Source: Nitrospirota bacterium (lineage in GTDB: Bacteria; Nitrospirota; Thermodesulfovibrionia; Thermodesulfovibrionales; UBA6898). From it: a stretch of 64,000 bases of DNA. Of this stretch, positions 1 through 64,000 are shown in pieces (position 1 is the stretch's first letter; each line of letters starts with the position of its first letter). Both the position numbers and the translations under genes were made by a program. Where the stretch lies: positions 1 through 64,000 of the forward strand of contig JAJXTV010000019.1 in the NCBI GenBank assembly GCA_021783515.1, given 5' to 3'. A model generated the notes under the pieces. It saw nothing but the letters and a program-made list of their open reading frames with translations. It was not told the DNA's origin and searched no databases.

Positions 1-131
1 TTTTTTTAGGTTCCCCTTAGCGGTTTCTCCATATTTCCCCCCCTCTCTAGGCAGGCAAGTGTAGGGATGTCCCCCCCCCCCCCGCCTTTCGCCTGTCTGC
101 TTTTTTATCTTTGCCGTCTTCTCGTGACGAC

Positions 132-187
132 AAAAAAGAGGAAGCGGATGGCCGGCCCTGTTGCACCTTCCTCCTCCCCGCTTCCTC
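132..187 (-). terminator. Candidate terminator of the Hsp20 gene
   Basis: A perfect 10-bp inverted repeat (GAGGAAGCGG at 138-147 and its complement at 178-187) lies just downstream of the Hsp20 stop codon. On the minus strand it is followed by six T residues (132-137). The loop is long, about 30 nt, so the hairpin is less convincing than a compact intrinsic terminator. Confidence 0.45.
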
Positions 188-200
188 GTTCCGGTCTTGC

Positions 201-680
201 TTATTGGATCTTTATCGTTCTGCTTTTCTGGACCGCTTCATCCGACTTCGGCACCCTGATCTCCAGTACGCCGTCTTCGAAGTGGGCCTTTGCCTTTTCC
301 ATGTCCGTGCCGCCCGGCAGTTCGAAGCTGCGCGAGAAATTGCCGTATGTGCTTTCATACCGGTAGTAGTCCTTTTTCTCCACCTTGTCTTCGTGCTTTT
401 TCTCTCCCGAGATCGTCAGCATGTTGTCAGAAACGTCGATCGTAATGTCGCCCTTCTTCACGCCGGGCAGGGCGGCCTTTACCACGACATCCTTGCCCTC
501 TTCGTAAATGTCGACGCGAGGCGAAAACTCTTCGAATTCAGTCATCCTCTCCGTCCAAAAAGGTGCCCTGAACAGTGAAAACGGCCTCATCCAGGATTCC
601 TCCATCCATTTCTCCATCTCGTCGAAGGGTTTCAGAACCCTCGGCCTTTCGGTCTTTACCAGTTCTTTAGTGCCTTTCAT
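201..680 (-). CDS. Small heat shock protein, Hsp20/alpha-crystallin family
   Basis: This 159-residue protein is a typical bacterial small heat shock protein, an ATP-independent holdase that binds unfolding proteins as an oligomer in the cytoplasm. The alpha-crystallin domain spans roughly residues 48-145. It includes the VKAALPGVKKGDI strand region and the conserved AHFEDGVLEIRVPK signature. The C-terminus carries an I-x-I motif (IKI) used for oligomer assembly. The start ATG is preceded by a purine-rich AAAGGGGG ribosome site. It stands alone on the minus strand. No CIRCE or other heat-shock operator was recognised upstream. Confidence 0.93.
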   Translation of the reverse strand: MKGTKELVKTERPRVLKPFDEMEKWMEESWMRPFSLFRAPFWTERMTEFEEFSPRVDIYEEGKDVVVKAALPGVKKGDITIDVSDNMLTISGEKKHEDKVEKKDYYRYESTYGNFSRSFELPGGTDMEKAKAHFEDGVLEIRVPKSDEAVQKSRTIKIQ

Positions 681-844
681 AATTCTGTACCCCCTTTCAT
701 CATCTTAACTTCCTTGTCCATAACTCCACTATATCCCTCTGCAGGGCGGAATTCAAAAGCGAAAAACCCCGGGAATGGGCTGAAATCGGGATAGTAACTG
801 AAGTATTACCAAATAAGTCCTGTTTATTCATCCTATCCCTTTTC

Positions 845-905
845 AGGCCTTACGGCTGACTCCTTACGCCTCACGACTCACCCTATATCTTATGTCTCAC
901 GTTTT
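845..905. repeat. Degenerate short-word repeat cluster
   Basis: The intergenic stretch before the small membrane protein contains reiterated pyrimidine-rich words such as CTTACGCCTCACGACTCACC and CTTATGTCTCACG. Similar low-complexity clusters occur at about 2813-2850, 3920-4075 and 44685-44827. No coding potential was seen in it. Confidence 0.4.
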
Positions 906-954
906 TTGCCCTTTCCTTGACTTTTCGCCAGATTTGAGCTATTTATAAAAGGTA

Positions 955-1203
955 ATGGATCTTACAACGAAGGTTGCGATAATAATAGGAATATTCCTTC
1001 TGACTCTGGCGCTCAATCTCTTTTTCGGCCGGCTCAGGATAAAGACCAGAAAATTTTCGCTGAAATGGTTCCTCTGCATACATCTCCCGATCCCTTTTAT
1101 CTTTCTGGCAAGGATTTCGGCCCACGTCAGCGCCTGGTTCATCCCCCTGTTCGTCGTGGCCGCCCTCGCCGGACAGATCCTCGGCGGCAGGATAGAGATC
1201 TGA
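955..1203 (+). CDS. Small integral membrane protein, unknown function
   Basis: An 82-residue hydrophobic protein with an N-terminal membrane segment (about residues 6-24), a short basic loop (RLRIKTRKFSLKW), and two further hydrophobic stretches (about 40-52 and 58-77). The ATG follows an AAAAGGT ribosome site. Its stop codon is one base before the GTG start of the downstream dehydrogenase, so the two are probably co-transcribed and translationally coupled. I do not recognise the family. The arrangement, ribosome site and clean membrane topology argue that it is real. Confidence 0.6.
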   Translation: MDLTTKVAIIIGIFLLTLALNLFFGRLRIKTRKFSLKWFLCIHLPIPFIFLARISAHVSAWFIPLFVVAALAGQILGGRIEI

Positions 1204-1204
1204 C

Positions 1205-2221
1205 GTGCTGTCAGCCATCCTGACGAGGCCGGGAGAGATCGAACTGCGCGAGGTAGCGATCCCGGAGCCTGCAGCAGGGGAAATCCTGGTCGAGGTGAAG
1301 TCTTCGCTCACCTGCGGAACAGACCTTAAGGCATTCCTGAGGGGGCACGCCCTTATCCCGATGCCGGGTCCGTTCGGCCACGAGTTTGCGGGCGTCGTTG
1401 TCGAGAAAGGCAAAGGGGTATCCAAATTCAAGGTCGGGGACTCTGTAATGGCCGTCCATAGCGCCCCGTGTCTGGAATGCGCTTATTGCAAGAAGAAGCT
1501 GCATAATCTCTGTGAAAACCTCATGTCCACCAAGGTGCTCGGCGCCTTTTCGGAATATATCCTGGTGCCGAAGCATGTGGTCAGACAGAACGTCTACAAG
1601 AAGCCGAAAGGGCTTACCTTCTCGGAGGCCGCGTTTTTGGAGCCCCTCTCCTGTGTGGTGCACGGCATGGAGAATCTCGGGATTAAAAAAGGCGACACGG
1701 TCTTTATTATCGGCGCCGGCCCTATCGGTCTTCTGCATCTCCTCCTTGCCAAATCCAAGGGCGCCAGGGTGATGATCACCGGCCTCGAAGAGGAGAGGCT
1801 GAAGACCGCCAGGAAACTCGGCGCCGATCTCTCGTTCGATCCCTCCCAGACGATAAAGTCGGTGCGCGATTTCACCGGGGGCATAGGGGCCGACTACCTC
1901 TTCGAATGCACCGGACAGCCGGATATATGGGAATCGTCGATCGACTACGTGCGAAAGGGGGGGACGGTTGTGCTCTTCGGCGGATGCAAGGGAGGCGCGA
2001 TCGTCAGGTTCAATGCGGAACGTCTTCACTATGACGAGATCGGTCTGCGCGGTACGTTCCATTTTACGCCCCGCGATGTGGCGAAGGCGTACGGGCTTCT
2101 GAAGGACCGGAAGATCGACGTGCGGAAACTGATATCGGGCACCTATCCCCTGAACGAGATTCGGGACGTATTTGCGAGGCTCATGAAGGGAGACGGGATC
2201 AAGTACGTGCTGACTCCGTAA
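1205..2221 (+). CDS. Zinc-dependent medium-chain alcohol dehydrogenase
   Basis: A 338-residue MDR-superfamily oxidoreductase that would oxidise an alcohol or polyol with NAD(P). The catalytic zinc site is visible as TCGTD near residue 37 and GHE near residue 59. The structural zinc site is a four-cysteine cluster, CLECAYCKKKLHNLC. The Rossmann nucleotide-binding motif GAGPIG follows near residue 172. The start is GTG, one base after the stop of the small membrane protein. A second, diverged member of the same family lies 670 bp downstream (2894-3967). The substrate cannot be inferred; sorbitol or threonine dehydrogenase-like enzymes are the nearest in style. Confidence 0.88.
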   Translation: MLSAILTRPGEIELREVAIPEPAAGEILVEVKSSLTCGTDLKAFLRGHALIPMPGPFGHEFAGVVVEKGKGVSKFKVGDSVMAVHSAPCLECAYCKKKLHNLCENLMSTKVLGAFSEYILVPKHVVRQNVYKKPKGLTFSEAAFLEPLSCVVHGMENLGIKKGDTVFIIGAGPIGLLHLLLAKSKGARVMITGLEEERLKTARKLGADLSFDPSQTIKSVRDFTGGIGADYLFECTGQPDIWESSIDYVRKGGTVVLFGGCKGGAIVRFNAERLHYDEIGLRGTFHFTPRDVAKAYGLLKDRKIDVRKLISGTYPLNEIRDVFARLMKGDGIKYVLTP

Positions 2222-2250
2222 TTCAGCAGCGAGCGGCATAAACCCCCCTC

Positions 2251-2751
2251 TTAGCCCACTGCTCCCTGCTCTTTTAGCATCTCCTTCAGTCTCCTGGCGT
2301 TTCTTACGGCGGATGCGCCATGGCAGTTGTTGAACATCGCGTAGACGACCTGCGTCTTTTCCGATGAGGACAGGAGATGGGGGACGAATCCCGCCAGCTC
2401 TTCGTCGGAATAGAGGTAGTCGTAGCGCAGGGAGGTCTCGAGCCCCTTCTTCAGCCAGTTCTCCCGGTTTCTGCCGTGAAAACGGAAATAGGCGACGGCG
2501 GTGGTAGCGGCGGGGATGAAGGGGACGGTCGCCTGGCTGCCGTACCGGGGCTCGTCGGCCGTAACGCAGGCGATCCGCTTTTCTCTCAGCAATGAAAACA
2601 GCTCGTCGGTCCTGCTGGGGAGCAGCCAGCTTCCGTTCCGGAACTCGACCGCCGCCGGCAATCCCGGGACGAGGGATGTATAGTGCGCAATCAGCTCGGG
2701 ATGCAGCGGCCGGTAATGAAACCACGGCGGGAACTGAAAGACGACAAGCTT
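2251..2751 (-). pseudogene. DUF72 (YecE-like) protein, N-terminally truncated remnant
   Basis: The minus-strand frame encodes the C-terminal half of a DUF72 protein. Family hallmarks are visible: LVVFQFPPWFHY, AAVEFRNGSWL, ITADEPRYG-like CVTADEPRYG, YFRFHGRN and the closing YAMFNNCHGASAVRNARRLKEML block. DUF72 proteins are usually about 240-290 residues and begin with a TSGW-like strand. Here an in-frame TAA (2752-2754) sits immediately upstream of the FQFPP segment, and about 90-110 N-terminal residues are missing. The longest initiated frame starts at TTG 2661 and gives 136 residues, which would lack half the fold. The gene appears to have been beheaded when the two flanking dehydrogenase genes came together. 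Confidence 0.75.
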
Positions 2752-2893
2752 TTATCATCCATGCCGTTATTATTCTCCGACTGCCAGTCTTACCTCTTTC
2801 TTGATCTGTTACAGACCTCTTACGTCTCCCGTTTCACGTTTTCCCCTTCGCTTGTGATACCATAAAAAGGCCCTTATTTTTGTCTATAACCCT

Positions 2894-3967
2894 ATGAAGG
2901 CAGCGAAGCTTTACAACTTTCACGATATCCGCATCGAAGACGTCCCGGTCCCCGAAGTCGGGCCGGGAGATGCCCTGGTCAGGGTGCGGGCCTGCGGCAT
3001 CTGTTCCGGCGACGTAATGCCCTGGTATATAGAAAAGAAGGCCCCGCTCGTCCTGGGACATGAGCCGGCGGGAGAGGTCGTCGAGACAGGGAGAGGGGTC
3101 ACCTCGTTCGGGAAGGGGGACCGGGTTTTTGTCCACCATCACGCTCCGTGTCTTTCTTGCCGACACTGCCGGCGCGGCGATTATGTGCAGTGTGAGACCT
3201 GGAGGCGGTCACGGATCGTCCCGGGCGGCGTCTCGGAATATATACTCGTCCCTTCGGTGAACCTCGAAAACGACACGATCCTCTTGCCTGAGGGCATGGG
3301 ATTCGAGGACGCCTGCCTGATCGAGCCTGCCGCCTGCGTTGTCAAGGGGCTGAGGCGGGCCAGGATAAGGCGCGGCGACACCGTCCTTGTCATCGGCCTT
3401 GGTGTGATGGGCATGATGAACATGCTGGTCGCGAGGAAGTACGGGGCGGAAAGGGTCATCGGCGCAGACATGGTCAGGTTCAGGATCGAAAAGGGTCGTG
3501 AACTCGGCGCGGACGAGGTGATCGACGTCTCCGAATCCGGTCTTCTGGGGGGACTCCGGGAGGCGACGGCGGGAGGAATGGCCGACCTCGTTATCGTCGG
3601 CCCCAACAGCGCCGGGGCGATGAAGGAAGGGCTGGCCTGTGTCAGGCCCGGCGGCCAGGTGCTCTTTTTTACGCCGGCGAAGCCCGGAGAGATGCTTACG
3701 ATAGACCCGAACCATCTTTATTTCAACGACATAAACATCATCACGAGTTATTCCTGCGGGCCGAACGACACGGCCGACGCCTGCGAGCTGATCGAAAAGG
3801 GAGTCGTCTCGGCCGAAAAGATCGTGACCCACCGCTTCCCGATCGAAAGGACGGAAGAGGCGTTCAGACTGACCGCGGCGGCGGGGGACTCGCTGAAGTC
3901 GCTGGTGGTGTTTGAGGATAGAGACAGCAATGAGAGACAGCAACGAGGATTGAGCAACGGGCAATGA
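2894..3967 (+). CDS. Zinc-dependent medium-chain dehydrogenase with repeat-derived C-terminus
   Basis: A 357-residue MDR oxidoreductase. Visible are the catalytic zinc residues (CGICSGD near 36, GHE near 57), the structural zinc cluster CLSCRHCRRGDYVQC, and a Rossmann motif GLGVMG near 168. The family fold should end at about SLVVFED. The last 14 or so residues (RDSNERQQRGLSNGQ) are translated from the short-word repeat that fills the following intergenic region, so the native stop has apparently been lost or moved. Paralogous to the dehydrogenase at 1205-2221. No good ribosome site precedes the ATG. Confidence 0.86.
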   Translation: MKAAKLYNFHDIRIEDVPVPEVGPGDALVRVRACGICSGDVMPWYIEKKAPLVLGHEPAGEVVETGRGVTSFGKGDRVFVHHHAPCLSCRHCRRGDYVQCETWRRSRIVPGGVSEYILVPSVNLENDTILLPEGMGFEDACLIEPAACVVKGLRRARIRRGDTVLVIGLGVMGMMNMLVARKYGAERVIGADMVRFRIEKGRELGADEVIDVSESGLLGGLREATAGGMADLVIVGPNSAGAMKEGLACVRPGGQVLFFTPAKPGEMLTIDPNHLYFNDINIITSYSCGPNDTADACELIEKGVVSAEKIVTHRFPIERTEEAFRLTAAAGDSLKSLVVFEDRDSNERQQRGLSNGQ

Positions 3968-4075
3968 GTAACGGCGAAAGGGGCAGCAACGGCTTGTCTT
4001 TTACTCAGTCCTCAGCACTCAGTCCTGTGAGGCAGCGAGTGGTTGCTCATCACTCATTGCCCGTTGCTCAACCCT
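3918..4075. repeat. Short-word repeat cluster with 20-bp perfect inverted repeat
   Basis: The words GAGACAGCAATGAG, CAGCAACGAG and GAGCAACGGGCAATGAGT are reiterated on the left. Their complements and ACTCAGTCC/CAGCACTCAGTCC words lie on the right. The outer arms at 3950-3969 and 4052-4071 are a perfect 20-bp inverted repeat, TTGAGCAACGGGCAATGAGT. The left arm lies inside the end of the dehydrogenase gene. The cupin gene begins 20 bp after the right arm. Confidence 0.8.
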
Positions 4076-4094
4076 AGGTCCGGAGATATCGGTT

Positions 4095-4556
4095 ATGAAA
4101 AAGAAACGTGACGAAAAGGTCTCATGCTGTGAAATAGGCGGCCGGAAGGCATCGGCCGTCCGGAACCGGTCCGCCTTCTACCGGCACAAGGGAGAGATGT
4201 GCTGGAGGGGCGTCAGGGACGAGCCGTACAAGCCGGAGGCGGGGGGATGGTCTCGCATCATGAGGAGGGTGCTGGTAGGCGGAAGGGGAGAATCCGCGAA
4301 ATTTCACGTGAGATATTTCGAGATCGCGCCCGGAGGCAACAGCAGCCTCGAACGCCACCGCCATGAGCACGTCGTGATATGCGTGAAAGGCAAGGGGGTC
4401 GTCAGGATGGGAAAGTCGAAGAAGCAGATGGAGTTTATGGACACCGTTTATATCTCGCCGGACACCGTCCACCAACTGGTGAACCCCTTTGAGGGGCCTT
4501 TCGGCTTCCTCTGCATTGTCAATGCGAAAAGGGACAGACCGGAGGTCCTGGGATAG
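4095..4556 (+). CDS. Cupin-domain protein
   Basis: A 153-residue single-domain protein with a cupin_2 beta-barrel in its C-terminal half. The metal-binding motif 1 is visible as GNSSLERHRHEHVVICVKGKG, giving H-x-H plus a downstream Glu/His. Motif 2 contains YISPDTVHQLVNP with its histidine. The first 50 residues are basic and contain two adjacent cysteines. The ATG follows a GGAGAT ribosome site. It could bind a metal and act as an isomerase, dioxygenase or sensor; nothing nearby specifies the substrate. Confidence 0.78.
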   Translation: MKKKRDEKVSCCEIGGRKASAVRNRSAFYRHKGEMCWRGVRDEPYKPEAGGWSRIMRRVLVGGRGESAKFHVRYFEIAPGGNSSLERHRHEHVVICVKGKGVVRMGKSKKQMEFMDTVYISPDTVHQLVNPFEGPFGFLCIVNAKRDRPEVLG

Positions 4557-4578
4557 TCCCGACACCGGGGGAGCCTGC

Positions 4579-4612
4579 TTGTTTTGGGCAAGTTGGATAG
4601 TCTATTATAGAC
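4579..4612 (+). promoter_or_regulatory. Candidate promoter/operator of resB-ccsA
   Basis: A TTGTTT (4579-4584) is separated by 18 bp from TATTAT (4603-4608). The -10 hexamer is embedded in the perfect 13-nt palindrome GTCTATTATAGAC (4600-4612), which could be an operator. It lies 25 bp upstream of the resB start. Confidence 0.4.
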
Positions 4613-4636
4613 AATTACTGTAGAGGGAGCCATTTA

Positions 4637-6073
4637 ATGGAAAATGAGAAGAAAAAATCTGTAATAGACTGGGTATGGGACCTCTTCGCGTCCGTCAAGT
4701 TCGCGGTCGTGATCTTTACCGTCATCGCCCTCACCTCGATGGTCGGAACGATCGTCGAGCAGAATGTGGAGCCCGAGAAGAACCTCAAGGTCCTGGCGAA
4801 GATGTTCGGCGAGTCGGCCGCTCCGACGCTGTATGGCATCCTTGATAAGCTCGGCTTTATGGACATGTATCACTCCTGGTGGTTCGTGACGTTTCTCCTG
4901 CTCTTCGCTGCCAATCTTGTCATCTGTTCGCTCGACCGGCTGCCGCGGATACTGAAACACGTTAAAGAGAAGATCCATCCTATGTCGGAGGAGTATATCG
5001 AGAGGATGTCGATCAGGAAGACCGTCTCGATAAAAGGAAAGCCCGCCGGTCTGACGGAGCAGGCGGCCGCCGCGATCGGAAAGATAGGATTTCGTCCCGG
5101 CCGGAGCGAGACCGAAAAGGGGGTCCAGTTTTACGCCGAGAAGGGGAATTTTACGCGGCTCGGCGTCTATATTACCCATCTGAGCATCCTGGTCATCCTC
5201 TCCGGCGCGATCATAGGCGTGTATTTCGGTTTCGGCGCCTTTCTTAACCTCCCTGAAGGGCAGACAACGTCAGTCGCCTATACGAACAGGGGGACTGAAG
5301 TGCCTCTCGGGTTCGAGGTGCGCTGCGACAACTTCGAGGTCGACTATTATGGCGAGACCGATATGCCGAAGGCATATAAAAGCTGGCTTACCGTTTTTAA
5401 AAACGGCAAGGAAGTCGCCCATAAGGTAATCTCGGTGAACGATCCGCTTACCTATGAAGGCATCACTTTTTACCAGTCCAGCTTTGGTTCGTTGCCGGAC
5501 GCCATGGACAGGGGCGTTGTAGTGCTGAACCTGGTTTCCAGGGACGGCAAGAACGAGCAGGTCAATACCAGGGTGGGCGGCACCTTCACGATGCCGGGCA
5601 CCGCGGTGACCGGCAAGATCACGAACTTCAGCCCGGCGCTTTCGTTCGACGAGTCGGGAAGACCGTTCACGTATGACCAGAACGTTTCCAATCCCGCAAT
5701 TTATGTTGAGTTTTCCGGAGAGGGGGGCAAGCCCTTTGCAGGCTGGATCTTCAAGCGGTTCCCTCAGACCTGGAACCTGCCGGACGGAAGCAGGGTGGAG
5801 TTCAAGGACTTCTGGGGTGTCCAGTATACCGGACTTCAGGTCAGAAGGGACCCCGGAGTGCTGCTCGTATACCTCGGGTGCATCTTTATGGCGATCGGCC
5901 TTTACATAACGTTCTTCATGAGTCACAAGAGGCTCTGGGTCAGTCTCGTCGAGGAAAAAGGCTCGACGAAGGTGCTGATCGGCGCCACGGCAAACAAAAA
6001 CAGGGCATCTTTCGAGAAAGACATAGAAAAGCTGGCGGGGCTTCTTGATGAAGCCCGCAAAGGGGGAAAATAG
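4637..6073 (+). CDS. resB: Cytochrome c biogenesis protein ResB (system II)
   Basis: A 478-residue membrane protein of the ResB/Ccs1 family, which with CcsA delivers and attaches haem to apocytochromes c outside the cytoplasmic membrane. Hydrophobic segments are visible near residues 18-38, 76-98, 172-198 and 412-434. A large periplasmic domain lies between the third and fourth. Conserved family stretches include VNDPLTYEGITFYQSSFG and the closing TGLQVRRDPGVLLVYLGC. An AGAGGGAG ribosome site precedes the ATG. The stop abuts the ccsA ATG directly, so the two are one operon. Confidence 0.94.
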   Translation: MENEKKKSVIDWVWDLFASVKFAVVIFTVIALTSMVGTIVEQNVEPEKNLKVLAKMFGESAAPTLYGILDKLGFMDMYHSWWFVTFLLLFAANLVICSLDRLPRILKHVKEKIHPMSEEYIERMSIRKTVSIKGKPAGLTEQAAAAIGKIGFRPGRSETEKGVQFYAEKGNFTRLGVYITHLSILVILSGAIIGVYFGFGAFLNLPEGQTTSVAYTNRGTEVPLGFEVRCDNFEVDYYGETDMPKAYKSWLTVFKNGKEVAHKVISVNDPLTYEGITFYQSSFGSLPDAMDRGVVVLNLVSRDGKNEQVNTRVGGTFTMPGTAVTGKITNFSPALSFDESGRPFTYDQNVSNPAIYVEFSGEGGKPFAGWIFKRFPQTWNLPDGSRVEFKDFWGVQYTGLQVRRDPGVLLVYLGCIFMAIGLYITFFMSHKRLWVSLVEEKGSTKVLIGATANKNRASFEKDIEKLAGLLDEARKGGK

Positions 6074-7168
6074 ATGAGCGGATCAGCGAGTTCGGTATTC
6101 TTCGGATTAACCACCATGGCTTATATTCTTGCCATGGTCCTCTACATAGGTTATCTTGCGTTCAGGAAAAAGGCGATCGGCCTGGTTGCGACTGCCGTGA
6201 CAATCGCGGGGTTTGTCTCCCAGACGCTCGCGATCCTGCTCAGATGGAAGGATTTTTATGATATCGGTCAGATGGGATGGCTGAGGGCGGTGCCCCTGAC
6301 AAACCTGTACGAGTCCCTGATCTTTTTCGTCTGGTGCCTGATCCTCGCCTATCTCGTGATCGAATATAAATACAAGACCCGCACCTTCGGGGCGTTCATC
6401 ACCCCGGTGGCGGCGCTCGTCCTGGGCTTCATTGACCTCTCCGGGATGTCGAAGAACATCCAGCCCCTAGTCCCCGCGCTCCAAAGCAACTGGCTGCTCG
6501 CCCATGTGATGATGAGCTTCATCTCCTATTCGATGTTTGCGGTCTCTTTCAGCACGGGTCTGATGTACCTGATCGTGAGGACCGAAAAGCGGAGCGAGCC
6601 GGCGTATATCTTCTGGACGGTGATGCTGAGCATCTTCATCATCGTGCTCTGCGCGATGGGCCTCGACTACCTGACCTTCAAGCTTTCGGTAAAGAGCCAG
6701 GAGGAGCTGATCAAGAGCTTTCTCTTCAAGGCGACGTTCAGAAGCAGTTCCTCCGGAGTGGCTGTTGCGAGTTATGCGATCGCGGCCGGGCTGACCTTCG
6801 TCATCTGGAGGTTCGGCGGCGTGCTGAAAAGGCTCGTCACGGGTTTCAATATGTCGGCCGAGACGCTCGATGAGATAACCTACAGGAGCATTGCGATGGG
6901 GTTCCCGATCTTTACCCTGGGGGGACTGATATTCGGCGCGATCTGGGCGGATCAGGCATGGGGGAAGTACTGGACCTGGGACCCGAAAGAGACCTGGTCG
7001 CTGATCACCTGGTTTTTCTACGCCTTCTACCTCCACAGCCGGCTGATGAGGGGATGGCGGGGGAAAAAGGTCGCTATGGTCGCCGTGCTGGGGTTTATTG
7101 CCGTGATCTTTACCTATCTCGGTGTCAATCTGCTGCTTTCCGGATTGCACAGTTACGGGTCGCAATAA
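6074..7168 (+). CDS. ccsA: Cytochrome c biogenesis protein CcsA/ResC (system II)
   Basis: A 364-residue polytopic membrane protein, the haem-handling partner of ResB. The tryptophan-rich WWD-type signature is clear: WGKYWTWDPKETWSLI near residues 296-311, flanked by membrane segments whose histidines coordinate haem (LLAHVMMS and the C-terminal SGLHSYG). About eight transmembrane segments can be counted. It starts at the base after the resB stop. Its position immediately before a haem-binding sensor kinase is notable. Confidence 0.95.
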   Translation: MSGSASSVFFGLTTMAYILAMVLYIGYLAFRKKAIGLVATAVTIAGFVSQTLAILLRWKDFYDIGQMGWLRAVPLTNLYESLIFFVWCLILAYLVIEYKYKTRTFGAFITPVAALVLGFIDLSGMSKNIQPLVPALQSNWLLAHVMMSFISYSMFAVSFSTGLMYLIVRTEKRSEPAYIFWTVMLSIFIIVLCAMGLDYLTFKLSVKSQEELIKSFLFKATFRSSSSGVAVASYAIAAGLTFVIWRFGGVLKRLVTGFNMSAETLDEITYRSIAMGFPIFTLGGLIFGAIWADQAWGKYWTWDPKETWSLITWFFYAFYLHSRLMRGWRGKKVAMVAVLGFIAVIFTYLGVNLLLSGLHSYGSQ

Positions 7169-7242
7169 TCGCCGGGAGAGATTGTTCCATAGCGTATTGT
7201 CATGAAGGGGCCCGGCGGCGGACGGCCCGGCCGGACTGACGG

Positions 7243-8667
7243 ATGAGTCTTCACAAAAAGTTTATCCTTTTTGCGGTGCTTTTTGCGGGCGCGGTCGTCT
7301 CTTTCCTTTCCTGGCAGACCTTCGAGACAGTCAAGGGCCTGGTCAGGGACAACCAGCAGGAAAAGGTCGACCTCCTCTCCGAAGTCATCGGAAACGGCCT
7401 CAAGACGACGATGCTCGAAGGAAGGGGGAGGGACTTTCAGAAGTTCCTCGATACCCTTATCGCCGAGGACATCGTTGCGGTCCGGATCCATACCAGAAAC
7501 GGTCTGATCCTTACCTCATCCATGCCGGGCGAAATAGGAAGGCGTGTATCGGAAATGAGCGTGGTCGGAAGCAGCGCGGTCGGCGACCCTGAAAAAAGGG
7601 AGGTCTATTCAAAGAGCGTACTGATCAGGAACGACCAGCTCTGCAGGAGATGCCACGGTGACCAGGAGACGATTAACGGGATCCTCGATGTCGTGCTGTA
7701 TACCCATGAGACGGACCGTGTACTTGTCGAAAGCGCCAGGCGGATAGGCCTTGTCGGTCTTGCCTCACTCGTCCTTTTTTCGGCGGGAATCGGCCTGCTC
7801 AGCTTCAGGCAGGTGAAGCGTCCTCTTGATGAGATCGTTCGCTCTTTGGACAGGGTGAGAGAGGGAAACCTTGGGGTGAAGCTCCCGGAGGGAGGCGGCG
7901 GCGAGATGGGGCGTCTGGCGGAGGGCGTCAATGCGGTCGTCTCGGAACTCGGGCGGTCCCGGCGGGAGATAGACAGGTGCATGACGGACAAGACCATGTA
8001 CGTCGACAGAATGGCTTCACTCGGCGAACTCGCGGCGGCCGTGGCCCACGATATCAAGAACCCCCTTGCGGGCATCAGCGGGGCGCTTCAGGTGTTGGCG
8101 GAGGACTTTCCCGAGGAGAGTCCGCGCAAGGAGATCGCCCGTGAGATCCTGAGAGAGATAGAACGGCTTGACGCTGCGGTAAAGGACCTGCTGATCTACG
8201 CGCGGCCGCCGGAACTCAATTTGATCTTGACCGACATTAATGCTATTATCGAGAGGGTCAAATGCCGGATCGAAGAAGACGCCGCTTCACGTGGCGTGAC
8301 GATCGACGTGACGGCGGATACGATTTCAGAGACGCTCGCCGACCCTGAAGAGCTGGAGCGGGCGATCATGAACCTGGCGCTGTATTGCCTTCAGGCGATG
8401 CAGGGAGGAGGAACACTGACGCTTGATTCTCATGACAATCGGGATTCAGGAGAGATAGAGATCATCGTGGCGGATACCGGCGGCGGAATGCGGAACGGGA
8501 CCATTGCGGACGTTTTCAAGCCTTCTTTCTCGACGAAGCACTCGGGCACAGGCTTCGGGCTCGCAATTGCCAGAAACGTGGTCGAGAGCCATAGCGGAAG
8601 GATAGAGGCCGAGAGCGTTGCGGGCGCAGGCACCACGTTCCGCATCTTTCTCAGGCGGAAGAGATAG
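7243..8667 (+). CDS. Sensor histidine kinase with periplasmic CxxCH haem motif
   Basis: A 474-residue membrane sensor. Order of parts: transmembrane segment (about 6-24), periplasmic domain, transmembrane segment (about 168-188), HAMP-like linker (about 188-240), HisKA with H269 in AHDIKNP, and an HATPase domain. The sensor domain contains CRRCH (C134, C137, H138; DNA 7642-7656), a c-type haem attachment motif, in the context of a CxxCH-containing periplasmic sensor domain. In the ATPase domain the DTGGG and GTGFGLAIA boxes are intact. The N-box reads MNLALYCLQAM, with Tyr381 where a second Mg-binding Asn is expected. It follows ccsA and overlaps closely with a sigma-54 regulator, so haem state or a redox/ligand signal probably controls transcription. 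Confidence 0.93.
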   Translation: MSLHKKFILFAVLFAGAVVSFLSWQTFETVKGLVRDNQQEKVDLLSEVIGNGLKTTMLEGRGRDFQKFLDTLIAEDIVAVRIHTRNGLILTSSMPGEIGRRVSEMSVVGSSAVGDPEKREVYSKSVLIRNDQLCRRCHGDQETINGILDVVLYTHETDRVLVESARRIGLVGLASLVLFSAGIGLLSFRQVKRPLDEIVRSLDRVREGNLGVKLPEGGGGEMGRLAEGVNAVVSELGRSRREIDRCMTDKTMYVDRMASLGELAAAVAHDIKNPLAGISGALQVLAEDFPEESPRKEIAREILREIERLDAAVKDLLIYARPPELNLILTDINAIIERVKCRIEEDAASRGVTIDVTADTISETLADPEELERAIMNLALYCLQAMQGGGTLTLDSHDNRDSGEIEIIVADTGGGMRNGTIADVFKPSFSTKHSGTGFGLAIARNVVESHSGRIEAESVAGAGTTFRIFLRRKR

Positions 8668-8669
8668 CG

Positions 8670-10055
8670 GTGGAGAAGGCGAAGATACTCGTAATCGACG
8701 ACGAAAAGCTTCTCAGATGGTCGCTCCAGCAGAACCTCTCGAAGGAAGGATTTACCGTCGTGACCGCAGAAAAGGGGATGCAGGGGATGGAGCTTTTCGC
8801 GGAGGAGCAGCCCGATATTACCCTTCTTGACGTGCACCTGCCGGACATCTCCGGGATCAACGTGCTCGAGAATATCAAGAAGGAGAACCGCGACGCGATC
8901 ATCATTATGGTGACCGCCTTCGGGGACATCCAGACCGCCGTGAAGACGATAAAGATCGGGGCTTACGATTTTGTCGAGAAACCCTTCAATATGGACAAGC
9001 TGAAGATCCTGATAGGCAAGGCTCTTGAGACCGTCTCTCTTAGAAAAGAAGTCTCGCAGTTCCGCTCCCAGCTTTCGAAGAAATACAGCTTTGCCAACAT
9101 CATCGGCAAATCGGAGCAGATGCTGAAGATATTCGAGCTGTTGAGAAAGGTTGCCAGGAGCGATGCCACCACTATTCTTCTGCAGGGTGAGAGCGGCAGC
9201 GGCAAGGACCTGATCGCGAAGGTCATCCATTACGAGAGCGGCCGGCTCGACAGGCCGTTCATGGACATCAATTGCACCGCGCTCCCCGAGACGCTGATCG
9301 AGAGCGAGTTGTTCGGCTTCGAGAAGGGCGCCTTTACGGACGCCAAACAGATGAAGAAGGGGCTCTTCGAGCTTGCCGACGGAGGGACCGTCTTTCTTGA
9401 TGAAATCGCGGACATGAAACTCAGCACCCAGGCGAAACTCCTGAAGATTATCGAGAACAAGACATTCAAGCGGATCGGCGGGGTCAAGGATATCTCTGTC
9501 GATCTGCGGATCGTCGCGGCGACGAACAAGATCCTCTCGGAGGAGGTGAATCACGATAACTTCCGGGAAGACCTCTATTACCGGCTTAAGGTCATCCCGA
9601 TTATGCTGCCTCCTCTGCGGGAGCGGCGGGACGACATCCTCCTGCTGGCGAAATACTTCATCGACGAGTTCAACAGGGAATTCAAGAAGAATGTGAAGGG
9701 AATTTCGAAAGAGACCGCCAAGGCCTTCGGCAACTATCCCTGGCCGGGCAATATCAGGGAGTTGCGAAATGTCATCGAACGCGCGATGATACTCGAAAAC
9801 GAAGAATACATTTTGCCTGAGCACCTTCCGCTGGAGTTGCTGTCGTTTGATTCAAAAAACAAGGGGGCCGATGGCGCCGCGATCTCGATTCCTCCCGGCG
9901 GCCTCGATATCGAGGAGGTCGAAAAGGAATTGATCAGGCAGGCGCTCGACCAGGCGAAGTGGAACCAGACGAAGGCGGCGAGGCTGCTGAACCTTACGAG
10001 GGACGCGCTCAGGTACCGCATGCAGAAATTCGGTTTTTTGCCTGCTAAGGCCTGA
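8670..10055 (+). CDS. Sigma-54-dependent response regulator (NtrC/AtoC type)
   Basis: A 461-residue activator: receiver domain (phospho-acceptor D54, in LLDVHLPD), AAA+ sigma-54 interaction domain (Walker A GESGSGKD near 172, Walker B GTVFLDEIADM, arginine-finger region LRERRDDI), and a C-terminal Fis-type helix-turn-helix (NQTKAARLLNLTRDALRYR). The sigma-54 contact loop reads GAFTDA rather than GAFTGA, a known variant. The start is GTG, two bases after the kinase stop, so kinase and regulator are a coupled pair. Targets are unknown; no sigma-54 promoter was recognised nearby. Confidence 0.95.
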   Translation: MEKAKILVIDDEKLLRWSLQQNLSKEGFTVVTAEKGMQGMELFAEEQPDITLLDVHLPDISGINVLENIKKENRDAIIIMVTAFGDIQTAVKTIKIGAYDFVEKPFNMDKLKILIGKALETVSLRKEVSQFRSQLSKKYSFANIIGKSEQMLKIFELLRKVARSDATTILLQGESGSGKDLIAKVIHYESGRLDRPFMDINCTALPETLIESELFGFEKGAFTDAKQMKKGLFELADGGTVFLDEIADMKLSTQAKLLKIIENKTFKRIGGVKDISVDLRIVAATNKILSEEVNHDNFREDLYYRLKVIPIMLPPLRERRDDILLLAKYFIDEFNREFKKNVKGISKETAKAFGNYPWPGNIRELRNVIERAMILENEEYILPEHLPLELLSFDSKNKGADGAAISIPPGGLDIEEVEKELIRQALDQAKWNQTKAARLLNLTRDALRYRMQKFGFLPAKA

Positions 10056-10105
10056 ACTGGCACCTTTATTGCTAGGCATTCCCGTGCTATTATTGTAAAG
10101 AACAT

Positions 10106-10459
10106 ATGAAAATCCTTGTAGTAGACGACGAACAGCTGGTGCGGTGGTTCATGGACAGGGCCCTCAAGAAGGAGGGACACGAGGTGATTACTGCGTCCAA
10201 CATCTCCGAGGCTGGCGCTCGTTTGCAGTCTGAGGAGATAGATCTCCTCTTCATCGACCTTAGGATGCCTGAGGGAAATGGCACAGAATTGATCAAGAAT
10301 GTGTGTAATTTACCCAAAGTCCCGAAAGTGATCGTCTGCTCAGCCTTCATTACCGCCGAACTCGAAGACGAATTCAGGGGGAAGGGGATCTGTATTCTCA
10401 AAAAGCCTTTCAAGCTGGACGAGCTGAATTATGCGCTCAAGAGCTGCATGGAGGGCTGA
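10106..10459 (+). CDS. Stand-alone response-regulator receiver protein
   Basis: A 117-residue single receiver domain with acidic pair D7-D8, phospho-acceptor D51 in FIDLRMPEG, and the conserved lysine in ILKKPF. There is no output domain, so it would act by phosphorelay or protein contact. It is about 50 bp downstream of the sigma-54 regulator, whose receiver it resembles at the start (VDDEQLVRW versus IDDEKLLRW). It may share the haem-sensing kinase. Confidence 0.9.
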   Translation: MKILVVDDEQLVRWFMDRALKKEGHEVITASNISEAGARLQSEEIDLLFIDLRMPEGNGTELIKNVCNLPKVPKVIVCSAFITAELEDEFRGKGICILKKPFKLDELNYALKSCMEG

Positions 10460-10543
10460 TTCTCATAAGCGTCGCCCCGCCCGGGTCTGACGCTGATTCT
10501 TCTTGACTAAACCGCGCTCTTTCCATAACAATACATTCACCCT

Positions 10544-11503
10544 ATGAAAGCCTTGGTAACGGGAGCTCCGGGTTTTATCGGAAGCTATCTTGTCGAGACC
10601 CTGCTGAAGAGGGGCTACGAAGTGACGTGCCTCGTCAGGAACACCTCAAATCTGAGATGGATCGAGCATCTTGACGTGCGCTACCTTACCTGCGACCTCT
10701 CCGATATCGAGTCGCGTGCCGGGGAACTCGGAAAATTCCACTATATCTTTCACCTTGCCGGGGCGACGAAGGCCGTATGCGAGGAGGATTTCCATCGTGC
10801 CAACGCGGTATGCACCGGAAATCTTATTCGCGCGGCCTCTCGGTCCTCCAGGCTGGAGAGGTTCGTGTATCTGAGCAGTCTGGCGGCAGTGGGTCCGGGG
10901 GGGCCGGACCGGCCCGTCGATGAAAATACCCCGCCCCGCCCGGTTTCTTCTTACGGCAGGAGTAAACTCGAAGGGGAAAGGGCGGTCCTTGCATTCAAGG
11001 ACGCTCTGCCGGTCACGATCCTGAGGCCGCCTGCAGTCTACGGGCCTCGGGACACAGACTTTCTGGTGATGTTCAGGATGATCCGGAAAGGGTTTTTCCC
11101 CTATTGGGGAAGGTGCTACTATTCTCTTCTTTACGTCGAGGACCTTGTCGCAGGGGTGGCGTCGGCCGCCGAGAACAAGAAGGCCGAGGGCGGCACATTT
11201 TTTTTATGCGATGACATCGTATATACTAACGAGCAGATTGCGGAAGAGATTTCGGCCGCAACCGGCGTAAAGGCACTGAGAATCAGGCTGCCGAGGGCGT
11301 TTTTGCCCGCCCTTGGTTTTTTGGGCCAAAAAATAGATAAAAGAGGTATAATTAACGGTGACCGGGTCAATGATTTCCGCTATTCTTACTGGACGTGCGA
11401 TGCGGGCGGCGCGAAAAGAGAGCTCGGGTTTCAATCACAAATAACACTACGGGAAGGGATAAAATGGACGGCAGATTGGTACAGAATCCATCGGTGGCTA
11501 TAG
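10544..11503 (+). CDS. NAD-dependent epimerase/dehydratase-type SDR, possible ceramide reductase (CerR-like)
   Basis: A 319-residue extended short-chain dehydrogenase. The Rossmann motif GAPGFIG is at residues 7-13, and the catalytic Y-x3-K is in [11 protein letters not shown]. The family includes sugar epimerases, 3-beta-hydroxysteroid dehydrogenase-like enzymes and the bacterial ceramide reductase CerR. Its 3' end overlaps the start of an alpha-oxoamine synthase by 40 bp, and a GNAT-like acyltransferase follows. That trio matches the parts list of bacterial ceramide synthesis, which is why CerR is suggested. The general SDR call is firm; the specific role is inference. No ribosome site is obvious. 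Confidence 0.8.
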
Positions 11504-12693
11504 AAAAGTCGATGGACCTCTTTGATAAATGCTACCGCTTTACGAAGGCGAAGGAGCTGATAACAGCCGGGATGTATCCATATTTCCGGGTGATCGAAAG
11601 CGCGCAGGACCCGGAGGTGGTGATCGACGGCAGGAAGATGATCATGGTCGGCTCCAACAACTACTTAGGCCTTACCAACCATCCCAGGGTGAAAGAGGCG
11701 GCGCTGGATGCGGTGAGGAAATACGGCACGGGCTGCGCCGGTTCGCGGTTTCTGAACGGGACGCTCGATATCCATGTGCAGCTCGAGGAGAAGCTTGCGC
11801 GGTTCATCCGGAAAGAGACAGCACTTGTCTTTTCGACCGGCTTCCAGGTGAACCTCGGCGTTATTTCCGCGCTTGCGGGCAAGGACGACGTCATCATCAT
11901 CGACAAGATGGACCACGCCAGCATTATCGACGGCTGCAGGCTCTCCTATGCCGAGGTGAGAAAGTTCAGGCATAACGATATGGCTGACCTCGAGAGGATC
12001 CTCGCCGAGAGCAGGGACAGAAGGAAGCTGATCGTTGTGGACGGCGTCTTCAGCATGGAAGGAGACGTCATCAATCTCCCGGAAGTCGTCGCGCTTGCCA
12101 AGAAATATCATGCCAGGGTCATGGTAGACGACGCCCACGGGATAGGGGTCCTCGGCAAGACGGGCCGCGGGACGGCCGAACATTTCGGACTCGAAAACGA
12201 GGTCGATCTGATCATGGGCACCTACAGCAAGTCCCTGGCCTCGATCGGAGGGTTCATCGCGGGACAGGAGAAGGTCATTCATTTCATCAAGCATTTCGCC
12301 CGTGCGCTGATATTCAGCGCAAGCCCTCCGCCCGCCTCGATCGCGGCGGTGGGCGCCGCAGTCGACATCATCGAGCAGGAGCCGGAGCGGATCGAGAAAT
12401 TATGGGAAAATACCCGGAAGGTCCATAAGGGGTTCAAGTCCCTCGGGTTCGAGATCGGGCCGACCCAGACCCCTATTATTCCGATCCTTGTGGGTGAGGA
12501 CATGAAGGCCTTTGCCATGGCGATGATGCTCCAGCAGGAGGGGATATTCGCAAACGTCGCGGTTAGTCCGGCCGTCGCAAGCGGGAAGGCCCTGATCCGC
12601 ACGAGCTATATGGCGACCCATACCTCGGAACATATCGACCGGGTGCTGAGCGCCTTCGAAAAAGTCGGAAGGGAACTGGGAATCATAGGATGA
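11464..12693 (+). CDS. Alpha-oxoamine synthase, probably serine palmitoyltransferase-like
   Basis: A 409-residue PLP-dependent enzyme that condenses an amino acid with an acyl thioester (relatives: BioF, Kbl, HemA, SPT). Hallmarks are [35 protein letters not shown], and the PLP lysine in [11 protein letters not shown]. The N-terminal [10 protein letters not shown]...[12 protein letters not shown] block resembles bacterial SPT-like proteins more than BioF, and no biotin genes are nearby. The ATG at 11464 (GGGATAAA upstream) is preferred over the longer frame, because family homology starts close to it. It overlaps the upstream SDR and the downstream GNAT (ATGA). A 2-amino-3-ketobutyrate ligase role cannot be excluded. 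Confidence 0.85.
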
Positions 12694-13784
12694 TCGAAGT
12701 CATTGAGGTCCGGGAAAGCCTCGATGACTTTATCAAGATCCCCTTCCCCCTATATTCGGCAGATCCCCTTTTCGTTCCCCAGTTGACCGGGGAGATGCGC
12801 ACCCATTTTTCCCCTGCCAACCCTTTTTTCAGACATGCCAGCGCAAAGTTCTTTCTCGCAAAGAAGGAAGGCCGTCCCGCCGGCAGGATCGTCTCTTTCG
12901 TAAACAGGGTCCATAACGAGTTTCATCGGGAAAAGACCGGATTTTTCGGTTTCTTCGAGTCGGTGAGCGACCGGGAGGTGGCGAAGGCACTGTTTGGCAA
13001 GGCCGAATCCCATCTCAGGGACGAGGGGATGGAGTCGGTCAGGGGGCCGATGAACTTTTCGACGAACGAAGAATGCGGCTTTCTTCTGGAAGGGTTCAGC
13101 GAATCCCCCATCATTATGATGCCCTACAACCCGCCGTACTACAACGAGTTTGCAGAATCCTGCGGCTTCCATAAGGTGAAGGACCTCTACGCGTATGTCT
13201 ACCATATGAGGGAGCGGCTCCCGGAAAAAGTCCTCCGGGTCGCCGCCATTGTCGAAAAAAGGGGCATAACGATCAGGCCGATCAATATGAAGCATTTCAG
13301 GGCCGACATGATGATCTTCAAGGAGATCTATCACTCGGCATGGGAGAAGAACTGGGGGTTCGTCCCGATGACGGACGAGGAGCTTATATACGCTGCGGAC
13401 AGGCTGAAGCAGATCATTATTCCCGAGCTGACCCTCATCGCGGAGGAGGATTCGAAGCCGGTCGGGTTTATGGGACTCGTCCCGGATTTCAATTTTGTGC
13501 TGAAACATATGTACGGCCGGATGAACCCGGTGAGTATCGCAAAGGCGCTCTACTATTCGCGGAGGATACAGGACCTCAGGACGATGCTCCTGGGAGTAAG
13601 GAAGGAGTTTCGCAACAAAGGGGTGGAGGCGCTTCTTTTCAGGGAGGGGTTTGAGACGGCAAAAAAGTACAAGAGGGTCGAATTTTCCTGGATCCTGGAA
13701 GACAACATCCCTGTGCAGCGCACGATCGAGATGCTGGGCGGAGAGCTGTATAAAAAGTACAGGATCTACGAAAAGAAGCTCTAG
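12690..13784 (+). CDS. GNAT-fold N-acyltransferase, possible bacterial ceramide synthase
   Basis: A 364-residue protein built from two GNAT-like halves. Recognisable blocks are [13 protein letters not shown] and FGFFES near the start, [18 protein letters not shown], and a C-terminal AcCoA-fold segment [26 protein letters not shown]. The start ATG overlaps the stop of the alpha-oxoamine synthase (ATGA), so translation is coupled. Known bacterial ceramide synthase (bCerS of Caulobacter) is a GNAT-superfamily enzyme of similar size and works with SPT and CerR. The operon context points the same way. This is inference from gene order; the acyl donor and acceptor are not shown by the sequence. Confidence 0.72.
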
Positions 13785-13818
13785 GACCTATCTCAATATT
13801 ACTTCTGGCTACGGAAGG

Positions 13819-13924
13819 CTGAAATCGCGACATACTGCGTCACCGAACAAAAAGCGTCCTCAACGTAGCGCTGCTGCGCCTCCGGGCTTTTTTCGTCTGC
13901 TTCATTGTCTGTCACAATTTCATT
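13819..13924. repeat. Imperfect palindromic intergenic element
   Basis: Between the convergent acyltransferase and ketosynthase genes lies a roughly 105-bp element. Its ends are imperfect complements: GCTGAAATCGCGACA at the left, and the complement of GAAATTGTGACA at the right. Inner parts also pair (CGAACAAAAAGC with GCTTTTTTCG), so it could fold into one long hairpin. It may also terminate transcription of the left operon through the T-run at 13888-13893. Confidence 0.55.
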
Positions 13925-13967
13925 TCTTTGTCGCTTCAGAATCAGTTTTGAGCGGTTCTAGCGGTAC

Positions 13968-15200
13968 TCATCCGCGAAAGCGTTTCAGGACAAGGACCGC
14001 ATTTACCCCGCCGAAACCGAAGGAGTTCGAAAGTGCGGTTTCGAGGCCGGCCTTTTCGGCCGAGGTAACAATATTGAGGCCGCAGCCGGGGTCTTTCTGG
14101 CGGAGGTTGACCGTGGGGGGCACGATGCCCTTGCTGACCGCCATCGCCGCACATGCCGCTTCGAGTGCGCCTGAGGCCGCAAGCATATGCCCGGTGATCG
14201 ACTTGAGGGCGCTCACGGGCACTTGGGGAAGCCTTTCCCCGAGCACGTCAGAGATAGCTTCAGCCTCGACCCTGTCCCCAAGGAGGGTCGCCGTCCCGTG
14301 GGCGCTTATGTAATCGATGCCGCCGGGGGAAAGCCCCGCCTCTTCGATCGCCTCCCGCATCGCCTGTATCTGCCCCCGGCTGTCGGGTTTTGTCTGGTGG
14401 AAGGCGTCTGCGCTGTTCCCGTACCCCGCGATCTCGGCATAGACCTTCGCCTTTCTCGCAAGGGCGCTTTCCGCCTCCTCGAGGACCATAAGACAGGCCC
14501 CTTCGGAGAGCACGAAACCATCCCGGGATCGGTCGAAAGGACTGCTGGCAGAGGGATCGGCTTTTTTCGAGAGGGCGCCGGCGGTGCCATATCCGACAAG
14601 GCAGAGGCGGCAGAGCGGCGCCTCGGTGCCGCCGGCGATGACCGGCCCACGGAACCCTGCCTTGATCATCCTGAACGCCTCTCCGACGGCGTTGGCGCCG
14701 GAAGCACAGGCATTGGAGATCCCGAGACAGTAGCCCCTGATCCCGAGTTTCTGGGCAACGTATGAGGAGGCCATACCGACCGTGGTCGAAGGCATAAGAT
14801 AGGCGGAGAGCCGGTTTTTGCCGTTGAGACTCGACCTGAGAGCATTCTCGATTGTGCTGATGCCGCCCCTGCTGGAGCCGATAAGGACCCCACCCCGAAG
14901 GAGGGGCGACCGGCGCGGCCCGTCCTGGACGGCGAGCCCCGCGTCTTCGGCGGCCATAAGAGCCGCGGCGACGGCGTAGTGGACGAACGGGTCGGTCCTC
15001 CTCTGTTCCTTTTGGCCGAGAAACGAGGCTGCAGGGAACGCATCTATTTCGCCGGCCATCTTCCACGGTATGCCGGCCGCGTCGAATCTGGAGATCGGGC
15101 GGACCCCCGTCTTTCCTTCGACCGCCGCCCGCCAGGATTCCCCGAAGGTCCCTCCGATCGGCGTAACCGCCCCTATCCCGGTAATCAGCACTCTGGACAT
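13968..15200 (-). CDS. Beta-ketoacyl-ACP synthase (FabF-like, KAS II type)
   Basis: A 410-residue condensing enzyme that elongates acyl-ACP with malonyl-ACP. The thiolase-fold catalytic triad is present: Cys in SNACASGANAVG, His in AHGTATLLGD, and His in SITGHMLAASGA. The start is taken as the MSRVLITGIGAVTPIG methionine; a longer frame adds six residues (MVKYLT) without a better ribosome site. It stands alone, convergent with the sphingolipid-like trio. No acyl carrier protein or other fab gene is next to it, so it may be a specialised ketosynthase rather than the housekeeping FabF. Confidence 0.9.
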   Translation of the reverse strand: MSRVLITGIGAVTPIGGTFGESWRAAVEGKTGVRPISRFDAAGIPWKMAGEIDAFPAASFLGQKEQRRTDPFVHYAVAAALMAAEDAGLAVQDGPRRSPLLRGGVLIGSSRGGISTIENALRSSLNGKNRLSAYLMPSTTVGMASSYVAQKLGIRGYCLGISNACASGANAVGEAFRMIKAGFRGPVIAGGTEAPLCRLCLVGYGTAGALSKKADPSASSPFDRSRDGFVLSEGACLMVLEEAESALARKAKVYAEIAGYGNSADAFHQTKPDSRGQIQAMREAIEEAGLSPGGIDYISAHGTATLLGDRVEAEAISDVLGERLPQVPVSALKSITGHMLAASGALEAACAAMAVSKGIVPPTVNLRQKDPGCGLNIVTSAEKAGLETALSNSFGFGGVNAVLVLKRFRG

Positions 15201-15264
15201 TGTCAGATATTTTACCATGCAGGACGGATAATGGAGATTTTCGGCTATTCGAGGCAGATTTATT

Positions 15265-15293
15265 TTGAAAATTGAAAAAATATGTGTTATGGT
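15265..15293 (+). promoter_or_regulatory. Candidate sigma-70 promoter of the RodZ gene
   Basis: TTGAAA (15265-15270) and TATGGT (15288-15293) are separated by 17 bp in an AT-rich stretch. The predicted start point is about 15 bp before the ATG, which has an AAAGG ribosome site. Confidence 0.5.
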
Positions 15294-15313
15294 AAGAAAA
15301 CTTTCCTCAAAGG

Positions 15314-16111
15314 ATGGATTTGGCCGGAGAGATCCTAAAACAGAGGCGTGAAGCTTTAGGCCGGGATATCCAGGAAATCGCTGACCTTCTGAAGATCAGG
15401 GCGGACTGTATCAGGGCGATCGAGGAAGACGCTTTTGAAAAGCTTCCCGCCCCGGTGTATACCATCGGCTATATCAGGTGTTATGCAAAATATCTCGGTA
15501 TCGACGCCGACCCCATTGTCGAGCACTATTCGAAGAACCTTTCCCCTCCCCGGTCTTCCACGATCATCCCGGTTGCGTCTTTCCAGAGGAAGAACCCGAA
15601 GATCGTATATGCGGTCATTGCGCTGCTCGTTATCGTCGGGGCATTTTCCCTTGCAGATTACATCCGGAAGAGGCCTGCCGACAGGGCGGCGGTCGTCCCT
15701 GCCAAACCGCAGGCGGTCGAGGCGGCCCCCGTAAGGGCCGCGGAGGGGCCGGAGGCCCCAAACAGTCTGCCCCGGACGCATAACCACGGTGCTCCGGCAG
15801 CCGGTGTAGCTCCGGAGGTCGGGGCGGCTCCCGTTGCACCCGAAGCCGTGCCGGAAAAGCAGGCCTCGGCCGAAACGCACGGCCTTGAGATTTCCGCCAC
15901 GGAGAAGAGCTGGATACGGCTTCGGTTTCGGAACGGAAAGTCCGAAGATGTCCTCCTTGCCCCGGGCGAATCGCGGACCTGGAGTTTCTCGGGCGGTCTG
16001 GCTCTGAGAATCGGAAACGCGGGGGGGGTGCAGCTCAACCTCGACGGAAGGAGCCTGGGCCGGCCGGGAAACCGTGGGGAGGTAGTCACGATGGCGCTTC
16101 CTCCTCAGTAG
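15314..16111 (+). CDS. RodZ-like helix-turn-helix membrane protein
   Basis: A 265-residue bitopic protein. It has an N-terminal Cro/C1-type HTH_25 domain (LAGEILKQRREALGRDIQEIADLLKI), a conserved IGYIRCYAKYLGID segment, one transmembrane helix (about 98-116), a low-complexity Ala/Pro/Val linker, and a C-terminal DUF4115-like beta domain ending in a hydrophobic strand. RodZ links MreB to the cell-wall elongation machinery. No mreBCD genes are adjacent, so a membrane-anchored regulator is the alternative. Confidence 0.85.
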   Translation: MDLAGEILKQRREALGRDIQEIADLLKIRADCIRAIEEDAFEKLPAPVYTIGYIRCYAKYLGIDADPIVEHYSKNLSPPRSSTIIPVASFQRKNPKIVYAVIALLVIVGAFSLADYIRKRPADRAAVVPAKPQAVEAAPVRAAEGPEAPNSLPRTHNHGAPAAGVAPEVGAAPVAPEAVPEKQASAETHGLEISATEKSWIRLRFRNGKSEDVLLAPGESRTWSFSGGLALRIGNAGGVQLNLDGRSLGRPGNRGEVVTMALPPQ

Positions 16112-16117
16112 GGACCT

Positions 16118-16324
16118 CTACCTGCCTTTGAAACCGGGACAGCCCTCAAACCCGAAGCATTTCGCCTTTTTCCTCAGCACGCATCCGCCGTTCATGCAGA
16201 TCGTCTTGCCGTTGCCGTAGGCCTGTTCGTGACGGCGGACGGAACTCCCGGCGGGTTCTTTCGGGGATGACGGCGTTTTTTTGGGCTTCATCGTCGGCGC
16301 TCTGCTCCTCTTACGGTCGGTCAT
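16118..16324 (-). CDS. Small cysteine-containing basic protein, unknown
   Basis: A 68-residue frame with a lysine/proline-rich N-terminus and a compact C-terminal four-cysteine array, C-x4-C-x7-C-x4-C (ICMNGGCVLRKKAKCFGFEGC), that could bind a metal. It ends seven bases from the RodZ-like gene stop (convergent) and is divergent from tilS. There is no clear ribosome site, and a shorter start at the second methionine (MKPKKTP) is possible. I do not recognise the family; the cysteine spacing is the main reason to keep it. Confidence 0.45.
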   Translation of the reverse strand: MTDRKRSRAPTMKPKKTPSSPKEPAGSSVRRHEQAYGNGKTICMNGGCVLRKKAKCFGFEGCPGFKGR

Positions 16325-16369
16325 TGAGTTTGAATGTATGTCCTCTATAGTAATATAATTAGTCTTCCT

Positions 16370-17824
16370 ATGGCATCAAACGAAATGAAAGAAGGCCGCT
16401 CCGGGGCGGCCGCGGACTTGCCGAAAAAGGGAAAGCGTCCGGAGGCCGGTCTCGTTGATGAGGCGGCAGGCGCGATTGCGCGGCATGGCATGCTCCAGGG
16501 TGGGGAAGCGGTTCTCGTCGGCCTTTCGGGCGGTCCCGATTCCGTATGCCTTCTGCATCTGCTGCACCGGCTGAAGATAAGGTTTCGGCTTACGCTCCAT
16601 GCGGTCTATGTCGACCATAATCTGAGGCCGGGGGAGACGCCGGCAGAGAGGGATTTCTGCCGTGGCCTTTGCGAGAGCCTGGGAGCGGGCTTCACGGTGA
16701 AGTCGGTCGATGTTCGGTCTTTCGCGATAGAAAGAGGACTCAACAAACAGGAGGCTGCCAGGGAACTCAGGTATGCCGCTTTCGAGGAGGCGGCCTTCGA
16801 GGTGAAGGCGGACAGGATCGCGCTCGGTCACAACGCCGACGACCAGTTGGAGACCGTTGTCATGCGTTTTCTCAGGGGAGCAGGGCCGAGGGGGCTTTGC
16901 GGTATGCCGCCGGTGCGGGGGACGATCATCCGGCCCCTGATCGGCGCCGACCGCAGCAGGATAGAGAGTTTCCTCGCCGAAGAAGGGATCGACTTTGTCG
17001 TCGACTCTTCCAACCTCGGCACGGATTATTTCAGGAACAGGGTGCGCAGGGAACTCGTGCCGGTCATGCGGAGGATGAACCCCGCGATCGCCTCTGCGCT
17101 CGAGGCGACGACATCGATCCTCCGGGAAGAGGAACGGTACTTCGATCTTGTGGTTACCAAGACGCTGATGAAGATGATCAGCAGAAAGACCGGCCGGCGG
17201 ATCGAGCTCTTTCTGTCGCCGATGGAGTCGATGGACAAGGTGATCCTCCGGAGGGTGCTTCGCAGGGCGATCGGGGAGACGGAAGGTCTGCGCGGCATGA
17301 GTTTTTCGCATATCGAGGAGATCATCGGACTTGTCAAACACGGTCGTTCGGGAGACCGTCTCTCTCTCCCGAGGGGAATTCGCGTAATCAGGGGTTACGC
17401 CCTGCTTGTCATCACCTCGGAGAAACCGGTGAAGATAGCGAACTATGAGCTCGCTCCGCCGGGCGAAACAGCGGTCATCGGGGCCGGTCTTGTGATCGCG
17501 GCGGCCTTTTGCGACGATGCCGGCGGTCAGGACGACGGCAGATCCAGTGTGCTTCTTGATGCGGGGAAGATGGAATTCCCCCTGACGATACGGCCGAGGG
17601 CCGCCGGCGATTTTTTTTATCCCCTCGGTTTCGGGAAGAGGAAAAAACTCCAGGATTTTTTTGTCGACGCGAAGGTGCCGAGAGACGAGCGCGACGGCGT
17701 GCCCCTCGTCGTCTCGGGCGGCGAGATCGTATGGGTCGTGGGACACCGGGCGGACGAGAGGTTCAGAGTGAAGGAAGATACCACGAAATTTCTGCGGCTG
17801 TCGGTGAAGAAAGGCAATTGTTGA
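16370..17824 (+). CDS. tilS: tRNA(Ile)-lysidine synthase TilS
   Basis: An N-type ATP pyrophosphatase of 484 residues from the chosen start. It converts the wobble cytidine of tRNA-Ile(CAU) to lysidine. The PP-loop is VGLSGGPDSVCLL, followed by YVDHNLRPGE, LGHNADDQLETV and the RNRVRRELVPV block; a TilS C-terminal domain ends the protein. The frame is open from GTG-less ATG 16334, but the extra MYVLYSNIISLP lies upstream of family homology. An ATG at 16370 or later is more likely. Essential for AUA decoding. Confidence 0.93.
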   Translation: MASNEMKEGRSGAAADLPKKGKRPEAGLVDEAAGAIARHGMLQGGEAVLVGLSGGPDSVCLLHLLHRLKIRFRLTLHAVYVDHNLRPGETPAERDFCRGLCESLGAGFTVKSVDVRSFAIERGLNKQEAARELRYAAFEEAAFEVKADRIALGHNADDQLETVVMRFLRGAGPRGLCGMPPVRGTIIRPLIGADRSRIESFLAEEGIDFVVDSSNLGTDYFRNRVRRELVPVMRRMNPAIASALEATTSILREEERYFDLVVTKTLMKMISRKTGRRIELFLSPMESMDKVILRRVLRRAIGETEGLRGMSFSHIEEIIGLVKHGRSGDRLSLPRGIRVIRGYALLVITSEKPVKIANYELAPPGETAVIGAGLVIAAAFCDDAGGQDDGRSSVLLDAGKMEFPLTIRPRAAGDFFYPLGFGKRKKLQDFFVDAKVPRDERDGVPLVVSGGEIVWVVGHRADERFRVKEDTTKFLRLSVKKGNC

Positions 17825-17850
17825 TTATGGCTGAAGTATCCGTGTTGTTG

Positions 17851-18040
17851 CATGCCGGCGGGGAGAGTGCCCCTCCAATCCTTTCTGATGCGATAGCACG
17901 TGACGGAGCATGGCGTCGGGAATACTGGGCTTCACGGGAATTATGTGCCGGCTCGGCCCCTTCGACGTGGCTTCCGATGCGGTAAGGAATCGCTGCGAAA
18001 GGTTTTTCGGGCCACTCTTCCATCCTTTGGGGTGCTGGTG
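17851..18040. repeat. Dispersed intergenic repeat, copy A (upstream of gltX)
   Basis: The region between tilS and gltX is collinear with 49633-49815 upstream of the phosphofructokinase gene. Shared blocks are CCGGCGGG, TCCTnnTGATGCGATA, GCATGGCGTCG and CGTGGCTTCCGATGCG-TAAGG-ATCGCTGC. The distance between the first and last anchor is 110 bp here and 111 bp there. It probably forms part of the gltX leader. No open frame is conserved between copies. Confidence 0.75.
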
Positions 18041-18091
18041 ATGCGACGGCAGAGTGATGCGGTGGAACATTTAATTGAGAAGGAGGACATC

Positions 18092-19528
18092 TTGACTGAT
18101 ACGGTGAGAGTGCGTTTTGCGCCGAGCCCCACCGGCTTTCTGCATATAGGAGGGGCGAGGACTGCGTTGTTCAACTGGCTCTATGCACGGCACCGGGGGG
18201 GGACGTTCATACTGAGGATAGAAGATACGGACAGGACGAGGTCGACTGATGAATACATCGGCGCGATCATCGAGGGGATGAAATGGCTCGGACTCGATTG
18301 GGATGAGGGTCCCTTGAGGCAGACCGACCGGTTCGATGTCTACCGCAGCTACGTGGCGAGGCTCGTCGAGGAGGGCAGGGCGTATTATTGCTACTGTTCG
18401 CCGGAGGAGCTCGAGGCCCGGCGGCAGGAGGCGCTCAGCCATGGGAAGACGCCGAAATACGACGGCAGGTGCAGACATCTCAAAGAGCCGGTAGCGGGCA
18501 GAACGCCTGCGGTGAGGTTCCTGATGCCCCAGGAAGGCCATACCGTCGTCGACGATATGATACGCGGCAAGGTCGAATTCGAAAACGCTCAGCTTGACGA
18601 CCTGATCATCCTCCGCTCCGACGGCACCCCGACCTATAACCTGACGGTCGTCGTCGACGACGTCGACATGAAGATCACCCACGTCATCAGGGGTGACGAC
18701 CATCTTAACAATACTCCGAAGCAGATGCAGCTCTACAAGGCCTTCGGATATCCGCTGCCGAGGTTTGCGCATCTGCCGATGATCCTCGGGGCGGACAAGA
18801 CGAGGCTTTCGAAGCGGCACGGCGCCACTTCGGTCATGGCCTATCAGGAGATGGGATACCTGCCTGAGGCGCTGATCAACTATCTCGTGCGGCTTGGATG
18901 GTCATACGGAGACCAGGAGGTTTTTACCCGAGAGGAGCTGGTCAAATACTTCTCGTTCGAAAACGTCGGCAAGGCGGCGGCGGTATTCAACCCCGAGAAG
19001 CTTATCTGGCTGAACCAGCAGTATATCATGGCGTCGACGCCGGAGGGCCTCGCGAAACTCGTCCTGCCTTTTCTCGTAAAGGACGGCGTGATCCCCGAAG
19101 GGGAGGCCCTCGACATGGGGTGGCTCGCCAGCGCGGTCAGGACGCTCCAGGAAAGGGCGAAGACGCTTGTGGATCTCGCCCGGTCGCTGCGGTATTATAT
19201 CGTTGAAGATGTCGCATTCGACCCAAAGGCAAAGGAGAAATTCCTGAACGAAAAGGGCCTCCTGCTGCTGGCCGACCTCAAGGCAGCGCTCGGGACGCTC
19301 ACCGGGTTTTCTCACGCGGAACTGGAAGGGGTATTCAGGGCGATCGTCGAGAAACATGGGGTGAAGCTCGGAGCCCTCGCCCAGCCGGTCAGGGTCGCGA
19401 TGACGGGCGGGACCGAGAGTCCCGGCATCTTCGAGGTGCTCGAGGTGCTGGGGAAGGAGAAGGCGCTGAGACGGCTCGAAAAGGCTGTTCTGGCGATACA
19501 GGAAGGCGCACAGGGAAAGGAATCATAG
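18092..19528 (+). CDS. gltX: Glutamyl-tRNA synthetase
   Basis: A 478-residue class I aminoacyl-tRNA synthetase charging tRNA-Glu. The HIGH-type signature is in [19 protein letters not shown] at the N-terminus, and the KMSKS-type motif is LSKRHG. The frame is open from 17900, but that extension is repeat DNA. The start is placed at TTG 18092, because a strong AAGGAGG ribosome site (18079-18085 region) sits five bases before it and family homology ([11 protein letters not shown]) starts four codons later. It is followed after one base by glnS. Confidence 0.93.
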
Positions 19529-19529
19529 T

Positions 19530-21218
19530 ATGGCTGACAACGAAACCGAAAGGCCGGCCGATTTCATCCGCGAGATCATCACTGAGGACATCGCGGCGAA
19601 GAAGTACGAAAGCAGGGTCCATACGCGCTTTCCGCCGGAGCCCAACGGATATCTCCATATCGGGCACGCGAAGTCGATCTGTCTGAATTTTGGTATCGCC
19701 CGCGATTTCAGGGGACTCTGCAACCTCAGGTTCGACGACACGAATCCCACGAAGGAGGAGGTGGAGTATGTCGATTCGATCAAGGGAGACGTCCGGTGGC
19801 TCGGTTTCGACTGGGATGACCGCCTCTTTTACGCCTCCGATTATTTCGAGAAGCTGTATCAGCATGCGGTGCAGCTGATCGAAAAGGGCAAGGCCTACGT
19901 CTGCGACCTCACGCCTGAGCAGATGCGTGAGTACCGCGGCACCCTGACCGAGCCGGGCAGCAACAGTCCGTACCGGGACCGCTCCGCAGAAGAAAACCTC
20001 GACCTCTTCGGCCGGATGCGGGCCGGCGAATTCGAAACCGGCTCCCGTACGCTCAGGGCAAAGATCGATATGTCTTCCGGCAATATCAATATGAGGGACC
20101 CGGTGATGTACCGCATTCTGAAGGCGGGGCACCACCGGACCGGCGATACATGGTGCATCTATCCGATGTACGACTATGCCCACTGTGTCTCGGATTCGAT
20201 CGAGGGGATCACCCATTCGATCTGCACGCTCGAATTCGAAGACCACCGCCCCCTCTACGACTGGTTCCTCGAGGAACTGGGGATCTATCATCCGCGCCAG
20301 ATCGAGTTTGCCCGGCTGAACCTGAGCAATACCGTCCTGAGCAAGCGCAAGCTTATTCAACTGGTGAGGGACGGCCATGTCGCCGGGTGGGACGATCCGC
20401 GCATGCCGACGATCGCCGGAATACGGAGAAGGGGCTACACGCCCGAGGCGATACGGAACTTCTGCGACCGGATCGGCGTGGCGAAACGCGACAGCACCGT
20501 CGACGTTGCGCTCCTCGAATACTGCATCCGGGAGGACCTGAACAAAAAGGCTCCCCGGGTGATGGCGGTGCTGAGGCCGCTCAGGGTGGTAATCGACAAT
20601 TACCCGGAAGACCTCATCGAGGAACTCGACGCGGTGAACAACCCCGAAGACATGTCGATGGGCACGAGGAAGGTGCCTTTTTCGCGCGTGATTTATATTG
20701 AACAGGACGATTTTCGTGAGGAGCCGCCCAAAGGGTTTTTCCGGCTTGCGCCGGGCAGGGAGGTCCGTCTCCGGTACGCCTACTATATCACCTGTGTCGG
20801 GGTGCTGAGGGACGACAGGACCGGCGAGGCGACCGAACTGCACTGCACCTACGACCCGAAGACGCGGGGGGGCGACTCACCTGACGGGAGGAAGGTGAAG
20901 GCCACGCTCCACTGGGTCTCGGCGGAGCATTCACTCGAGGCGGAGGTCAGGCTCTACGACCATCTCATGAAGGAGGCCGGCCCCGGACAGCAGGAGGCGG
21001 ATTTCAGGGCGCTTCTGAACCCGGGTTCGCGGGAGGTGCTGCGGTCGTGCAGGGTCGAGCCGGGTCTCGCAGGGGCGGCGGCCGGAAGCAGATACCAGTT
21101 CGAGCGGCTCGGGTATTTCTGCGTCGATCCGGATTCAGGACCGGGGAGGCTGGTATTCAACCGCACTGCTACGTTGCGCGACACCTGGGCGAAGGTCCAG
21201 AAGTCGGGGAAGAAGTGA
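19530..21218 (+). CDS. glnS: Glutaminyl-tRNA synthetase
   Basis: A 562-residue class Ib enzyme. It shows HIGH-type [14 protein letters not shown], conserved [19 protein letters not shown], and the KMSKS-type VLSKRKL, followed by the two anticodon-binding beta-barrels of GlnRS. Presence of GlnRS means Gln-tRNA can be made directly rather than only through Glu-tRNA(Gln) amidotransferase. It follows gltX after a single base, so the two synthetase paralogues form an operon. GlnRS is patchy among bacteria and is generally regarded as transferred from eukaryotes. Confidence 0.95.
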
Positions 21219-21257
21219 AGCGGGATCGCCCGTTTGTGGGACGGGGCAATTTTCAGA

Positions 21258-21335
21258 AAATCTCCCCTCCCCCCTCTTTGCTTAAGAGGGGCTTGCCGTT
21301 GCCTCCCTTTGGCCAAGGGAGGTTAGGAGGGATTT
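21258..21335. repeat. Palindromic CCTCCC/GGAGGG intergenic element
   Basis: Between glnS and gpsA lies an imperfect inverted repeat. AAATCTCCCCTCC at the left end is matched by the complement in GGAGGGATTT at the right end. Internal CCTCTTTGC...AAGAGGGG and CCTCCCTTTGGCCAAGGGAGG hairpins lie between them. It resembles miniature palindromic elements common between genes in many environmental genomes. No coding frame. Confidence 0.65.
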
Positions 21336-21451
21336 CACAGTCGGATGCTTCCTCTTCTCTCCAGACTTTTACAAGTCTGCGGGAGCCCATGCAAAATTTC
21401 TGCGACTTCTGTTATATTTGGCGATGAGCACGGAAAGGTGAAGGGAATGCG

Positions 21452-22441
21452 ATGAGCTATATTTCAGTCATCGGGGCGGGCAGCTGGGGGACGACCCTGG
21501 CGGGCCTTCTCGCCGAAAAGAACTATGACGTCTCTCTCTGGTCCCACGAAAAGGAGGTGGCAGAGGAGATACAGAACAGTCGTACGAACAGCACGTACCT
21601 GCCGCAGGCGGTCCTGCCTGCCTGCCTGAAGGCGACCCACGACCTCGAAGAGTCGGTGAAGAAGGCTAGGTATGTGCTGAACGTGGTGCCGACGCAGTTT
21701 ACCCGCTCTGTCTTCAGCGAGGCTGCACGTTTTATCCACAGAGAGGCGGTCATCGTCAGCGCCTCCAAGGGGATCGAGCATGGAACACTTCTGACGGTTT
21801 CATCGATCCTCGCCGAAATAACGGGAAGGCAGATCGCGGTGCTTTCGGGGCCGAGTTTCGCGCGGGAAGTGATAAACAGGCTTCCGACCGCCGTGACGAT
21901 GGCCACTCACAACCCCGAAACCGCACTGCTCCTGCAGGAGATCTTCAATACCGGATATTTCAGGGTCTATACCCATACCGACATGCTCGGGGTGGAGCTC
22001 GGAGGGGCGCTCAAAAATGTGATCGCAATCGCCTCCGGCATCTGCGACGGCCTCGGTCTCGGCCACAACGCCCGGGCCGCGCTCATCACGCGCGGCATCG
22101 CCGAGATGACGAGGCTGGGAGAGCGCATGGGCGCGGACAAGAGGACCTTTTCGGGGCTGAGCGGCATCGGGGACCTCGTCCTTACCTGTACCGGCCCGCT
22201 TTCGAGGAACTATTCTGTCGGGGTGAACCTCGGCAAGGGGAAGAAACTGCAGGAGATACTTTCCGCGACTAAGAGCGTCGCAGAGGGCGTCGCGACGTCG
22301 TTGTCGGCATACGAGCTATCAAGCAAATTCGGCGTCGAAATGCCGATCGTCGAGCAGGTGCACGAGGTCATCTACCGGGAGAAGGACCCCGCCGAGGCGG
22401 TCTATCTTCTGATGAACCGGGCGCTGCGCCCCGAATTCTAG
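21452..22441 (+). CDS. gpsA: Glycerol-3-phosphate dehydrogenase [NAD(P)+]
   Basis: A 329-residue soluble enzyme that reduces dihydroxyacetone phosphate to sn-glycerol-3-phosphate for phospholipid synthesis. The N-terminal Rossmann motif is GAGSWGTTLA, with the family SGPSFA and the catalytic lysine block GGALKNVIAIASGICDGLGLG. The closing PIVEQVHEVIY is typical. The ATG is preceded by AAGGTGAAGGGAATGCG. larB follows nine bases after the stop. Confidence 0.95.
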   Translation: MSYISVIGAGSWGTTLAGLLAEKNYDVSLWSHEKEVAEEIQNSRTNSTYLPQAVLPACLKATHDLEESVKKARYVLNVVPTQFTRSVFSEAARFIHREAVIVSASKGIEHGTLLTVSSILAEITGRQIAVLSGPSFAREVINRLPTAVTMATHNPETALLLQEIFNTGYFRVYTHTDMLGVELGGALKNVIAIASGICDGLGLGHNARAALITRGIAEMTRLGERMGADKRTFSGLSGIGDLVLTCTGPLSRNYSVGVNLGKGKKLQEILSATKSVAEGVATSLSAYELSSKFGVEMPIVEQVHEVIYREKDPAEAVYLLMNRALRPEF

Positions 22442-22449
22442 GGCGGGGT

Positions 22450-23184
22450 ATGGACAGCGGCACGATAAAAGCGATCCTCGATTCGGTCAGGAAGGGCAGC
22501 CTGCCTGTCGAGGAGGCCCTTTCCCGCCTGAAACACCTTCCTTACGAAGACATGGATTTTGCCAGGGTCGACCATCACCGCCACCTGAGGCAGGGGGTGC
22601 CGGAGGTGGTCTTTGCCGCGGGCAAGACCGAAGAACAGACGGTAACGATCGCGAAGGCAATCTACGAAAAGAGCGGGGCTTTTCTGGTCACGAAGGCGAC
22701 GCGGAGTATCTATGATGCACTGGGGATCAGGGGGGCGGAATTTCATCCGTCCTCGGGGGTCATCTCGGTGGGCGGCGCAAAGAAGACGAAGGGCGATGTG
22801 CTCGTGCTGACCGCCGGCACCTCCGACATCCCGGTTGCCGAGGAGGCGGCGGTGGCCGCCTCGTTCCTGGGCAGCAGGGTTAACGCCGTGTATGACGTCG
22901 GGGTCGCGGGCCTGCACAGGCTGTTTGACAGTGGACGCCGCATCAGGGATGCGCGCGTCATTGTCGTCGTGGCGGGAATGGAGGGCGCCCTGCCGTCTGT
23001 CGTCGGCGGGCTCACCGACAGACCCATCGTCGCCGTGCCGACCTCAATCGGATACGGAACAAGCCTTGGCGGCATTACCGCATTGTTTGCGATGCTCAAT
23101 TCATGCGTCCCGGGGATCGCGGTGATGAACGTCGACAACGGCTTCGGCGCGGGATGCCTTGCGCATAAGATCAACGTGCGGTAA
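22450..23184 (+). CDS. larB: Nickel-pincer cofactor biosynthesis protein LarB (AIR carboxylase-like)
   Basis: A 244-residue protein of the LarB/PurE-like family. LarB carboxylates and hydrolyses nicotinic acid adenine dinucleotide in the first step of nickel-pincer nucleotide synthesis. Visible features are the N-terminal helical region with DHHRHLRQGVPEVVFAAGKT, and a PurE-type Rossmann domain with TAGTSDIPVAEEAA, GMEGALPSVVGGL and the C-terminal GYGTSLGGITALFAMLNSC. The partners LarC and LarE, and a LarA-type racemase, are not in this window. Confidence 0.9.
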   Translation: MDSGTIKAILDSVRKGSLPVEEALSRLKHLPYEDMDFARVDHHRHLRQGVPEVVFAAGKTEEQTVTIAKAIYEKSGAFLVTKATRSIYDALGIRGAEFHPSSGVISVGGAKKTKGDVLVLTAGTSDIPVAEEAAVAASFLGSRVNAVYDVGVAGLHRLFDSGRRIRDARVIVVVAGMEGALPSVVGGLTDRPIVAVPTSIGYGTSLGGITALFAMLNSCVPGIAVMNVDNGFGAGCLAHKINVR

Positions 23185-23202
23185 GAGGTCTTGCCCGCCC
23201 GT

Positions 23203-23232
23203 TTGACAAGGAATCCTCCGCTCTTCTATACT
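23203..23232 (+). promoter_or_regulatory. Sigma-70 promoter of the thi operon
   Basis: TTGACA (23203-23208) and TATACT (23227-23232) are separated by 18 bp. The predicted start point, near 23239, coincides with the 5' edge of the TPP riboswitch, which supports the call. Confidence 0.8.
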
Positions 23233-23242
23233 GTAATCTGAC

Positions 23243-23336
23243 CCTTGGGGGAGGCAGACTGCCTGAGATTTCTCGTTTTGCGGGAGAGACCCCTTGAACC
23301 TGATACGGATAATTCCGGCGTAGGGAGTAGGGAAAC
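23243..23336 (+). ncRNA. TPP riboswitch (THI element)
   Basis: The aptamer core is recognisable: the CTGAGA block at 23260-23266, ACCCCTTGAACCTGAT near 23290, and CGTAGGGA near 23321. It lies between a sigma-70 promoter and thiS. It senses thiamine pyrophosphate, and the adjoining hairpin (23350-23377) suggests control by premature termination. Confidence 0.95.
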
Positions 23337-23349
23337 AAGTGGAAGGCGA

Positions 23350-23377
23350 CCGTATCCCTAAGGGGTGCGGTTTTTTT
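23350..23377 (+). terminator. Riboswitch expression-platform terminator
   Basis: A 9-bp stem (CCGTATCCC/GGGGTGCGG with two G-U pairs, loop TAA) is followed directly by seven T residues. It ends only a few bases before the thiS ATG. It is the natural OFF structure for the TPP riboswitch. Confidence 0.85.
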
Positions 23378-23382
23378 GTTTT

Positions 23383-23583
23383 ATGAGACTGACCATAAAC
23401 GGCGAGACAAGAGAAGATGTAGCTGCGTCTACGGTCGCGGAGCTGCTGGGAGAGCTGAAGATACAGCCCGGAAGGGTGGCGGTGGAAGTCAACCTGACGA
23501 TCGTCAGGAAGACGGACTACGGCAGTTTTTCCCTGAAGGACGGCGACGCGGTGGAGATCGTGAGTTTCGTCGGAGGAGGGTAA
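23383..23583 (+). CDS. thiS: Sulfur carrier protein ThiS
   Basis: A 66-residue ubiquitin-like sulfur carrier that ends in the diagnostic Gly-Gly (SFVGGG), whose thiocarboxylate donates sulfur to the thiazole ring. The ATG at 23383 is chosen over an in-frame GTG at 23365, because the latter lies inside the terminator stem. It is the first gene of thiSGEC, under the TPP riboswitch. Confidence 0.95.
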   Translation: MRLTINGETREDVAASTVAELLGELKIQPGRVAVEVNLTIVRKTDYGSFSLKDGDAVEIVSFVGGG

Positions 23584-24354
23584 ATGAAAGACAGACTAGC
23601 GATAAGAGGGATAGAATTCGGCTCCCGGCTCTGGGTCGGCACCGGCAAATACAAGGACTTCGAAGAGACGAAAAAGGCGATCGAGGCCTCCGGGACCGAC
23701 GTGGTAACCGTCGCCGTGAGACGCACGAATATCACCGACAGAAAGAGCGAAAACCTGCTCGACTATATCGACCCGAAGAAATACAAGATCCTGCCGAACA
23801 CCGCCGGATGCTACACCGTGACGGACGCCGTGCGTTACTCCCGTCTGGCGCGGGAGGCGGGCGTATCCGACATGATCAAGATCGAGGTGATCGGGGACGA
23901 GAAGACCCTCTTCCCCGACGTGATCGGGCTGCTTGAGGCGACCGAGACGCTGGCGAAGGAGGGCTTCATCGTCTTTCCTTATACGAACGACGACCCGATC
24001 ATGGCCAGGAGGCTTGTCGATGCGGGCGCCGCCGCGGTCATGCCCCTGGCCGCTCCGATCGGCTCCGGCCTCGGCATCCGCAATCCGTATAATCTGAAGA
24101 TCATCCTCGAGACGATACCCGTGCCGATCATCGTAGACGCCGGTGTCGGGACCGCCTCGGATGTGGCGATTGCGATGGAGCTCGGCTGCGACGCGGTGCT
24201 CCTGAATACGGCGATCGCCGGCGCGAAGGACCCGGTGATGATGGCCGGGGCGATGAAGCATGCGGTCCTTGCCGGGAGGCTTGCGTTTAAGGCAGGGAGG
24301 ATACCGAAGAAGCTCTACGCGACCGCGAGCAGCCCGATCGAAGGAATGCTCTAG
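23584..24354 (+). CDS. thiG: Thiazole synthase ThiG
   Basis: A 256-residue TIM-barrel enzyme that forms the thiazole phosphate of thiamine from deoxyxylulose phosphate, ThiS thiocarboxylate and dehydroglycine. Family blocks are [33 protein letters not shown], the [11 protein letters not shown] motif and [18 protein letters not shown]. The Schiff-base lysine is in [11 protein letters not shown]. It follows the thiS stop directly with a GGAGG ribosome site. ThiH or ThiO, which would supply dehydroglycine, is not in this window. Confidence 0.96.
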
Positions 24355-24364
24355 GAGGAATCTC

Positions 24365-25000
24365 CTGGCGTCGCTGAGAGAGATAGATTTCAGTCTGTAC
24401 CTGGTGACGGACAGAAAGGCGCTGGCCCCGGGCGTTTCGATTGAAGCGGCGGTCGAGCAGGCGCTCAAGGGAGGGATACGGGCGGTTCAGCTTAGGGAGA
24501 AGGACCTCGGGATACGCGACCTCCTTTCCCTGTCCTATGCCCTTCGCGAGGTGACGAAACGATACCGGGCGAAACTCTTTGTCAACGGCAGGGTCGACGT
24601 GGCGCTCTCCGCCGGCGCCGACGGCGTGCATCTCGGCACCGCGGACATACCCGTGCAGGCGGCGAGAAAGGCGGCCGGGGAAGCGCTGCTGATAGGGGCC
24701 TCGGCGCACAGCGTCCGGGAGGCGCGGAAGGCCGAGCAGGAGGGAGCGGATTTCATCACCCTCGGGCCGGTCTACGAGACGCCCTCCAAGCTGAAATACG
24801 GCAGGCCGATCGGGCTTCAGCCGCTGCGGAGGATGACGGAAGAGGTATCCGTCCCGGTGTTCGCGATCGGCGGCATCAGGGGGGAGAGGGTTTCAGAGGT
24901 GAGGGATGCGGGCGCCTTCGGGATAGCCGTGATATCGGCCGTCTTTGCGTCCGGAGATATTAAATCGACTGCGGAAGAATACATGAGGCTACTGAAATGA
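24365..25000 (+). CDS. thiE: Thiamine-phosphate synthase ThiE, probable CTG start
   Basis: A roughly 211-residue TIM-barrel enzyme joining HMP-PP and thiazole phosphate. Recognisable are SLYLVTDR, VQLREKDL, LFVNGRVDVALSAGADGVHLG and TLGPVYETPSK, ending in VFAIGGI. No ATG, GTG or TTG lies between the thiG stop and family homology. AGGAGG at 24353-24358 is six bases from CTG 24365, which would give the normal enzyme length. A longer frame from ATG 24260 would overlap thiG by 95 bp and add unrelated residues. The CTG start is inference. The stop overlaps the thiC ATG. Confidence 0.9.
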   Translation: MASLREIDFSLYLVTDRKALAPGVSIEAAVEQALKGGIRAVQLREKDLGIRDLLSLSYALREVTKRYRAKLFVNGRVDVALSAGADGVHLGTADIPVQAARKAAGEALLIGASAHSVREARKAEQEGADFITLGPVYETPSKLKYGRPIGLQPLRRMTEEVSVPVFAIGGIRGERVSEVRDAGAFGIAVISAVFASGDIKSTAEEYMRLLK

Positions 25001-26283
25001 CGAGAATCGAACTGGCAAGAAAAGGCATCGTGACCGACGAGATGAAGGAGGTTGCCGCGGGGGAAGGCGTTGCGGCAGAAGCGCTGGCGGAGGACATCGC
25101 TTCGGGAGTCAGCGTGATCCCGATCAACACAAGGCGGACTATTAAACCGATCGGGATCGGCAGAAACCTCAGGACGAAGATCAACGCCAACATCGGCACC
25201 TCGAAGGACAAGGTCTCGACGGACGAGGAGAGGGAAAAGCTGGATATCCTCGTGAAGTACGGCGCGGACGCGGTGATGGACCTTTCGACAGGCGGGCCGA
25301 TCAGGGAGCTCCGGGCGATGATGCTCGCGCGGTCGCCGATCGCGATCGGCACGGTGCCGATCTACGAGGCGGCGGTCAGTGCGGCAGAAGGAAAGGGGTC
25401 GATCTCGAAGATGACCGCGGACGATCTGTTCGGGGTGATCGAGGCGCATGCGGCGTCGGGCGTCGACTTTGTGACGGTCCACTGCGGCCTCACGATGAAG
25501 GCGGTCGAGCGGCTGAGGGACGAGGGCAGGATACTGGACATCGTCAGCAGGGGAGGGTCCTTCCTGCTCGAATGGATGGTCTACAACGAGAAGGAGAACC
25601 CGCTCCTTGTGCAGTACGACAGGCTGCTCGAGATCGCGCGGCAGTACGACATGACGCTCAGCCTTGGCGACGGGATGCGGCCGGGCTGTCTTGCCGACGC
25701 GACCGACCGCACGCAGATCGAGGAGCTTCTGACGCTCGGGGAGCTGCGCGATAAGGCGGTCGAAGGAGGCGTGCAGGTGATCATCGAGGGGCCCGGCCAC
25801 GTGCCGCTGAACCAGGTGGAGCTGAACGTGCGGCTCGAAAAGGAGATCTGCAAGGGCGCGCCTTTTTACGTGCTCGGTCCGCTCGTGACCGACATCGGCA
25901 TGGGATACGACCATATTTCCGCCGCGATCGGCGGGGCGGTGGCCGGGGCCGCGGGAGCGGACTTCCTCTGCTACGTCACGCCGTCGGAGCATATCAGGCT
26001 TCCGACCATAGAGGACGTGAAGGAGGGCGTGATCGTCTCGAAGCTCGCCGCCCATGCCGCAGATATCGCGAAGGGCATAAAGGGCGCGATGGACGCGGAC
26101 ATGAAGATGGCGAAGTGCAGGAAGGCGCTCGACTGGAACGGCCAGATCGGCCTCAGCCTCAATCCGGAGAAGGTGCGGGAGTGGCGCGCCGAGGTGCCGC
26201 CTACCGAGTCGGAGGTCTGCAGCATGTGCGGGGAGTTCTGCGCGATCAGGACGGTCGAGAGGGCGCTGAAGAAGAAGGGATGA
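24997..26283 (+). CDS. thiC: Phosphomethylpyrimidine synthase ThiC
   Basis: A 428-residue radical-SAM enzyme that rearranges aminoimidazole ribotide to HMP phosphate. The hallmark C-terminal cluster motif C-x2-C-x4-C is present as CSMCGEFC. Blocks such as SRGGSFLLEWMVYN, LSLGDGMRPGC, EGPGHVPLNQV and VTDIGMGYDHI match the family. It overlaps thiE by four bases (ATGA) and ends the riboswitch-controlled operon. It is the short form, lacking the N-terminal extension of enteric ThiC. Confidence 0.97.
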   Translation: MTRIELARKGIVTDEMKEVAAGEGVAAEALAEDIASGVSVIPINTRRTIKPIGIGRNLRTKINANIGTSKDKVSTDEEREKLDILVKYGADAVMDLSTGGPIRELRAMMLARSPIAIGTVPIYEAAVSAAEGKGSISKMTADDLFGVIEAHAASGVDFVTVHCGLTMKAVERLRDEGRILDIVSRGGSFLLEWMVYNEKENPLLVQYDRLLEIARQYDMTLSLGDGMRPGCLADATDRTQIEELLTLGELRDKAVEGGVQVIIEGPGHVPLNQVELNVRLEKEICKGAPFYVLGPLVTDIGMGYDHISAAIGGAVAGAAGADFLCYVTPSEHIRLPTIEDVKEGVIVSKLAAHAADIAKGIKGAMDADMKMAKCRKALDWNGQIGLSLNPEKVREWRAEVPPTESEVCSMCGEFCAIRTVERALKKKG

Positions 26284-26337
26284 GGGGAATGGCTGTCTGC
26301 CTGCAGGCTTGCAAGCGTATCGGCCAGCAGCACTGAA

Positions 26338-26964
26338 ATGAGCATAGACGCGATATTATTGATCGGCCCGACAGGGGCCGGGAAGACGCCTTTCGGCGAG
26401 TGTCTCGAGGCGCGGGGGTTCGGCGGCAGGAGGTGCCTGCATTTCGATTTCGGCCATCAACTCAGGACGATCGCGGGGCAGGGCAATCCTCCCGTAGGCT
26501 TTTCCCGGGGAGAGCACGCCTTTATCAGAGACGTGCTCGAAAAGGGCCTCCTTCTCGAAAACGAGTATTTCCCGATCGCCGAAAAAATAATCGATTCCTT
26601 TCTCCGGGAGCGCGGCTTCAGCGGCACGGACGTGATGGTGCTTAACGGTTTGCCCCGGCATCTGGACCAGGCGAGGGACGTCGACCGGAAGGTGACGACC
26701 AGCGCAGTCGTGGTCCTCGAGTGCGGGGCCGAAGACGTCTTGCGCAGGATCAGCGACAATCCGGGCGGAGACCGGACCGGACGTGAGGACGACGGGATCG
26801 AAATGGTCCGGAAGAAACTCGGCATATTCCGCGAGCGCACCGCTCCCCTCATACGTCATTATGAGAACGCCGGCTGCCGCATATTCAGGGTGGAGGTCGG
26901 TCCGTCGGCGACCGCCGAGGAAATCTATGTGCAGTTTTCCTCTATGGCGGAACGGCGTCTTTGA
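26338..26964 (+). CDS. P-loop nucleoside monophosphate kinase-like protein
   Basis: A 208-residue protein with an N-terminal Walker A motif GPTGAGKT and an adenylate-kinase-like layout, including LNGLPRHLDQA (compare the DGFPR-type block) and a C-terminal RxxxxxPLIRHYE stretch. It could phosphorylate a nucleoside monophosphate, but it is not the canonical Adk because the G-x-G-K-G-T P-loop and lid motifs differ. It begins 54 bp after thiC. Confidence 0.75.
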   Translation: MSIDAILLIGPTGAGKTPFGECLEARGFGGRRCLHFDFGHQLRTIAGQGNPPVGFSRGEHAFIRDVLEKGLLLENEYFPIAEKIIDSFLRERGFSGTDVMVLNGLPRHLDQARDVDRKVTTSAVVVLECGAEDVLRRISDNPGGDRTGREDDGIEMVRKKLGIFRERTAPLIRHYENAGCRIFRVEVGPSATAEEIYVQFSSMAERRL

Positions 26965-27065
26965 GCCGTCCGCCGGCTCCCCGGATCTCACGTTTCTTTC
27001 CGTTTTATGATAGACTTTAGTGACTATTGAGGAATAAGGCGGAACTGGAAAATGCAGGTGCCGGT

Positions 27066-28196
27066 ATGAAAGTCAACATCGCAGACGTGCCTACCCTTGC
27101 AAGGCTGCTGAACCGGAAGAAGCGATACGGAAGCGCCGGGTATGCGGTGGACCTCAGCGTCATCCTGAGCGAGATACTTACATGGGCCAACAGACTTGTG
27201 CCGTCTGAATCCGGCTCTATCCTTCTCGATGATCCACTCCTGAAGTGGAACCCGGAAGGAAGGGGACAGCTTTTTTTCGCCGCCTGTTTCGGCCGGGGCT
27301 CTCGCACGCTTGTCGGGACTTCACTCGGGGAGGACTGCGGGATCGCGGGCGTTACCTACCGCAAGGGAAGACCCTACATCAGCAAGGACGTGCAGAAAGA
27401 CTCCAGCTTCTACCCGGCCATCGACAGGAGGACCGGCTTCCGGACGAGGTCGGTCATCTGCGCGCCGATCGTGATCGGAGGGGCGAAAATAGGGGTGATC
27501 GAGTTGATCAACCGAAAAGGGAAGGCGAACTACGACGAACACGATCTTGCGCTTCTGGAGATCTTCGCCGGCTATACCGCCACGCTGATCCATAACGCGC
27601 TGATCGGCAGGATGTTCGAGGAGCTCTCGAAAAAAGACAGCCTGACGGACCTGCACAACGACCGTTTCTTCTTCCACACCCTCGAACAGGAGGCGATGAA
27701 GATAATCAAACAGGGCGGGGACATGTCGCTTATATTTTTCGATCTGGACAGGTTCAAGGAGGTGAACGATACTCACGGACACCTCGCCGGAAGCCGTGTG
27801 CTGAAGGAAGTGGCGGACATCCTGAGAAAGATATTTATCGGGGTCAGGGCGGTGCTCGCCCGCTACGGGGGAGACGAATACGTCGTGGTGCTCCCGGGTG
27901 CGGATATCCGCGAGGCGGGGAAATATGCCGAGAGGATACGCCACGACATCGCGGGGAATGTTTTTCTCAGGAGCGGCGACGGCGTCCGCAGGCCCCGCCT
28001 AAATATACGAGGGGTGATCACCTGCAGTGTCGGAGTCGCTTCGATGGCGGAAAGCATCAGGACGCCCGGCAGCGCCAGAGCGGCGGCCGAGTCTTTAATA
28101 AAGGCGGCGGACAGCGCGATGTACGCCGCGAAGGAGCAGGGCAAAAACAGGGTCTTTCTGTCGCAACGCGGCCCGGGCGCGAAAAGAAGGAGATGA
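27066..28196 (+). CDS. GAF-GGDEF diguanylate cyclase
   Basis: A 376-residue cytoplasmic protein with a GAF sensor domain (about residues 15-185, with ESGSILLDD and RTRSVICAPI) and a C-terminal GGDEF domain that would make cyclic di-GMP. The active-site signature reads RYGGDEY (GGDEF variant). No RxxD inhibitory site is seen five residues upstream of it, so product inhibition may be absent. The ATG at 27066 is preferred over TTG 27027, which adds 13 residues. The downstream M1/ChaN gene starts four bases after its stop. Confidence 0.88.
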   Translation: MKVNIADVPTLARLLNRKKRYGSAGYAVDLSVILSEILTWANRLVPSESGSILLDDPLLKWNPEGRGQLFFAACFGRGSRTLVGTSLGEDCGIAGVTYRKGRPYISKDVQKDSSFYPAIDRRTGFRTRSVICAPIVIGGAKIGVIELINRKGKANYDEHDLALLEIFAGYTATLIHNALIGRMFEELSKKDSLTDLHNDRFFFHTLEQEAMKIIKQGGDMSLIFFDLDRFKEVNDTHGHLAGSRVLKEVADILRKIFIGVRAVLARYGGDEYVVVLPGADIREAGKYAERIRHDIAGNVFLRSGDGVRRPRLNIRGVITCSVGVASMAESIRTPGSARAAAESLIKAADSAMYAAKEQGKNRVFLSQRGPGAKRRR

Positions 28197-28200
28197 TTAC

Positions 28201-31197
28201 ATGCGCGGTTTTGTGAGGAGTCTGCTCGTTGCTTTTTTTTTGTTTCTTCCGGCATTGTCGTACGGGATGGAAAACCTTCCGATTAATCGTATCGCGGTCC
28301 GCTTCGACCTCGGCCGGCACCTTCTGAAAGGGACTGCCGAGATCGCCATTCCCGCCGGCCGAGAGGTTACGGTCGATTTTTCCGGCCTCAGGGTCCTTTC
28401 TGTAACCGTCGACGGCATTCCAGTCCAGACGGGGCCCGAGATGTCGGCTGCCACATTCGGCCAGGGCAAGTCGGGGGAGACGCTGGTAATCGAGTATGAG
28501 ATGTCGGCGGCCGCCGTCCGAGAGGCAGGCGGCGGGAAGAACCCGGGTGTTGTTCAGGGCAATCTGATCGATGCATCAGGTATCGCGCTGATGGGCGGCT
28601 GGTACCCTGCCGTGAGCGGCCTTTCGCTCTATCGCCTCACCGCGGTTCTTCCCTCGGGGTTCGAGGGGATATCCGAGGCTGACGAGGTGACGGTGAGGGA
28701 GAAGGCCGGAGGGGACAGGGAGTTTGCGTTTTCGTTCCCCCATCCCGTCGCCGGCATCACCCTTGTCGGAGGTAACTACACGGTAGAAAGGAAGGACTTC
28801 GGAGGCACCGCTGTCTACGCCTATTTTCTCCCCGGCGACGCCGGGCTCGCAAAGAAATACATCGAATATACCGGCAAATATCTCGCAATGTACAAAGACC
28901 TGATCGGCCCCTACCGGTACAAGCGTTTTTCAGTCGTCGAGAACGTGCTGCCCACGGGATATTCCTTCCCCACCTATACCCTTCTCGGCCGAGAAGTGGT
29001 GAGTCTGCCTTTTATCCTCGACACCTCGCTCGGGCATGAGATACTTCATCAGTGGTTTGGCAACATGGTCTACGTAGACTATAGGGGCGGCAACTGGTCG
29101 GAGGGCCTGACGACCTATCTTGCCGATCAGCGGTTCGAGGAACTGAAAGGCGAAGGATGGGACTACCGGAAGCAGATTCTGGTATCGTTCGGCAGCTACG
29201 TGAATCCGGACAATGATTTTCCGCTCAAGTCCTTTATGAGCCGGATGGACTATGCCTCCCGGTCGATCGGCTACGGCAAATGCGCGATGGTTTTCCATAT
29301 GCTCCGTATGCGAATGGGGGACAAGAAGTTTTTCCAGGGGGTGCGGGCCTTTGTCGAGAAGAACAGTTTCAGGCCGGCTTCCTGGGACGACATCCGGGAC
29401 GCCTTCGGGGCTGCGGCCGGTGAGGACCTTGCGTGGTATTTCACCCAGTGGCGTGAAGAAAAGGGAGGCCCGGAGCTCCAGGCCAAGAACGTGGAGCTGT
29501 CGTACAGAGGTTCGACTGCGGTGGTTTCGTTCGATATCGAACAGACAGGAAAGACATTCAGGTTCCTTCTGCCGGTTGTACTGAAGACGAAGAAGGGAGC
29601 GACGAGGAAAACCTTCGAGATCGAAAAGGAAAAGACGCGCCTCGAGATCGAAGCGGACGGGGAGCCTGCCGAACTGGTGGTCGACGGCAATTACGATCTT
29701 TTCAGGGCCCTGTCTCCGAAGGAATTCCCTCCGGTCATTTCACGCCTGCTCGGCGACTCCAGGAAAATATTTGTGACGACGGACGCAAAGGAGAACCCGG
29801 CTCCGGAGGTTGCCGCGTATCTCAGGGACGAGGGGTTCGCGCAAAAGAAGGAGACGGATGTCTCTTATGACGACCTCAGTGCCTCTTCCGTGCTGATTTT
29901 CGGCGCGGCCAGCCGGCTGGCCGAGAGCCTCTTCGGCAAGGCTGCGGGATCAGATGAAGACTTTTCGCTTGCGGTGCGCGAGAACCCCTATAATGCAAAA
30001 GGAGTGATCGCGGTTGTCGACGGCCCCGACTCCGGGGCGATGGCCGGTTATTTCCGCAGGGCGACGCACTACGGCAAATACGGCAGGATATCGTTTAAGG
30101 GCGGGAGAAACACCGTGAAGGAGACAGACGCGAGCGCAAGGGGAATCGCTCAGAAGGTCGCCAAAGACATTCCGGGCGTCGAAATACCGAAGCTGACCGA
30201 CATGGCCGCAGCAGTCGACAAGGCGGCGGGGAAGAAGATCGTCTATGTCGGGGAGCAGCACGACAAATTCGCGCATCACCGGGTCGAGTACGAGGTAATC
30301 CGGCGGCTGCATGAAAAAGGGCGCAAGATCGCCATCGGCATGGAGATGTTTCAGAAGCCGTTTCAGAAGGCGCTCGACGACTACATCTCGGGAGCGATCG
30401 ATGAGCGCGAGTTCCTGAAGAAATCCGAATATTTCAAAAGGTGGGGGTTCGACTATACGCTTTATCGCGAGATCCTCCTTTATGCGAGACAGTATCGTAT
30501 CCCGGTCATCGCACTGAATATCAGGAAAGAGATCGTTTCGAAGGTTTTCAAGGAAGGGCTTTACGCCCTTACGCCGGAGGAGAAGAAAGAGGTCCCTGAG
30601 GACATGGACCTCTCGGATATGCAGTACAAGGCGAGACTAAAGCGGTTCTTCGAGGAGCACAGCGGCGCCGAAAGCAGAAACTTCGACTTCTTCTACCAGG
30701 CCCAGGTGCTCTGGGACGAATCGATGGCGCACCATCTGGCCGAGTTCATGAAGAAGAATCCGGACTCTCAGGTCGTGGTCGTCGCCGGGGCGGGGCATCT
30801 CATGTTCGGCTCGGGCATCCCGAAGAGGGCGCACCGGTTGACCGGCGAGGAATATTCGGTCATCCTCAACGATGCGGACGTCGAGAGGAACATCTCGGAC
30901 TTTGTGCTCTTCCCTTCGCCGATCAGGCCGCCGGAGTCGCCGAAGCTCGGGGTAATCCTGAAGGAAGAAAAGAACGTTGTTTCGATCGGCGGTGTCATGC
31001 CGGACGGGGCGGGAGGGAAGGCCGGGCTGGAAAAGGGCGATGCGATTCTTGAGTTGGACGGGGCAAGGATCGAGGCGATCGATGACGTGAAGATATTTCT
31101 GCTCTACAAAAAGCCGGGGGACACCGTTAAGGTCAGGGTGCGAAGAAAACGCTTTCTGTTGGGTCCGGTCGAAAAGGATATTCACGTCGTTCTCTGA
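28201..31197 (+). CDS. Exported M1-type metallopeptidase fused to ChaN-like and PDZ domains
   Basis: A 998-residue secreted protein. Parts in order: signal peptide (residues 1-22, LLVAFFLFLPALSYG), M1 peptidase module, ChaN/DUF399 module, PDZ domain. The zinc site is HEILH (H279, H283) with Glu301 in NWSEGLTTYLADQ. The usual GAMEN exopeptidase loop is replaced by a PTGYSFPTYTLLG stretch, as in some bacterial M1 relatives. The ChaN part runs from about residue 676 (VYVGEQHD, IAIGMEMFQK, and a haem/metal-type histidine in AGAGHLMFG). The PDZ is residues 910-998 (DGAGGKAGLEKGDAILELDG). It probably acts in the periplasm or outer membrane; substrate unknown. Confidence 0.85.
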   Translation: MRGFVRSLLVAFFLFLPALSYGMENLPINRIAVRFDLGRHLLKGTAEIAIPAGREVTVDFSGLRVLSVTVDGIPVQTGPEMSAATFGQGKSGETLVIEYEMSAAAVREAGGGKNPGVVQGNLIDASGIALMGGWYPAVSGLSLYRLTAVLPSGFEGISEADEVTVREKAGGDREFAFSFPHPVAGITLVGGNYTVERKDFGGTAVYAYFLPGDAGLAKKYIEYTGKYLAMYKDLIGPYRYKRFSVVENVLPTGYSFPTYTLLGREVVSLPFILDTSLGHEILHQWFGNMVYVDYRGGNWSEGLTTYLADQRFEELKGEGWDYRKQILVSFGSYVNPDNDFPLKSFMSRMDYASRSIGYGKCAMVFHMLRMRMGDKKFFQGVRAFVEKNSFRPASWDDIRDAFGAAAGEDLAWYFTQWREEKGGPELQAKNVELSYRGSTAVVSFDIEQTGKTFRFLLPVVLKTKKGATRKTFEIEKEKTRLEIEADGEPAELVVDGNYDLFRALSPKEFPPVISRLLGDSRKIFVTTDAKENPAPEVAAYLRDEGFAQKKETDVSYDDLSASSVLIFGAASRLAESLFGKAAGSDEDFSLAVRENPYNAKGVIAVVDGPDSGAMAGYFRRATHYGKYGRISFKGGRNTVKETDASARGIAQKVAKDIPGVEIPKLTDMAAAVDKAAGKKIVYVGEQHDKFAHHRVEYEVIRRLHEKGRKIAIGMEMFQKPFQKALDDYISGAIDEREFLKKSEYFKRWGFDYTLYREILLYARQYRIPVIALNIRKEIVSKVFKEGLYALTPEEKKEVPEDMDLSDMQYKARLKRFFEEHSGAESRNFDFFYQAQVLWDESMAHHLAEFMKKNPDSQVVVVAGAGHLMFGSGIPKRAHRLTGEEYSVILNDADVERNISDFVLFPSPIRPPESPKLGVILKEEKNVVSIGGVMPDGAGGKAGLEKGDAILELDGARIEAIDDVKIFLLYKKPGDTVKVRVRRKRFLLGPVEKDIHVVL

Positions 31198-31214
31198 ACC
31201 GATGCGGCCCGCTC

Positions 31215-31259
31215 CAGGCAATAAAAAAGGGCTCGACAAGAGCCCTTTTTTATTGCCTG
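31215..31259. terminator. Bidirectional terminator, 20-bp perfect stem
   Basis: Arms at 31215-31234 and 31240-31259 are perfect 20-bp complements around a GACAA loop, with A-run and T-run flanks on both sides. It serves the convergent M1/ChaN gene (+) and the Ala-Pro lipoprotein gene (-). Confidence 0.95.
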
Positions 31260-31274
31260 AATGAGCAGGCCTGA

Positions 31275-31493
31275 TTACTTGCCAGCCGGAGCCGGTGCAG
31301 GAGCCGGAGCTTCTGCAGGCTTCTCGCCGCCCGGTGCAGGGGCCGGAGCCTGTTCGGGAGCCGGAGCCGGAGCCGGAGCCGCCACCGGAGCGGGGGCCTC
31401 AGCCGGTGCCTGATCCTTCTTCTGGCATCCTACCATAAGCGCCAGGGAAAGAGCCATTACCAGTGTAAGCATAATCGCCAATATTTTCTTCAT
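31275..31493 (-). CDS. Small Ala/Pro-rich lipoprotein
   Basis: A 72-residue protein with a lipoprotein signal peptide (MKKILAIMLTLVMALSLALMVGC; cleavage before the Cys). The tail is built almost only from Ala, Pro, Glu and Gly (APAPAPAPEQAPAPAPGG). The start ATG has an excellent AAAGGAGGTG ribosome site (in 31501-31512), which decides it over a longer upstream frame. The tail could be a flexible spacer at the outer membrane or periplasm. Function unknown. Confidence 0.82.
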   Translation of the reverse strand: MKKILAIMLTLVMALSLALMVGCQKKDQAPAEAPAPVAAPAPAPAPEQAPAPAPGGEKPAEAPAPAPAPAGK

Positions 31494-31815
31494 TGCTGTA
31501 CACACCTCCTTTCGTACGTGAGATTCACTTAATATCCTTGATAATAAAGCCTTTTTGTCACAAACATCCTTCGGCCTGCCGATTACTCCGTGACTGGGAA
31601 GTATTCGACCGATAACGGCTATTCGGACACTATTCAGATGCACATATCATGCCACGAAAATTGGGCTATTTATCGTGTGCGTGAGCGAGAGTCATCCCCT
31701 TTTGAGAAAATGCCTTCCCGATAAGGGAAAAATTCGGATGCTGCGCGGGCGACCTTCGCAGTCTTCCTCCCGCGGCTTTTTCTTGTGCCCCGCTTCCGTA
31801 GCAGGGTATAATGCG

Positions 31816-32580
31816 ATGATGATTACCGCTCTGACAATAGCCGGATTCGACCCTTCGGGAGGCGCGGGTCTCCAGCAGGACCTGAAGGTCTTCCGCTCCT
31901 TCGGGGTCTACGGTCTCTCCGTGGTCGCTGCGCTGACCGCGCAGAATTCCGCCGGAGTAGCGGACGTGGCGCCGGTGGCAGGGAAGTTCGTTGCAAGGCA
32001 GCTCGATGTGCTGCTGGCTGACATGAGGCCCCTGTCGGTGAAGACCGGAATGCTCTACAGCGTGGAGAATGTCAACGCGGTTGCGCGGACCATACGCAGG
32101 TACTCGCTTGCCAATGTCGTAGCCGACCCGGTGATCCTTTCTTCGACCGGCCGAAGTCTCTGCATGAAGAACGTGCCGGCCGCAGTGAGAAAGAATCTGC
32201 TGCCGCTCTGCACGGTGGTAACGCCTAATATCCATGAGGCCGAGGTCCTCAGCGGCATAGGGATCAGGACGGAAGAGGACATGGAGAAGGCGGCCGTCCG
32301 GATCAGTGAATTCGGCGCCGAAGCCGTTATCATCACCGGCGGCCATCTTGCGGGGTCGGCGAACGATCTTGTCTACGACGGTCATGCCCACTGGCTGGAG
32401 GGCAGGCGTGCGGCGGGAGAGTATCATGGTACGGGCTGTACTTTTTCGGCGGCCCTCGCCGCGTCGCTCGCCCGGGGCAAGGGGGTGCATGAAGCGGCCG
32501 TCATTGCCAAGGCCTTTATGCGGCGGGCCTTCAGAAAAAGCTTCGAAACGGGCAAGGGGATGAGACTGTTCAATGTGTGA
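31816..32580 (+). CDS. thiD: HMP/HMP-phosphate kinase ThiD
   Basis: A 254-residue ribokinase-fold enzyme that phosphorylates hydroxymethylpyrimidine twice for thiamine synthesis. Family blocks are TIAGFDPSGGAGLQQDLKVF, VTAL-type SVVAALTAQNS, VVADPVILSSTG, and the anion-hole GTGCTFSAALAA with its catalytic Asp region. The frame is open to 31675 but homology begins at MMITALTIAG, so the start is ATG 31816 (or 31819). It lies 5.5 kb from the thi operon and has no riboswitch of its own in view. Confidence 0.94.
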   Translation: MMITALTIAGFDPSGGAGLQQDLKVFRSFGVYGLSVVAALTAQNSAGVADVAPVAGKFVARQLDVLLADMRPLSVKTGMLYSVENVNAVARTIRRYSLANVVADPVILSSTGRSLCMKNVPAAVRKNLLPLCTVVTPNIHEAEVLSGIGIRTEEDMEKAAVRISEFGAEAVIITGGHLAGSANDLVYDGHAHWLEGRRAAGEYHGTGCTFSAALAASLARGKGVHEAAVIAKAFMRRAFRKSFETGKGMRLFNV

Positions 32581-32632
32581 CGGGGGGAAGGGGGGACTGG
32601 ACATCGGGTCCGGGGGTAATCGATAATATACG

Positions 32633-33997
32633 ATGGCGAAGACGAAGACCTTCTATCAGTGTCAGTCGTGCGGACATTCGAGCGCGAAATGGCTCGGCAA
32701 ATGTCCTGACTGCGGGAGTTGGAACAGCTTCGTCGAGGAAAAAACCGCCCCCGCCGGCCGCCGGACATCCGGCATTGAAGCATTGGGCAAGACCGAGCCG
32801 GTTGCCCTGGGCGCGATCGATACGATCGCCGAAAACAGGACGCCGACCGGCATGCAGGAGTTTGACCGGGTGCTCGGAGGCGGCGTCGTCCCCGGCTCCG
32901 TGATCCTGGTCGGAGGGGACCCGGGTATCGGGAAATCGACGCTTCTTCTGCAGACCTTTTCCGGCCTTTCTAAAAAATCGGGAAGGCTGCTCTATGTGTC
33001 GGGAGAAGAGTCCCCCCGACAGATCAAGATGAGGGCGGACAGGCTCGGCGTAAACTGCGACAATATCATCCTGCTTCCCGAGACGTCCCTCGAGGGGATA
33101 CTCGAGGCGGCGGTAAAGCTCGCCCCCGAGGCGATGGTCGTCGACTCGATTCAGACGGTCTACACGCAGGAGATGCTTTCGGCGCCCGGCTCGGTCGGGC
33201 AGGTCCGGGAATGCGCTGCCAAGCTGATGCTCTTTGCGAAGAGGTCAAGCGTGCCGGTCTTTATCGTCGGGCATGTGACGAAGGAAGGGACGATCGCAGG
33301 CCCGCGGGTGCTCGAACATATCGTCGACACGGTGTTGTATTTCGAAGGCGACAGGGGACATTCCTACCGCATTCTCCGCACCATAAAGAACAGGTTCGGC
33401 TCGACGAACGAGATCGGTGTCTTTGAGATGTCAGATTCCGGGCTGAGGGAGGTGGACAATCCGTCGGAGCTCTTCCTCTCAGAGCGGCCGCAGAACGTTT
33501 CGGGATCGATTGTCGTCGCGAGTCTCGAAGGCACGAGGCCGCTGATGGTCGAGGTGCAGGCACTCGTCTCCCAGACGAACTTCGGCATGCCGAGACGGAC
33601 CTCTATCGGCGTCGACTTCAACAGGGTGAACCTCCTGATCGCCGTCCTCGAAAAAAGAGCCGGCCTGCATCTGGGAGGGATGGACATTTTCATCAATGTC
33701 GTCGGAGGCCTGAAGATCCTGGAGCCGGCCGTCGACCTCGGAATTATCGCGACGCTCTCATCGTCGGTGAGGGAGGTGCCGGTCGACCCGAGGACCTGCG
33801 TCTTCGGCGAGGTGGGGCTGTCGGGAGAAGTGCGCGCCGTGGCGCAGGCCGAGGCGAGGCTGCGAGAGGCGTCCAAGATCGGGTTTCGGAAGGCGATTGT
33901 GCCGGCCGGAAACGTCGAGAAGATAAAGAACGGCCAGGGGCTTGAAATCATAGGGGTGAGAGATGTCGAAGCATGTATTGAAGCTCTTTTTTGTTAG
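32633..33997 (+). CDS. radA: DNA repair protein RadA
   Basis: A 454-residue RecA-like helicase that promotes branch migration in recombinational repair. It shows an N-terminal four-cysteine zinc finger (CQSCGHSSAKWLGKCPDCGSW), a Walker A motif GGDPGIGKST, the RadA-specific KNRFG motif, and a C-terminal Lon-like domain (FINVVGGLKILEPAVDLGI). Length is standard. The end overlaps the following lipoprotein gene by 35 bp. Confidence 0.96.
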   Translation: MAKTKTFYQCQSCGHSSAKWLGKCPDCGSWNSFVEEKTAPAGRRTSGIEALGKTEPVALGAIDTIAENRTPTGMQEFDRVLGGGVVPGSVILVGGDPGIGKSTLLLQTFSGLSKKSGRLLYVSGEESPRQIKMRADRLGVNCDNIILLPETSLEGILEAAVKLAPEAMVVDSIQTVYTQEMLSAPGSVGQVRECAAKLMLFAKRSSVPVFIVGHVTKEGTIAGPRVLEHIVDTVLYFEGDRGHSYRILRTIKNRFGSTNEIGVFEMSDSGLREVDNPSELFLSERPQNVSGSIVVASLEGTRPLMVEVQALVSQTNFGMPRRTSIGVDFNRVNLLIAVLEKRAGLHLGGMDIFINVVGGLKILEPAVDLGIIATLSSSVREVPVDPRTCVFGEVGLSGEVRAVAQAEARLREASKIGFRKAIVPAGNVEKIKNGQGLEIIGVRDVEACIEALFC

Positions 33998-34586
33998 CCT
34001 GATCTTCCTGGCGGCCTCCTGCGCACCCAAGAGGATCGCGGTGCCTTCGTTTGAGGGAAGGGCGTTCAACGACCTGCTGTCGGAAAAAAGCGGGATTTCC
34101 TCGATCGACGCGAAGGTTGCGATCCTTTTCGAAAAAAACGGCTCGGAGATCAGGGGAGACGCGGCCCTGGACGTTGCGAAGACCGGGGACATCAGCCTGC
34201 GGGTCTATTCGCTCGGATTTCTCGCGATGGAAATCACGTCGCGGAACGGCCGCGTCAAGAGCGACCCCGTCCTTGACAGGGGCAAGAAAGCGATACTCAC
34301 GCGGGGGCTCAGGGACTGTCTCTTCTGGTGGGACATAAAGGACTATCTTATTTCGGACGAGGGCGGCTATTACATTTTAAAAAATCCCGAACGGGAGATA
34401 TGGATAGACAAAAAGACGTTTCTCCCTGACAGACAGACGATCCGTTTCGAAGACGGCAGGGTGCTGTATGTCTTCTACAGCGAGCCGGCAAATGACGGCG
34501 ACAGCTGGTACCAGTCGAAGATCCGCATCGAGCTGTCGAAATACGCGGTCACCCTCACGATCAAGAAGATGGCGTTCAAGTCATAG
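33963..34586 (+). CDS. Putative outer-membrane lipoprotein (DUF4292/LolB-like)
   Basis: A 207-residue protein with a lipoprotein signal (LKLFFVSLIFLAASC, lipobox AASC) followed by a beta-rich LolA/LolB-type domain (FEKNGSEIRGDAALDV, LGFLAMEITSRNGRV, WIDKKTFLPDRQTIRF). Such proteins carry or receive lipoproteins or act as scaffolds. It overlaps radA by 35 bp, so translation is probably coupled, although the functions look unrelated. Confidence 0.75.
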   Translation: MSKHVLKLFFVSLIFLAASCAPKRIAVPSFEGRAFNDLLSEKSGISSIDAKVAILFEKNGSEIRGDAALDVAKTGDISLRVYSLGFLAMEITSRNGRVKSDPVLDRGKKAILTRGLRDCLFWWDIKDYLISDEGGYYILKNPEREIWIDKKTFLPDRQTIRFEDGRVLYVFYSEPANDGDSWYQSKIRIELSKYAVTLTIKKMAFKS

Positions 34587-34720
34587 GATTTTTCAGGGCC
34601 TCCTCCGGACGCGGGGGGCCCTGACGGGTGTTCTTTCCCTCTGCCGCCGCAAGCAGCGACGAACAGCAGGCCAGTCCGCGGCCGGAGGGGACGGCTCCAA
34701 ATGACAACCGCTCAGGCCGG

Positions 34721-35767
34721 CTATTTCAGGGACGGCAATATGGGGACGGACAGGGCGTTGTCGGGGATCTTCCCTGTGAGAGCGTGCAGGAACGCGACGA
34801 TGCCCTGCACCTGCCCCTGTGAAAGGTCTTTCCCCAGCTGGATCTTGCCCATGATCCGGACTGCGTCCTCCAGTCTGTCCACCGATCCGTCATGGAAATA
34901 CGGCCGGGTCATCGCCACATTCCTGAGCACCGGCACTTTAAAGACATACTTGTCGTTTTCCGCCTTTGTGACCGCGTACCTTCCCTCGTCTATCTTTTCG
35001 CTCTTCGTATACTGCCAGTACGGCGCAAAGAGACCGAACTTCTGGTACATCTGCCCGCCCGCAAAAGGGCTGAAGTGGCATCCCACGCACCCCTGGTCCA
35101 TGAACTCCCCGAGTCCTTTCTTCTGCTGCGCCGTCATCGCGTCCCTGCTGCCCTTCAGGAACGCGTCAAACGGTCCGGGGGTCACCAGCGTCCTCTCAAA
35201 TGCCCCGACCGCCTTCGCAAAATTATCGATGGTCACCGGCTCCTTCTCTCCCGGGAATGCTGCCCTGAACAGGGTTTCATACTGCCAATATGAGCGAAGC
35301 ACCTTCTCGACCGATTCATAAGAAGGCATGCCGAAGGCCGGCGGACCGGTGACCGCCTGTTTTGCCTGGTCCTCCACGCTGGTCCTGTTGCCGATCCAGT
35401 GCTCTGAGATCTGGTTCGCTGCGTTGAAAACGGTAGGGTCGTTCCTCGGGTTCTCCTTGCAGTTGTGGCCTACCGATTTCCTCAGCCCGTCTGCCGCGTA
35501 CAGGGGGATGGGATGGCATTTCGAGCAGCTCACCGTCCCGTCGATCGAGATCCTCGGTTCCCAGAAGAGTATCTTCCCGAGCGCCACCTTTTCCGGGGTG
35601 ATCGGGTTTTCGGCAGATGGCATCGACGCCGGCAGAGGGCCGAGGACCTGCGATGCCCTCGTGATCAGGGCCTCGTCGCCAGAGGCGAATGCGGCCGCCG
35701 GCAGGACGAATACGAGAAGCAGCACCAGAAACCACGGTGTGTGCATTTTTGTCGAAGTGACGCGCAT
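34721..35767 (-). CDS. Dihaem cytochrome c peroxidase (MauG/CcpA family)
   Basis: A 348-residue periplasmic enzyme reducing hydrogen peroxide with electrons from cytochrome c. The N-terminal signal peptide covers about residues 9-28. Two c-type haem sites are visible, CSKCH and CVGCH, in the usual family setting (FWEPRISIDGTVSCSKCH and MDQGCVGCHFSPF). Family segments such as RNDPTVFNA and GSVDRLEDAVRIMG are present. An AGGAGGAATTC ribosome site precedes the ATG. Haem attachment would depend on the ResB/CcsA system at 4.6-7.2 kb. Confidence 0.94.
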   Translation of the reverse strand: MRVTSTKMHTPWFLVLLLVFVLPAAAFASGDEALITRASQVLGPLPASMPSAENPITPEKVALGKILFWEPRISIDGTVSCSKCHPIPLYAADGLRKSVGHNCKENPRNDPTVFNAANQISEHWIGNRTSVEDQAKQAVTGPPAFGMPSYESVEKVLRSYWQYETLFRAAFPGEKEPVTIDNFAKAVGAFERTLVTPGPFDAFLKGSRDAMTAQQKKGLGEFMDQGCVGCHFSPFAGGQMYQKFGLFAPYWQYTKSEKIDEGRYAVTKAENDKYVFKVPVLRNVAMTRPYFHDGSVDRLEDAVRIMGKIQLGKDLSQGQVQGIVAFLHALTGKIPDNALSVPILPSLK

Positions 35768-36177
35768 GAATTCCTCCTATGGGCGCAGGTAGTATTTTTG
35801 GCGTGAAGTCCAAAAAATCAGGACACTATTCACATATTCCGCACTCCTTAATAACTACATGTATCATGAAAAAGGACTATCTGCAACCGGGATGCCTCCA
35901 CGCGCCAATGGAAGGAGAAAGGTCCTCCCTCTGTTTGAGGTATCATATTAAGAGAGCAGGGGGGAGCAATAGCACGTAACCCGGCAGGGACGACAAAGGG
36001 TATTCGGAGGCCCAGTTCAGCCACGGTATATGTCCGGAGTGCGCGAGGAAGCTATACCTGAACTTTGCAGGGACTTCCGGAAAGATGAGTCAAACGGCCC
36101 TGGGGGTCCCTCAGGGAAATAAGAGCGCTGCGTTTACCGGGTATGAGCTGCTCGGGGGGGGCCGTCGTCATGAGCGG
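35768..36177. other. 410-bp non-coding stretch with gene debris
   Basis: Between the peroxidase and ExeA-like genes no intact gene is seen. It holds a short remnant of a sensor-kinase tail (35983-36063) and otherwise unassigned sequence. The in-frame stretch continuing to 36177 is not protein-like. Confidence 0.6.
35983..36063 (+). pseudogene. Remnant of a sensor-kinase C-terminal motif
   Basis: The frame reads GRDDKG-YSEAQFSHGICPECARKLY. This matches the tail found in many environmental PAS/receiver proteins (CKKIRDD.GYWNQ...F.HGICPEC..KLYP). About 12 residues between RDDKG and SEAQ are absent and a TAA stands just upstream, so only a shortened fragment survives. No start codon or ribosome site. 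Confidence 0.6.
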
Positions 36178-36999
36178 CTATGTCTGACTCTCCAGCCCCA
36201 GGTCTACGGCGACCGTCTTGATGATCGAATCATCGATCACCGTGTTCTTGAAGAGGAAGCCTTCGAGAAGCGCATTGTCGCAGATCGTATTGATGAGTCT
36301 CGGGCTGCCGTTGGAATACCTGTAAATCAGCGTCACCGCCGATTCGGTAAATATCGCATCGTTACAACAGGCGACCTTCAGCCGGTGCTCGATATATTGC
36401 CTGGTATTTTCCTCGGAGAAGGACTGCAATTTTATCCTGATCGCCACCCTCTGCTTCAACGGCTCGTCGAGGGCGAGCACATGGTCCAGTTCGGGGAGTC
36501 CGAAGAAGACGAAGTTCACCATTTTGCCTTCAGGGCTTTCCATATTAAGCAGGCCCCTGAACTCCTCCATGATCTCGCGTGAGTTCAGCATCTGGACCTC
36601 GTCCATCAGCACGACCGCTTTCTTGCCTTCCTCGCTGATCTCGTGCAGCCTCCGGTAGATGCTGCCGAGCAGTTCGATCTTGTCGTCGGATATCTCCTTT
36701 ACGCCGAGTTGGATAGCGAACTTCTTGAAAAGCCATTCGGAACTGACAGAGGCATGGATGATCACCAGGAGGGCCGCCTCGTAATGTTCTTCGTCGAGTT
36801 CTTCCAGGAGTTTCCGTGCAAGGGTCGTCTTGCCGGCGCCGATGTTGCCGATGACGACCGCCAGCCCCTTTTTGGTATCGACGGCATATTTGAGCTTGGC
36901 GATCGCTGCGGACTGCTGCGGGCTGTTGTAGTAGAAGCGGCTGTCCACCACGTTCGAAAAAGGATGTTCGCTGAGCTTGTAATATTCCAAGTAATCCAC
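36178..36999 (-). CDS. ExeA/MshM-type AAA ATPase
   Basis: A 273-residue AAA+ ATPase of the family that assists secretin or type IV pilus assembly (ExeA, MshM). It opens with the family signature YYKLSEHPFSN, then Walker A GNIGAGKTT (near 49), Walker B AVVLMDEVQ, and a sensor/lid region SNGSPRLINTICD. Unlike ExeA it has no C-terminal peptidoglycan-binding domain. The start is GTG with a GGAG ribosome site. The TPR gene upstream on the same strand (37168-39855) may be its partner. Confidence 0.88.
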   Translation of the reverse strand: MDYLEYYKLSEHPFSNVVDSRFYYNSPQQSAAIAKLKYAVDTKKGLAVVIGNIGAGKTTLARKLLEELDEEHYEAALLVIIHASVSSEWLFKKFAIQLGVKEISDDKIELLGSIYRRLHEISEEGKKAVVLMDEVQMLNSREIMEEFRGLLNMESPEGKMVNFVFFGLPELDHVLALDEPLKQRVAIRIKLQSFSEENTRQYIEHRLKVACCNDAIFTESAVTLIYRYSNGSPRLINTICDNALLEGFLFKNTVIDDSIIKTVAVDLGLESQT

Positions 37000-37167
37000 T
37001 GGCTACTCCATAGTATGTACCGTGCTCTGACCGAAAGAAGGTCCGATCTGCGAGTACTATCTTACCAGATTTCGTCAAAATACGCATGGCTTCCGTTTGA
37101 CAGGGGAAGAAGAAAACGGCCGGAGAGAAACTGCGGCAGGAGGCATCCGCGGCACGGACGCCCGGGA

Positions 37168-39855
37168 TTACAGATAGGAAACCCGGTCTTTTTTCGTCTT
37201 TGGTTTCGCGGTGTCGCCGGCCTTGCCGGCCGGTCCGCCCGCGGCCGTCTGGCCGCCGGGACGGCTCACTTTTTCAGCCACTGACCTGAACTTCGCATTC
37301 CAGCCGAATACCTCCGTGTACAGGCGGCGTGCCTCATCCGCGTTGCCGCTCTTTTCATAGGCGTCGGCCAGGTCGTACTTGACCGCCCAGAAGGATTCGT
37401 CCTTGTCGCTCACCTGCTCGAGGACGCTGCTGAGCACGCCGATAACGAGGGAATACATGCCTTTTTCCATATAGCATAGGGCGAGCATTGTCGAGGACTG
37501 CATGAATCTCTTGGGGTCGTTTCTCGAGGTCTGAAATTCCTTGATCGCGTCGTCGACCAGCCCCATTTCCTTGTACGCGATCCCGAGATTGTAGTGGGTC
37601 TCCGAGTCTTCTTCCCCCAGCTCCTTCTCGAGCCCTTTCTTGAATTCCTGGAAGATCTCGAGCACGTCGTTGTCGAGTTCCGGTTCGGGCATTTCCTGTG
37701 CGTCGACGAGGTCCTCCTCCGAAAAACTGATTTCCTCAAACGCCCCTTCTTCTGAAGTCGGTCCGGCCCCCGGTGTCTCCTCATCGGCCGTCTCCGGCAA
37801 CTCGAACCCGGCGCCGGACACTCCCAAGGGTGTCTCTTCGGGCGCGACAGTCTCCTCATCGGCCGTCTCCGGCAACTCGAACCCGGCGCCGGACACTCCC
37901 AAGGGTGTCTCTTCGGGTGCGACAGTCTCCTCATCGGCCGTCTCCGGCAACTCGAACTCGGCGCCGGACATCCCAAAAGGCTTTTCTTCCGGGCCGGTGA
38001 CTTCCCGCGCGAGTTTCTCCTGCGCCGCCCCGTCGACCTCAAGGGGAGATTGCAGCGGGGACTCTTCCTCGGTTTCGGCGAGCTGGCCGAGGTTGGTGAG
38101 TCTGTCGGCCACCTCCGTATTGTCGGGGAAGAGCGAGTGCAGCCGTTCGAGTATTTTCGAGGCCTCCTGGATCAGCCCTTGCCGCACATAGAAGTCGGCC
38201 TCGGCGATCTCTTCCTCATAGTCTTCAATGTCAGGTTCCCCTATCCCCGGCTGTCCGAACTGGGGGGTCTCGGAGGCATAGGAAGTGGGCTCGAGTTCAG
38301 GGATCACTCCCCTCTCAGCCAATCTCGGGTCTTCCGGGGAAATTCCGGCTGCTTCCCGCAGCATCTTTTCCGCCTGTTCAGGGTCGCCTTTCCGTTTGTA
38401 CAGCTCACTCAGGATGAGGCATTCCGTGACAGCCGACTCCTTGTCGGAGGCGTCAACGTACAGCGCTTTCAGCCGGTTATGGACTTCCTCGTTCTGCGGA
38501 CGCTTCAGCTTCAGCCCCTCGAGGATCTTAATCGCCTCATTCAGAAGACCGTACCGGGAGAAGATATCCGCCTCCGTCAGGAACTCCTCCACCGTCTTTT
38601 CCCCGTCGATCACTCCACTGACCGCTTCTTCCTCGACCGCCTCGGTCTCCGCTATCGGACCCGGCTCTGCCACCGCTTCGGGTTCGGCCCTCTCCTCCGG
38701 CTTTTCCTCGAGCTCCGCGATCGCGTTTCTTACGCGGGCGTCATCGGGATTGAGGTCAAGGGCATCCCGGTAGCAGCCGAGCGCCTCGTCCTTGAGTTCC
38801 TTCTCTTTCAGGGCGTCACCCAGCAAGGCAAGTTCGGCTGCGGCCGCCGCAGGCTCGCCCCTCAGCCGGTACAGCGACGCCAGGCGTCTGCCCGCATCGA
38901 GCGGTGCAACATCCCTGAATTGGTCGAGGAGCCTGGTGGGGTCGTCATAATTGGCCTGAAGGATCATATCGTCGATGACCGGCAGATATTTCTCCCACGC
39001 CTCTTCTTTCCTGCCCTGACGGATGAAGAGATCTCCGAGCAGCCTCTTCGCCCTCATATTGCCGGGGTCAAGGCCTTCGATCTTGTACAGGCTTTCCGAC
39101 GCGGCGGCATGATCTCCCGTGGCGATCAGGAGTTCCGCCTTCCGGAAAAGCAGGTCAGCGTCATCCGGGAAAAGCCCGGTCGCCTCTTTCACGACAGCGA
39201 CGGCCTTGGCGATATCCCCGGATTTCTGGTGGAGATGCGTCATCGCCAGGGCCACCTCCCTGCTCGGAGGCTGTATCTCCCCGATCTTCCCATAGTATTC
39301 TGCGGCCTTCGAAAAGTCGCCCTTATCCTCGAAGGTTCTGGCGATGAAGAGGTATTCCTTTACCGCGTCCGACTTCAGGCCCTCCTTCAGGAAAATCTCG
39401 GCAACCTTGTTCCTGAGCGGGACGTTTGTCGGAGAGAGGGAGAGTATCTTCTGGTAGATGTCGAGGAGCTGGTCCTTTTTCCCTTCCTTTGAGAGGCCGT
39501 CGGCCGCCGCCAGGTAATACCTGGTCGCATCGGTGGCGAGCCCCTTTTCCTCGCTCAGTTCTCCGAGCGCATACAAAGCGGCAGAGTCCGTCTGACTGAT
39601 ATTCAGCACCTTCTTGTAGAGGGCGAGCGCCTTGAGTGAAAACCCCTCTTGACGGAAATATCCCGCGGCCTTGTGGAATGACTCTACTGCGGCCTTCTTG
39701 TCGCCCTTCTTCAGGTACAGGTCGCCGACCATGTTAAAGGTATTGCCGTCCGGGGATTCCCTGATGAGTTTTTCCCACTCGGCTATGGCCTTGTCGAGCT
39801 GCCCCCGTGCAAGATACTTCTGGGCTTCTTTCATTATCGCGGTTTTGTCTGCCAT
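37168..39855 (-). CDS. Large tetratricopeptide-repeat protein with internal tandem repeat
   Basis: An 895-residue TPR protein with no signal peptide. At least a dozen TPR-type helical hairpins run from residue 1 to about 560 and again near 720-840 (for example WEKLIRESPDGNTFNMVGDLYLKKGDKKAA). Between them is an acidic linker containing three near-identical 25-residue units (ETPLGVSGAGFELPETADEE), encoded by a 75-bp direct repeat at 37776-37990. It likely scaffolds a complex in the cytoplasm. The ExeA-like gene downstream suggests a link to pilus or secretion machinery. Confidence 0.85.
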   Translation of the reverse strand: MADKTAIMKEAQKYLARGQLDKAIAEWEKLIRESPDGNTFNMVGDLYLKKGDKKAAVESFHKAAGYFRQEGFSLKALALYKKVLNISQTDSAALYALGELSEEKGLATDATRYYLAAADGLSKEGKKDQLLDIYQKILSLSPTNVPLRNKVAEIFLKEGLKSDAVKEYLFIARTFEDKGDFSKAAEYYGKIGEIQPPSREVALAMTHLHQKSGDIAKAVAVVKEATGLFPDDADLLFRKAELLIATGDHAAASESLYKIEGLDPGNMRAKRLLGDLFIRQGRKEEAWEKYLPVIDDMILQANYDDPTRLLDQFRDVAPLDAGRRLASLYRLRGEPAAAAAELALLGDALKEKELKDEALGCYRDALDLNPDDARVRNAIAELEEKPEERAEPEAVAEPGPIAETEAVEEEAVSGVIDGEKTVEEFLTEADIFSRYGLLNEAIKILEGLKLKRPQNEEVHNRLKALYVDASDKESAVTECLILSELYKRKGDPEQAEKMLREAAGISPEDPRLAERGVIPELEPTSYASETPQFGQPGIGEPDIEDYEEEIAEADFYVRQGLIQEASKILERLHSLFPDNTEVADRLTNLGQLAETEEESPLQSPLEVDGAAQEKLAREVTGPEEKPFGMSGAEFELPETADEETVAPEETPLGVSGAGFELPETADEETVAPEETPLGVSGAGFELPETADEETPGAGPTSEEGAFEEISFSEEDLVDAQEMPEPELDNDVLEIFQEFKKGLEKELGEEDSETHYNLGIAYKEMGLVDDAIKEFQTSRNDPKRFMQSSTMLALCYMEKGMYSLVIGVLSSVLEQVSDKDESFWAVKYDLADAYEKSGNADEARRLYTEVFGWNAKFRSVAEKVSRPGGQTAAGGPAGKAGDTAKPKTKKDRVSYL
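37776..37990. repeat. 75-bp tandem repeat, about 2.9 copies, inside the TPR gene
   Basis: Units start at 37776, 37851 and 37926, exactly 75 bp apart, and are almost identical in DNA. The unit is a multiple of three, so copy-number change would add or remove 25 residues without a frameshift. Confidence 0.95.
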
Positions 39856-39971
39856 TTTTATCCTTTAAATATTATCCCAGCCAGCTGAAAAGTGTCAATG
39901 TTTCGAACACTTAGAATGGAGTATGTCTACCCTGACGCCGGGCAACAGCAATTTGTATAAAGATGAGCAAC

Positions 39972-39999
39972 TTGACAATACCTATAGCTCTATTATAAC
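39972..39999 (+). promoter_or_regulatory. Candidate pyr operon promoter P1
   Basis: TTGACA (39972-39977) and TATAAC (39994-39999) with a 16-bp spacer. It lies upstream of a second candidate at 40024. Confidence 0.55.
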
Positions 40000-40023
40000 C
40001 GTAAAAGCCCCCCGCATGTCTAT

Positions 40024-40054
40024 TTGACAGCCGCAGCCTTTTGTGGTTTAATAT
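40024..40054 (+). promoter_or_regulatory. Candidate pyr operon promoter P2
   Basis: TTGACA (40024-40029) is followed by overlapping -10 options TTTAAT (40047-40052, 17-bp spacer) and TAATAT (40049-40054, 19-bp spacer). It leaves a leader of roughly 160 nt before pyrR. Confidence 0.5.
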
Positions 40055-40106
40055 GATCGCCTTTAAAATAACCCTGTGAGGTTAAAAAGGTAAAGGAGCC
40101 AGTGTC

Positions 40107-40229
40107 GTGCATTTCGGTCCCAATATCGAATCCGCCCCATCTTTTCCGTCACCCGCACGGTTGATGTGCGTATTTATTCACGAGCAGACCGGCGGGGTCA
40201 GCTGCCGGGAAGGCGGCTGCCGTGCCTAA
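40107..40229 (+). CDS. Possible 40-residue leader peptide overlapping pyrR
   Basis: A GTG-initiated frame with an AAAGGAG ribosome site eight bases upstream encodes a 40-residue peptide with three cysteines near its end. It terminates eight bases inside pyrR. It could couple translation of pyrR to the state of the leader, or be chance. No homologue is recognised. Confidence 0.3.
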   Translation: MHFGPNIESAPSFPSPARLMCVFIHEQTGGVSCREGGCRA

Positions 40230-40746
40230 GGAACTCCTGAACAAAGAAGACATCGAGCGGATCATCACGAGGATGGCCCACGAGATAACGGAAAGAAACA
40301 GGGGCGTGCAGTCTCTCTGTCTGATAGGGATCCAGCGGGGAGGCGCCCACCTTGCCAGAAGGCTTGCGCTGAAACTCGGAGGGATCGGGGGCAAGACGAT
40401 ACCCGTTGGCGTCCTGGATATCGCCCTTTACCGCGACGACTTTGCGGTACGGAAAGAACAGCCCGTCGTCAGGAGGACGGAGGTCCCCTTCGAGATCAGC
40501 AATGAAAAAGTCGTGCTGGTCGACGATGTGCTTTTCACCGGCAGGTCCATCCGGGCCGCAATGGACGCGGTGATGGACCTCGGCCGGCCGTCGGCGATCC
40601 AGCTTGCCGTTCTTGTCGACCGGGGGCACCGGGAACTTCCGATCAAGGCCGACTTTGTCGGGAAGAACGTGCCGACTTCGCTCGAAGAGACGGTCAGGGT
40701 ACAGTTCGCCGAAGACGGTCTCGAAGACAGGGCGGTGCTCGAATGA
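40222..40746 (+). CDS. pyrR: Bifunctional pyr regulator / uracil phosphoribosyltransferase PyrR
   Basis: A 174-residue type I PRTase-fold protein. In Gram-positive bacteria PyrR binds pyr mRNA in response to UMP and also has weak uracil phosphoribosyltransferase activity. The PRPP loop [19 protein letters not shown] is clear, as are [11 protein letters not shown] and [11 protein letters not shown]. The GTG start has GGGAAGG eight to ten bases upstream. It is the first gene of pyrRBC-carA-orf-carB and overlaps pyrB by four bases. Its position implies autoregulation, but no anti-antiterminator was identified by eye. Confidence 0.93.
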
Positions 40747-41666
40747 GCCTGAAGTCGAAGGACCTGGTGAGCATCCGGGGACTCGACGCCTCCGACATCG
40801 GGCTGATACTCGAGACGGCCGCCGGATTCAAGGACGTGCTCGGCCGCGATATCAAGAAGGTCCCTGCCCTCAGGGGCAAGACCACGGTGAACCTTTTCTA
40901 CGAGCCGTCGACGCGCACGAGGACCTCGTTCGAACTCGCGGCAAAGCGTCTGAGCACCGATGTCGTAAATTTTTCGGTTTCGACGAGCAGCGTCGTCAAG
41001 GGGGAGTCGCTGAGAGACACCGCGCTGACGATCCAGGCCCTCGGCGCGGATATCATCATCGTCAGGCACTCCTGCTCGGGCGTCGCGCATTTCCTTGCCG
41101 ACAACCTGGGCGCCTCGGTGGTCAACGCCGGGGACGGGACGAATGAGCACCCCACCCAGGCGCTCCTCGATCTTTTCACGATCCAGGAGAGGAAGGAAGC
41201 GATAAAGGGCCTCCGGGTGGCGATTGTCGGGGACATTCTCCATAGCAGGGTCGCGAAGTCGAATATGTACGCGCTGACGACAATGGGCGCGAAGGTAAGG
41301 CTGATCGGGCCTCCGACGCTGGTGCCGGAAGCGCTGGAAGAACTCGGAGTCGAGATATTTTCGGACATGGATAAGGGGCTGCGGGATGTGGATATCGTGA
41401 TGATGCTGAGGATACAGATGGAGCGGCAGGGAAAGGGCTTTTTCCCGACCACCGTCGAATACTTCAGGAACTGGGGGCTTACTCCTGAGCGGCTTTCGAG
41501 GGCGAAGAAAGACGCCCTCGTGATGCACCCGGGGCCGATGAACAGGGGCGTCGAGATCGCTTCCGACGTCGCCGACGGGCACAATTCGGTGATCCTGGAT
41601 CAGGTGACCAACGGCCTCGCCGTGAGAATGGCGGTCCTCTATCTTCTGGCGGGGGTGAAGGGTTGA
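40743..41666 (+). CDS. pyrB: Aspartate carbamoyltransferase catalytic subunit
   Basis: A 307-residue enzyme that makes carbamoyl-aspartate from carbamoyl phosphate and aspartate. The carbamoyl-phosphate site [19 protein letters not shown], the [12 protein letters not shown] block and [12 protein letters not shown] are all intact. No pyrI regulatory chain is present, so it is probably the unregulated trimeric or dihydroorotase-associated form. It overlaps both neighbours (ATGA with pyrR, TTGA with pyrC). Confidence 0.97.
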
Positions 41667-42964
41667 AGATTGCGATCAGAAACGGCCGCATCATCGACCC
41701 CGCGCGGGGCATCGACGGCATTGGAGACCTGGTGATCGAAGACGGGAAGATCAAAGCAGTGAAGAGTCAGAAGTCAAAGGGGAGAAGTCAGAGGCCTGAA
41801 ATCACCGGAGCAACGAGAGAAATCGATGCGCGGGGGAAGCTCGTCCTTCCGGGTCTCGTCGATCTGCATGTCCATCTCCGTGAGCCGGGATACGAGTATA
41901 AGGAGACGATACGGACCGGGACAGCGGCCGCGGTCAGGGGGGGCGTCACATCGGTCTGCTGCATGCCCAATACGAACCCCGTCAACGACAATGCGAGCGT
42001 CACGGAGTTCATCCTGAAGAAGGCGTCTGCCGAAGGGGCCTGCTGGGTATATCCGATAGGGGCGATTACGAAGGGTCAGAAGGGCGAGGAACTTGCCGAG
42101 ATGTCGATCATGCACGAGGCGGGGTGCGTCGCCTTTTCAGACGACGGCAGGCCGGTCATGGACAGCCTGATGATGCGGCGCGCGCTCGAGTATTCGAAGG
42201 TGATGAACGTGCCGCTCATCTCGCACTGCGAAGACCTGTCGCTGTCTTCCGGCGGCGTGATGAACGAGGGACTCCTGTCTGTCACGCTCGGCCTGAAGGG
42301 TATCCCTCCCCAGGCCGAGGAAATCATGGTGGCAAGGGACATTGCGCTGGCCGAACTGACCGGGGGTAGGCTGCATATCGCCCATATCTCGACCGAAGGC
42401 TCGGTGGCGCTCGTGCGGGCCGCCAAAAAGCGCGGCATCGCGGATGTGACGGCAGAAACCTGTCCGCATTATTTCAGCGCCACGGAGGAGGCGGTCGGCG
42501 ATTACCGGACGAACGCCAAGGTGAATCCTCCGCTGAGAAGAAAGAGGGACGTCGAGGCGATCAAGGAGGGTTTGCATGACGGCACGATCGACGTCATCGC
42601 AACGGACCATGCGCCGCACCACAGAGACGAGAAACTCGGGGAGTTCGATTTTGCGCCCTCCGGGATCTCGGGGCTCGAGACGCTGATCGGCCTGAGCATG
42701 AGACTGGTGGATGAGGGAGTGCTCAGTCATGAAGGACTGGTCGAAAAGACCGCCGTTAATCCCGCGAGGATCATCGGTGTCGACCGGGGCACCCTGGCGC
42801 CGGGCGCCGCCGCGGACCTGACGGTAGTGGACACGGAAACGGAATACACGGTCGGAGCCGCGAAGTTCGTGTCGAGGGGCAAGAATACTCCCTTTGACGG
42901 GTGGGTGCTTTCGGCAAGACCGGTGATTACAATCTCTCTTGGAAGGATACACGAATGGGAATAA
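41663..42964 (+). CDS. pyrC: Dihydroorotase (type I) with an N-terminal repeat insertion
   Basis: A 433-residue amidohydrolase converting carbamoyl-aspartate to dihydroorotate. The metal site D-x-H-x-H is [12 protein letters not shown], with later metal residues in SHCEDL, HISTEGS and ATDHAPHH. The start is TTG, overlapping the pyrB stop. Between the beta-strand IEDGKIKAV and the [13 protein letters not shown] block it carries about ten extra residues ([11 protein letters not shown]), encoded by a repeat of AGTCAGAAGTCAAAG-type words (41761-41802). The site is a surface loop in this family, so function is probably kept. Confidence 0.94.
41761..41802. repeat. Short-word repeat inside pyrC
   Basis: GAAGAGTCAGAAGTCAAAGG is followed by GAGAAGTCAGAGG. 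The words GAGTCAG, AAGTCA and AAGTCAG recur at short spacing, as in the intergenic clusters at 3918-4075 and 44685-44827. They are translated in frame as a Lys/Ser/Arg-rich loop. Confidence 0.6.
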
Positions 42965-44082
42965 AGGCGTTACTGGTCCTTGCCGACGGCACGGTTTTCG
43001 AAGGCCGGGGGTTTGGTGCGGAAGGCGAAACGACGGCAGAGGTGGTCTTCAACACCTCGATGACCGGCTATCAGGAGATACTGACCGATCCGTCCTATAA
43101 GGGACAGATCGTGACGATGACCTATTCCCAGATAGGCAACTACGGAATAAACGAAGAGGATGTCGAGTCTGCGGGGGGAATAAAGGCCGAAGGGTTTATC
43201 GTGAAGGAGGCATGCGATTTCCCGAGCAACTGGCGGTCTTCCGGCGTCCTGGCGGAGTATATGAGAAAAAACGGCGTCGTCGGCATCCAGGGGATCGACA
43301 CGAGAGCGCTGACGAGGCATCTGCGGAATTACGGGGCGCAGATGGGCATCATCTCGACGATCGATCCCGATCCGCATAGCCTTCTGGGGAAGGTGAAAGC
43401 CCATCCCGGGATATCCGCCGCCGATCTCGTGAAGGATGTTACGACAAAAGAACCGTACCGCTGGACCGAGGGGTGCTGGAGGTGGTGCACGGCCGAAAAA
43501 GGTGCGCCTGTCCGGAAGGTCGTCGTGTATGATTTCGGCGTCAAGTTCAACATACTGAGGAACCTCGTGGAGGCGGGATTCGACGTGTCAGTTGTCCCGG
43601 CACGGACGCCCGCAGGGAAGGTTCTCGAAAGCGACCCCGACGGCATCATTCTCAGCAACGGCCCCGGCGACCCCGAGACGGTCACGTACGCCATTGAGGC
43701 CGCGAAAGCCCTGATCGGGAAGAAACCGATATTCGGGATCTGTCTCGGCCACCAGATCCTCGGGCTCGCGATGGGAGGCAGGACGTATAAGCTGAAATTC
43801 GGCCACCATGGCGGCAATCATCCGGTGAAGGACCTCTCGACGAACAAGGTCGAGATCACGTCGCAAAACCATAATTATTGCGTCGATATCAGGAGCCTGC
43901 AGGGCAGGGTGAAACTCACCCACACGAATCTCTACGACGGGACCGAGGAGGGGATGAGCCACGTGGAATATCCCGTCTTTTCGGTCCAGCACCATCCGGA
44001 GGCCGGTCCGGGGCCCAACGACTCGGCTCATCTCTTCAGAAGGTTCAGGGAGATGATCGAGACCGGAGGGACATGGCGGTAG
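42955..44082 (+). CDS. carA: Carbamoyl-phosphate synthase small subunit (glutaminase)
   Basis: A 375-residue subunit that hydrolyses glutamine and passes ammonia to CarB. The class I amidotransferase triad is visible: Cys in [10 protein letters not shown], and His/Glu in [11 protein letters not shown]. The N-terminal small-subunit domain begins [18 protein letters not shown]. The ATG at 42955, with GGAAGG upstream, is preferred over an in-frame start at 42901. It overlaps the pyrC stop. An unknown membrane protein gene separates it from carB. Confidence 0.96.
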
Positions 44083-44684
44083 CGGCAGAGAAGGGTTATA
44101 CCCTTTCGAGAAAGGGCGAAGCGCTTGTCTTCAGCACCGGCCGTTTTTCGGCGGAACGGGAAAGCGTCCTTCACAAGGGGATCTACAACAAGGATTTCGC
44201 CTCGGCGCTTTCCTCCCTCTCGATTGCGGGTCTTGTCTACGTGGCGCTTGCCCTGAACTACCGGAAAACGATTCTGTTTCATATCGTCTTTGCGGCCATC
44301 TTTATCGGGGGATATCCGCTTTTCAGAACGTTCGCCTTCAAGGACAGGCTGCTTGAGGCGCTCTTCGACAGGACGAGGGGACTGGCCGAGATATCGGTGA
44401 CCGGCCTCCTTGGGAGGCATGCGGAGAGCCTTCCTCTTTCGGCAGTCAAGAACGTCCTTATCGAGAAGAGGAAGGTAGGCGTCGAAAACCCCGACGCGGT
44501 CGAGTTTGTTGAGAAGATCTCGGCGCAGCACGGGCAGACGATCCCAGGCTTCGGAGAAGAGAAGACATATTACATGCTGAAGCTGATATTGGCTGACGGC
44601 AGCGGCCGGTTGATCTATTCGGACACCGAGATGCAGGACGTGATCGACGCGCACGAAGAGATAAAGGAGTTTCTGAAGATTTAA
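44073..44684 (+). CDS. Membrane protein of unknown function between carA and carB
   Basis: A 203-residue protein whose start ATG (GGAGGG ribosome site) lies inside the end of carA. Two adjacent hydrophobic segments (about residues 43-62 and 67-85, [16 protein letters not shown] and [17 protein letters not shown]) form a hairpin. The remainder is a soluble alpha/beta domain ending EIKEFLKI. I do not recognise the family. Translational coupling to carA suggests it is co-expressed with pyrimidine synthesis, but no role in that pathway is evident. Confidence 0.8.
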
Positions 44685-44827
44685 CAGCTGCGAGCCGTCC
44701 CGGCTGTCAGCGCTCAGTGCGGACGAGCGGAAGCAACGGCGGGGGACGCATAGGCGTGGCTTATAGGGATGCAATGAATGGGAAGGGATGTAATCTGAAA
44801 GCTGACCGCTGAGGGCTGACAGCTAAT
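44685..44827. repeat. Short-word inverted-repeat cluster upstream of carB
   Basis: AGCTGCGAG...CGGCTGTCAGCGCTCAG on the left is complementary in style to GCTGACCGCTGAGGGCTGACAGCT on the right; the core GCTGTCAGC(G/C)CTCAG matches inverted. The middle is unassigned. carB starts 20 bp further on. Confidence 0.7.
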
Positions 44828-44847
44828 ATTTTCTGAGAGAGGTTAAC

Positions 44848-47800
44848 GTGCCGAAGAGAGAAGACATTAAGAGTATATTGATCATAGGCTCCGGACCCAT
44901 CGTGATCGGCCAGGCCTGCGAGTTCGACTATTCCGGCACCCAGGCCTGCAAGGCCCTGCGGGACGAGGGGTATCGCGTCATCCTCGTCAACTCCAACCCC
45001 GCCACGATTATGACCGACCCCGAGACGGCCGATGCGACGTATATCGAGCCGCTCACCGCGGAGATCCTCGAACTGATCATCGAGAAGGAGCGGCCGGACG
45101 CGGTCCTGCCTACGATGGGCGGGCAGACGGCGCTGAATCTTACGGTTGAACTGGCCGAAAAAGGGGTATTCGAAAAATACGGAGCCGAGCTGATAGGCGC
45201 GAAGCTCCCAGCCATCAAGAAGGCCGAGGACAGGGAGCTCTTCAAGGAGGCGATGGCGAAGATAGGGCTCGAAGTGCCCAAAAGCGCGGCGGTGACCAGC
45301 GTCAAGGAAGGGACGGAGGCGGTGCGGGAGCTCGGTTTTCCCGCGATCCTGAGGCCGGCCTTTACGCTCGGGGGGACCGGCGGCGGCATCGCCTATAACC
45401 AGGAAGAGTTCGTGGAGCTCCTCGATAAGGGGCTGAAGCTGAGTCCCGTCAGTCAGGTGCTGATCGAGGAGTCGGCGCTCGGCTGGAAGGAGTACGAGCT
45501 CGAGGTAATGCGCGACAGGACGGACAACGTCGTGATCGTCTGCTCGATAGAGAACTTCGATCCGATGGGAGTCCATACGGGAGACTCGATAACGGTCGCC
45601 CCGGCCCAGACCCTCACCGACAAGGAATACCAGAGGATGAGGGACGCCTCGATCGCGATTATCCGCGAGATCGGCGTGGATACGGGCGGTTCGAATATCC
45701 AGTTCGCCCTGAACCCGGAAAACGGAAGGATGGTCGTGATCGAGATGAACCCCAGGGTATCGAGAAGCTCCGCGCTTGCCTCGAAGGCCACCGGCTTTCC
45801 GATCGCGAAGATCGCGGCGAAGCTCGCGGTGGGGCTGACGCTCGATGAGATCAGAAATGACATCACGCGGGAGACGCCGGCGTCGTTCGAGCCGGCGATC
45901 GACTATGTGGTGACGAAATTCCCCCGGTTTGCCTTTGAGAAGTTCCCCGAGGCCGACCCGGTCCTGACCACGCAGATGAAATCGGTCGGGGAGGTGATGT
46001 CGATCGGGCGGACGTTCAGGGAGTCGCTGCAGAAGGCGCTCAGGAGCCTCGAATGCGGAAGCTATGGGCTGGAAGAGGTCGGCGGCGACAGCGAGAGGAT
46101 CAGAAGCAAGCTCAAGGTCCCGGGGGTCGAGCGGTTCTGGTACGTCGCCCAGGCGCTCCGGTCCGGGATGAGCGTCGATGCTGTATATGAAGACACTGCG
46201 ATAGACCGGTGGTTCCTGAGTCATATGAAGGAGATTGTAGAGATGGAGGAGCGGATCAGGACGGCCGGCAGGGGAGGGGTCACCCCGGCCCTGCTTCGCG
46301 AGGCGAAGGAGTGCGGGTTTTCGGACAAGAGGTTTTCCCAGTTGACGGGGACCGATGAGGCGGGAATCAGGAGTCTGCGGAAGGCGGAGAATATCCGTCC
46401 CGTCTACAAGATGGTCGACACCTGCGCCGCAGAGTTCGAGGCGTATACGCCCTATCTCTACTCGACATACGAAAGACCGTTTTATACCATCGCGACCGGT
46501 AGGGGCGGGGTCACCCCGCCCCCACAGCCCGAGTCCGAAGCGGCCCCTACGGACAGGAAGAAGATCGTGATTCTCGGGTCGGGCCCCAACAGAATAGGCC
46601 AGGGGATCGAGTTCGACTACTGCTGCGTTCATGCGGTATTTGCGCTCCGGGAACTCGGCTACGAGGCGATTATGGTCAACTGCAACCCCGAGACGGTCTC
46701 TACCGACTACGACACCTCGGACAGGCTCTATTTCGAGCCGCTCACGATCGAGGACGTCCTGAATATCCTCGATCGCGAAAAGCCCGAGGGGGTGATCGTC
46801 CAGTTCGGGGGCCAGACCCCGCTGAAGCTCGCTGTCCCTCTCGAAAAGGAAGGCATCCGGATACTCGGGACCTCTCCCGATTCGATCGACAGGGCCGAAG
46901 ACAGAAAGCGGTTCAAGGCGCTCCTGCACAAGCTCGATCTGCGGCAGCCCGAGAGCGGGACGGCGATGTCCGTCGAAGAGGCGGTCGAAGCGGCCCGGAA
47001 GATCGGGTACCCGGTCATGGTGAGGCCTTCCTATGTCCTGGGGGGCAGGGCAATGGAGATCGTCTATGACGAGGACTCGATCCGGAACTATATGGAGCGG
47101 GCGGTGAAGGCCTCGCCGGAGCATCCGATCCTTGTCGATAAATATCTGAGCGATGCCGTGGAAGTCGACGTCGACGCGGTCTCGGACGGTGGGGACGTGG
47201 TGGTCGGCGGCGTGATGGAGCATATCGAAGAGGCCGGCATCCATTCGGGGGACTCCGCCTGTTCGCTCCCCCCGTATTCGCTCAGCGCCGAAATCACGGA
47301 GGAGATCAAGCGTCAGACGAAGGCCCTGGCGAAGGAGCTGGGGGTCATCGGCCTGATGAATGTCCAGTTTGCGGTGAAGAAAGACGAGATCTATATCCTG
47401 GAGGTGAACCCGAGGGCGTCCCGGACGATCCCGTTTGTGAGCAAGGCGACGGGCGTTTCGCTCGCGAAGATCGCGGCGAAGGTGATGACCGGAAAGACGC
47501 TTCGGGAACTGGGGCTCACGACCGAAAAGACGATCCCGCATGTCGCGGTGAAGGAGGCGGTCTTTCCGTTCGACAAGTTCCCCGGCGTCGACACGATCCT
47601 GGGCCCCGAGATGAAGTCCACCGGAGAGGTGATGGGGATCGACGAGGACTTCGGGAGGGCGTTTGCGAAGTCCCAGATCGCGGTGAACAACAGGATCCCG
47701 CTTTCCGGCAAGATCGTGATCAGCATCAGGGACGAGGACAAGCCAGGCATATGCGATCTCGTCAGGAGGCTCTACGCCGTCGGCTTCTCGGTGATCGCGA

Positions 47801-48105
47801 CCAAGGGCACCGCTGCCTTCCTCGATGAAAAGGGGCTTCCGGTCGAGGTGATCAACAAGGTCGCCGAGGGAAGGCCCCATATCGTCGACCTGATCAAGAA
47901 CAAGGAGATCGTCTTCGTCATCAACACGGTGAGCGGAGCGCAGGCGCAGAAGGACTCGTTTTCGATCAGGCGCAGTGCGCTCCAGTACGGCGTGCCGTAC
48001 ACCACGACGGTGGCCGGCGCCCGCGCGGTCGTCTGCGCGATCGAATCGCTCAAGAAAGAGACTATCAGCATCAAGTCGATCCAGGAGTATCACCGGAAGG
48101 GGTAG
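44848..48105 (+). CDS. carB: Carbamoyl-phosphate synthase large subunit, with repeat-derived insertion
   Basis: A 1085-residue enzyme with two ATP-grasp halves and a C-terminal MGS-like allosteric domain. Family blocks are intact in both halves ([67 protein letters not shown]). Between YSTYE and the second-half start, about 17 extra residues (including [12 protein letters not shown]) come from a GC-rich palindrome. The same peptide GRGGVTP also occurs 70 residues earlier, at a related palindrome. The start is GTG after GAGAGG. The length otherwise fits the family. Confidence 0.97.
46270..46292. repeat. GGGGTCACCCC palindrome in carB, first copy
   Basis: AGGGGAGGGGTCACCCCGGCCCT, with core GGGG-TCA-CCCC (46276-46286), is read in frame as GRGGVTP. 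The related palindrome at 46502-46522 gives the same peptide. Confidence 0.55.
46499..46560. repeat. Palindromic repeat inserted in carB, second copy
   Basis: A perfect 9-bp palindrome GGGGCGGGG-TCA-CCCCGCCCC lies at 46502-46522. It is followed by a stretch rich in CCC and ending near GCGGCCCCTACGG. It encodes most of the 17-residue insertion between the two CarB halves. Confidence 0.8.
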
Positions 48106-48268
48106 GGTTGCGTCGATGCCCGGCGACGGGCGGGCGGCGGGAGAAAACGCTGCCCACGAGGGACTGCCCTGATCTCTTCTGTCTTGCATATCCCCCCTTC
48201 TCGTGGTATTTTTCTTAGTATCACCACAGGTACTGTCCTGAATCGCTGACTGCATCCGGAGGTTGATC

Positions 48269-49579
48269 ATGTCCACGATAGACGAAAGACTCCCCCTGCT
48301 CCAAAACGCGCCGATCGACGGGAAGGTCGTGCTCGTCCGGTTCGACCATAATGTCGTCAAAAACGGCGTCATCAGGGACCCCTACCGCATCGACCGGACC
48401 CTCGGCACGCTCTACAACATCGTCGAGAGGGGCGGCCGCCCGGTCCTGATGACCCACATAGGCAGGCCGAAGGACAAGAAGACGGGCGAGATCAAATGCC
48501 GGGAGGAGGAGTCGGTCAGGCCGATCGTCGATTACCTCGAGCGCAAGCTCCACATCAAATTCCATATCCCCGACTTCGCCGCCGGACCCGCCTGCGGCAT
48601 AACCGGCATCGACACTTCGATCAACCACGCCATCAGGGCGCTTCGGGAAAGGCGGATCGGCGGCATCTATCTGCCGAACACCCGCTGGTTCCAGGCCGAA
48701 GAGGCGGCTGACGGCGAGGCGCGCGATAAACTCGCCCACCAGCTTGCGGGACTCGCAGACCTTTTCGTCAACGACGCCTTCGGCTCCTGGCAGCCGCATG
48801 TCACTACGTTCGATATCACCAAATATCTGCCGTCCTTCGCCGGCTTTCTAATGCAGGAAGAGATCGTAAACCTCGACTATGTGCTCAGCCCCGGAAGGCC
48901 GTTTACGGCGGTCGTGGCCGGCTCGAAATACGATACAAAGATAGGGCCCCTCTATGCGATCTACAAGAAAGCGGACAGGCTTATCCTGGGCGGGGTGATC
49001 TACAATACCTTTCTCTGCGCAAAATACGGCGTCAGGATTGCAGGGGTTGCGGAAAAGGACATCGAAGCGGCCAGAGAGCTGGTGGCGATGGATGCGAAAG
49101 GCGGAAAGATCGTGGAGCTCCCCAACGTCGTCGAATCGGATGTCCTCGAAGGCAAGGTCGCGGGCCGGTTCAGGACCCTCTCGCTGAAGGACTTCAAAAA
49201 GGGCAACAGCTACGGCTACATCCTCGACATCGACAGGGAGTCGTTTTCGGACAAGGCGGTCCTTGACGCGATCCTCCATTCGAGCACGATCTTCGTCAAC
49301 GCGGTCATGGGGCTCACCCCGCATTTTTACGACGGCTCCCAGGCGCTCGACGAGACGATCGACCGGAATACCCATGCCAAGAAACTCTACGGCGGCGGCG
49401 ACACGCTTCAGGAGTTCAAGGATCTCTGCCCGGGTCTTTACCTTTCGGTCCTCGATAATGCACAATATTATTTTTTCACGGGCGGGGGAACGGTCCTGAC
49501 CGCAATCGAGCAGGGCACTCCGTACGGACTGAAGCCGGTGCAGGCGCTGATCGAAAACGGGGGAAGGATTCCCTTTTAA
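48269..49579 (+). CDS. Divergent phosphoglycerate kinase homologue
   Basis: A 436-residue protein of the PGK family, which moves phosphate between 1,3-bisphosphoglycerate and ADP. The family blocks are present but altered: VRFDHNVVKNG for VRxDFNVP, MTHIGRPK for SHLGRP, NDAFGSWQPHVT for NDAFGxAHRAH, GSKYDTKIG for GGAKVSDKI, and GGGDTLQE near the C-terminus. TGGGTVLTAIEQG replaces the usual STGGGASLELLEG. The start is ATG 48269 with GGAGGTTGATC upstream. It may be the working PGK or a specialised relative. The PPi-type phosphofructokinase gene follows 280 bp downstream. Confidence 0.85.
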   Translation: MSTIDERLPLLQNAPIDGKVVLVRFDHNVVKNGVIRDPYRIDRTLGTLYNIVERGGRPVLMTHIGRPKDKKTGEIKCREEESVRPIVDYLERKLHIKFHIPDFAAGPACGITGIDTSINHAIRALRERRIGGIYLPNTRWFQAEEAADGEARDKLAHQLAGLADLFVNDAFGSWQPHVTTFDITKYLPSFAGFLMQEEIVNLDYVLSPGRPFTAVVAGSKYDTKIGPLYAIYKKADRLILGGVIYNTFLCAKYGVRIAGVAEKDIEAARELVAMDAKGGKIVELPNVVESDVLEGKVAGRFRTLSLKDFKKGNSYGYILDIDRESFSDKAVLDAILHSSTIFVNAVMGLTPHFYDGSQALDETIDRNTHAKKLYGGGDTLQEFKDLCPGLYLSVLDNAQYYFFTGGGTVLTAIEQGTPYGLKPVQALIENGGRIPF

Positions 49580-49632
49580 TGGGGACAGTTCCTGACGATG
49601 CATACGGGAGAGAAGGATAACCCTATCGGCGT

Positions 49633-49815
49633 ATACCGGCGGGCAGGGCGTCCCTCAAGTCCTCTTGATGCGATAGGATTCGAGGCAGCATGGCGTCGAG
49701 AAGAGAGGGTATCACTACACGTGCATCCTGCTTGGGAACTGCCCGGCGTGGCTTCCGATGCGCTAAGGGATCGCTGCAGAAGGCTTTGCGGACCGCTCTC
49801 CCCGCCTGCGTGGCG
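49633..49815. repeat. Dispersed intergenic repeat, copy B (upstream of phosphofructokinase)
   Basis: Collinear with copy A at 17851-18040: CCGGCGGGCAGGGCG, TCTTGATGCGATA, GCAGCATGGCGTCGAG and GGCGTGGCTTCCGATGCGCTAAGGGATCGCTGC. It ends about 45 bp before the phosphofructokinase ATG. Differences are spread evenly, as expected for an old repeat or a conserved structured RNA. Confidence 0.75.
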
Positions 49816-49862
49816 ATAGCGATACTGCTGAAGAGTTAACTTATCTCATAAAAGGAGGTCGT

Positions 49863-51077
49863 ATGGCATCCATCAGGAGAATCGGAATTATCACCAGCGG
49901 AGGTGACTGCGGCGGACTGAACGCGGTGATTAAAGGGGTGGCGAAGGAAGCCGCCGCCCACGGCATTGAACCGGTCATCATCCCCAACGGCTACGCAGGG
50001 CTCTATAATCTCGTCGACTTCGGGAAGGTGACGACGCTGAGCGGGGAGCGGACGGCGAAGATCGACGCGACAAGGGCAGGATCGGAGGCGGGCCACTCGC
50101 GGGTGAAGATCAAGAAGATCGAGGACCCGAACAAATACGAACGGATAAAGAGCGGGCTGAAAAAGTTCGGCATCGACGGCCTCGTCATAAGCGGCGGCGA
50201 CGATACCGGCAGCGTCGTGGTCGATCTGGGCTCCCAGGGGATCCCCTGCGTGCATGTGCCCAAGACGATGGACCTGGACCTGCAGCCTTACAGCGTCGGC
50301 GGCGATTCGGCGATCGCCAGGATCGCTGCCTTCGCGAACGACCTCAAGACGACCGGCATGAGCCATAACCGCATCCTGGTGCTCGAGGTCTTCGGCCGGT
50401 ATGTCGGCCACACCGCCTTTCGCGGCGGGGTCGGAGCCGAGGCCGACTGTATCCTGATCCCCGAGATACCCGTCGATTTCGACGTCGTGTATCAGCATGT
50501 CAAGGGCACGTATTTCCCCCGTGTGCTGGGCAGCGACGTGAGGGCCGGCACCTACGTGATCGTGGTGGCGGAAGGGCTCAAAAACGCAAGCGGAGAGATG
50601 CTCTATGACGAGTCGGCCGGGGTCGACGCCTTCGGCCACAAGAAGCTTGCCGGCGCCGGCAAATACGTGAAACAGCAAATAGAAAAGAGGATGAAGGCCG
50701 ACCCCGAGGTAGAGAAGTTTATGAAGGGTTCGGGGATGTATGTGCCCGGGGTCTATCTGATACCGGAGGTGAGAGACGTGACGCCCGGCCATCTGGTGCG
50801 CTCGGGAAATTCCTCGGCATACGACGTGAACTTCGGCTACCGCGCGGGGGCCGCAGCGGTGCTGATGATGCTCGCCGGAAAGACAGGCAATACCGTCGTC
50901 AACGTTGTCGGCAAGAGGATCGAATATGTCCCGACCGCGGAGGCGATCAAAAGAAGAGAGGTTGACGTGACCGAGGTTGCTCTTTTTGAAGGCCTCGGCG
51001 TCTGCTTCGGCAGGAAGCCGGAGAAGTTCGAATACGAGTTTTCAGAGGCGAAGGGGCGGATCGAAAGACACGTATAA
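49863..51077 (+). CDS. 6-phosphofructokinase, probably pyrophosphate-dependent
   Basis: A 404-residue PFK-family enzyme. It opens GIITSGGDCGGLNAVIKG. The phosphoryl-donor loop reads GGDD (G111-D114) where ATP enzymes have GGDG; Asp here is associated with pyrophosphate use. The substrate motif VPKTMDLDL corresponds to PKTIDND and has Leu in place of one Asn. The MGRxxGH-type helix is VFGRYVGHTA. An AAAAGGAGG ribosome site precedes the ATG. A PPi enzyme would run glycolysis reversibly. Confidence 0.9.
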   Translation: MASIRRIGIITSGGDCGGLNAVIKGVAKEAAAHGIEPVIIPNGYAGLYNLVDFGKVTTLSGERTAKIDATRAGSEAGHSRVKIKKIEDPNKYERIKSGLKKFGIDGLVISGGDDTGSVVVDLGSQGIPCVHVPKTMDLDLQPYSVGGDSAIARIAAFANDLKTTGMSHNRILVLEVFGRYVGHTAFRGGVGAEADCILIPEIPVDFDVVYQHVKGTYFPRVLGSDVRAGTYVIVVAEGLKNASGEMLYDESAGVDAFGHKKLAGAGKYVKQQIEKRMKADPEVEKFMKGSGMYVPGVYLIPEVRDVTPGHLVRSGNSSAYDVNFGYRAGAAAVLMMLAGKTGNTVVNVVGKRIEYVPTAEAIKRREVDVTEVALFEGLGVCFGRKPEKFEYEFSEAKGRIERHV

Positions 51078-51101
51078 CATCTTTCCCTGCTTTTCCTGCG
51101 G

Positions 51102-51141
51102 AAAAAAGAAGGGGCCTGATGATCCAGGCCCCTTCTTTTTT
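51102..51141. terminator. Bidirectional terminator, 17-bp perfect stem
   Basis: AAAAAAGAAGGGGCCTG (51102-51118) and its exact complement (51125-51141) flank an ATGATC loop. The A-run and T-run make it work in both directions between the phosphofructokinase (+) and DsbC-like (-) genes. Confidence 0.95.
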
Positions 51142-51189
51142 GCAGTGCGTTCCCTCACAACTCGCCTGGGAGCGTCCCTTTCTCCCCGG

Positions 51190-51960
51190 CTATTTCCTGT
51201 CGATCAGCGCCTCGATCGCCTTTGCGTCCCGATAGCCCGAAACGACCCTGCCGTCCGGCATCACAAGGGCCGGAGTGCCGGAGATGCCGAGCTTCTTGCC
51301 GAGTTTGAGGTCCTCGTCGATTACCTGCGTCTTGCATTTCGGCGCGGGCAGCGGCTTTTTCTCATAGGCCTCCTCGAGGAGCTTGAGGGATTTTTCGCAG
51401 ACGATTGTCTTGGCCTTTTCCGCGGAGCCTTTGTGGATCGGCAGCGGGAACATCTTGATGTAAAACGCGATGTCCTTTCTCTGAGCCACGACCTTCTTCA
51501 ACTCCTGATGGAGCTTTGCGCAGAACGGGCACTCGGGGTCGGTAAAGACGATGACCTTCTTTTTTGCGTTCCTGTCGCCCATCACGAGCGCGTCTCCCAT
51601 AGGTATCTGCGAGACGTTGACCCTGTTGAGGTCTTCTTCCCGCTCCCGGGTAAGGTTCTTTTTCCCTTTGATGTCGACGATCGAGCCGGAGATCAGATAC
51701 CGCTTGGTGATGTCGAGATAGACCGGCCCTTTTCTTCCGTTCGATTCGACATCGATTTCCCAAAGGGACTTCAGAGGGGTCATCCTGACGTCCATCACCT
51801 TTATCATGGGGGCGATCTCCTTCAGCAGCGCGGCCGCCTCCTCCTTTTTCAGCGTGTGACACTTCGCGCAGTTTTCACCCTTGTTGCTGAATCCGTAGGA
51901 AAGAGAAGCGGTGAAAAAAAGCAATGCCGTTACCATAATCACTATACTGCGGTGGCGCAT
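51190..51960 (-). CDS. DsbC-like thiol-disulfide protein with N-terminal CxxCH haem motif
   Basis: A 256-residue exported protein: signal peptide (about 1-23), a CAKCH motif (C31, C34, H35; DNA 51856-51870), a DsbC-type dimerisation-like region (about 60-115), and a thioredoxin-fold domain with active site CPFC (C144, C147) in FTDPECPFCAKLH, plus the cis-Pro loop SGTPALV. DsbC isomerases normally have no haem. CAKCH followed by TLKK resembles the start of a short c-type haem segment. The ATG at 51960 is fixed by GGGAGGTAATTTG. It may service multihaem cytochromes or be a redox-linked variant. Confidence 0.88.
   Translation of the reverse strand: MRHRSIVIMVTALLFFTASLSYGFSNKGENCAKCHTLKKEEAAALLKEIAPMIKVMDVRMTPLKSLWEIDVESNGRKGPVYLDITKRYLISGSIVDIKGKKNLTREREEDLNRVNVSQIPMGDALVMGDRNAKKKVIVFTDPECPFCAKLHQELKKVVAQRKDIAFYIKMFPLPIHKGSAEKAKTIVCEKSLKLLEEAYEKKPLPAPKCKTQVIDEDLKLGKKLGISGTPALVMPDGRVVSGYRDAKAIEALIDRK
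51856..51870 (-). other. c-type haem attachment motif in the DsbC-like protein
   Basis: Codons for C-A-K-C-H about eight residues after the predicted signal-peptide cleavage site. This is the canonical CxxCH form for covalent haem attachment, in an exported protein. Confidence 0.7.
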
Positions 51961-51995
51961 CAAATTACCTCCCAAAATTTCGTGGATGATTTGCG

Positions 51996-52703
51996 TTATC
52001 TGACATTCAGAAAGGGCTTCACGTCCTTCTGAAAGTCGAGACCCGAAAAGTATTCGCCGATCGCGGTCCGGTATTCGCCTATCGCCTTCATTGCCGCGGC
52101 TGCCAGGGCAAACCGCCGGGCCAGTCCCACCGTACCTCCGTTGGCCTTCAGCTCCCCGACGAACCCGGGGTACTGGGCCGGAGCGGTGAGGACCGCAATG
52201 CTGTGCCAGTTTTTTGCCGACGCCATCGTCATGGCCGGCCCGCCGATGTCGATGTTGACCCTTGCCGTCTCGGAAGTTGTTCCCCCTTTGGCGATTACCG
52301 AAGTAAAAGGATACAGGTTGCCGACGAAGACGTCGAAATATACGCCGGGGCCGCCGCCCATCGACGCGAGCGTCCGGTAAAGATACCCCTCGTGCGCCGG
52401 GTTCCCTCTTTCGGCGAGCAGTCCGGCGTGAATCTTCGGATGGAGCGTCTTGACGAGCCCCCCTTCCATCTCGGGGGCGCCGGTGAATTCTTCGACCGAG
52501 AGGTAGTTTTTGGAGGCATCCTTCCCGAGGATCTCGACGATCTTTTTGCCGGTGCCTCCGGTAGAGTAGAACTTCGCGTCTGGATTGACGTCGAGTATGC
52601 CCCTGACGAGGATGTCCAGCCCGTCCTTGTCGAAGACGCTCACCAGCACGTGGGAGGGCTTTATCAGGTCGACCACCTGGTAGATATTCTCTCTGATGCT
52701 CAT
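51996..52703 (-). CDS. Stand-alone IMP cyclohydrolase (PurH N-terminal domain)
   Basis: A 235-residue protein matching only the MGS-like inosinicase domain of PurH (SVFDKDGLDILVRGIL, YSTGGTGKKI, MEGGLVKTLHPKIHAGLL, NLYPF, NIDIGGPAMTMASAKN). It closes FAICAR to IMP, the last step of purine synthesis. Bifunctional PurH is about 510 residues. Here the frame stops normally at NVR with no AICAR transformylase domain downstream, so that activity must come from another gene. The start is ATG 52703 with GAGGGGAAATTG before it. Confidence 0.88.
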   Translation of the reverse strand: MSIRENIYQVVDLIKPSHVLVSVFDKDGLDILVRGILDVNPDAKFYSTGGTGKKIVEILGKDASKNYLSVEEFTGAPEMEGGLVKTLHPKIHAGLLAERGNPAHEGYLYRTLASMGGGPGVYFDVFVGNLYPFTSVIAKGGTTSETARVNIDIGGPAMTMASAKNWHSIAVLTAPAQYPGFVGELKANGGTVGLARRFALAAAAMKAIGEYRTAIGEYFSGLDFQKDVKPFLNVR

Positions 52704-52838
52704 CAATTTCCCCTCTTTCTTCTGTTATTTGCCCTGCAATTGCACAAATCCGATCGATCTGAGTCTCGCCCGATGAAAAACGGCCATGCCGTGGCCTCCG
52801 GGTCGGGCACAGTCAGCCGGACAATCGGGGGCCCGCTT

Positions 52839-53033
52839 TCAGGCCCTGTTGCAGGAGCGGCTTGATATCTTTTCCCAGGTCTTTTCGTCGATCTCGTCGA
52901 TGTAATCGGCTATGCCGAACCTCCTGCCGCAATCCATGCAGCGCAGAAAAACGCTGCGTCAGCCGAAGGACAGCTGCAGCGCGCCCCCGCATTGGCGGCA
53001 TTTCAGGCCCAGGTCATGGGTGCGATCCGACAT
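52839..53033 (-). CDS. Small dual-CXXC protein read through in-frame UGA: candidate selenoprotein
   Basis: From ATG 53033 the frame gives a 24-residue head with CRQC (12-15), a UGA (52959-52961), and then, in the same frame, RSVFLRCMDCGRRFG with a second CXXC (32-35) and an acidic tail to UGA at 52839; 64 residues with Sec at 25. Both halves look coding and the frame is intact, as in the known family of dual-CXXC small (seleno)proteins. Two hairpins can be drawn after the UGA: GCAGCG/CGCTGC directly, or a bulged 6-bp stem at +13 to +35 with a 10-nt loop having G second. No sel genes lie in this window. The alternative is a nonsense mutation. Confidence 0.5.
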
Positions 53034-53039
53034 GCCGGT

Positions 53040-53069
53040 ATTGTAGCGCATTCTGCGCTTTTTTGTGAA
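53040..53069 (-). promoter_or_regulatory. Candidate promoter of the dual-CXXC gene, with palindromic spacer
   Basis: On the minus strand TTCACA (53064-53069) and TACAAT (53040-53045) are 18 bp apart. The spacer contains the perfect palindrome GCGCA-GAA-TGCGC (53046-53058). The predicted start point is at or next to the ATG, implying a leaderless transcript. Confidence 0.4.
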
Positions 53070-53071
53070 CA

Positions 53072-53102
53072 TGGACAGACCCGCATCCTGTTGCAGTATA
53101 AT
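53072..53102 (+). promoter_or_regulatory. Candidate promoter of the metallo-hydrolase gene
   Basis: A perfect TATAAT (53097-53102) has TGGACA 19 bp upstream (53072-53077). It is divergent from the dual-CXXC promoter and about 100 bp before the hydrolase ATG. Confidence 0.4.
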
Positions 53103-53201
53103 TACGCTACACCCGTGCGATAAAGCGCGGATGCGGCCCTTTTGCCTCGCGGCCGCCTGCGTAACGCAAAAAATAGCCGCACGGATGAGGGGAAAACGGG
53201 T

Positions 53202-53843
53202 ATGCGTATCGAAGAGATCGTCGTCGGGCAACTTGACGTAAACTGCTTCGTCGTCTCGGAAGAGACTTCATCGGCAGCGGTTGTCATCGACCCCGGCGAT
53301 GAAGGCGAGCGGATTGCCGGGCTTCTCGACGGCAAGGGGCTGACACCGCACTATTTCGTCTTCACTCACGCTCACTATGATCATGTCTGCGCGGCGGCCG
53401 AGCTGAAAGCCCGGTACGGCGGCCGTATTGTGATGCACGAAGACGAGAAGGAAACCTATAGGATGACGAAGGAGCTCTGCATCTCCTGGGGATTCGGCGA
53501 AGAGGACTTTCCGCCGGCCGATATGATCGTCAGGGACGGCGACGAGGTAGCACTCGGCGGGCTGGCGTTCAGAGTCATCCATACTCCCGGTCACACCTCC
53601 GGCGGCATCTGCCTGTACGGGGGCGGGGTCTTGTTCACCGGCGATACTCTGTTTAAGGGGTCGGCGGGAAGGACCGACCTGCACGGCGGCGACAGGAATA
53701 TGCTGCTGACTTCCCTCCGGAAGCTTGCTTCCCTGCCGCCGGATACGACGGTCCTTTGCGGTCACGGAGACAAAACCACGATTGCAGAGGAACTGAAACA
53801 TAATCCTTTCCTGGGAGGCGGACGGTTCAGGATGATGCCGTGA
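53202..53843 (+). CDS. Metallo-beta-lactamase-fold hydrolase (glyoxalase II-like)
   Basis: A 213-residue MBL-fold hydrolase. The di-metal motif is FTHAHYDHVCAAAEL (HxHxDH), with later ligands in IHTPGHTSGGICL, FTGDTLF and VLCGHGDKT. It lacks the glyoxalase II C-terminal domain, so it is a short hydrolase acting on a thioester or similar. The ATG at 53202 (family start MRIEEIVVGQLDVNCF) is chosen over the longer frame from 53142. It overlaps the next gene (GTGA). Confidence 0.9.
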   Translation: MRIEEIVVGQLDVNCFVVSEETSSAAVVIDPGDEGERIAGLLDGKGLTPHYFVFTHAHYDHVCAAAELKARYGGRIVMHEDEKETYRMTKELCISWGFGEEDFPPADMIVRDGDEVALGGLAFRVIHTPGHTSGGICLYGGGVLFTGDTLFKGSAGRTDLHGGDRNMLLTSLRKLASLPPDTTVLCGHGDKTTIAEELKHNPFLGGGRFRMMP

Positions 53844-54421
53844 AAGGAAGACAGGCCGTCCTTGAAGTCATTCTTCGTCAGGTCGAAGAGGTGGTGGGCG
53901 CCTCCGGCTCCGGCCTGCGGGAACTCAGAACGCTCGCAAGGGAAACGGCCGATGCGGTTGAGGCGATAAGTCCCGGGATAGAGAGGCATACGGCGGCTGT
54001 CTGTCCCGGCTGTCAGCAGGTATGCTGTGCAAACCGGCATTGCTATCACGAATATGCGGACATCGTCTACCTCTGTTCGCTCGGGGAACGGCCGCCCGCA
54101 TACCGGGAAGGGGCCGTGGATACGGACCCGTGTCAATTCCTGGGAGAAAAGGGGTGTCTGCTGAGGCGCTCCCGCAGGCCGCACCGCTGTAACTGGTTTT
54201 TCTGTACCCCCCTCCTCGAACATGTCCTGGAATCTTCCGCCCGCGACTATCGGGTCCTGATTGCCGCGCTCGGGGAGATCAACGGGAAGCGGCGCGCACT
54301 CCTCCATGCGTTCGGGGCCGCCATGCGGGCGCGGGGGAGAGACCCCGGTGACCTGCAACGCTTTTCGGATGAAATTTTTTTCAGATATGAAAAAGGGAGG
54401 GACAAATTTGATATACTGTGA
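53840..54421 (+). CDS. YkgJ-type cysteine-cluster protein
   Basis: A 193-residue protein with the cysteine pattern of YkgJ/CxxxCxxCC proteins: CPGCQQVCCANRHCYHEY, then CQFLGEKGCLL and CNWFFCTPL. These presumably bind zinc or an iron-sulfur cluster. GTG start overlapping the previous stop. The catalytic role of the family is unknown. Confidence 0.75.
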   Translation: MKGRQAVLEVILRQVEEVVGASGSGLRELRTLARETADAVEAISPGIERHTAAVCPGCQQVCCANRHCYHEYADIVYLCSLGERPPAYREGAVDTDPCQFLGEKGCLLRRSRRPHRCNWFFCTPLLEHVLESSARDYRVLIAALGEINGKRRALLHAFGAAMRARGRDPGDLQRFSDEIFFRYEKGRDKFDIL

Positions 54422-54476
54422 CACGTATCTCATGCGCGGTATACGACCGCATCGATCTTCAGACCGGAGGTGTGGA

Positions 54477-55319
54477 ATGGGTAAAAGTGTCGTCATCGCC
54501 GTTATCGTGAGCGTCTTCCTTGCCGCGATGCCCTCTACAGGGAGGGCCGATACTGCAGGGCTAGTCAAGATAGACGATTCGGTCGAAGTCCTGGAGCAGA
54601 TCATAAAGATCCCCGAGGAAGGCATTCCGTCAGCCCTGTTGAAGAACGCCGGCGGGATCGCCATCATCCCGGGAGTGATCAAGGCGGGCTTTATCCTCGG
54701 CGGACGGTACGGCAGGGGGATTCTTGTGGTGCGCGACAAGGACGGCAGCTGGTCGAACCCCGTATTTATCTCGATCACCGGCGGCAGCATCGGGTGGCAG
54801 ATCGGGGTCGAGTCGATCGACATCGTGCTGGTCTTCAAAAGCAACAGGAGCATCAAGGGGATATTCAGGGGCAAATTCACGCTCGGGGCCGACGCGAGCA
54901 TTGCCGCCGGCCCGGTCGGCAGGCAGGCGTCGGCATCGACGGACGTCCTCCTGAAATCGGAGATTTACTCCTATTCGCGGAGCCGGGGTCTCTTTGCGGG
55001 ACTGGCGCTCGAGGGGGCGGCGATCCAGGTCAACTATGACGCGGACGAGGCCTTTTACGGGAAGGAATACGCGCTGCCGGCAGACATTATCGGGAACAAG
55101 GGCCTCAAGGTCCCGCCGGTGGTCGGACGCCTGAAAGAATTGCTGAACGAATACGCCTCGGAGGGGACGAAGCGGGAAAGCGCCGGGAAGATCGAAAAAC
55201 CGGCCCTCCGGCCGGAAACGACCGAAAAGCTTCAGCCCCGAAATACCCCGGCGCAGGGAAAGGACGAAAGGACAGAGGGGCAGGAGCAGCCGCTAAAGAT
55301 GGAAGAACCGAAGGAGTAG
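54477..55319 (+). CDS. Exported SYLF-domain (Ysc84-like) lipid-binding protein
   Basis: A 280-residue protein with a signal peptide (VVIAVIVSVFLAAMPSTGRA), the SYLF/DUF500 domain (about residues 45-215, with ALLKNAGGIAIIPGVIKAGFILGGRYGRG, ISITGGSIGWQIG and YSYSRSRGLFAGLALEG), and a charged Glu/Lys/Pro-rich tail. SYLF domains bind phosphoinositide-like lipids in eukaryotes; the bacterial role is unclear. The ATG at 54477 follows CCGGAGGTGTGGA, and the upstream open frame to 54261 is not coding. Confidence 0.88.
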   Translation: MGKSVVIAVIVSVFLAAMPSTGRADTAGLVKIDDSVEVLEQIIKIPEEGIPSALLKNAGGIAIIPGVIKAGFILGGRYGRGILVVRDKDGSWSNPVFISITGGSIGWQIGVESIDIVLVFKSNRSIKGIFRGKFTLGADASIAAGPVGRQASASTDVLLKSEIYSYSRSRGLFAGLALEGAAIQVNYDADEAFYGKEYALPADIIGNKGLKVPPVVGRLKELLNEYASEGTKRESAGKIEKPALRPETTEKLQPRNTPAQGKDERTEGQEQPLKMEEPKE

Positions 55320-55369
55320 CCGGCCGCAGATGAAAGACGAAGCGGCGCAGGGCCGGCTTTCGAAGAAGT

Positions 55370-55526
55370 CTGAAGGAGACCCGGGGACAGGCCGGCCCTC
55401 GGAAAACAGTTTGAGGTGAAGCTTCCCGGTGATGCACCTCTGCGGAAACACAAACGGCTGCGGTTCAAAGCCGATATCAGCAACGCCCCTGAAGAGACGA
55501 AGGACGTCGAGGTGCTAGTAAAAGGC
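55370..55526 (+). other. Possible small gene or gene-end remnant
   Basis: One frame reads GKQFEVKLPGDAPLRKHKR and continues to VEVLVKGMTFAD before a TAG at 55524-55526. It has convincing protein-like composition but no ATG and no ribosome site; GTG in FEVK is the only nearby start and would give about 40 residues. It may be the surviving end of a lost gene. Confidence 0.3.
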
Positions 55527-55540
55527 ATGACGTTTGCGGA

Positions 55541-56557
55541 TTAGGGCCCGAACGACGTGGGATGGCTCATTTCGGCCGCTTCCGGGATGAGCCGCTGATA
55601 CTCTTCGTCAGACAGCCGTGAGTGCCACTTCCCTGCCAGCATCCCCCCGCCGATGATCAGATAAAAGACCAGGATCAGCAGAAGCGGATAGAGGTGAGGA
55701 TTGAGCGCCTTTCTTTTTGTCGACACCCCGGCCGTCAGATCGAGCGCCCCTTCGGCCCGGCAACGGCTGACGCAGGTGAGGCACCCGAAGCATTCGGCCG
55801 ACGACACCACCTCCTGCTTCTCGACGTCGATCAGGGCGGGACAGTGCCGGGAGCAGGCGCGGCAGTGGGTGCAGTTCTTCTCAACCCGCCTGACCTTGAC
55901 GGGGCTCAGACGGCTGAGGAGTCCGAGCAAGGCCCCGTACGGGCAGAGGTAGCGGCACCAGAAGTTCTTGTAGATGAGCGAGAGCCCTCCGGCGGCGATA
56001 AGGAACCAGAGAGTTTCGGCAGACATCTCGGTAAAGAACTTCATCGTCTTTACATCGGCCACCTTGAAGTAGTCGGAGCGGAGAAAGGCCGCGACCGCAT
56101 TCTGCGACATCATGCCGCCGATGAATACGAGAAAGAACGCCATCAGGACGTACTTGATCGAGCGGATCGCGACGTCGGCGTATTTCCATACCCTGAAATT
56201 CTTCCGAAAGATCTTTTCTCCCGCCATCCAGAAATACTGCGAGACCGTGCCGACCGGGCATATCCACCCGCAGAAGCCTTTTTTCAGAAGGAGCGAGACG
56301 CTGATGATCGCGGTGAACATGATGAACGCGGCCGGGTGTATAGGGTCGATCAACCCCGTATGGAGAAAATTTTTGAAGGAGATCAGCCCGGCGATCGGAA
56401 GGAAGGCGTCGACCGAAGGAGGTCTCTGCACAAACGGGTTGCCGGGGCCCTCGAAATGAAGGACGAAGCGGTAAAACTGATATCCGGCCAGCAGCGTGAT
56501 CGCGAGAAAGGCTGCCTGTACCGTGTAGCGAATATATCTGAGGGATGTCCTGTTCAT
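55541..56557 (-). CDS. NapH/MauN-type membrane 4Fe-4S protein
   Basis: A 338-residue quinol-dehydrogenase-like membrane protein. It has five or six transmembrane segments, the CxxxCP motifs FCGWICPVGT and FWCRYLCPYGAL at membrane edges, and a cytoplasmic-type ferredoxin module with two clusters (CTHCRACSRHCP and CFGCLTCVSRC). Relatives (NapH, NosR, CcoG/FixG) pass electrons from quinol to periplasmic reductases or act in copper/haem assembly. No nap, nos or cco genes flank it, so the partner is unknown. Confidence 0.88.
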   Translation of the reverse strand: MNRTSLRYIRYTVQAAFLAITLLAGYQFYRFVLHFEGPGNPFVQRPPSVDAFLPIAGLISFKNFLHTGLIDPIHPAAFIMFTAIISVSLLLKKGFCGWICPVGTVSQYFWMAGEKIFRKNFRVWKYADVAIRSIKYVLMAFFLVFIGGMMSQNAVAAFLRSDYFKVADVKTMKFFTEMSAETLWFLIAAGGLSLIYKNFWCRYLCPYGALLGLLSRLSPVKVRRVEKNCTHCRACSRHCPALIDVEKQEVVSSAECFGCLTCVSRCRAEGALDLTAGVSTKRKALNPHLYPLLLILVFYLIIGGGMLAGKWHSRLSDEEYQRLIPEAAEMSHPTSFGP

Positions 56558-56600
56558 CGTACTTCTTATTGTAACTCCTCCACCCTCAGCAGGGTATGAT

Positions 56601-57389
56601 ATGCGTCATGTCTTCTTGCTATTTGATCGGCGTTTTGTTACCTTCAAGAAGGGTAATCTGGCGGATATTATATATTCAATTAAGATGCTTAATACCGGGA
56701 AATGGACTGAAAAAGAACTAGACGGCCTTCTGGAAGAGGCGACGGGTATTGCCGACAACGGCGAGAGGATCGCCTTTCTCTCAGGCCGCTTTCTCGGGAC
56801 GGAATATAGGGAGTCGACCCTTCGGGGGAGTGCGGATATTGCCGAGGAACTCGTCGTCAACCTTGCGGCCCTTGACTGTTTCACGTTTGTCGATTACGTC
56901 GAGGCGATGAGGTCGTCGAGGTCGCTCGCCGAGTTTATCGAAAGACTCAAAAGGGTCAGATATCGAAAGGGTGATGTGGCCTTTCGGCAGAGGAACCATT
57001 TTCTTGCCGACTGGCGGCAATCCAACAGCGAATTCGTGGAGGATGTGACGGGAAGGTTGGGGGAGGGGCGCGCCGTGAGGGTGCAGAAGGTGCTGAACGA
57101 GAAAGAAGGCGGCGGCAGCTGGGTCCCGGGAATCGCGGCCGTCGGGCGGGCGATCGAATATATCCCCTCGCCTCTTTCCGAAGACGTCCTCTCAAGGCTC
57201 AGGACGGGAGACTATGCCGGAGTCTATTCGAATGCCGCAGGTCTCGACGTCTCGCATGCCGGCATCGTCGTGAGGGACTGCGGCCTCTTTTTTCGGCATG
57301 CCTCGTCGCGGCTCATGAAGGTCGTGGACGAAGAGCTACAGGCGTATTTTTCGGATACGCCCGGGATGATCGTGCTTCGTCCGAAATGA
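56601..57389 (+). CDS. DUF1460 N-acetylmuramoyl-L-alanine amidase-like protein
   Basis: A 262-residue cysteine-peptidase-fold protein of the DUF1460 type. The candidate catalytic Cys lies in NLAALDCFTFVDYVEAM, and the His in SHAGIVVRD with downstream FRHASS. These proteins resemble NlpC/P60-fold cell-wall hydrolases. No clear signal peptide is seen, so it may act in the cytoplasm. The AmpG-like permease gene downstream makes a role in processing imported muropeptides plausible. Confidence 0.82.
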   Translation: MRHVFLLFDRRFVTFKKGNLADIIYSIKMLNTGKWTEKELDGLLEEATGIADNGERIAFLSGRFLGTEYRESTLRGSADIAEELVVNLAALDCFTFVDYVEAMRSSRSLAEFIERLKRVRYRKGDVAFRQRNHFLADWRQSNSEFVEDVTGRLGEGRAVRVQKVLNEKEGGGSWVPGIAAVGRAIEYIPSPLSEDVLSRLRTGDYAGVYSNAAGLDVSHAGIVVRDCGLFFRHASSRLMKVVDEELQAYFSDTPGMIVLRPK

Positions 57390-57424
57390 CCGGAAGATAT
57401 GATATAGTTAACTCTCGCTTTGCG

Positions 57425-57500
57425 TTGCGGCGGAGAGAGCGTCCCTCAAATCCTTTGATCTTCCCTGCGATAAAGACTGAAGGGAAGCCGATGCAGGGAA
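57425..57500. repeat. Dispersed intergenic repeat, partial copy C
   Basis: GGCGGAGAGAGCGTCCCTCAAATCCTTTGAT matches the left part of copies A and B. The rest diverges (TTCCCTGCGATAAAG...GAAGGGAAGCCGATGCAGGG). It lies between the DUF1460 and AmpG-like genes. Confidence 0.5.
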
Positions 57501-57558
57501 CGATTATTTCGATATGCCGTATCGCCGTTGACCGAGGCATGCAAAGGGACAGGAACGG

Positions 57559-58812
57559 ATGAATTCGAAGAGACGCAGCTACATTCTCAGAGTAGTCTTC
57601 AGCGGCCGGATGCTCGTCGCCTTTTTCATGGGTTTTTCGAGCGGTCTTCCGCTTCTTCTGACGATGGGCGTGCTTCAGGCCTGGATGAAGAAATCCGGGA
57701 TCGATCTTACCACTATCGGGCTGATCACTCTGGTGCAGATCCCCTACACCTGGAAGTTTGTCTGGGCCCCTTTCATGGACCGCTTCATCCCTCCGTTTCT
57801 CGGCAGGAGAAGGGGCTGGCTTTTGATTTCTCAGGCAGCACTCGTCATTGCGATCGCCGGTCTCGGCCAGGCCGACCCCGTGAACCATTTCGGCATGATG
57901 GTCGCCGCCGCAGTACTCGTCGCCTTCTTCAGCGCGTCTCAGGACATCGTGGTAGACGCCTACCGGAGAGAGGACCTTCCGGATGAGGAACTCGGCTTCG
58001 GCTCCTCGATGTATATCAACGGATACCGGGTCGGGATGCTGCTTGCGTCGGGAGGCGGGCTGATACTTGCCGACCTTATGCCTTTTTCGAGGGTCTATAT
58101 GATCATGGCGCTCTGCATGCTGCCCGGGATTATCACGACCTTCCTCTGCAAGGAGCCGAGGGCCGCCTCAGGGGCGCCGAAGACGATGAGGGAGGCTGTG
58201 ATCAGCCCGCTGACGGACTACTTCAGCCGCGAGGGAGCCTTCTGGATGCTCGGGTTTATCCTTCTTTACAAGATCGGCGATACGATGGCGTCCGCGATGA
58301 CGACCCCTTTCTTTCTGGATATAGGGTTTTCCCTGACCGAGATCGGCACGGTCGTAAAACTTTTCGGATTCTGGGCCACCGTAGCCGGGACCCTCCTGGG
58401 AGGAGCACTGATGATCAGGATAGGGATCAACAGGTCTCTCTGGGTATTCGGCATTCTCCAGGGGGTCTCGACCGCCGGATTTGCCGTCCTCGCCCGAATA
58501 GGCTACAGCATCCCGGCCCTTTCCGGCGCGGTCGCCCTCGAAAACCTTTGCAGCGGCATGGGCACGTCGGCCTTCGTCGCGTTCATGGCAAGCATTACGA
58601 ACAAGAAATTCACCGCAACGCAGTATGCCCTTTTGAGCAGCCTGATGGGGGTCCCGAGGGTGCTCGCCTCCGCCCCGACCGGTTACTTTGCCAAGCATCT
58701 CGGGTGGGAGTCCTTCTTCATCTCCTGCGTGATCATCGCGGTGCCGGGGATGCTCCTGCTTCTGAAATTCGCGCCCTGGACCCCCGGGGTTGCAGAGACG
58801 GCTGCCGAATAG
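57559..58812 (+). CDS. AmpG-like major facilitator (muropeptide permease family)
   Basis: A 417-residue MFS transporter with about 12 membrane segments. The AmpG family start is clear (FFMGFSSGLPLLLTMGVLQAWMKKSGIDLTTIG), with IPYTWKFVWAPFMDRF, SASQDIVVDAYRRE and the later TATQYALLSSL-like AFMASITNKKFTATQYALLSSL. AmpG imports anhydro-muropeptides for recycling. The upstream DUF1460 amidase-like gene fits the same pathway. The start follows GGACAGGAACGG. Confidence 0.9.
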   Translation: MNSKRRSYILRVVFSGRMLVAFFMGFSSGLPLLLTMGVLQAWMKKSGIDLTTIGLITLVQIPYTWKFVWAPFMDRFIPPFLGRRRGWLLISQAALVIAIAGLGQADPVNHFGMMVAAAVLVAFFSASQDIVVDAYRREDLPDEELGFGSSMYINGYRVGMLLASGGGLILADLMPFSRVYMIMALCMLPGIITTFLCKEPRAASGAPKTMREAVISPLTDYFSREGAFWMLGFILLYKIGDTMASAMTTPFFLDIGFSLTEIGTVVKLFGFWATVAGTLLGGALMIRIGINRSLWVFGILQGVSTAGFAVLARIGYSIPALSGAVALENLCSGMGTSAFVAFMASITNKKFTATQYALLSSLMGVPRVLASAPTGYFAKHLGWESFFISCVIIAVPGMLLLLKFAPWTPGVAETAAE

Positions 58813-58835
58813 AAACTGGAATTGCGGGAAAGGCA

Positions 58836-58869
58836 CGCCGACTGCCTGAAACGGCAGGGCATTTTTTTG
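58836..58869 (+). terminator. Intrinsic terminator after the AmpG-like gene
   Basis: CTGCC-TGAAAC-GGCAG, extended by GCC/GGC with a two-base bulge, is followed by seven T residues. Confidence 0.75.
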
Positions 58870-58900
58870 TCTTTACAGTGGCCGCAGGTTTTCATTAAAC

Positions 58901-58929
58901 TTGACAATCGGGTCGCATGTGTCTTATTG
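58901..58929 (+). promoter_or_regulatory. Candidate promoter of the GspE/PilT gene
   Basis: TTGACA (58901-58906) and TTATTG (58924-58929) with 17-bp spacing, about 60 bp before the ATG at 58990. Confidence 0.5.
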
Positions 58930-58989
58930 CGCCGAAGCCCGGGGAAAGTCTGCCGCGCTTCGACACTGATCGTGAGAAGGGGGGCAGAT

Positions 58990-60594
58990 ATGTCGCAGGA
59001 GAAGAAGGTCGGAAAGAAACTCAAACTCGGGGAGCTTCTCGTCCAGTACGGCATCATCACCGAGGAGATGCTCGGGAAGGCGCTCAAGAGGCAGTCCCAG
59101 GCCGGCGGACAGATAGGCTCGATACTCATCGAACTCGGCCATCTGAGCACCGACACTCTGCTTGAGTTTCTCAGTAAGCAGATGGGCGTCCCCGCGGCGA
59201 ACCTCTGCAAGCTGGACATTTCTCCCGGCGTACTCCGGGCGCTGCCGATCGAAAAGATCAAGGAGTACAAAGTGCTCCCCCTGGAGGTGGACAAGCAGTT
59301 CACCCTCGCCATGGTAAACCCCACGGATTTTATGACCATACGGGATATCGAATTCATCCTGGGCCAGAAGGTGAACCCCGTCGTCGTGACCGCTGCGCAG
59401 ATGGAGGCGGCGCTCAGGAGTCTCGAGAAAGAGGGCGCCGGGGAGATCAGGGGCAGCAATATCGAAAAGCGCACGGCGCGAAGAGAGGCCGCGGAGAAGG
59501 CTGACATGAGGACCTTTCTCAGAAGGCTTTCCGAAACGGAGGCGTCCGACCTGCAGCTGACGGCGGGCGCGCCTCCGAGCCTGAAGATGGGAAGGGAGCT
59601 CGTGCGGATGAACATGCCCCCTCTGACGCCGCTTCAGATGTCGTTTTACGCCAGGGAGATCATGTCCGAGGAGCAGGAGAAGAAGTTCGATGCGGCCAGC
59701 GACCTCGACTTTGCCTTCACCGACCCTGAGTTCGGAAGGTTTCGCGTGAATATTTACAAACAGAGAAACTCGGTCTCGATCACGATCCGCCATATCAAGG
59801 ATATGATCCCCGGGCTCCGTGACCTCGGGCTCGCCGAAGACCTGGAGCCTTTCATTCTGAAGAACCAGGGGCTCGTCCTCATCACCGGCCCGGCCGGCCA
59901 CGGCAAGTCCACCACAATGGCCTCGTTTGTGGACATCATCAACACAAAGAGAAAGTGCAACATCATCACGCTTGAAGACCCGATCGAGTTTCTTCACCGC
60001 CACAAAAACAGCAATGTGAACCAGCGCGAGATCGGGATCGATACCGGCTCGTTCCCCGAAGGGCTGCGGCATATCTTCCGACAGGACCCCGACGTCATCG
60101 TGGTGGGAGAGATGAGAGACCCTGAAAGCTTCAGGATCGCCCTGCAGGCGGCCGAAACGGGGCATCTCGTATTGAGTACGCTCCACTCCCGGAACGCCAC
60201 CTCCACCGTCGAAAGGGTGATCGACATCTTCCCGGCGGACCAGCAGCCCCAGATCAGAAGCCAGCTGGCCGATTGCCTCCTTCTCGTCCTCTCCCAGCGG
60301 CTCGTACGGAAGAAGGACGGGACCGGCCTAGCCCTGGCGTATGAAAAGCTTACCAACACCCTGAAGATCCGGAATTTCATCCGGGAGGGCAAGACCCACC
60401 AGATACGCTCCCAGATGCTGCTGCCAGGCGAGGAATACTCCTCGATTGACGTGAGTCTTGCCCAACTCTGCCTCGAAGGCAGGATTACGCAGGAGGAAGG
60501 GTTGAAGCACTGCGACAACGCATCGTTTTACCGGGAAATGGTGAAGAGCAAAAACATAAGGACCGAAGAGGTCAGGGGCGCGACCAGGAAATAA
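58990..60594 (+). CDS. PilT/GspE-type secretion ATPase with MshEN domain
   Basis: A 534-residue type II/IV secretion ATPase. The N-terminal half is a GspE_N/MshEN domain (KLGELLVQYGIITEEMLGKALKRQ and ILIELGHLSTDTLLEFLSKQMG), which in related proteins can bind cyclic di-GMP. The C-terminal half is PilT-like: ASDLQLTAGAPP, RxNxY-type FRVNIYKQR, Walker A GPAGHGKST, the Asp box EDPIEF, Walker B DPDVIVVGEMRD, and the His box. The ATG at 58990 (family start) replaces a longer frame from 58822. No pilin genes are adjacent. Confidence 0.9.
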   Translation: MSQEKKVGKKLKLGELLVQYGIITEEMLGKALKRQSQAGGQIGSILIELGHLSTDTLLEFLSKQMGVPAANLCKLDISPGVLRALPIEKIKEYKVLPLEVDKQFTLAMVNPTDFMTIRDIEFILGQKVNPVVVTAAQMEAALRSLEKEGAGEIRGSNIEKRTARREAAEKADMRTFLRRLSETEASDLQLTAGAPPSLKMGRELVRMNMPPLTPLQMSFYAREIMSEEQEKKFDAASDLDFAFTDPEFGRFRVNIYKQRNSVSITIRHIKDMIPGLRDLGLAEDLEPFILKNQGLVLITGPAGHGKSTTMASFVDIINTKRKCNIITLEDPIEFLHRHKNSNVNQREIGIDTGSFPEGLRHIFRQDPDVIVVGEMRDPESFRIALQAAETGHLVLSTLHSRNATSTVERVIDIFPADQQPQIRSQLADCLLLVLSQRLVRKKDGTGLALAYEKLTNTLKIRNFIREGKTHQIRSQMLLPGEEYSSIDVSLAQLCLEGRITQEEGLKHCDNASFYREMVKSKNIRTEEVRGATRK

Positions 60595-60698
60595 GGGAAG
60601 GGGCGGCACAGAGGGCGTGAAGTCTCTTTTCGGTTTGCTCGCCCCGCGAAGAAGTGAAGCCCGGGCAATATGGACGTTATTGCCTTCTCCTCCTCACC

Positions 60699-62009
60699 CT
60701 ATTCCAACAGGGCGATCTGTACGTCCATTACGTTCGTTCCGGTAGGGCCGGTGATCAGGAGGCCCCCGGCCTTTTCGAAGTAGCGGTAGGAATCGTTGTT
60801 TTCAAGATACTCCGCCGCGACTGCTCCCTGTTTTTCTCCCCTCCGTACGGTATCGCCGTCGACGACCGCGCCGGCCGCGTCGGTCGGCCCGTCGGTGCCG
60901 TCGGTACCGGCGGAAAGAAAAGAAACCCCGCCGACCCCTTCTATCGCGAGCGCAAACGAGAGGGCGAGCTCCATATTTCTCCCCCCGAGGCCGTTTCCCG
61001 TTACCGTCACGGTTGTCTCGCCTCCTGAGATCAGGCAGAGCGGCTTGTCCCTGCGCTTTGTGTCCTTTATCCCGATCGCCTTCTTCGCGAGGCCGCTGCC
61101 GATCTCACGCGCCTCGCCGCGGACCCCGGAGGACAGGATTTCAGCCTCGAATCCGAGAGAGGCGGCCTGTTGTTTTGCCGCCTCGAGTGCTGCCCTGTTG
61201 CTCCCGACGATGATGTTTTCGACTTTCCCAAAGAGGGGGTTTCCTGTCTTCGGCGTTTCCGGTGTCTGTCCCCGTATGCCTCTTTCGAGTGCTGCGATGA
61301 CTCTCCGGGGCGCCCGGTCCCTCAGTCCGTATTTCTCAATCACCGAAAGGGCCTCGGAGTAGGTCGAGCCGTCCGGGGAGGTCGGGCCCGAGGCGATGAC
61401 GTCGAGATCGTCGCCGATGACATCGGAGATAATGAGCGACAGCACCGAAGCGGGGGAGGCGGCCTCGGCGAGTCTCCCTCCCTTCACGCCCGAGAGATGC
61501 TTCCTGACGGTGTTGAGTTCATGGATATCCGCCCCGCCCTTCATGAGAAGCCCGGTCACTTCCTGCTTGTCAGAAAGAGTGGTCCCTTCGCAGGGCGAGA
61601 CGAGCAGGGCCGAGCCCCCTCCCGAGATGAGGCAGACCACGAGCGTGCGGACATCGGCCTTGCGGAGAAGGTCGATGATCTCCACGGCGGCTTTCTGTCC
61701 GTTTTCATCCGGCAGGGGATGGCCCGCCTCGCGGACCGCGATCCTTGCGAATCCGCAGCCTGTGCAGTGGCCGTACTTCGTTACCACGATCCCTCTTTCG
61801 ACGATGCCGGGGAGTCCCTCTTCGACCGCGCGCGCCATCGGGCAGACCGCCTTCCCGAATCCCGCAACGAAAACCCTGCGGAAGTCTCCCTTCGAGAAGA
61901 CGGCCGCTATTCTGTCAAGATGACGCGTCACTGCTTCGTATGGATCGGCGGCCCGAAGCGCGGCACCGAATATCTCATCAAGAACATGTTTCCCGTGAGG
62001 GAAATCCAT
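60699..62009 (-). CDS. Glycerate 2-kinase (MOFRL family)
   Basis: A 436-residue type II glycerate kinase producing 2-phosphoglycerate. Family blocks are VAGFGKAVCPMARAVEE, GHPLPDENG, LISGGGSALLVSPCEG, GADIHELNTVRKHLSGVKGG and the C-terminal MOFRL signature (LISGGETTVTVTGNGLGGRN). AAAAGGAGCGTC precedes the ATG. It could feed glycerate from serine or glyoxylate routes into lower glycolysis, beside the PGK and PFK of this window. Confidence 0.94.
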   Translation of the reverse strand: MDFPHGKHVLDEIFGAALRAADPYEAVTRHLDRIAAVFSKGDFRRVFVAGFGKAVCPMARAVEEGLPGIVERGIVVTKYGHCTGCGFARIAVREAGHPLPDENGQKAAVEIIDLLRKADVRTLVVCLISGGGSALLVSPCEGTTLSDKQEVTGLLMKGGADIHELNTVRKHLSGVKGGRLAEAASPASVLSLIISDVIGDDLDVIASGPTSPDGSTYSEALSVIEKYGLRDRAPRRVIAALERGIRGQTPETPKTGNPLFGKVENIIVGSNRAALEAAKQQAASLGFEAEILSSGVRGEAREIGSGLAKKAIGIKDTKRRDKPLCLISGGETTVTVTGNGLGGRNMELALSFALAIEGVGGVSFLSAGTDGTDGPTDAAGAVVDGDTVRRGEKQGAVAAEYLENNDSYRYFEKAGGLLITGPTGTNVMDVQIALLE

Positions 62010-62030
62010 GACGCTCCTTTTCCCGGAAAT

Positions 62031-62483
62031 TCACATCGTGCTTGGGGATATGATAGCATTGAACCGGACCTGACGGAATGACGCGCGGGGGGAAAGCTTG
62101 TAACGTCCGTCATCCGGTGATACATTCAGGACATCGCCCAGGGGGGTGGTGAAGGAGGTCCGGAGGATGTTGGTGTCGCCGGCATAGGACTGCGATGAAT
62201 GGTATTTCGTCTGGGGCCTGATCCGGCAATGCCCTCCCCGTTCCGGGTCGAGGAGGGCGGCGAATACGGAGCGGGACCCGATGTGGGGAAGGCAGAGCCA
62301 GTCGATCGAGCCGTCCCTGGTGATGAGGGCGCAGGTCTCCAGATCCCCGATGACCCCGTAATCTTCAAGTCGTGTATAAGCCAAACGGCACGCTCCGATA
62401 CGCTTATTTCTTGCGACGGGAGACCACGTCCCCTTTTCAGGGTAGCATCCGCGGCATTTCATTTCAAATAACAGGGTATGCAA
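62031..62483 (-). pseudogene. Glycoside hydrolase family 15 / glucoamylase, N-terminal remnant
   Basis: The frame contains the start of a GH15-type trehalase/glucoamylase: LEDYGVIGDLETCALITRDGSIDWLCLPH, then SVFAALLDPERGGH and YAGDTNILRTSF. Such enzymes are about 600 residues; here only some 85 family residues remain before sequence without similarity and a stop. The first 28 residues (MKCRGCYPEKGTWSP...) also look foreign. The remnant lies next to glycerate kinase and superoxide reductase. It is unlikely to be an active enzyme. Confidence 0.72.
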
Positions 62484-62527
62484 AGGCGGGGCGGCCTATG
62501 TCCCTTGCGGCGCTATCCCCGCGGAAC

Positions 62528-62555
62528 TTGACAGCCCCCGTATTTCCGCTAAACT
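62528..62555 (+). promoter_or_regulatory. Candidate promoter of the superoxide reductase gene
   Basis: TTGACA (62528-62533) and TAAACT (62550-62555) with 16-bp spacing, about 65 bp before the ATG. Confidence 0.55.
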
Positions 62556-62620
62556 AGAATCACGCACGCGCTCCAGCACTGAGGCGGGAGTCCCGAAAAC
62601 AATACTCTGGAGGAGAAAAG

Positions 62621-63016
62621 ATGAAACATCTGGGAGAATTATTGCAGACGCAGGACTGGAAGAAGGAAAAGCATGTGCCGGTGATCGATTGCCCCGATTC
62701 GGTGAAAAGCGGGGAGAAGTTTCAGGTCACGGTCACGGTCGGCAAGGAGATCGCCCATCCGAATACCACGGAACACCACATCAGATGGGTGCAGGTCTTC
62801 TTTCATCCGGAAGGAGAGAAGTATGCCCATCAGCTGGCAAACTGCGAATTCACCGCACACGGAGAGTCTGCGGCGGGACCGAACCAGGGCCCTGCCTATA
62901 CCGACCATAGCGTGACGGTGAGCGTTGCGCTCACGAAACCCGGCACGGTCGTTGCCGTGAATTTATGCAATATCCACGGCCTTTGGGAAAGCAGCAAGGA
63001 TATCAGCGTCGCCTGA
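62621..63016 (+). CDS. Superoxide reductase (class II, neelaredoxin type)
   Basis: A 131-residue non-haem iron enzyme reducing superoxide to peroxide without making oxygen, typical of anaerobes. The iron ligands are visible: EKHVPVID, HPNTTEHHIRWVQVFF (two His), and CNIHGLW (Cys and His). The N-terminal desulforedoxin Cys4 domain is absent, so it is the one-iron form. The ATG has GGAGGAGAAAAG upstream. It works naturally upstream of a peroxidase such as the dihaem enzyme at 34.7-35.8 kb. Confidence 0.95.
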   Translation: MKHLGELLQTQDWKKEKHVPVIDCPDSVKSGEKFQVTVTVGKEIAHPNTTEHHIRWVQVFFHPEGEKYAHQLANCEFTAHGESAAGPNQGPAYTDHSVTVSVALTKPGTVVAVNLCNIHGLWESSKDISVA

Positions 63017-63066
63017 ACGCGGGCGCGGGCCACGGCAAGAAAGAGCATTTACCCTGCCGGTTTTTA

Positions 63067-63072
63067 TATAAT
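63067..63072 (+). promoter_or_regulatory. Possible -10 element of the beta-propeller gene
   Basis: TATAAT at 63067-63072, without a convincing -35 at the right distance. It lies 130 bp before the ATG at 63206. Confidence 0.3.
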
Positions 63073-63205
63073 AGGTCATGGAGAGCTATTCCATGATGAT
63101 TTTGCGGAAAGGGGGTGGTACCAGGGAAACGGTGAGTTAAGGGGAGAAGAAAAGGCGAACAATAATGTTAACCAGCAAATAAAAAAGAGGTACAACGAGG
63201 TAACG

Positions 63206-64000
63206 ATGAGAACAAAGATAAGAAAGATGACTGTTCTTGCGGTCTTTTTCCTGGCCGCAGCCGGATACGTGATGTTTGGCGGCCACGACCGCACGGTCAT
63301 GGCATCGAGCGAGCAGGTTATCACCGCAAAGGTTGTCGACCAGAAACCCGCACCCACGTTTAACGGCATCGCCTACATCGCCGGTCACGGCGGCCATCTC
63401 GCCATCATCGACTTGAGGACGATGAAGTCCCCGACCGACATCGAGAAGGACAGGATCGTCCTGACCGAGGCAGGCTCCGAGATGGAAGGCAAGATCGCAG
63501 GAATGTCCTTTGAAGAGGTGAAGAAGGCCGGCGGCTCCCACGGGCAGGCCCTGATCCATGAGAAGGGCGACAAGGTACTCGTTGCCGGCACGCTCAACGG
63601 AGACGTCTACAAGGTGGACCTGAAGACCGGCAAGAAGGAAGGCCCCATCAAGGTCGGCCAGAAGTTCTGCGGCGCGATCGTCGGTCCCGACGGCAACATG
63701 TACTTCGAGGACATGGCCGACGGCAACGTCTATGTCTGGGACACCAAGACGCTGAAGACCGTCGACAAGATGCCCGCCGGCAAGGCGGTATGCGGTATCC
63801 AGTGGACGAAGAACGCCAAGAAGGCGTATATCACCGACATGCCTACCGGCACCGTCTACGTATACGACTGGAAGACGAAGAAGAAGATCAAAGAGATCAC
63901 GGACCCGGAAGGGATGACCTTTATTCATCAGGCGAGGATGTCTCCCGACGGCAAATACCTCTGGGTCAGCGCCCCGAACGAGTTCGATCCGGGCCTGAAG
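63206..64000 (+). CDS. Exported beta-propeller protein, cytochrome d1/YncE-like (partial, runs off the window)
   Basis: At least 265 residues; the 3' end lies beyond the window. An N-terminal signal or anchor segment (MTVLAVFFLAAAGYVMF, residues 8-24) is followed by repeated blade motifs such as IAGHGGHLAIIDLRT, LVAGTLNGDVYKVDLKTGKK, GNVYVWDTKTLKTVDKMPAG, AYITDMPTGTVYVYDWKT and MSPDGKYLWVS. The style matches d1-type eight-bladed propellers of NirS/NirN-like proteins, or YncE-like propellers. No CxxCH is seen in the visible part. The ATG follows ACGAGGTAACG. Confidence 0.82.
   Translation, partial: MRTKIRKMTVLAVFFLAAAGYVMFGGHDRTVMASSEQVITAKVVDQKPAPTFNGIAYIAGHGGHLAIIDLRTMKSPTDIEKDRIVLTEAGSEMEGKIAGMSFEEVKKAGGSHGQALIHEKGDKVLVAGTLNGDVYKVDLKTGKKEGPIKVGQKFCGAIVGPDGNMYFEDMADGNVYVWDTKTLKTVDKMPAGKAVCGIQWTKNAKKAYITDMPTGTVYVYDWKTKKKIKEITDPEGMTFIHQARMSPDGKYLWVSAPNEFDPGLK

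Follow-up and report, generated by a model that had tools for sequence, protein, structure and literature searches.

Known families of dual-CXXC selenoproteins

Small proteins with two CXXC motifs and a selenocysteine (Sec) or cysteine residue between them are grouped in the NCBIfam family NF041197, "dual CXXC motif small (seleno)protein". A review of 2026 (PMC13188914) gives the family under the name OS_HP3, a hypothetical protein known from work on the deltaproteobacterial symbiont that lives in Olavius algarvensis. An earlier review also lists it, without a function (PMC9312934), and a deep-Sep paper reports having missed the dual-CXXC family in Desulfosarcina widdelii (PMC12013277). The FmdB-type CxxC_CxxC proteins (TIGR02605) are similar in that they are small, possess two knuckles and include Sec forms, which are given as UxxU in PMC13188914. 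In these proteins, however, Sec takes the place of a CXXC cysteine, whereas the family considered here retains all four knuckle cysteines and carries Sec as a fifth residue.

The gene examined in this study is located in a window of 64,000 nucleotides, which is the whole stretch of DNA analysed (contig JAJXTV010000019.1 of a Nitrospirota bacterium, assembly GCA_021783515.1). Its product is similar to NF041197/OS_HP3 in length, in the presence of two CXXC motifs and in the position of Sec between them, and no feature excludes its membership. The family is already named, and the window gene is a Nitrospirota addition to it. A conserved SECIS element, a leaderless promoter and linkage to cysteine-cluster genes are not mentioned for OS_HP3 in the accessible text of PMC13188914 and PMC9312934.

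Gene, product and promoter

The following features were located at the selenoprotein gene:

52839–53033, minus strand: gene for a dual CXXC motif small selenoprotein (NF041197/OS_HP3), recognised by translation with UGA as Sec, by the NCBIfam match and by homologues
52959–52961, minus strand: UGA codon for Sec25; of 70 distinct homologues, 64 have UGA at the aligned site and six have TGT or TGC
53040–53045, minus strand: –10 box TACAAT, 6 nt before the ATG, located by sequence
53064–53069, minus strand: –35 box TTCACA, 18 nt from the –10 box, located by sequence

Read on the minus strand from 53033 to 52839 with UGA as Sec, the gene starts at ATG and encodes 64 residues, MSDRTHDLGLKCRQCGGALQLSFG-U25-RSVFLRCMDCGRRFGIADYIDEIDEKTWEKISSRSCNRA. 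Exactly one internal UGA is present, at codon 25 (52961–52959) between CRQC and CMDC, and a second UGA, a real stop, closes the frame. The original prediction had given this interrupted 64-codon frame with exact coordinates and had left its strand, minus, unstated. Translation of the plus strand of 52839–53033 yields no sensible protein and was rejected. A standard gene caller terminates the frame at UGA25. The family is therefore easily missed by annotation, a blind spot that this locus illustrates.

The product matched NF041197 with 63 bits (cut-off 40, E = 2e-17), and the alignment spanned profile positions 1–52 of 53. No Pfam match to the selenoprotein was found above the cut-off, and TIGR02605 was absent among its NCBIfam matches. 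Residues C12, C15, U25, C32 and C35 were invariant in the homologue alignment, which gives two CXXC motifs with Sec or Cys between them, as NF041197 requires. The portion following the UGA had been described as protein-like on sequence appearance; this is borne out by the NF041197 match and by the retention of post-UGA residues in 25 of 27 genomes of the same taxonomic family.

A promoter of leaderless type had also been proposed, and most of the 25 same-family loci show this arrangement: TANAAT is located about 5 to 8 nt ahead of the start, with TTCACA or TTCAAA upstream. The natural reading, which we infer from the sequence, is a leaderless mRNA.

Selenocysteine decoding machinery

A search for selA, selB, selC and selD had been suggested as a check on the gene, and all four were found in the genome. 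The profile scores, all above the respective cut-offs, were 598.5 bits for selA, 372.7 for selB and 346.4 for selD. The tRNA-Sec gene (selC) scored 67.6 bits, above the cut-off (Rfam; ARAGORN agrees), and has the anticodon TCA. The selD gene of this genome (L018:1471–2448, plus strand) contains an in-frame UGA within ASCAGUAAK, where SelD usually carries Sec. SelD of this genome is therefore a selenoprotein too, and its UGA is an internal positive control for the recoding of UGA in this organism.

Distribution and exchange of Sec for Cys

Among the 27 genomes of the same family, 25 contain the gene, 24 of them with one UGA at the site and one without a UGA. In the phylum as a whole, it was detected in 152 of 396 genomes, nearly always with exactly one UGA, and a selA match was obtained in 177. 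Relatives of the gene come from Nitrospirota and from deltaproteobacterial sulfate reducers (Desulfosarcina, Desulfobotulus, Desulfovibrio, Desulfatitalea). The gene and selA occur together in 141 of the 396 genomes, the gene alone in 11, selA alone in 35, and neither in 209; these counts set aside the fragmentary selA of genome G263, and shared ancestry inflates their significance. This selenoprotein is thus a nearly core gene of selenium-using Nitrospirota, being present in most of those sampled.

Whether homologues carry Cys or Sec at position 25 was another check that had been proposed. All six sense forms carry Cys, all others have UGA, and no other residue occurs at this site among the 70 distinct homologues. 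No selA match was obtained in G008 and G261, two of the genomes with a Cys form, and neither selB nor tRNA-Sec was found in them above the cut-off. In G263, also with a Cys form (L048 and L070; contigs C13 and C97), selA is weak and split into three pieces, selB fragments lie on one contig, and tRNA-Sec is still present. The Sec machinery of this organism is apparently decaying, with the selenoprotein already coded with Cys. The remaining three Cys forms come from genomes that still contain selA. The UGA-containing gene occurs without a detectable selA in some draft genomes, such as G025, G166 and G359. Among the selA-less genomes with a UGA form, selB was identified in G232 and G335, and tRNA-Sec in G025 and G166; in G359, searches for selA, selB and tRNA-Sec gave nothing above the cut-off. 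Gaps in draft assemblies are the likely cause of the missing selA genes.

SECIS element

The bSECIS criteria in PMC13188914 comprise an apical loop of 3–9 nt, an upper stem of 4–16 bp, a G in the first two loop positions, and a loop located 16–37 nt after the UGA. One hairpin of the window gene agrees with this model:

52926–52942, minus strand: bSECIS core hairpin GCUGCA-UGGAU-UGCGGC, the best admissible hairpin in 52 of 64 homologues

Its helix is formed by GCUGCA (52942–52937) and UGCGGC (52931–52926), with 6 bp and the 5-nt loop UGGAU 22 nt after the UGA; the whole hairpin extends from 17 to 33 nt after that codon. The 52 Sec homologues share a common register, GCUGCA-UGGAN-UGCGGC, with the loop 22–23 nt after the UGA. 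Each of the six pairs is formed in 58 to 64 of the 64 Sec homologues, and paired double changes are seen occasionally, as in L089 (U-A for C-G).

Since the helix codons also encode conserved residues, a within-gene codon control was used. The ratio of TGC to TGT codons in the 64 Sec genes is 123:5 in knuckle 2, which lies in the stem, versus 86:42 in knuckle 1 (Fisher P about 1e-9). Counted gene by gene, the bias has this direction in 27 genes and the opposite one in none. Among the Cys-form genes, knuckle 2 shows a ratio of only 6:6. The third positions of four stem codons are C in 95–98% of C/T cases, versus about 60% elsewhere. On this codon evidence, silent sites of the SECIS stem are under selection in Sec forms. 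When the window gene is considered by itself, 20% of its synonymously shuffled versions fold no worse than the native sequence (z –0.77), so a single-sequence predictor could not settle its SECIS; it is the relatives as a set, not independent of one another, that make the case for the element.

Two hairpins had been noted just after the UGA in the original prediction. The second (+13 to +35) is real and was placed about right, although the 10-nt loop assigned to it is not that of the conserved hairpin, which has the 5-nt loop UGGAU. The first (+1 to +17) was rejected as a SECIS, being too near the UGA and not conserved among relatives.

When contigs were scanned with a SECIS DNA pattern, 77 of the 111 matches were family members; the element is conserved enough for members to be found from the DNA pattern alone. 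Matches outside the family included several Streptomyces loci (L114, L125, L127, L166, L186 and others), which share, in the frame of the match, the conserved stretch RPIN.RCMVCGNVIGTRRRSQPLM across several species.

Reading of the internal UGA

Termination of the frame at UGA25 by a standard caller, together with the use of UGA as the terminal stop, would agree with an ordinary stop codon that leaves a 24-residue peptide, or with a decayed pseudogene whose downstream half is untranslated. The comparative sequence data already refute this, and we regard it as extremely improbable: conservation over 150 genomes extends beyond the UGA to LRCMDCG, Y44, E47, W53, R59 and R63, the UGA itself is kept with Cys as the only sense form, and the silent sites of the downstream hairpin are selected. 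Insertion of a residue other than Sec, either Trp by a change in the code or another amino acid by SelB-independent read-through, would also produce the full-length protein, as any read-through would; nothing specific speaks for it. The genome uses UGA as a stop, in this gene too, and possesses a tRNA-Sec with the anticodon TCA, the sense substitute is always Cys, and the spacing of the SECIS from the UGA agrees with the published bSECIS range. The probability of such an insertion is therefore close to nil.

The original prediction of a likely selenoprotein is thus strengthened by the presence of the Sec genes, by the Cys residue in all sense homologues and by a conserved bSECIS hairpin at the published spacing. 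Of the two observations named beforehand as refuting it, a genome lacking selB/selC and close homologues with a sense codon unrelated to Cys or Sec, neither was made. The protein is almost certainly a genuine Sec-containing dual-CXXC small selenoprotein, and this identity combined with Sec decoding of UGA25 is, judged from sequence comparison, highly probable.

Conserved residues and predicted fold

Besides the four knuckle cysteines and Sec/Cys25, Y44 is invariant, and E47, W53, R59 and R63 are nearly so. The residue after Sec is Arg or Lys in 73 of 77 family members. The C-terminal motif R-x-C-D/N-R-A/V is strongly conserved.

An AlphaFold2 model built with 33 sequences (mean pLDDT 68) contains strands at 18–23 and 28–32, a short strand at 38–40 and a helix at 50–58. 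The turn 24–27 between the first two strands holds Sec25. A Foldseek search with this low-confidence model retrieved mainly zinc ribbons (polymerases, topoisomerase I, ATCase); the matches were weak, all with E above 0.3 and none under 0.001. The zinc ribbons of RPB9/RPC10, TopoI and aIF2-beta likewise display two CXXC knuckles around a beta-hairpin, a likeness of fold only (E > 0.3). To our knowledge, none of these contains Sec. The model suggests that the scaffold is probably a zinc ribbon.

Cysteine-cluster proteins in the gene neighbourhood

Two families of cysteine-cluster proteins, A and B, were recognised around the selenoprotein genes; the window contains a member of the first:

53840–54421, plus strand: family A cysteine-cluster protein (CxxCxxxCC-type), divergent, a possible partner; 24 of 119 loci have this family close to the selenoprotein gene

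In 22 of these 24 loci, family A is located upstream of the selenoprotein gene. The window's genome has one copy, and its protein gave no Pfam or NCBIfam match. Family B (CxxCxxCC-like) lies directly downstream on the same strand, at –37 to +78 nt, in 28 of the 119 loci, and one or both families are present at 40. A weak resemblance to PF03692, a putative zinc- or iron-chelating domain, was detected in five of the six family B members tested. Family B was identified in 63 of the 396 genomes, 59 of which also possess the selenoprotein. Because the window's own genome lacks family B, it is not an obligatory or universal partner. The recurrent tight pairing with small CxxCxxCC-like proteins is new here and offers a first testable lead to the role of the selenoprotein.

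Possible function

On the comparative evidence, SelB and tRNA-Sec decode UGA25 with the aid of the hairpin 17–33 nt downstream. SECIS elements and SelB pair in a species-specific manner. The two CXXC knuckles most likely hold one metal ion in a predicted zinc-ribbon fold, and Sec25, placed by the model at the tip of the beta-hairpin, would be an exposed selenolate of low pKa beside Arg or Lys. The protein may then exchange thiols and selenols or pass on soft metals in the cytosol, acting upon or together with a partner, for instance a CxxCxxCC-type protein. This role with a cysteine-cluster partner is suggested by the gene neighbourhood and is tentative. A more speculative and rather unlikely proposal is a two-component system, so far undescribed, made up of the selenoprotein and the CxxCxxCC-like protein encoded directly downstream; if true, a zinc ribbon would present a hairpin-tip selenolate to the partner, whose metal or Fe-S centre would thereby be loaded, removed or protected.

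The two CXXC knuckles together with Sec, the zinc-ribbon-like model and the putative zinc- or iron-chelating (PF03692-like) neighbours would also suit a metal or metalloid sensor or buffer rather than a redox enzyme, with Sec25 as a fifth soft ligand or as a binder of Se, Hg or As. The model, however, puts Sec in the hairpin turn, apparently at the end opposite to the knuckles, and metal-stress genes are not among the recognisable recurring neighbours; this function is possible, with the balance against it. An intramolecular selenenylsulfide between Sec25 and the C-terminal Cys61, close to the view taken in the original prediction, draws on the strongly conserved R-x-C-D/N-R-A/V motif and on the occurrence of Cys61 in 60 of 64 Sec forms. 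In various other Sec forms, this residue is replaced by Ser, Ala, Gly, Met or Val, and model confidence is lowest in the segment 60–64. Since Cys61 is common but not invariant, it was rejected as an obligatory partner, and a Sec25–Cys61 bond is weakened as the core mechanism; we consider this pair doubtful.

Other neighbouring genes

The other flanking genes, including purH, ribosomal-protein genes and arginine-biosynthesis genes (the last two groups named by reading their sequences), vary by clade and look incidental; functional hints from them were rejected. The window contains, at 51190–51975 on the minus strand, a gene for a DsbC-like thioredoxin-fold protein (DsbC_N and Thioredoxin_2), whose N-terminal CxxCH is a possible haem-binding site. 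A related gene is located downstream of the selenoprotein gene in eight loci. The gene at 51996–52706 (minus strand) encodes a stand-alone N-terminal PurH (IMP cyclohydrolase), in which most of the AICAR transformylase domain is missing. In 19 loci, the selenoprotein gene is followed by a homologue of this gene in the same orientation.
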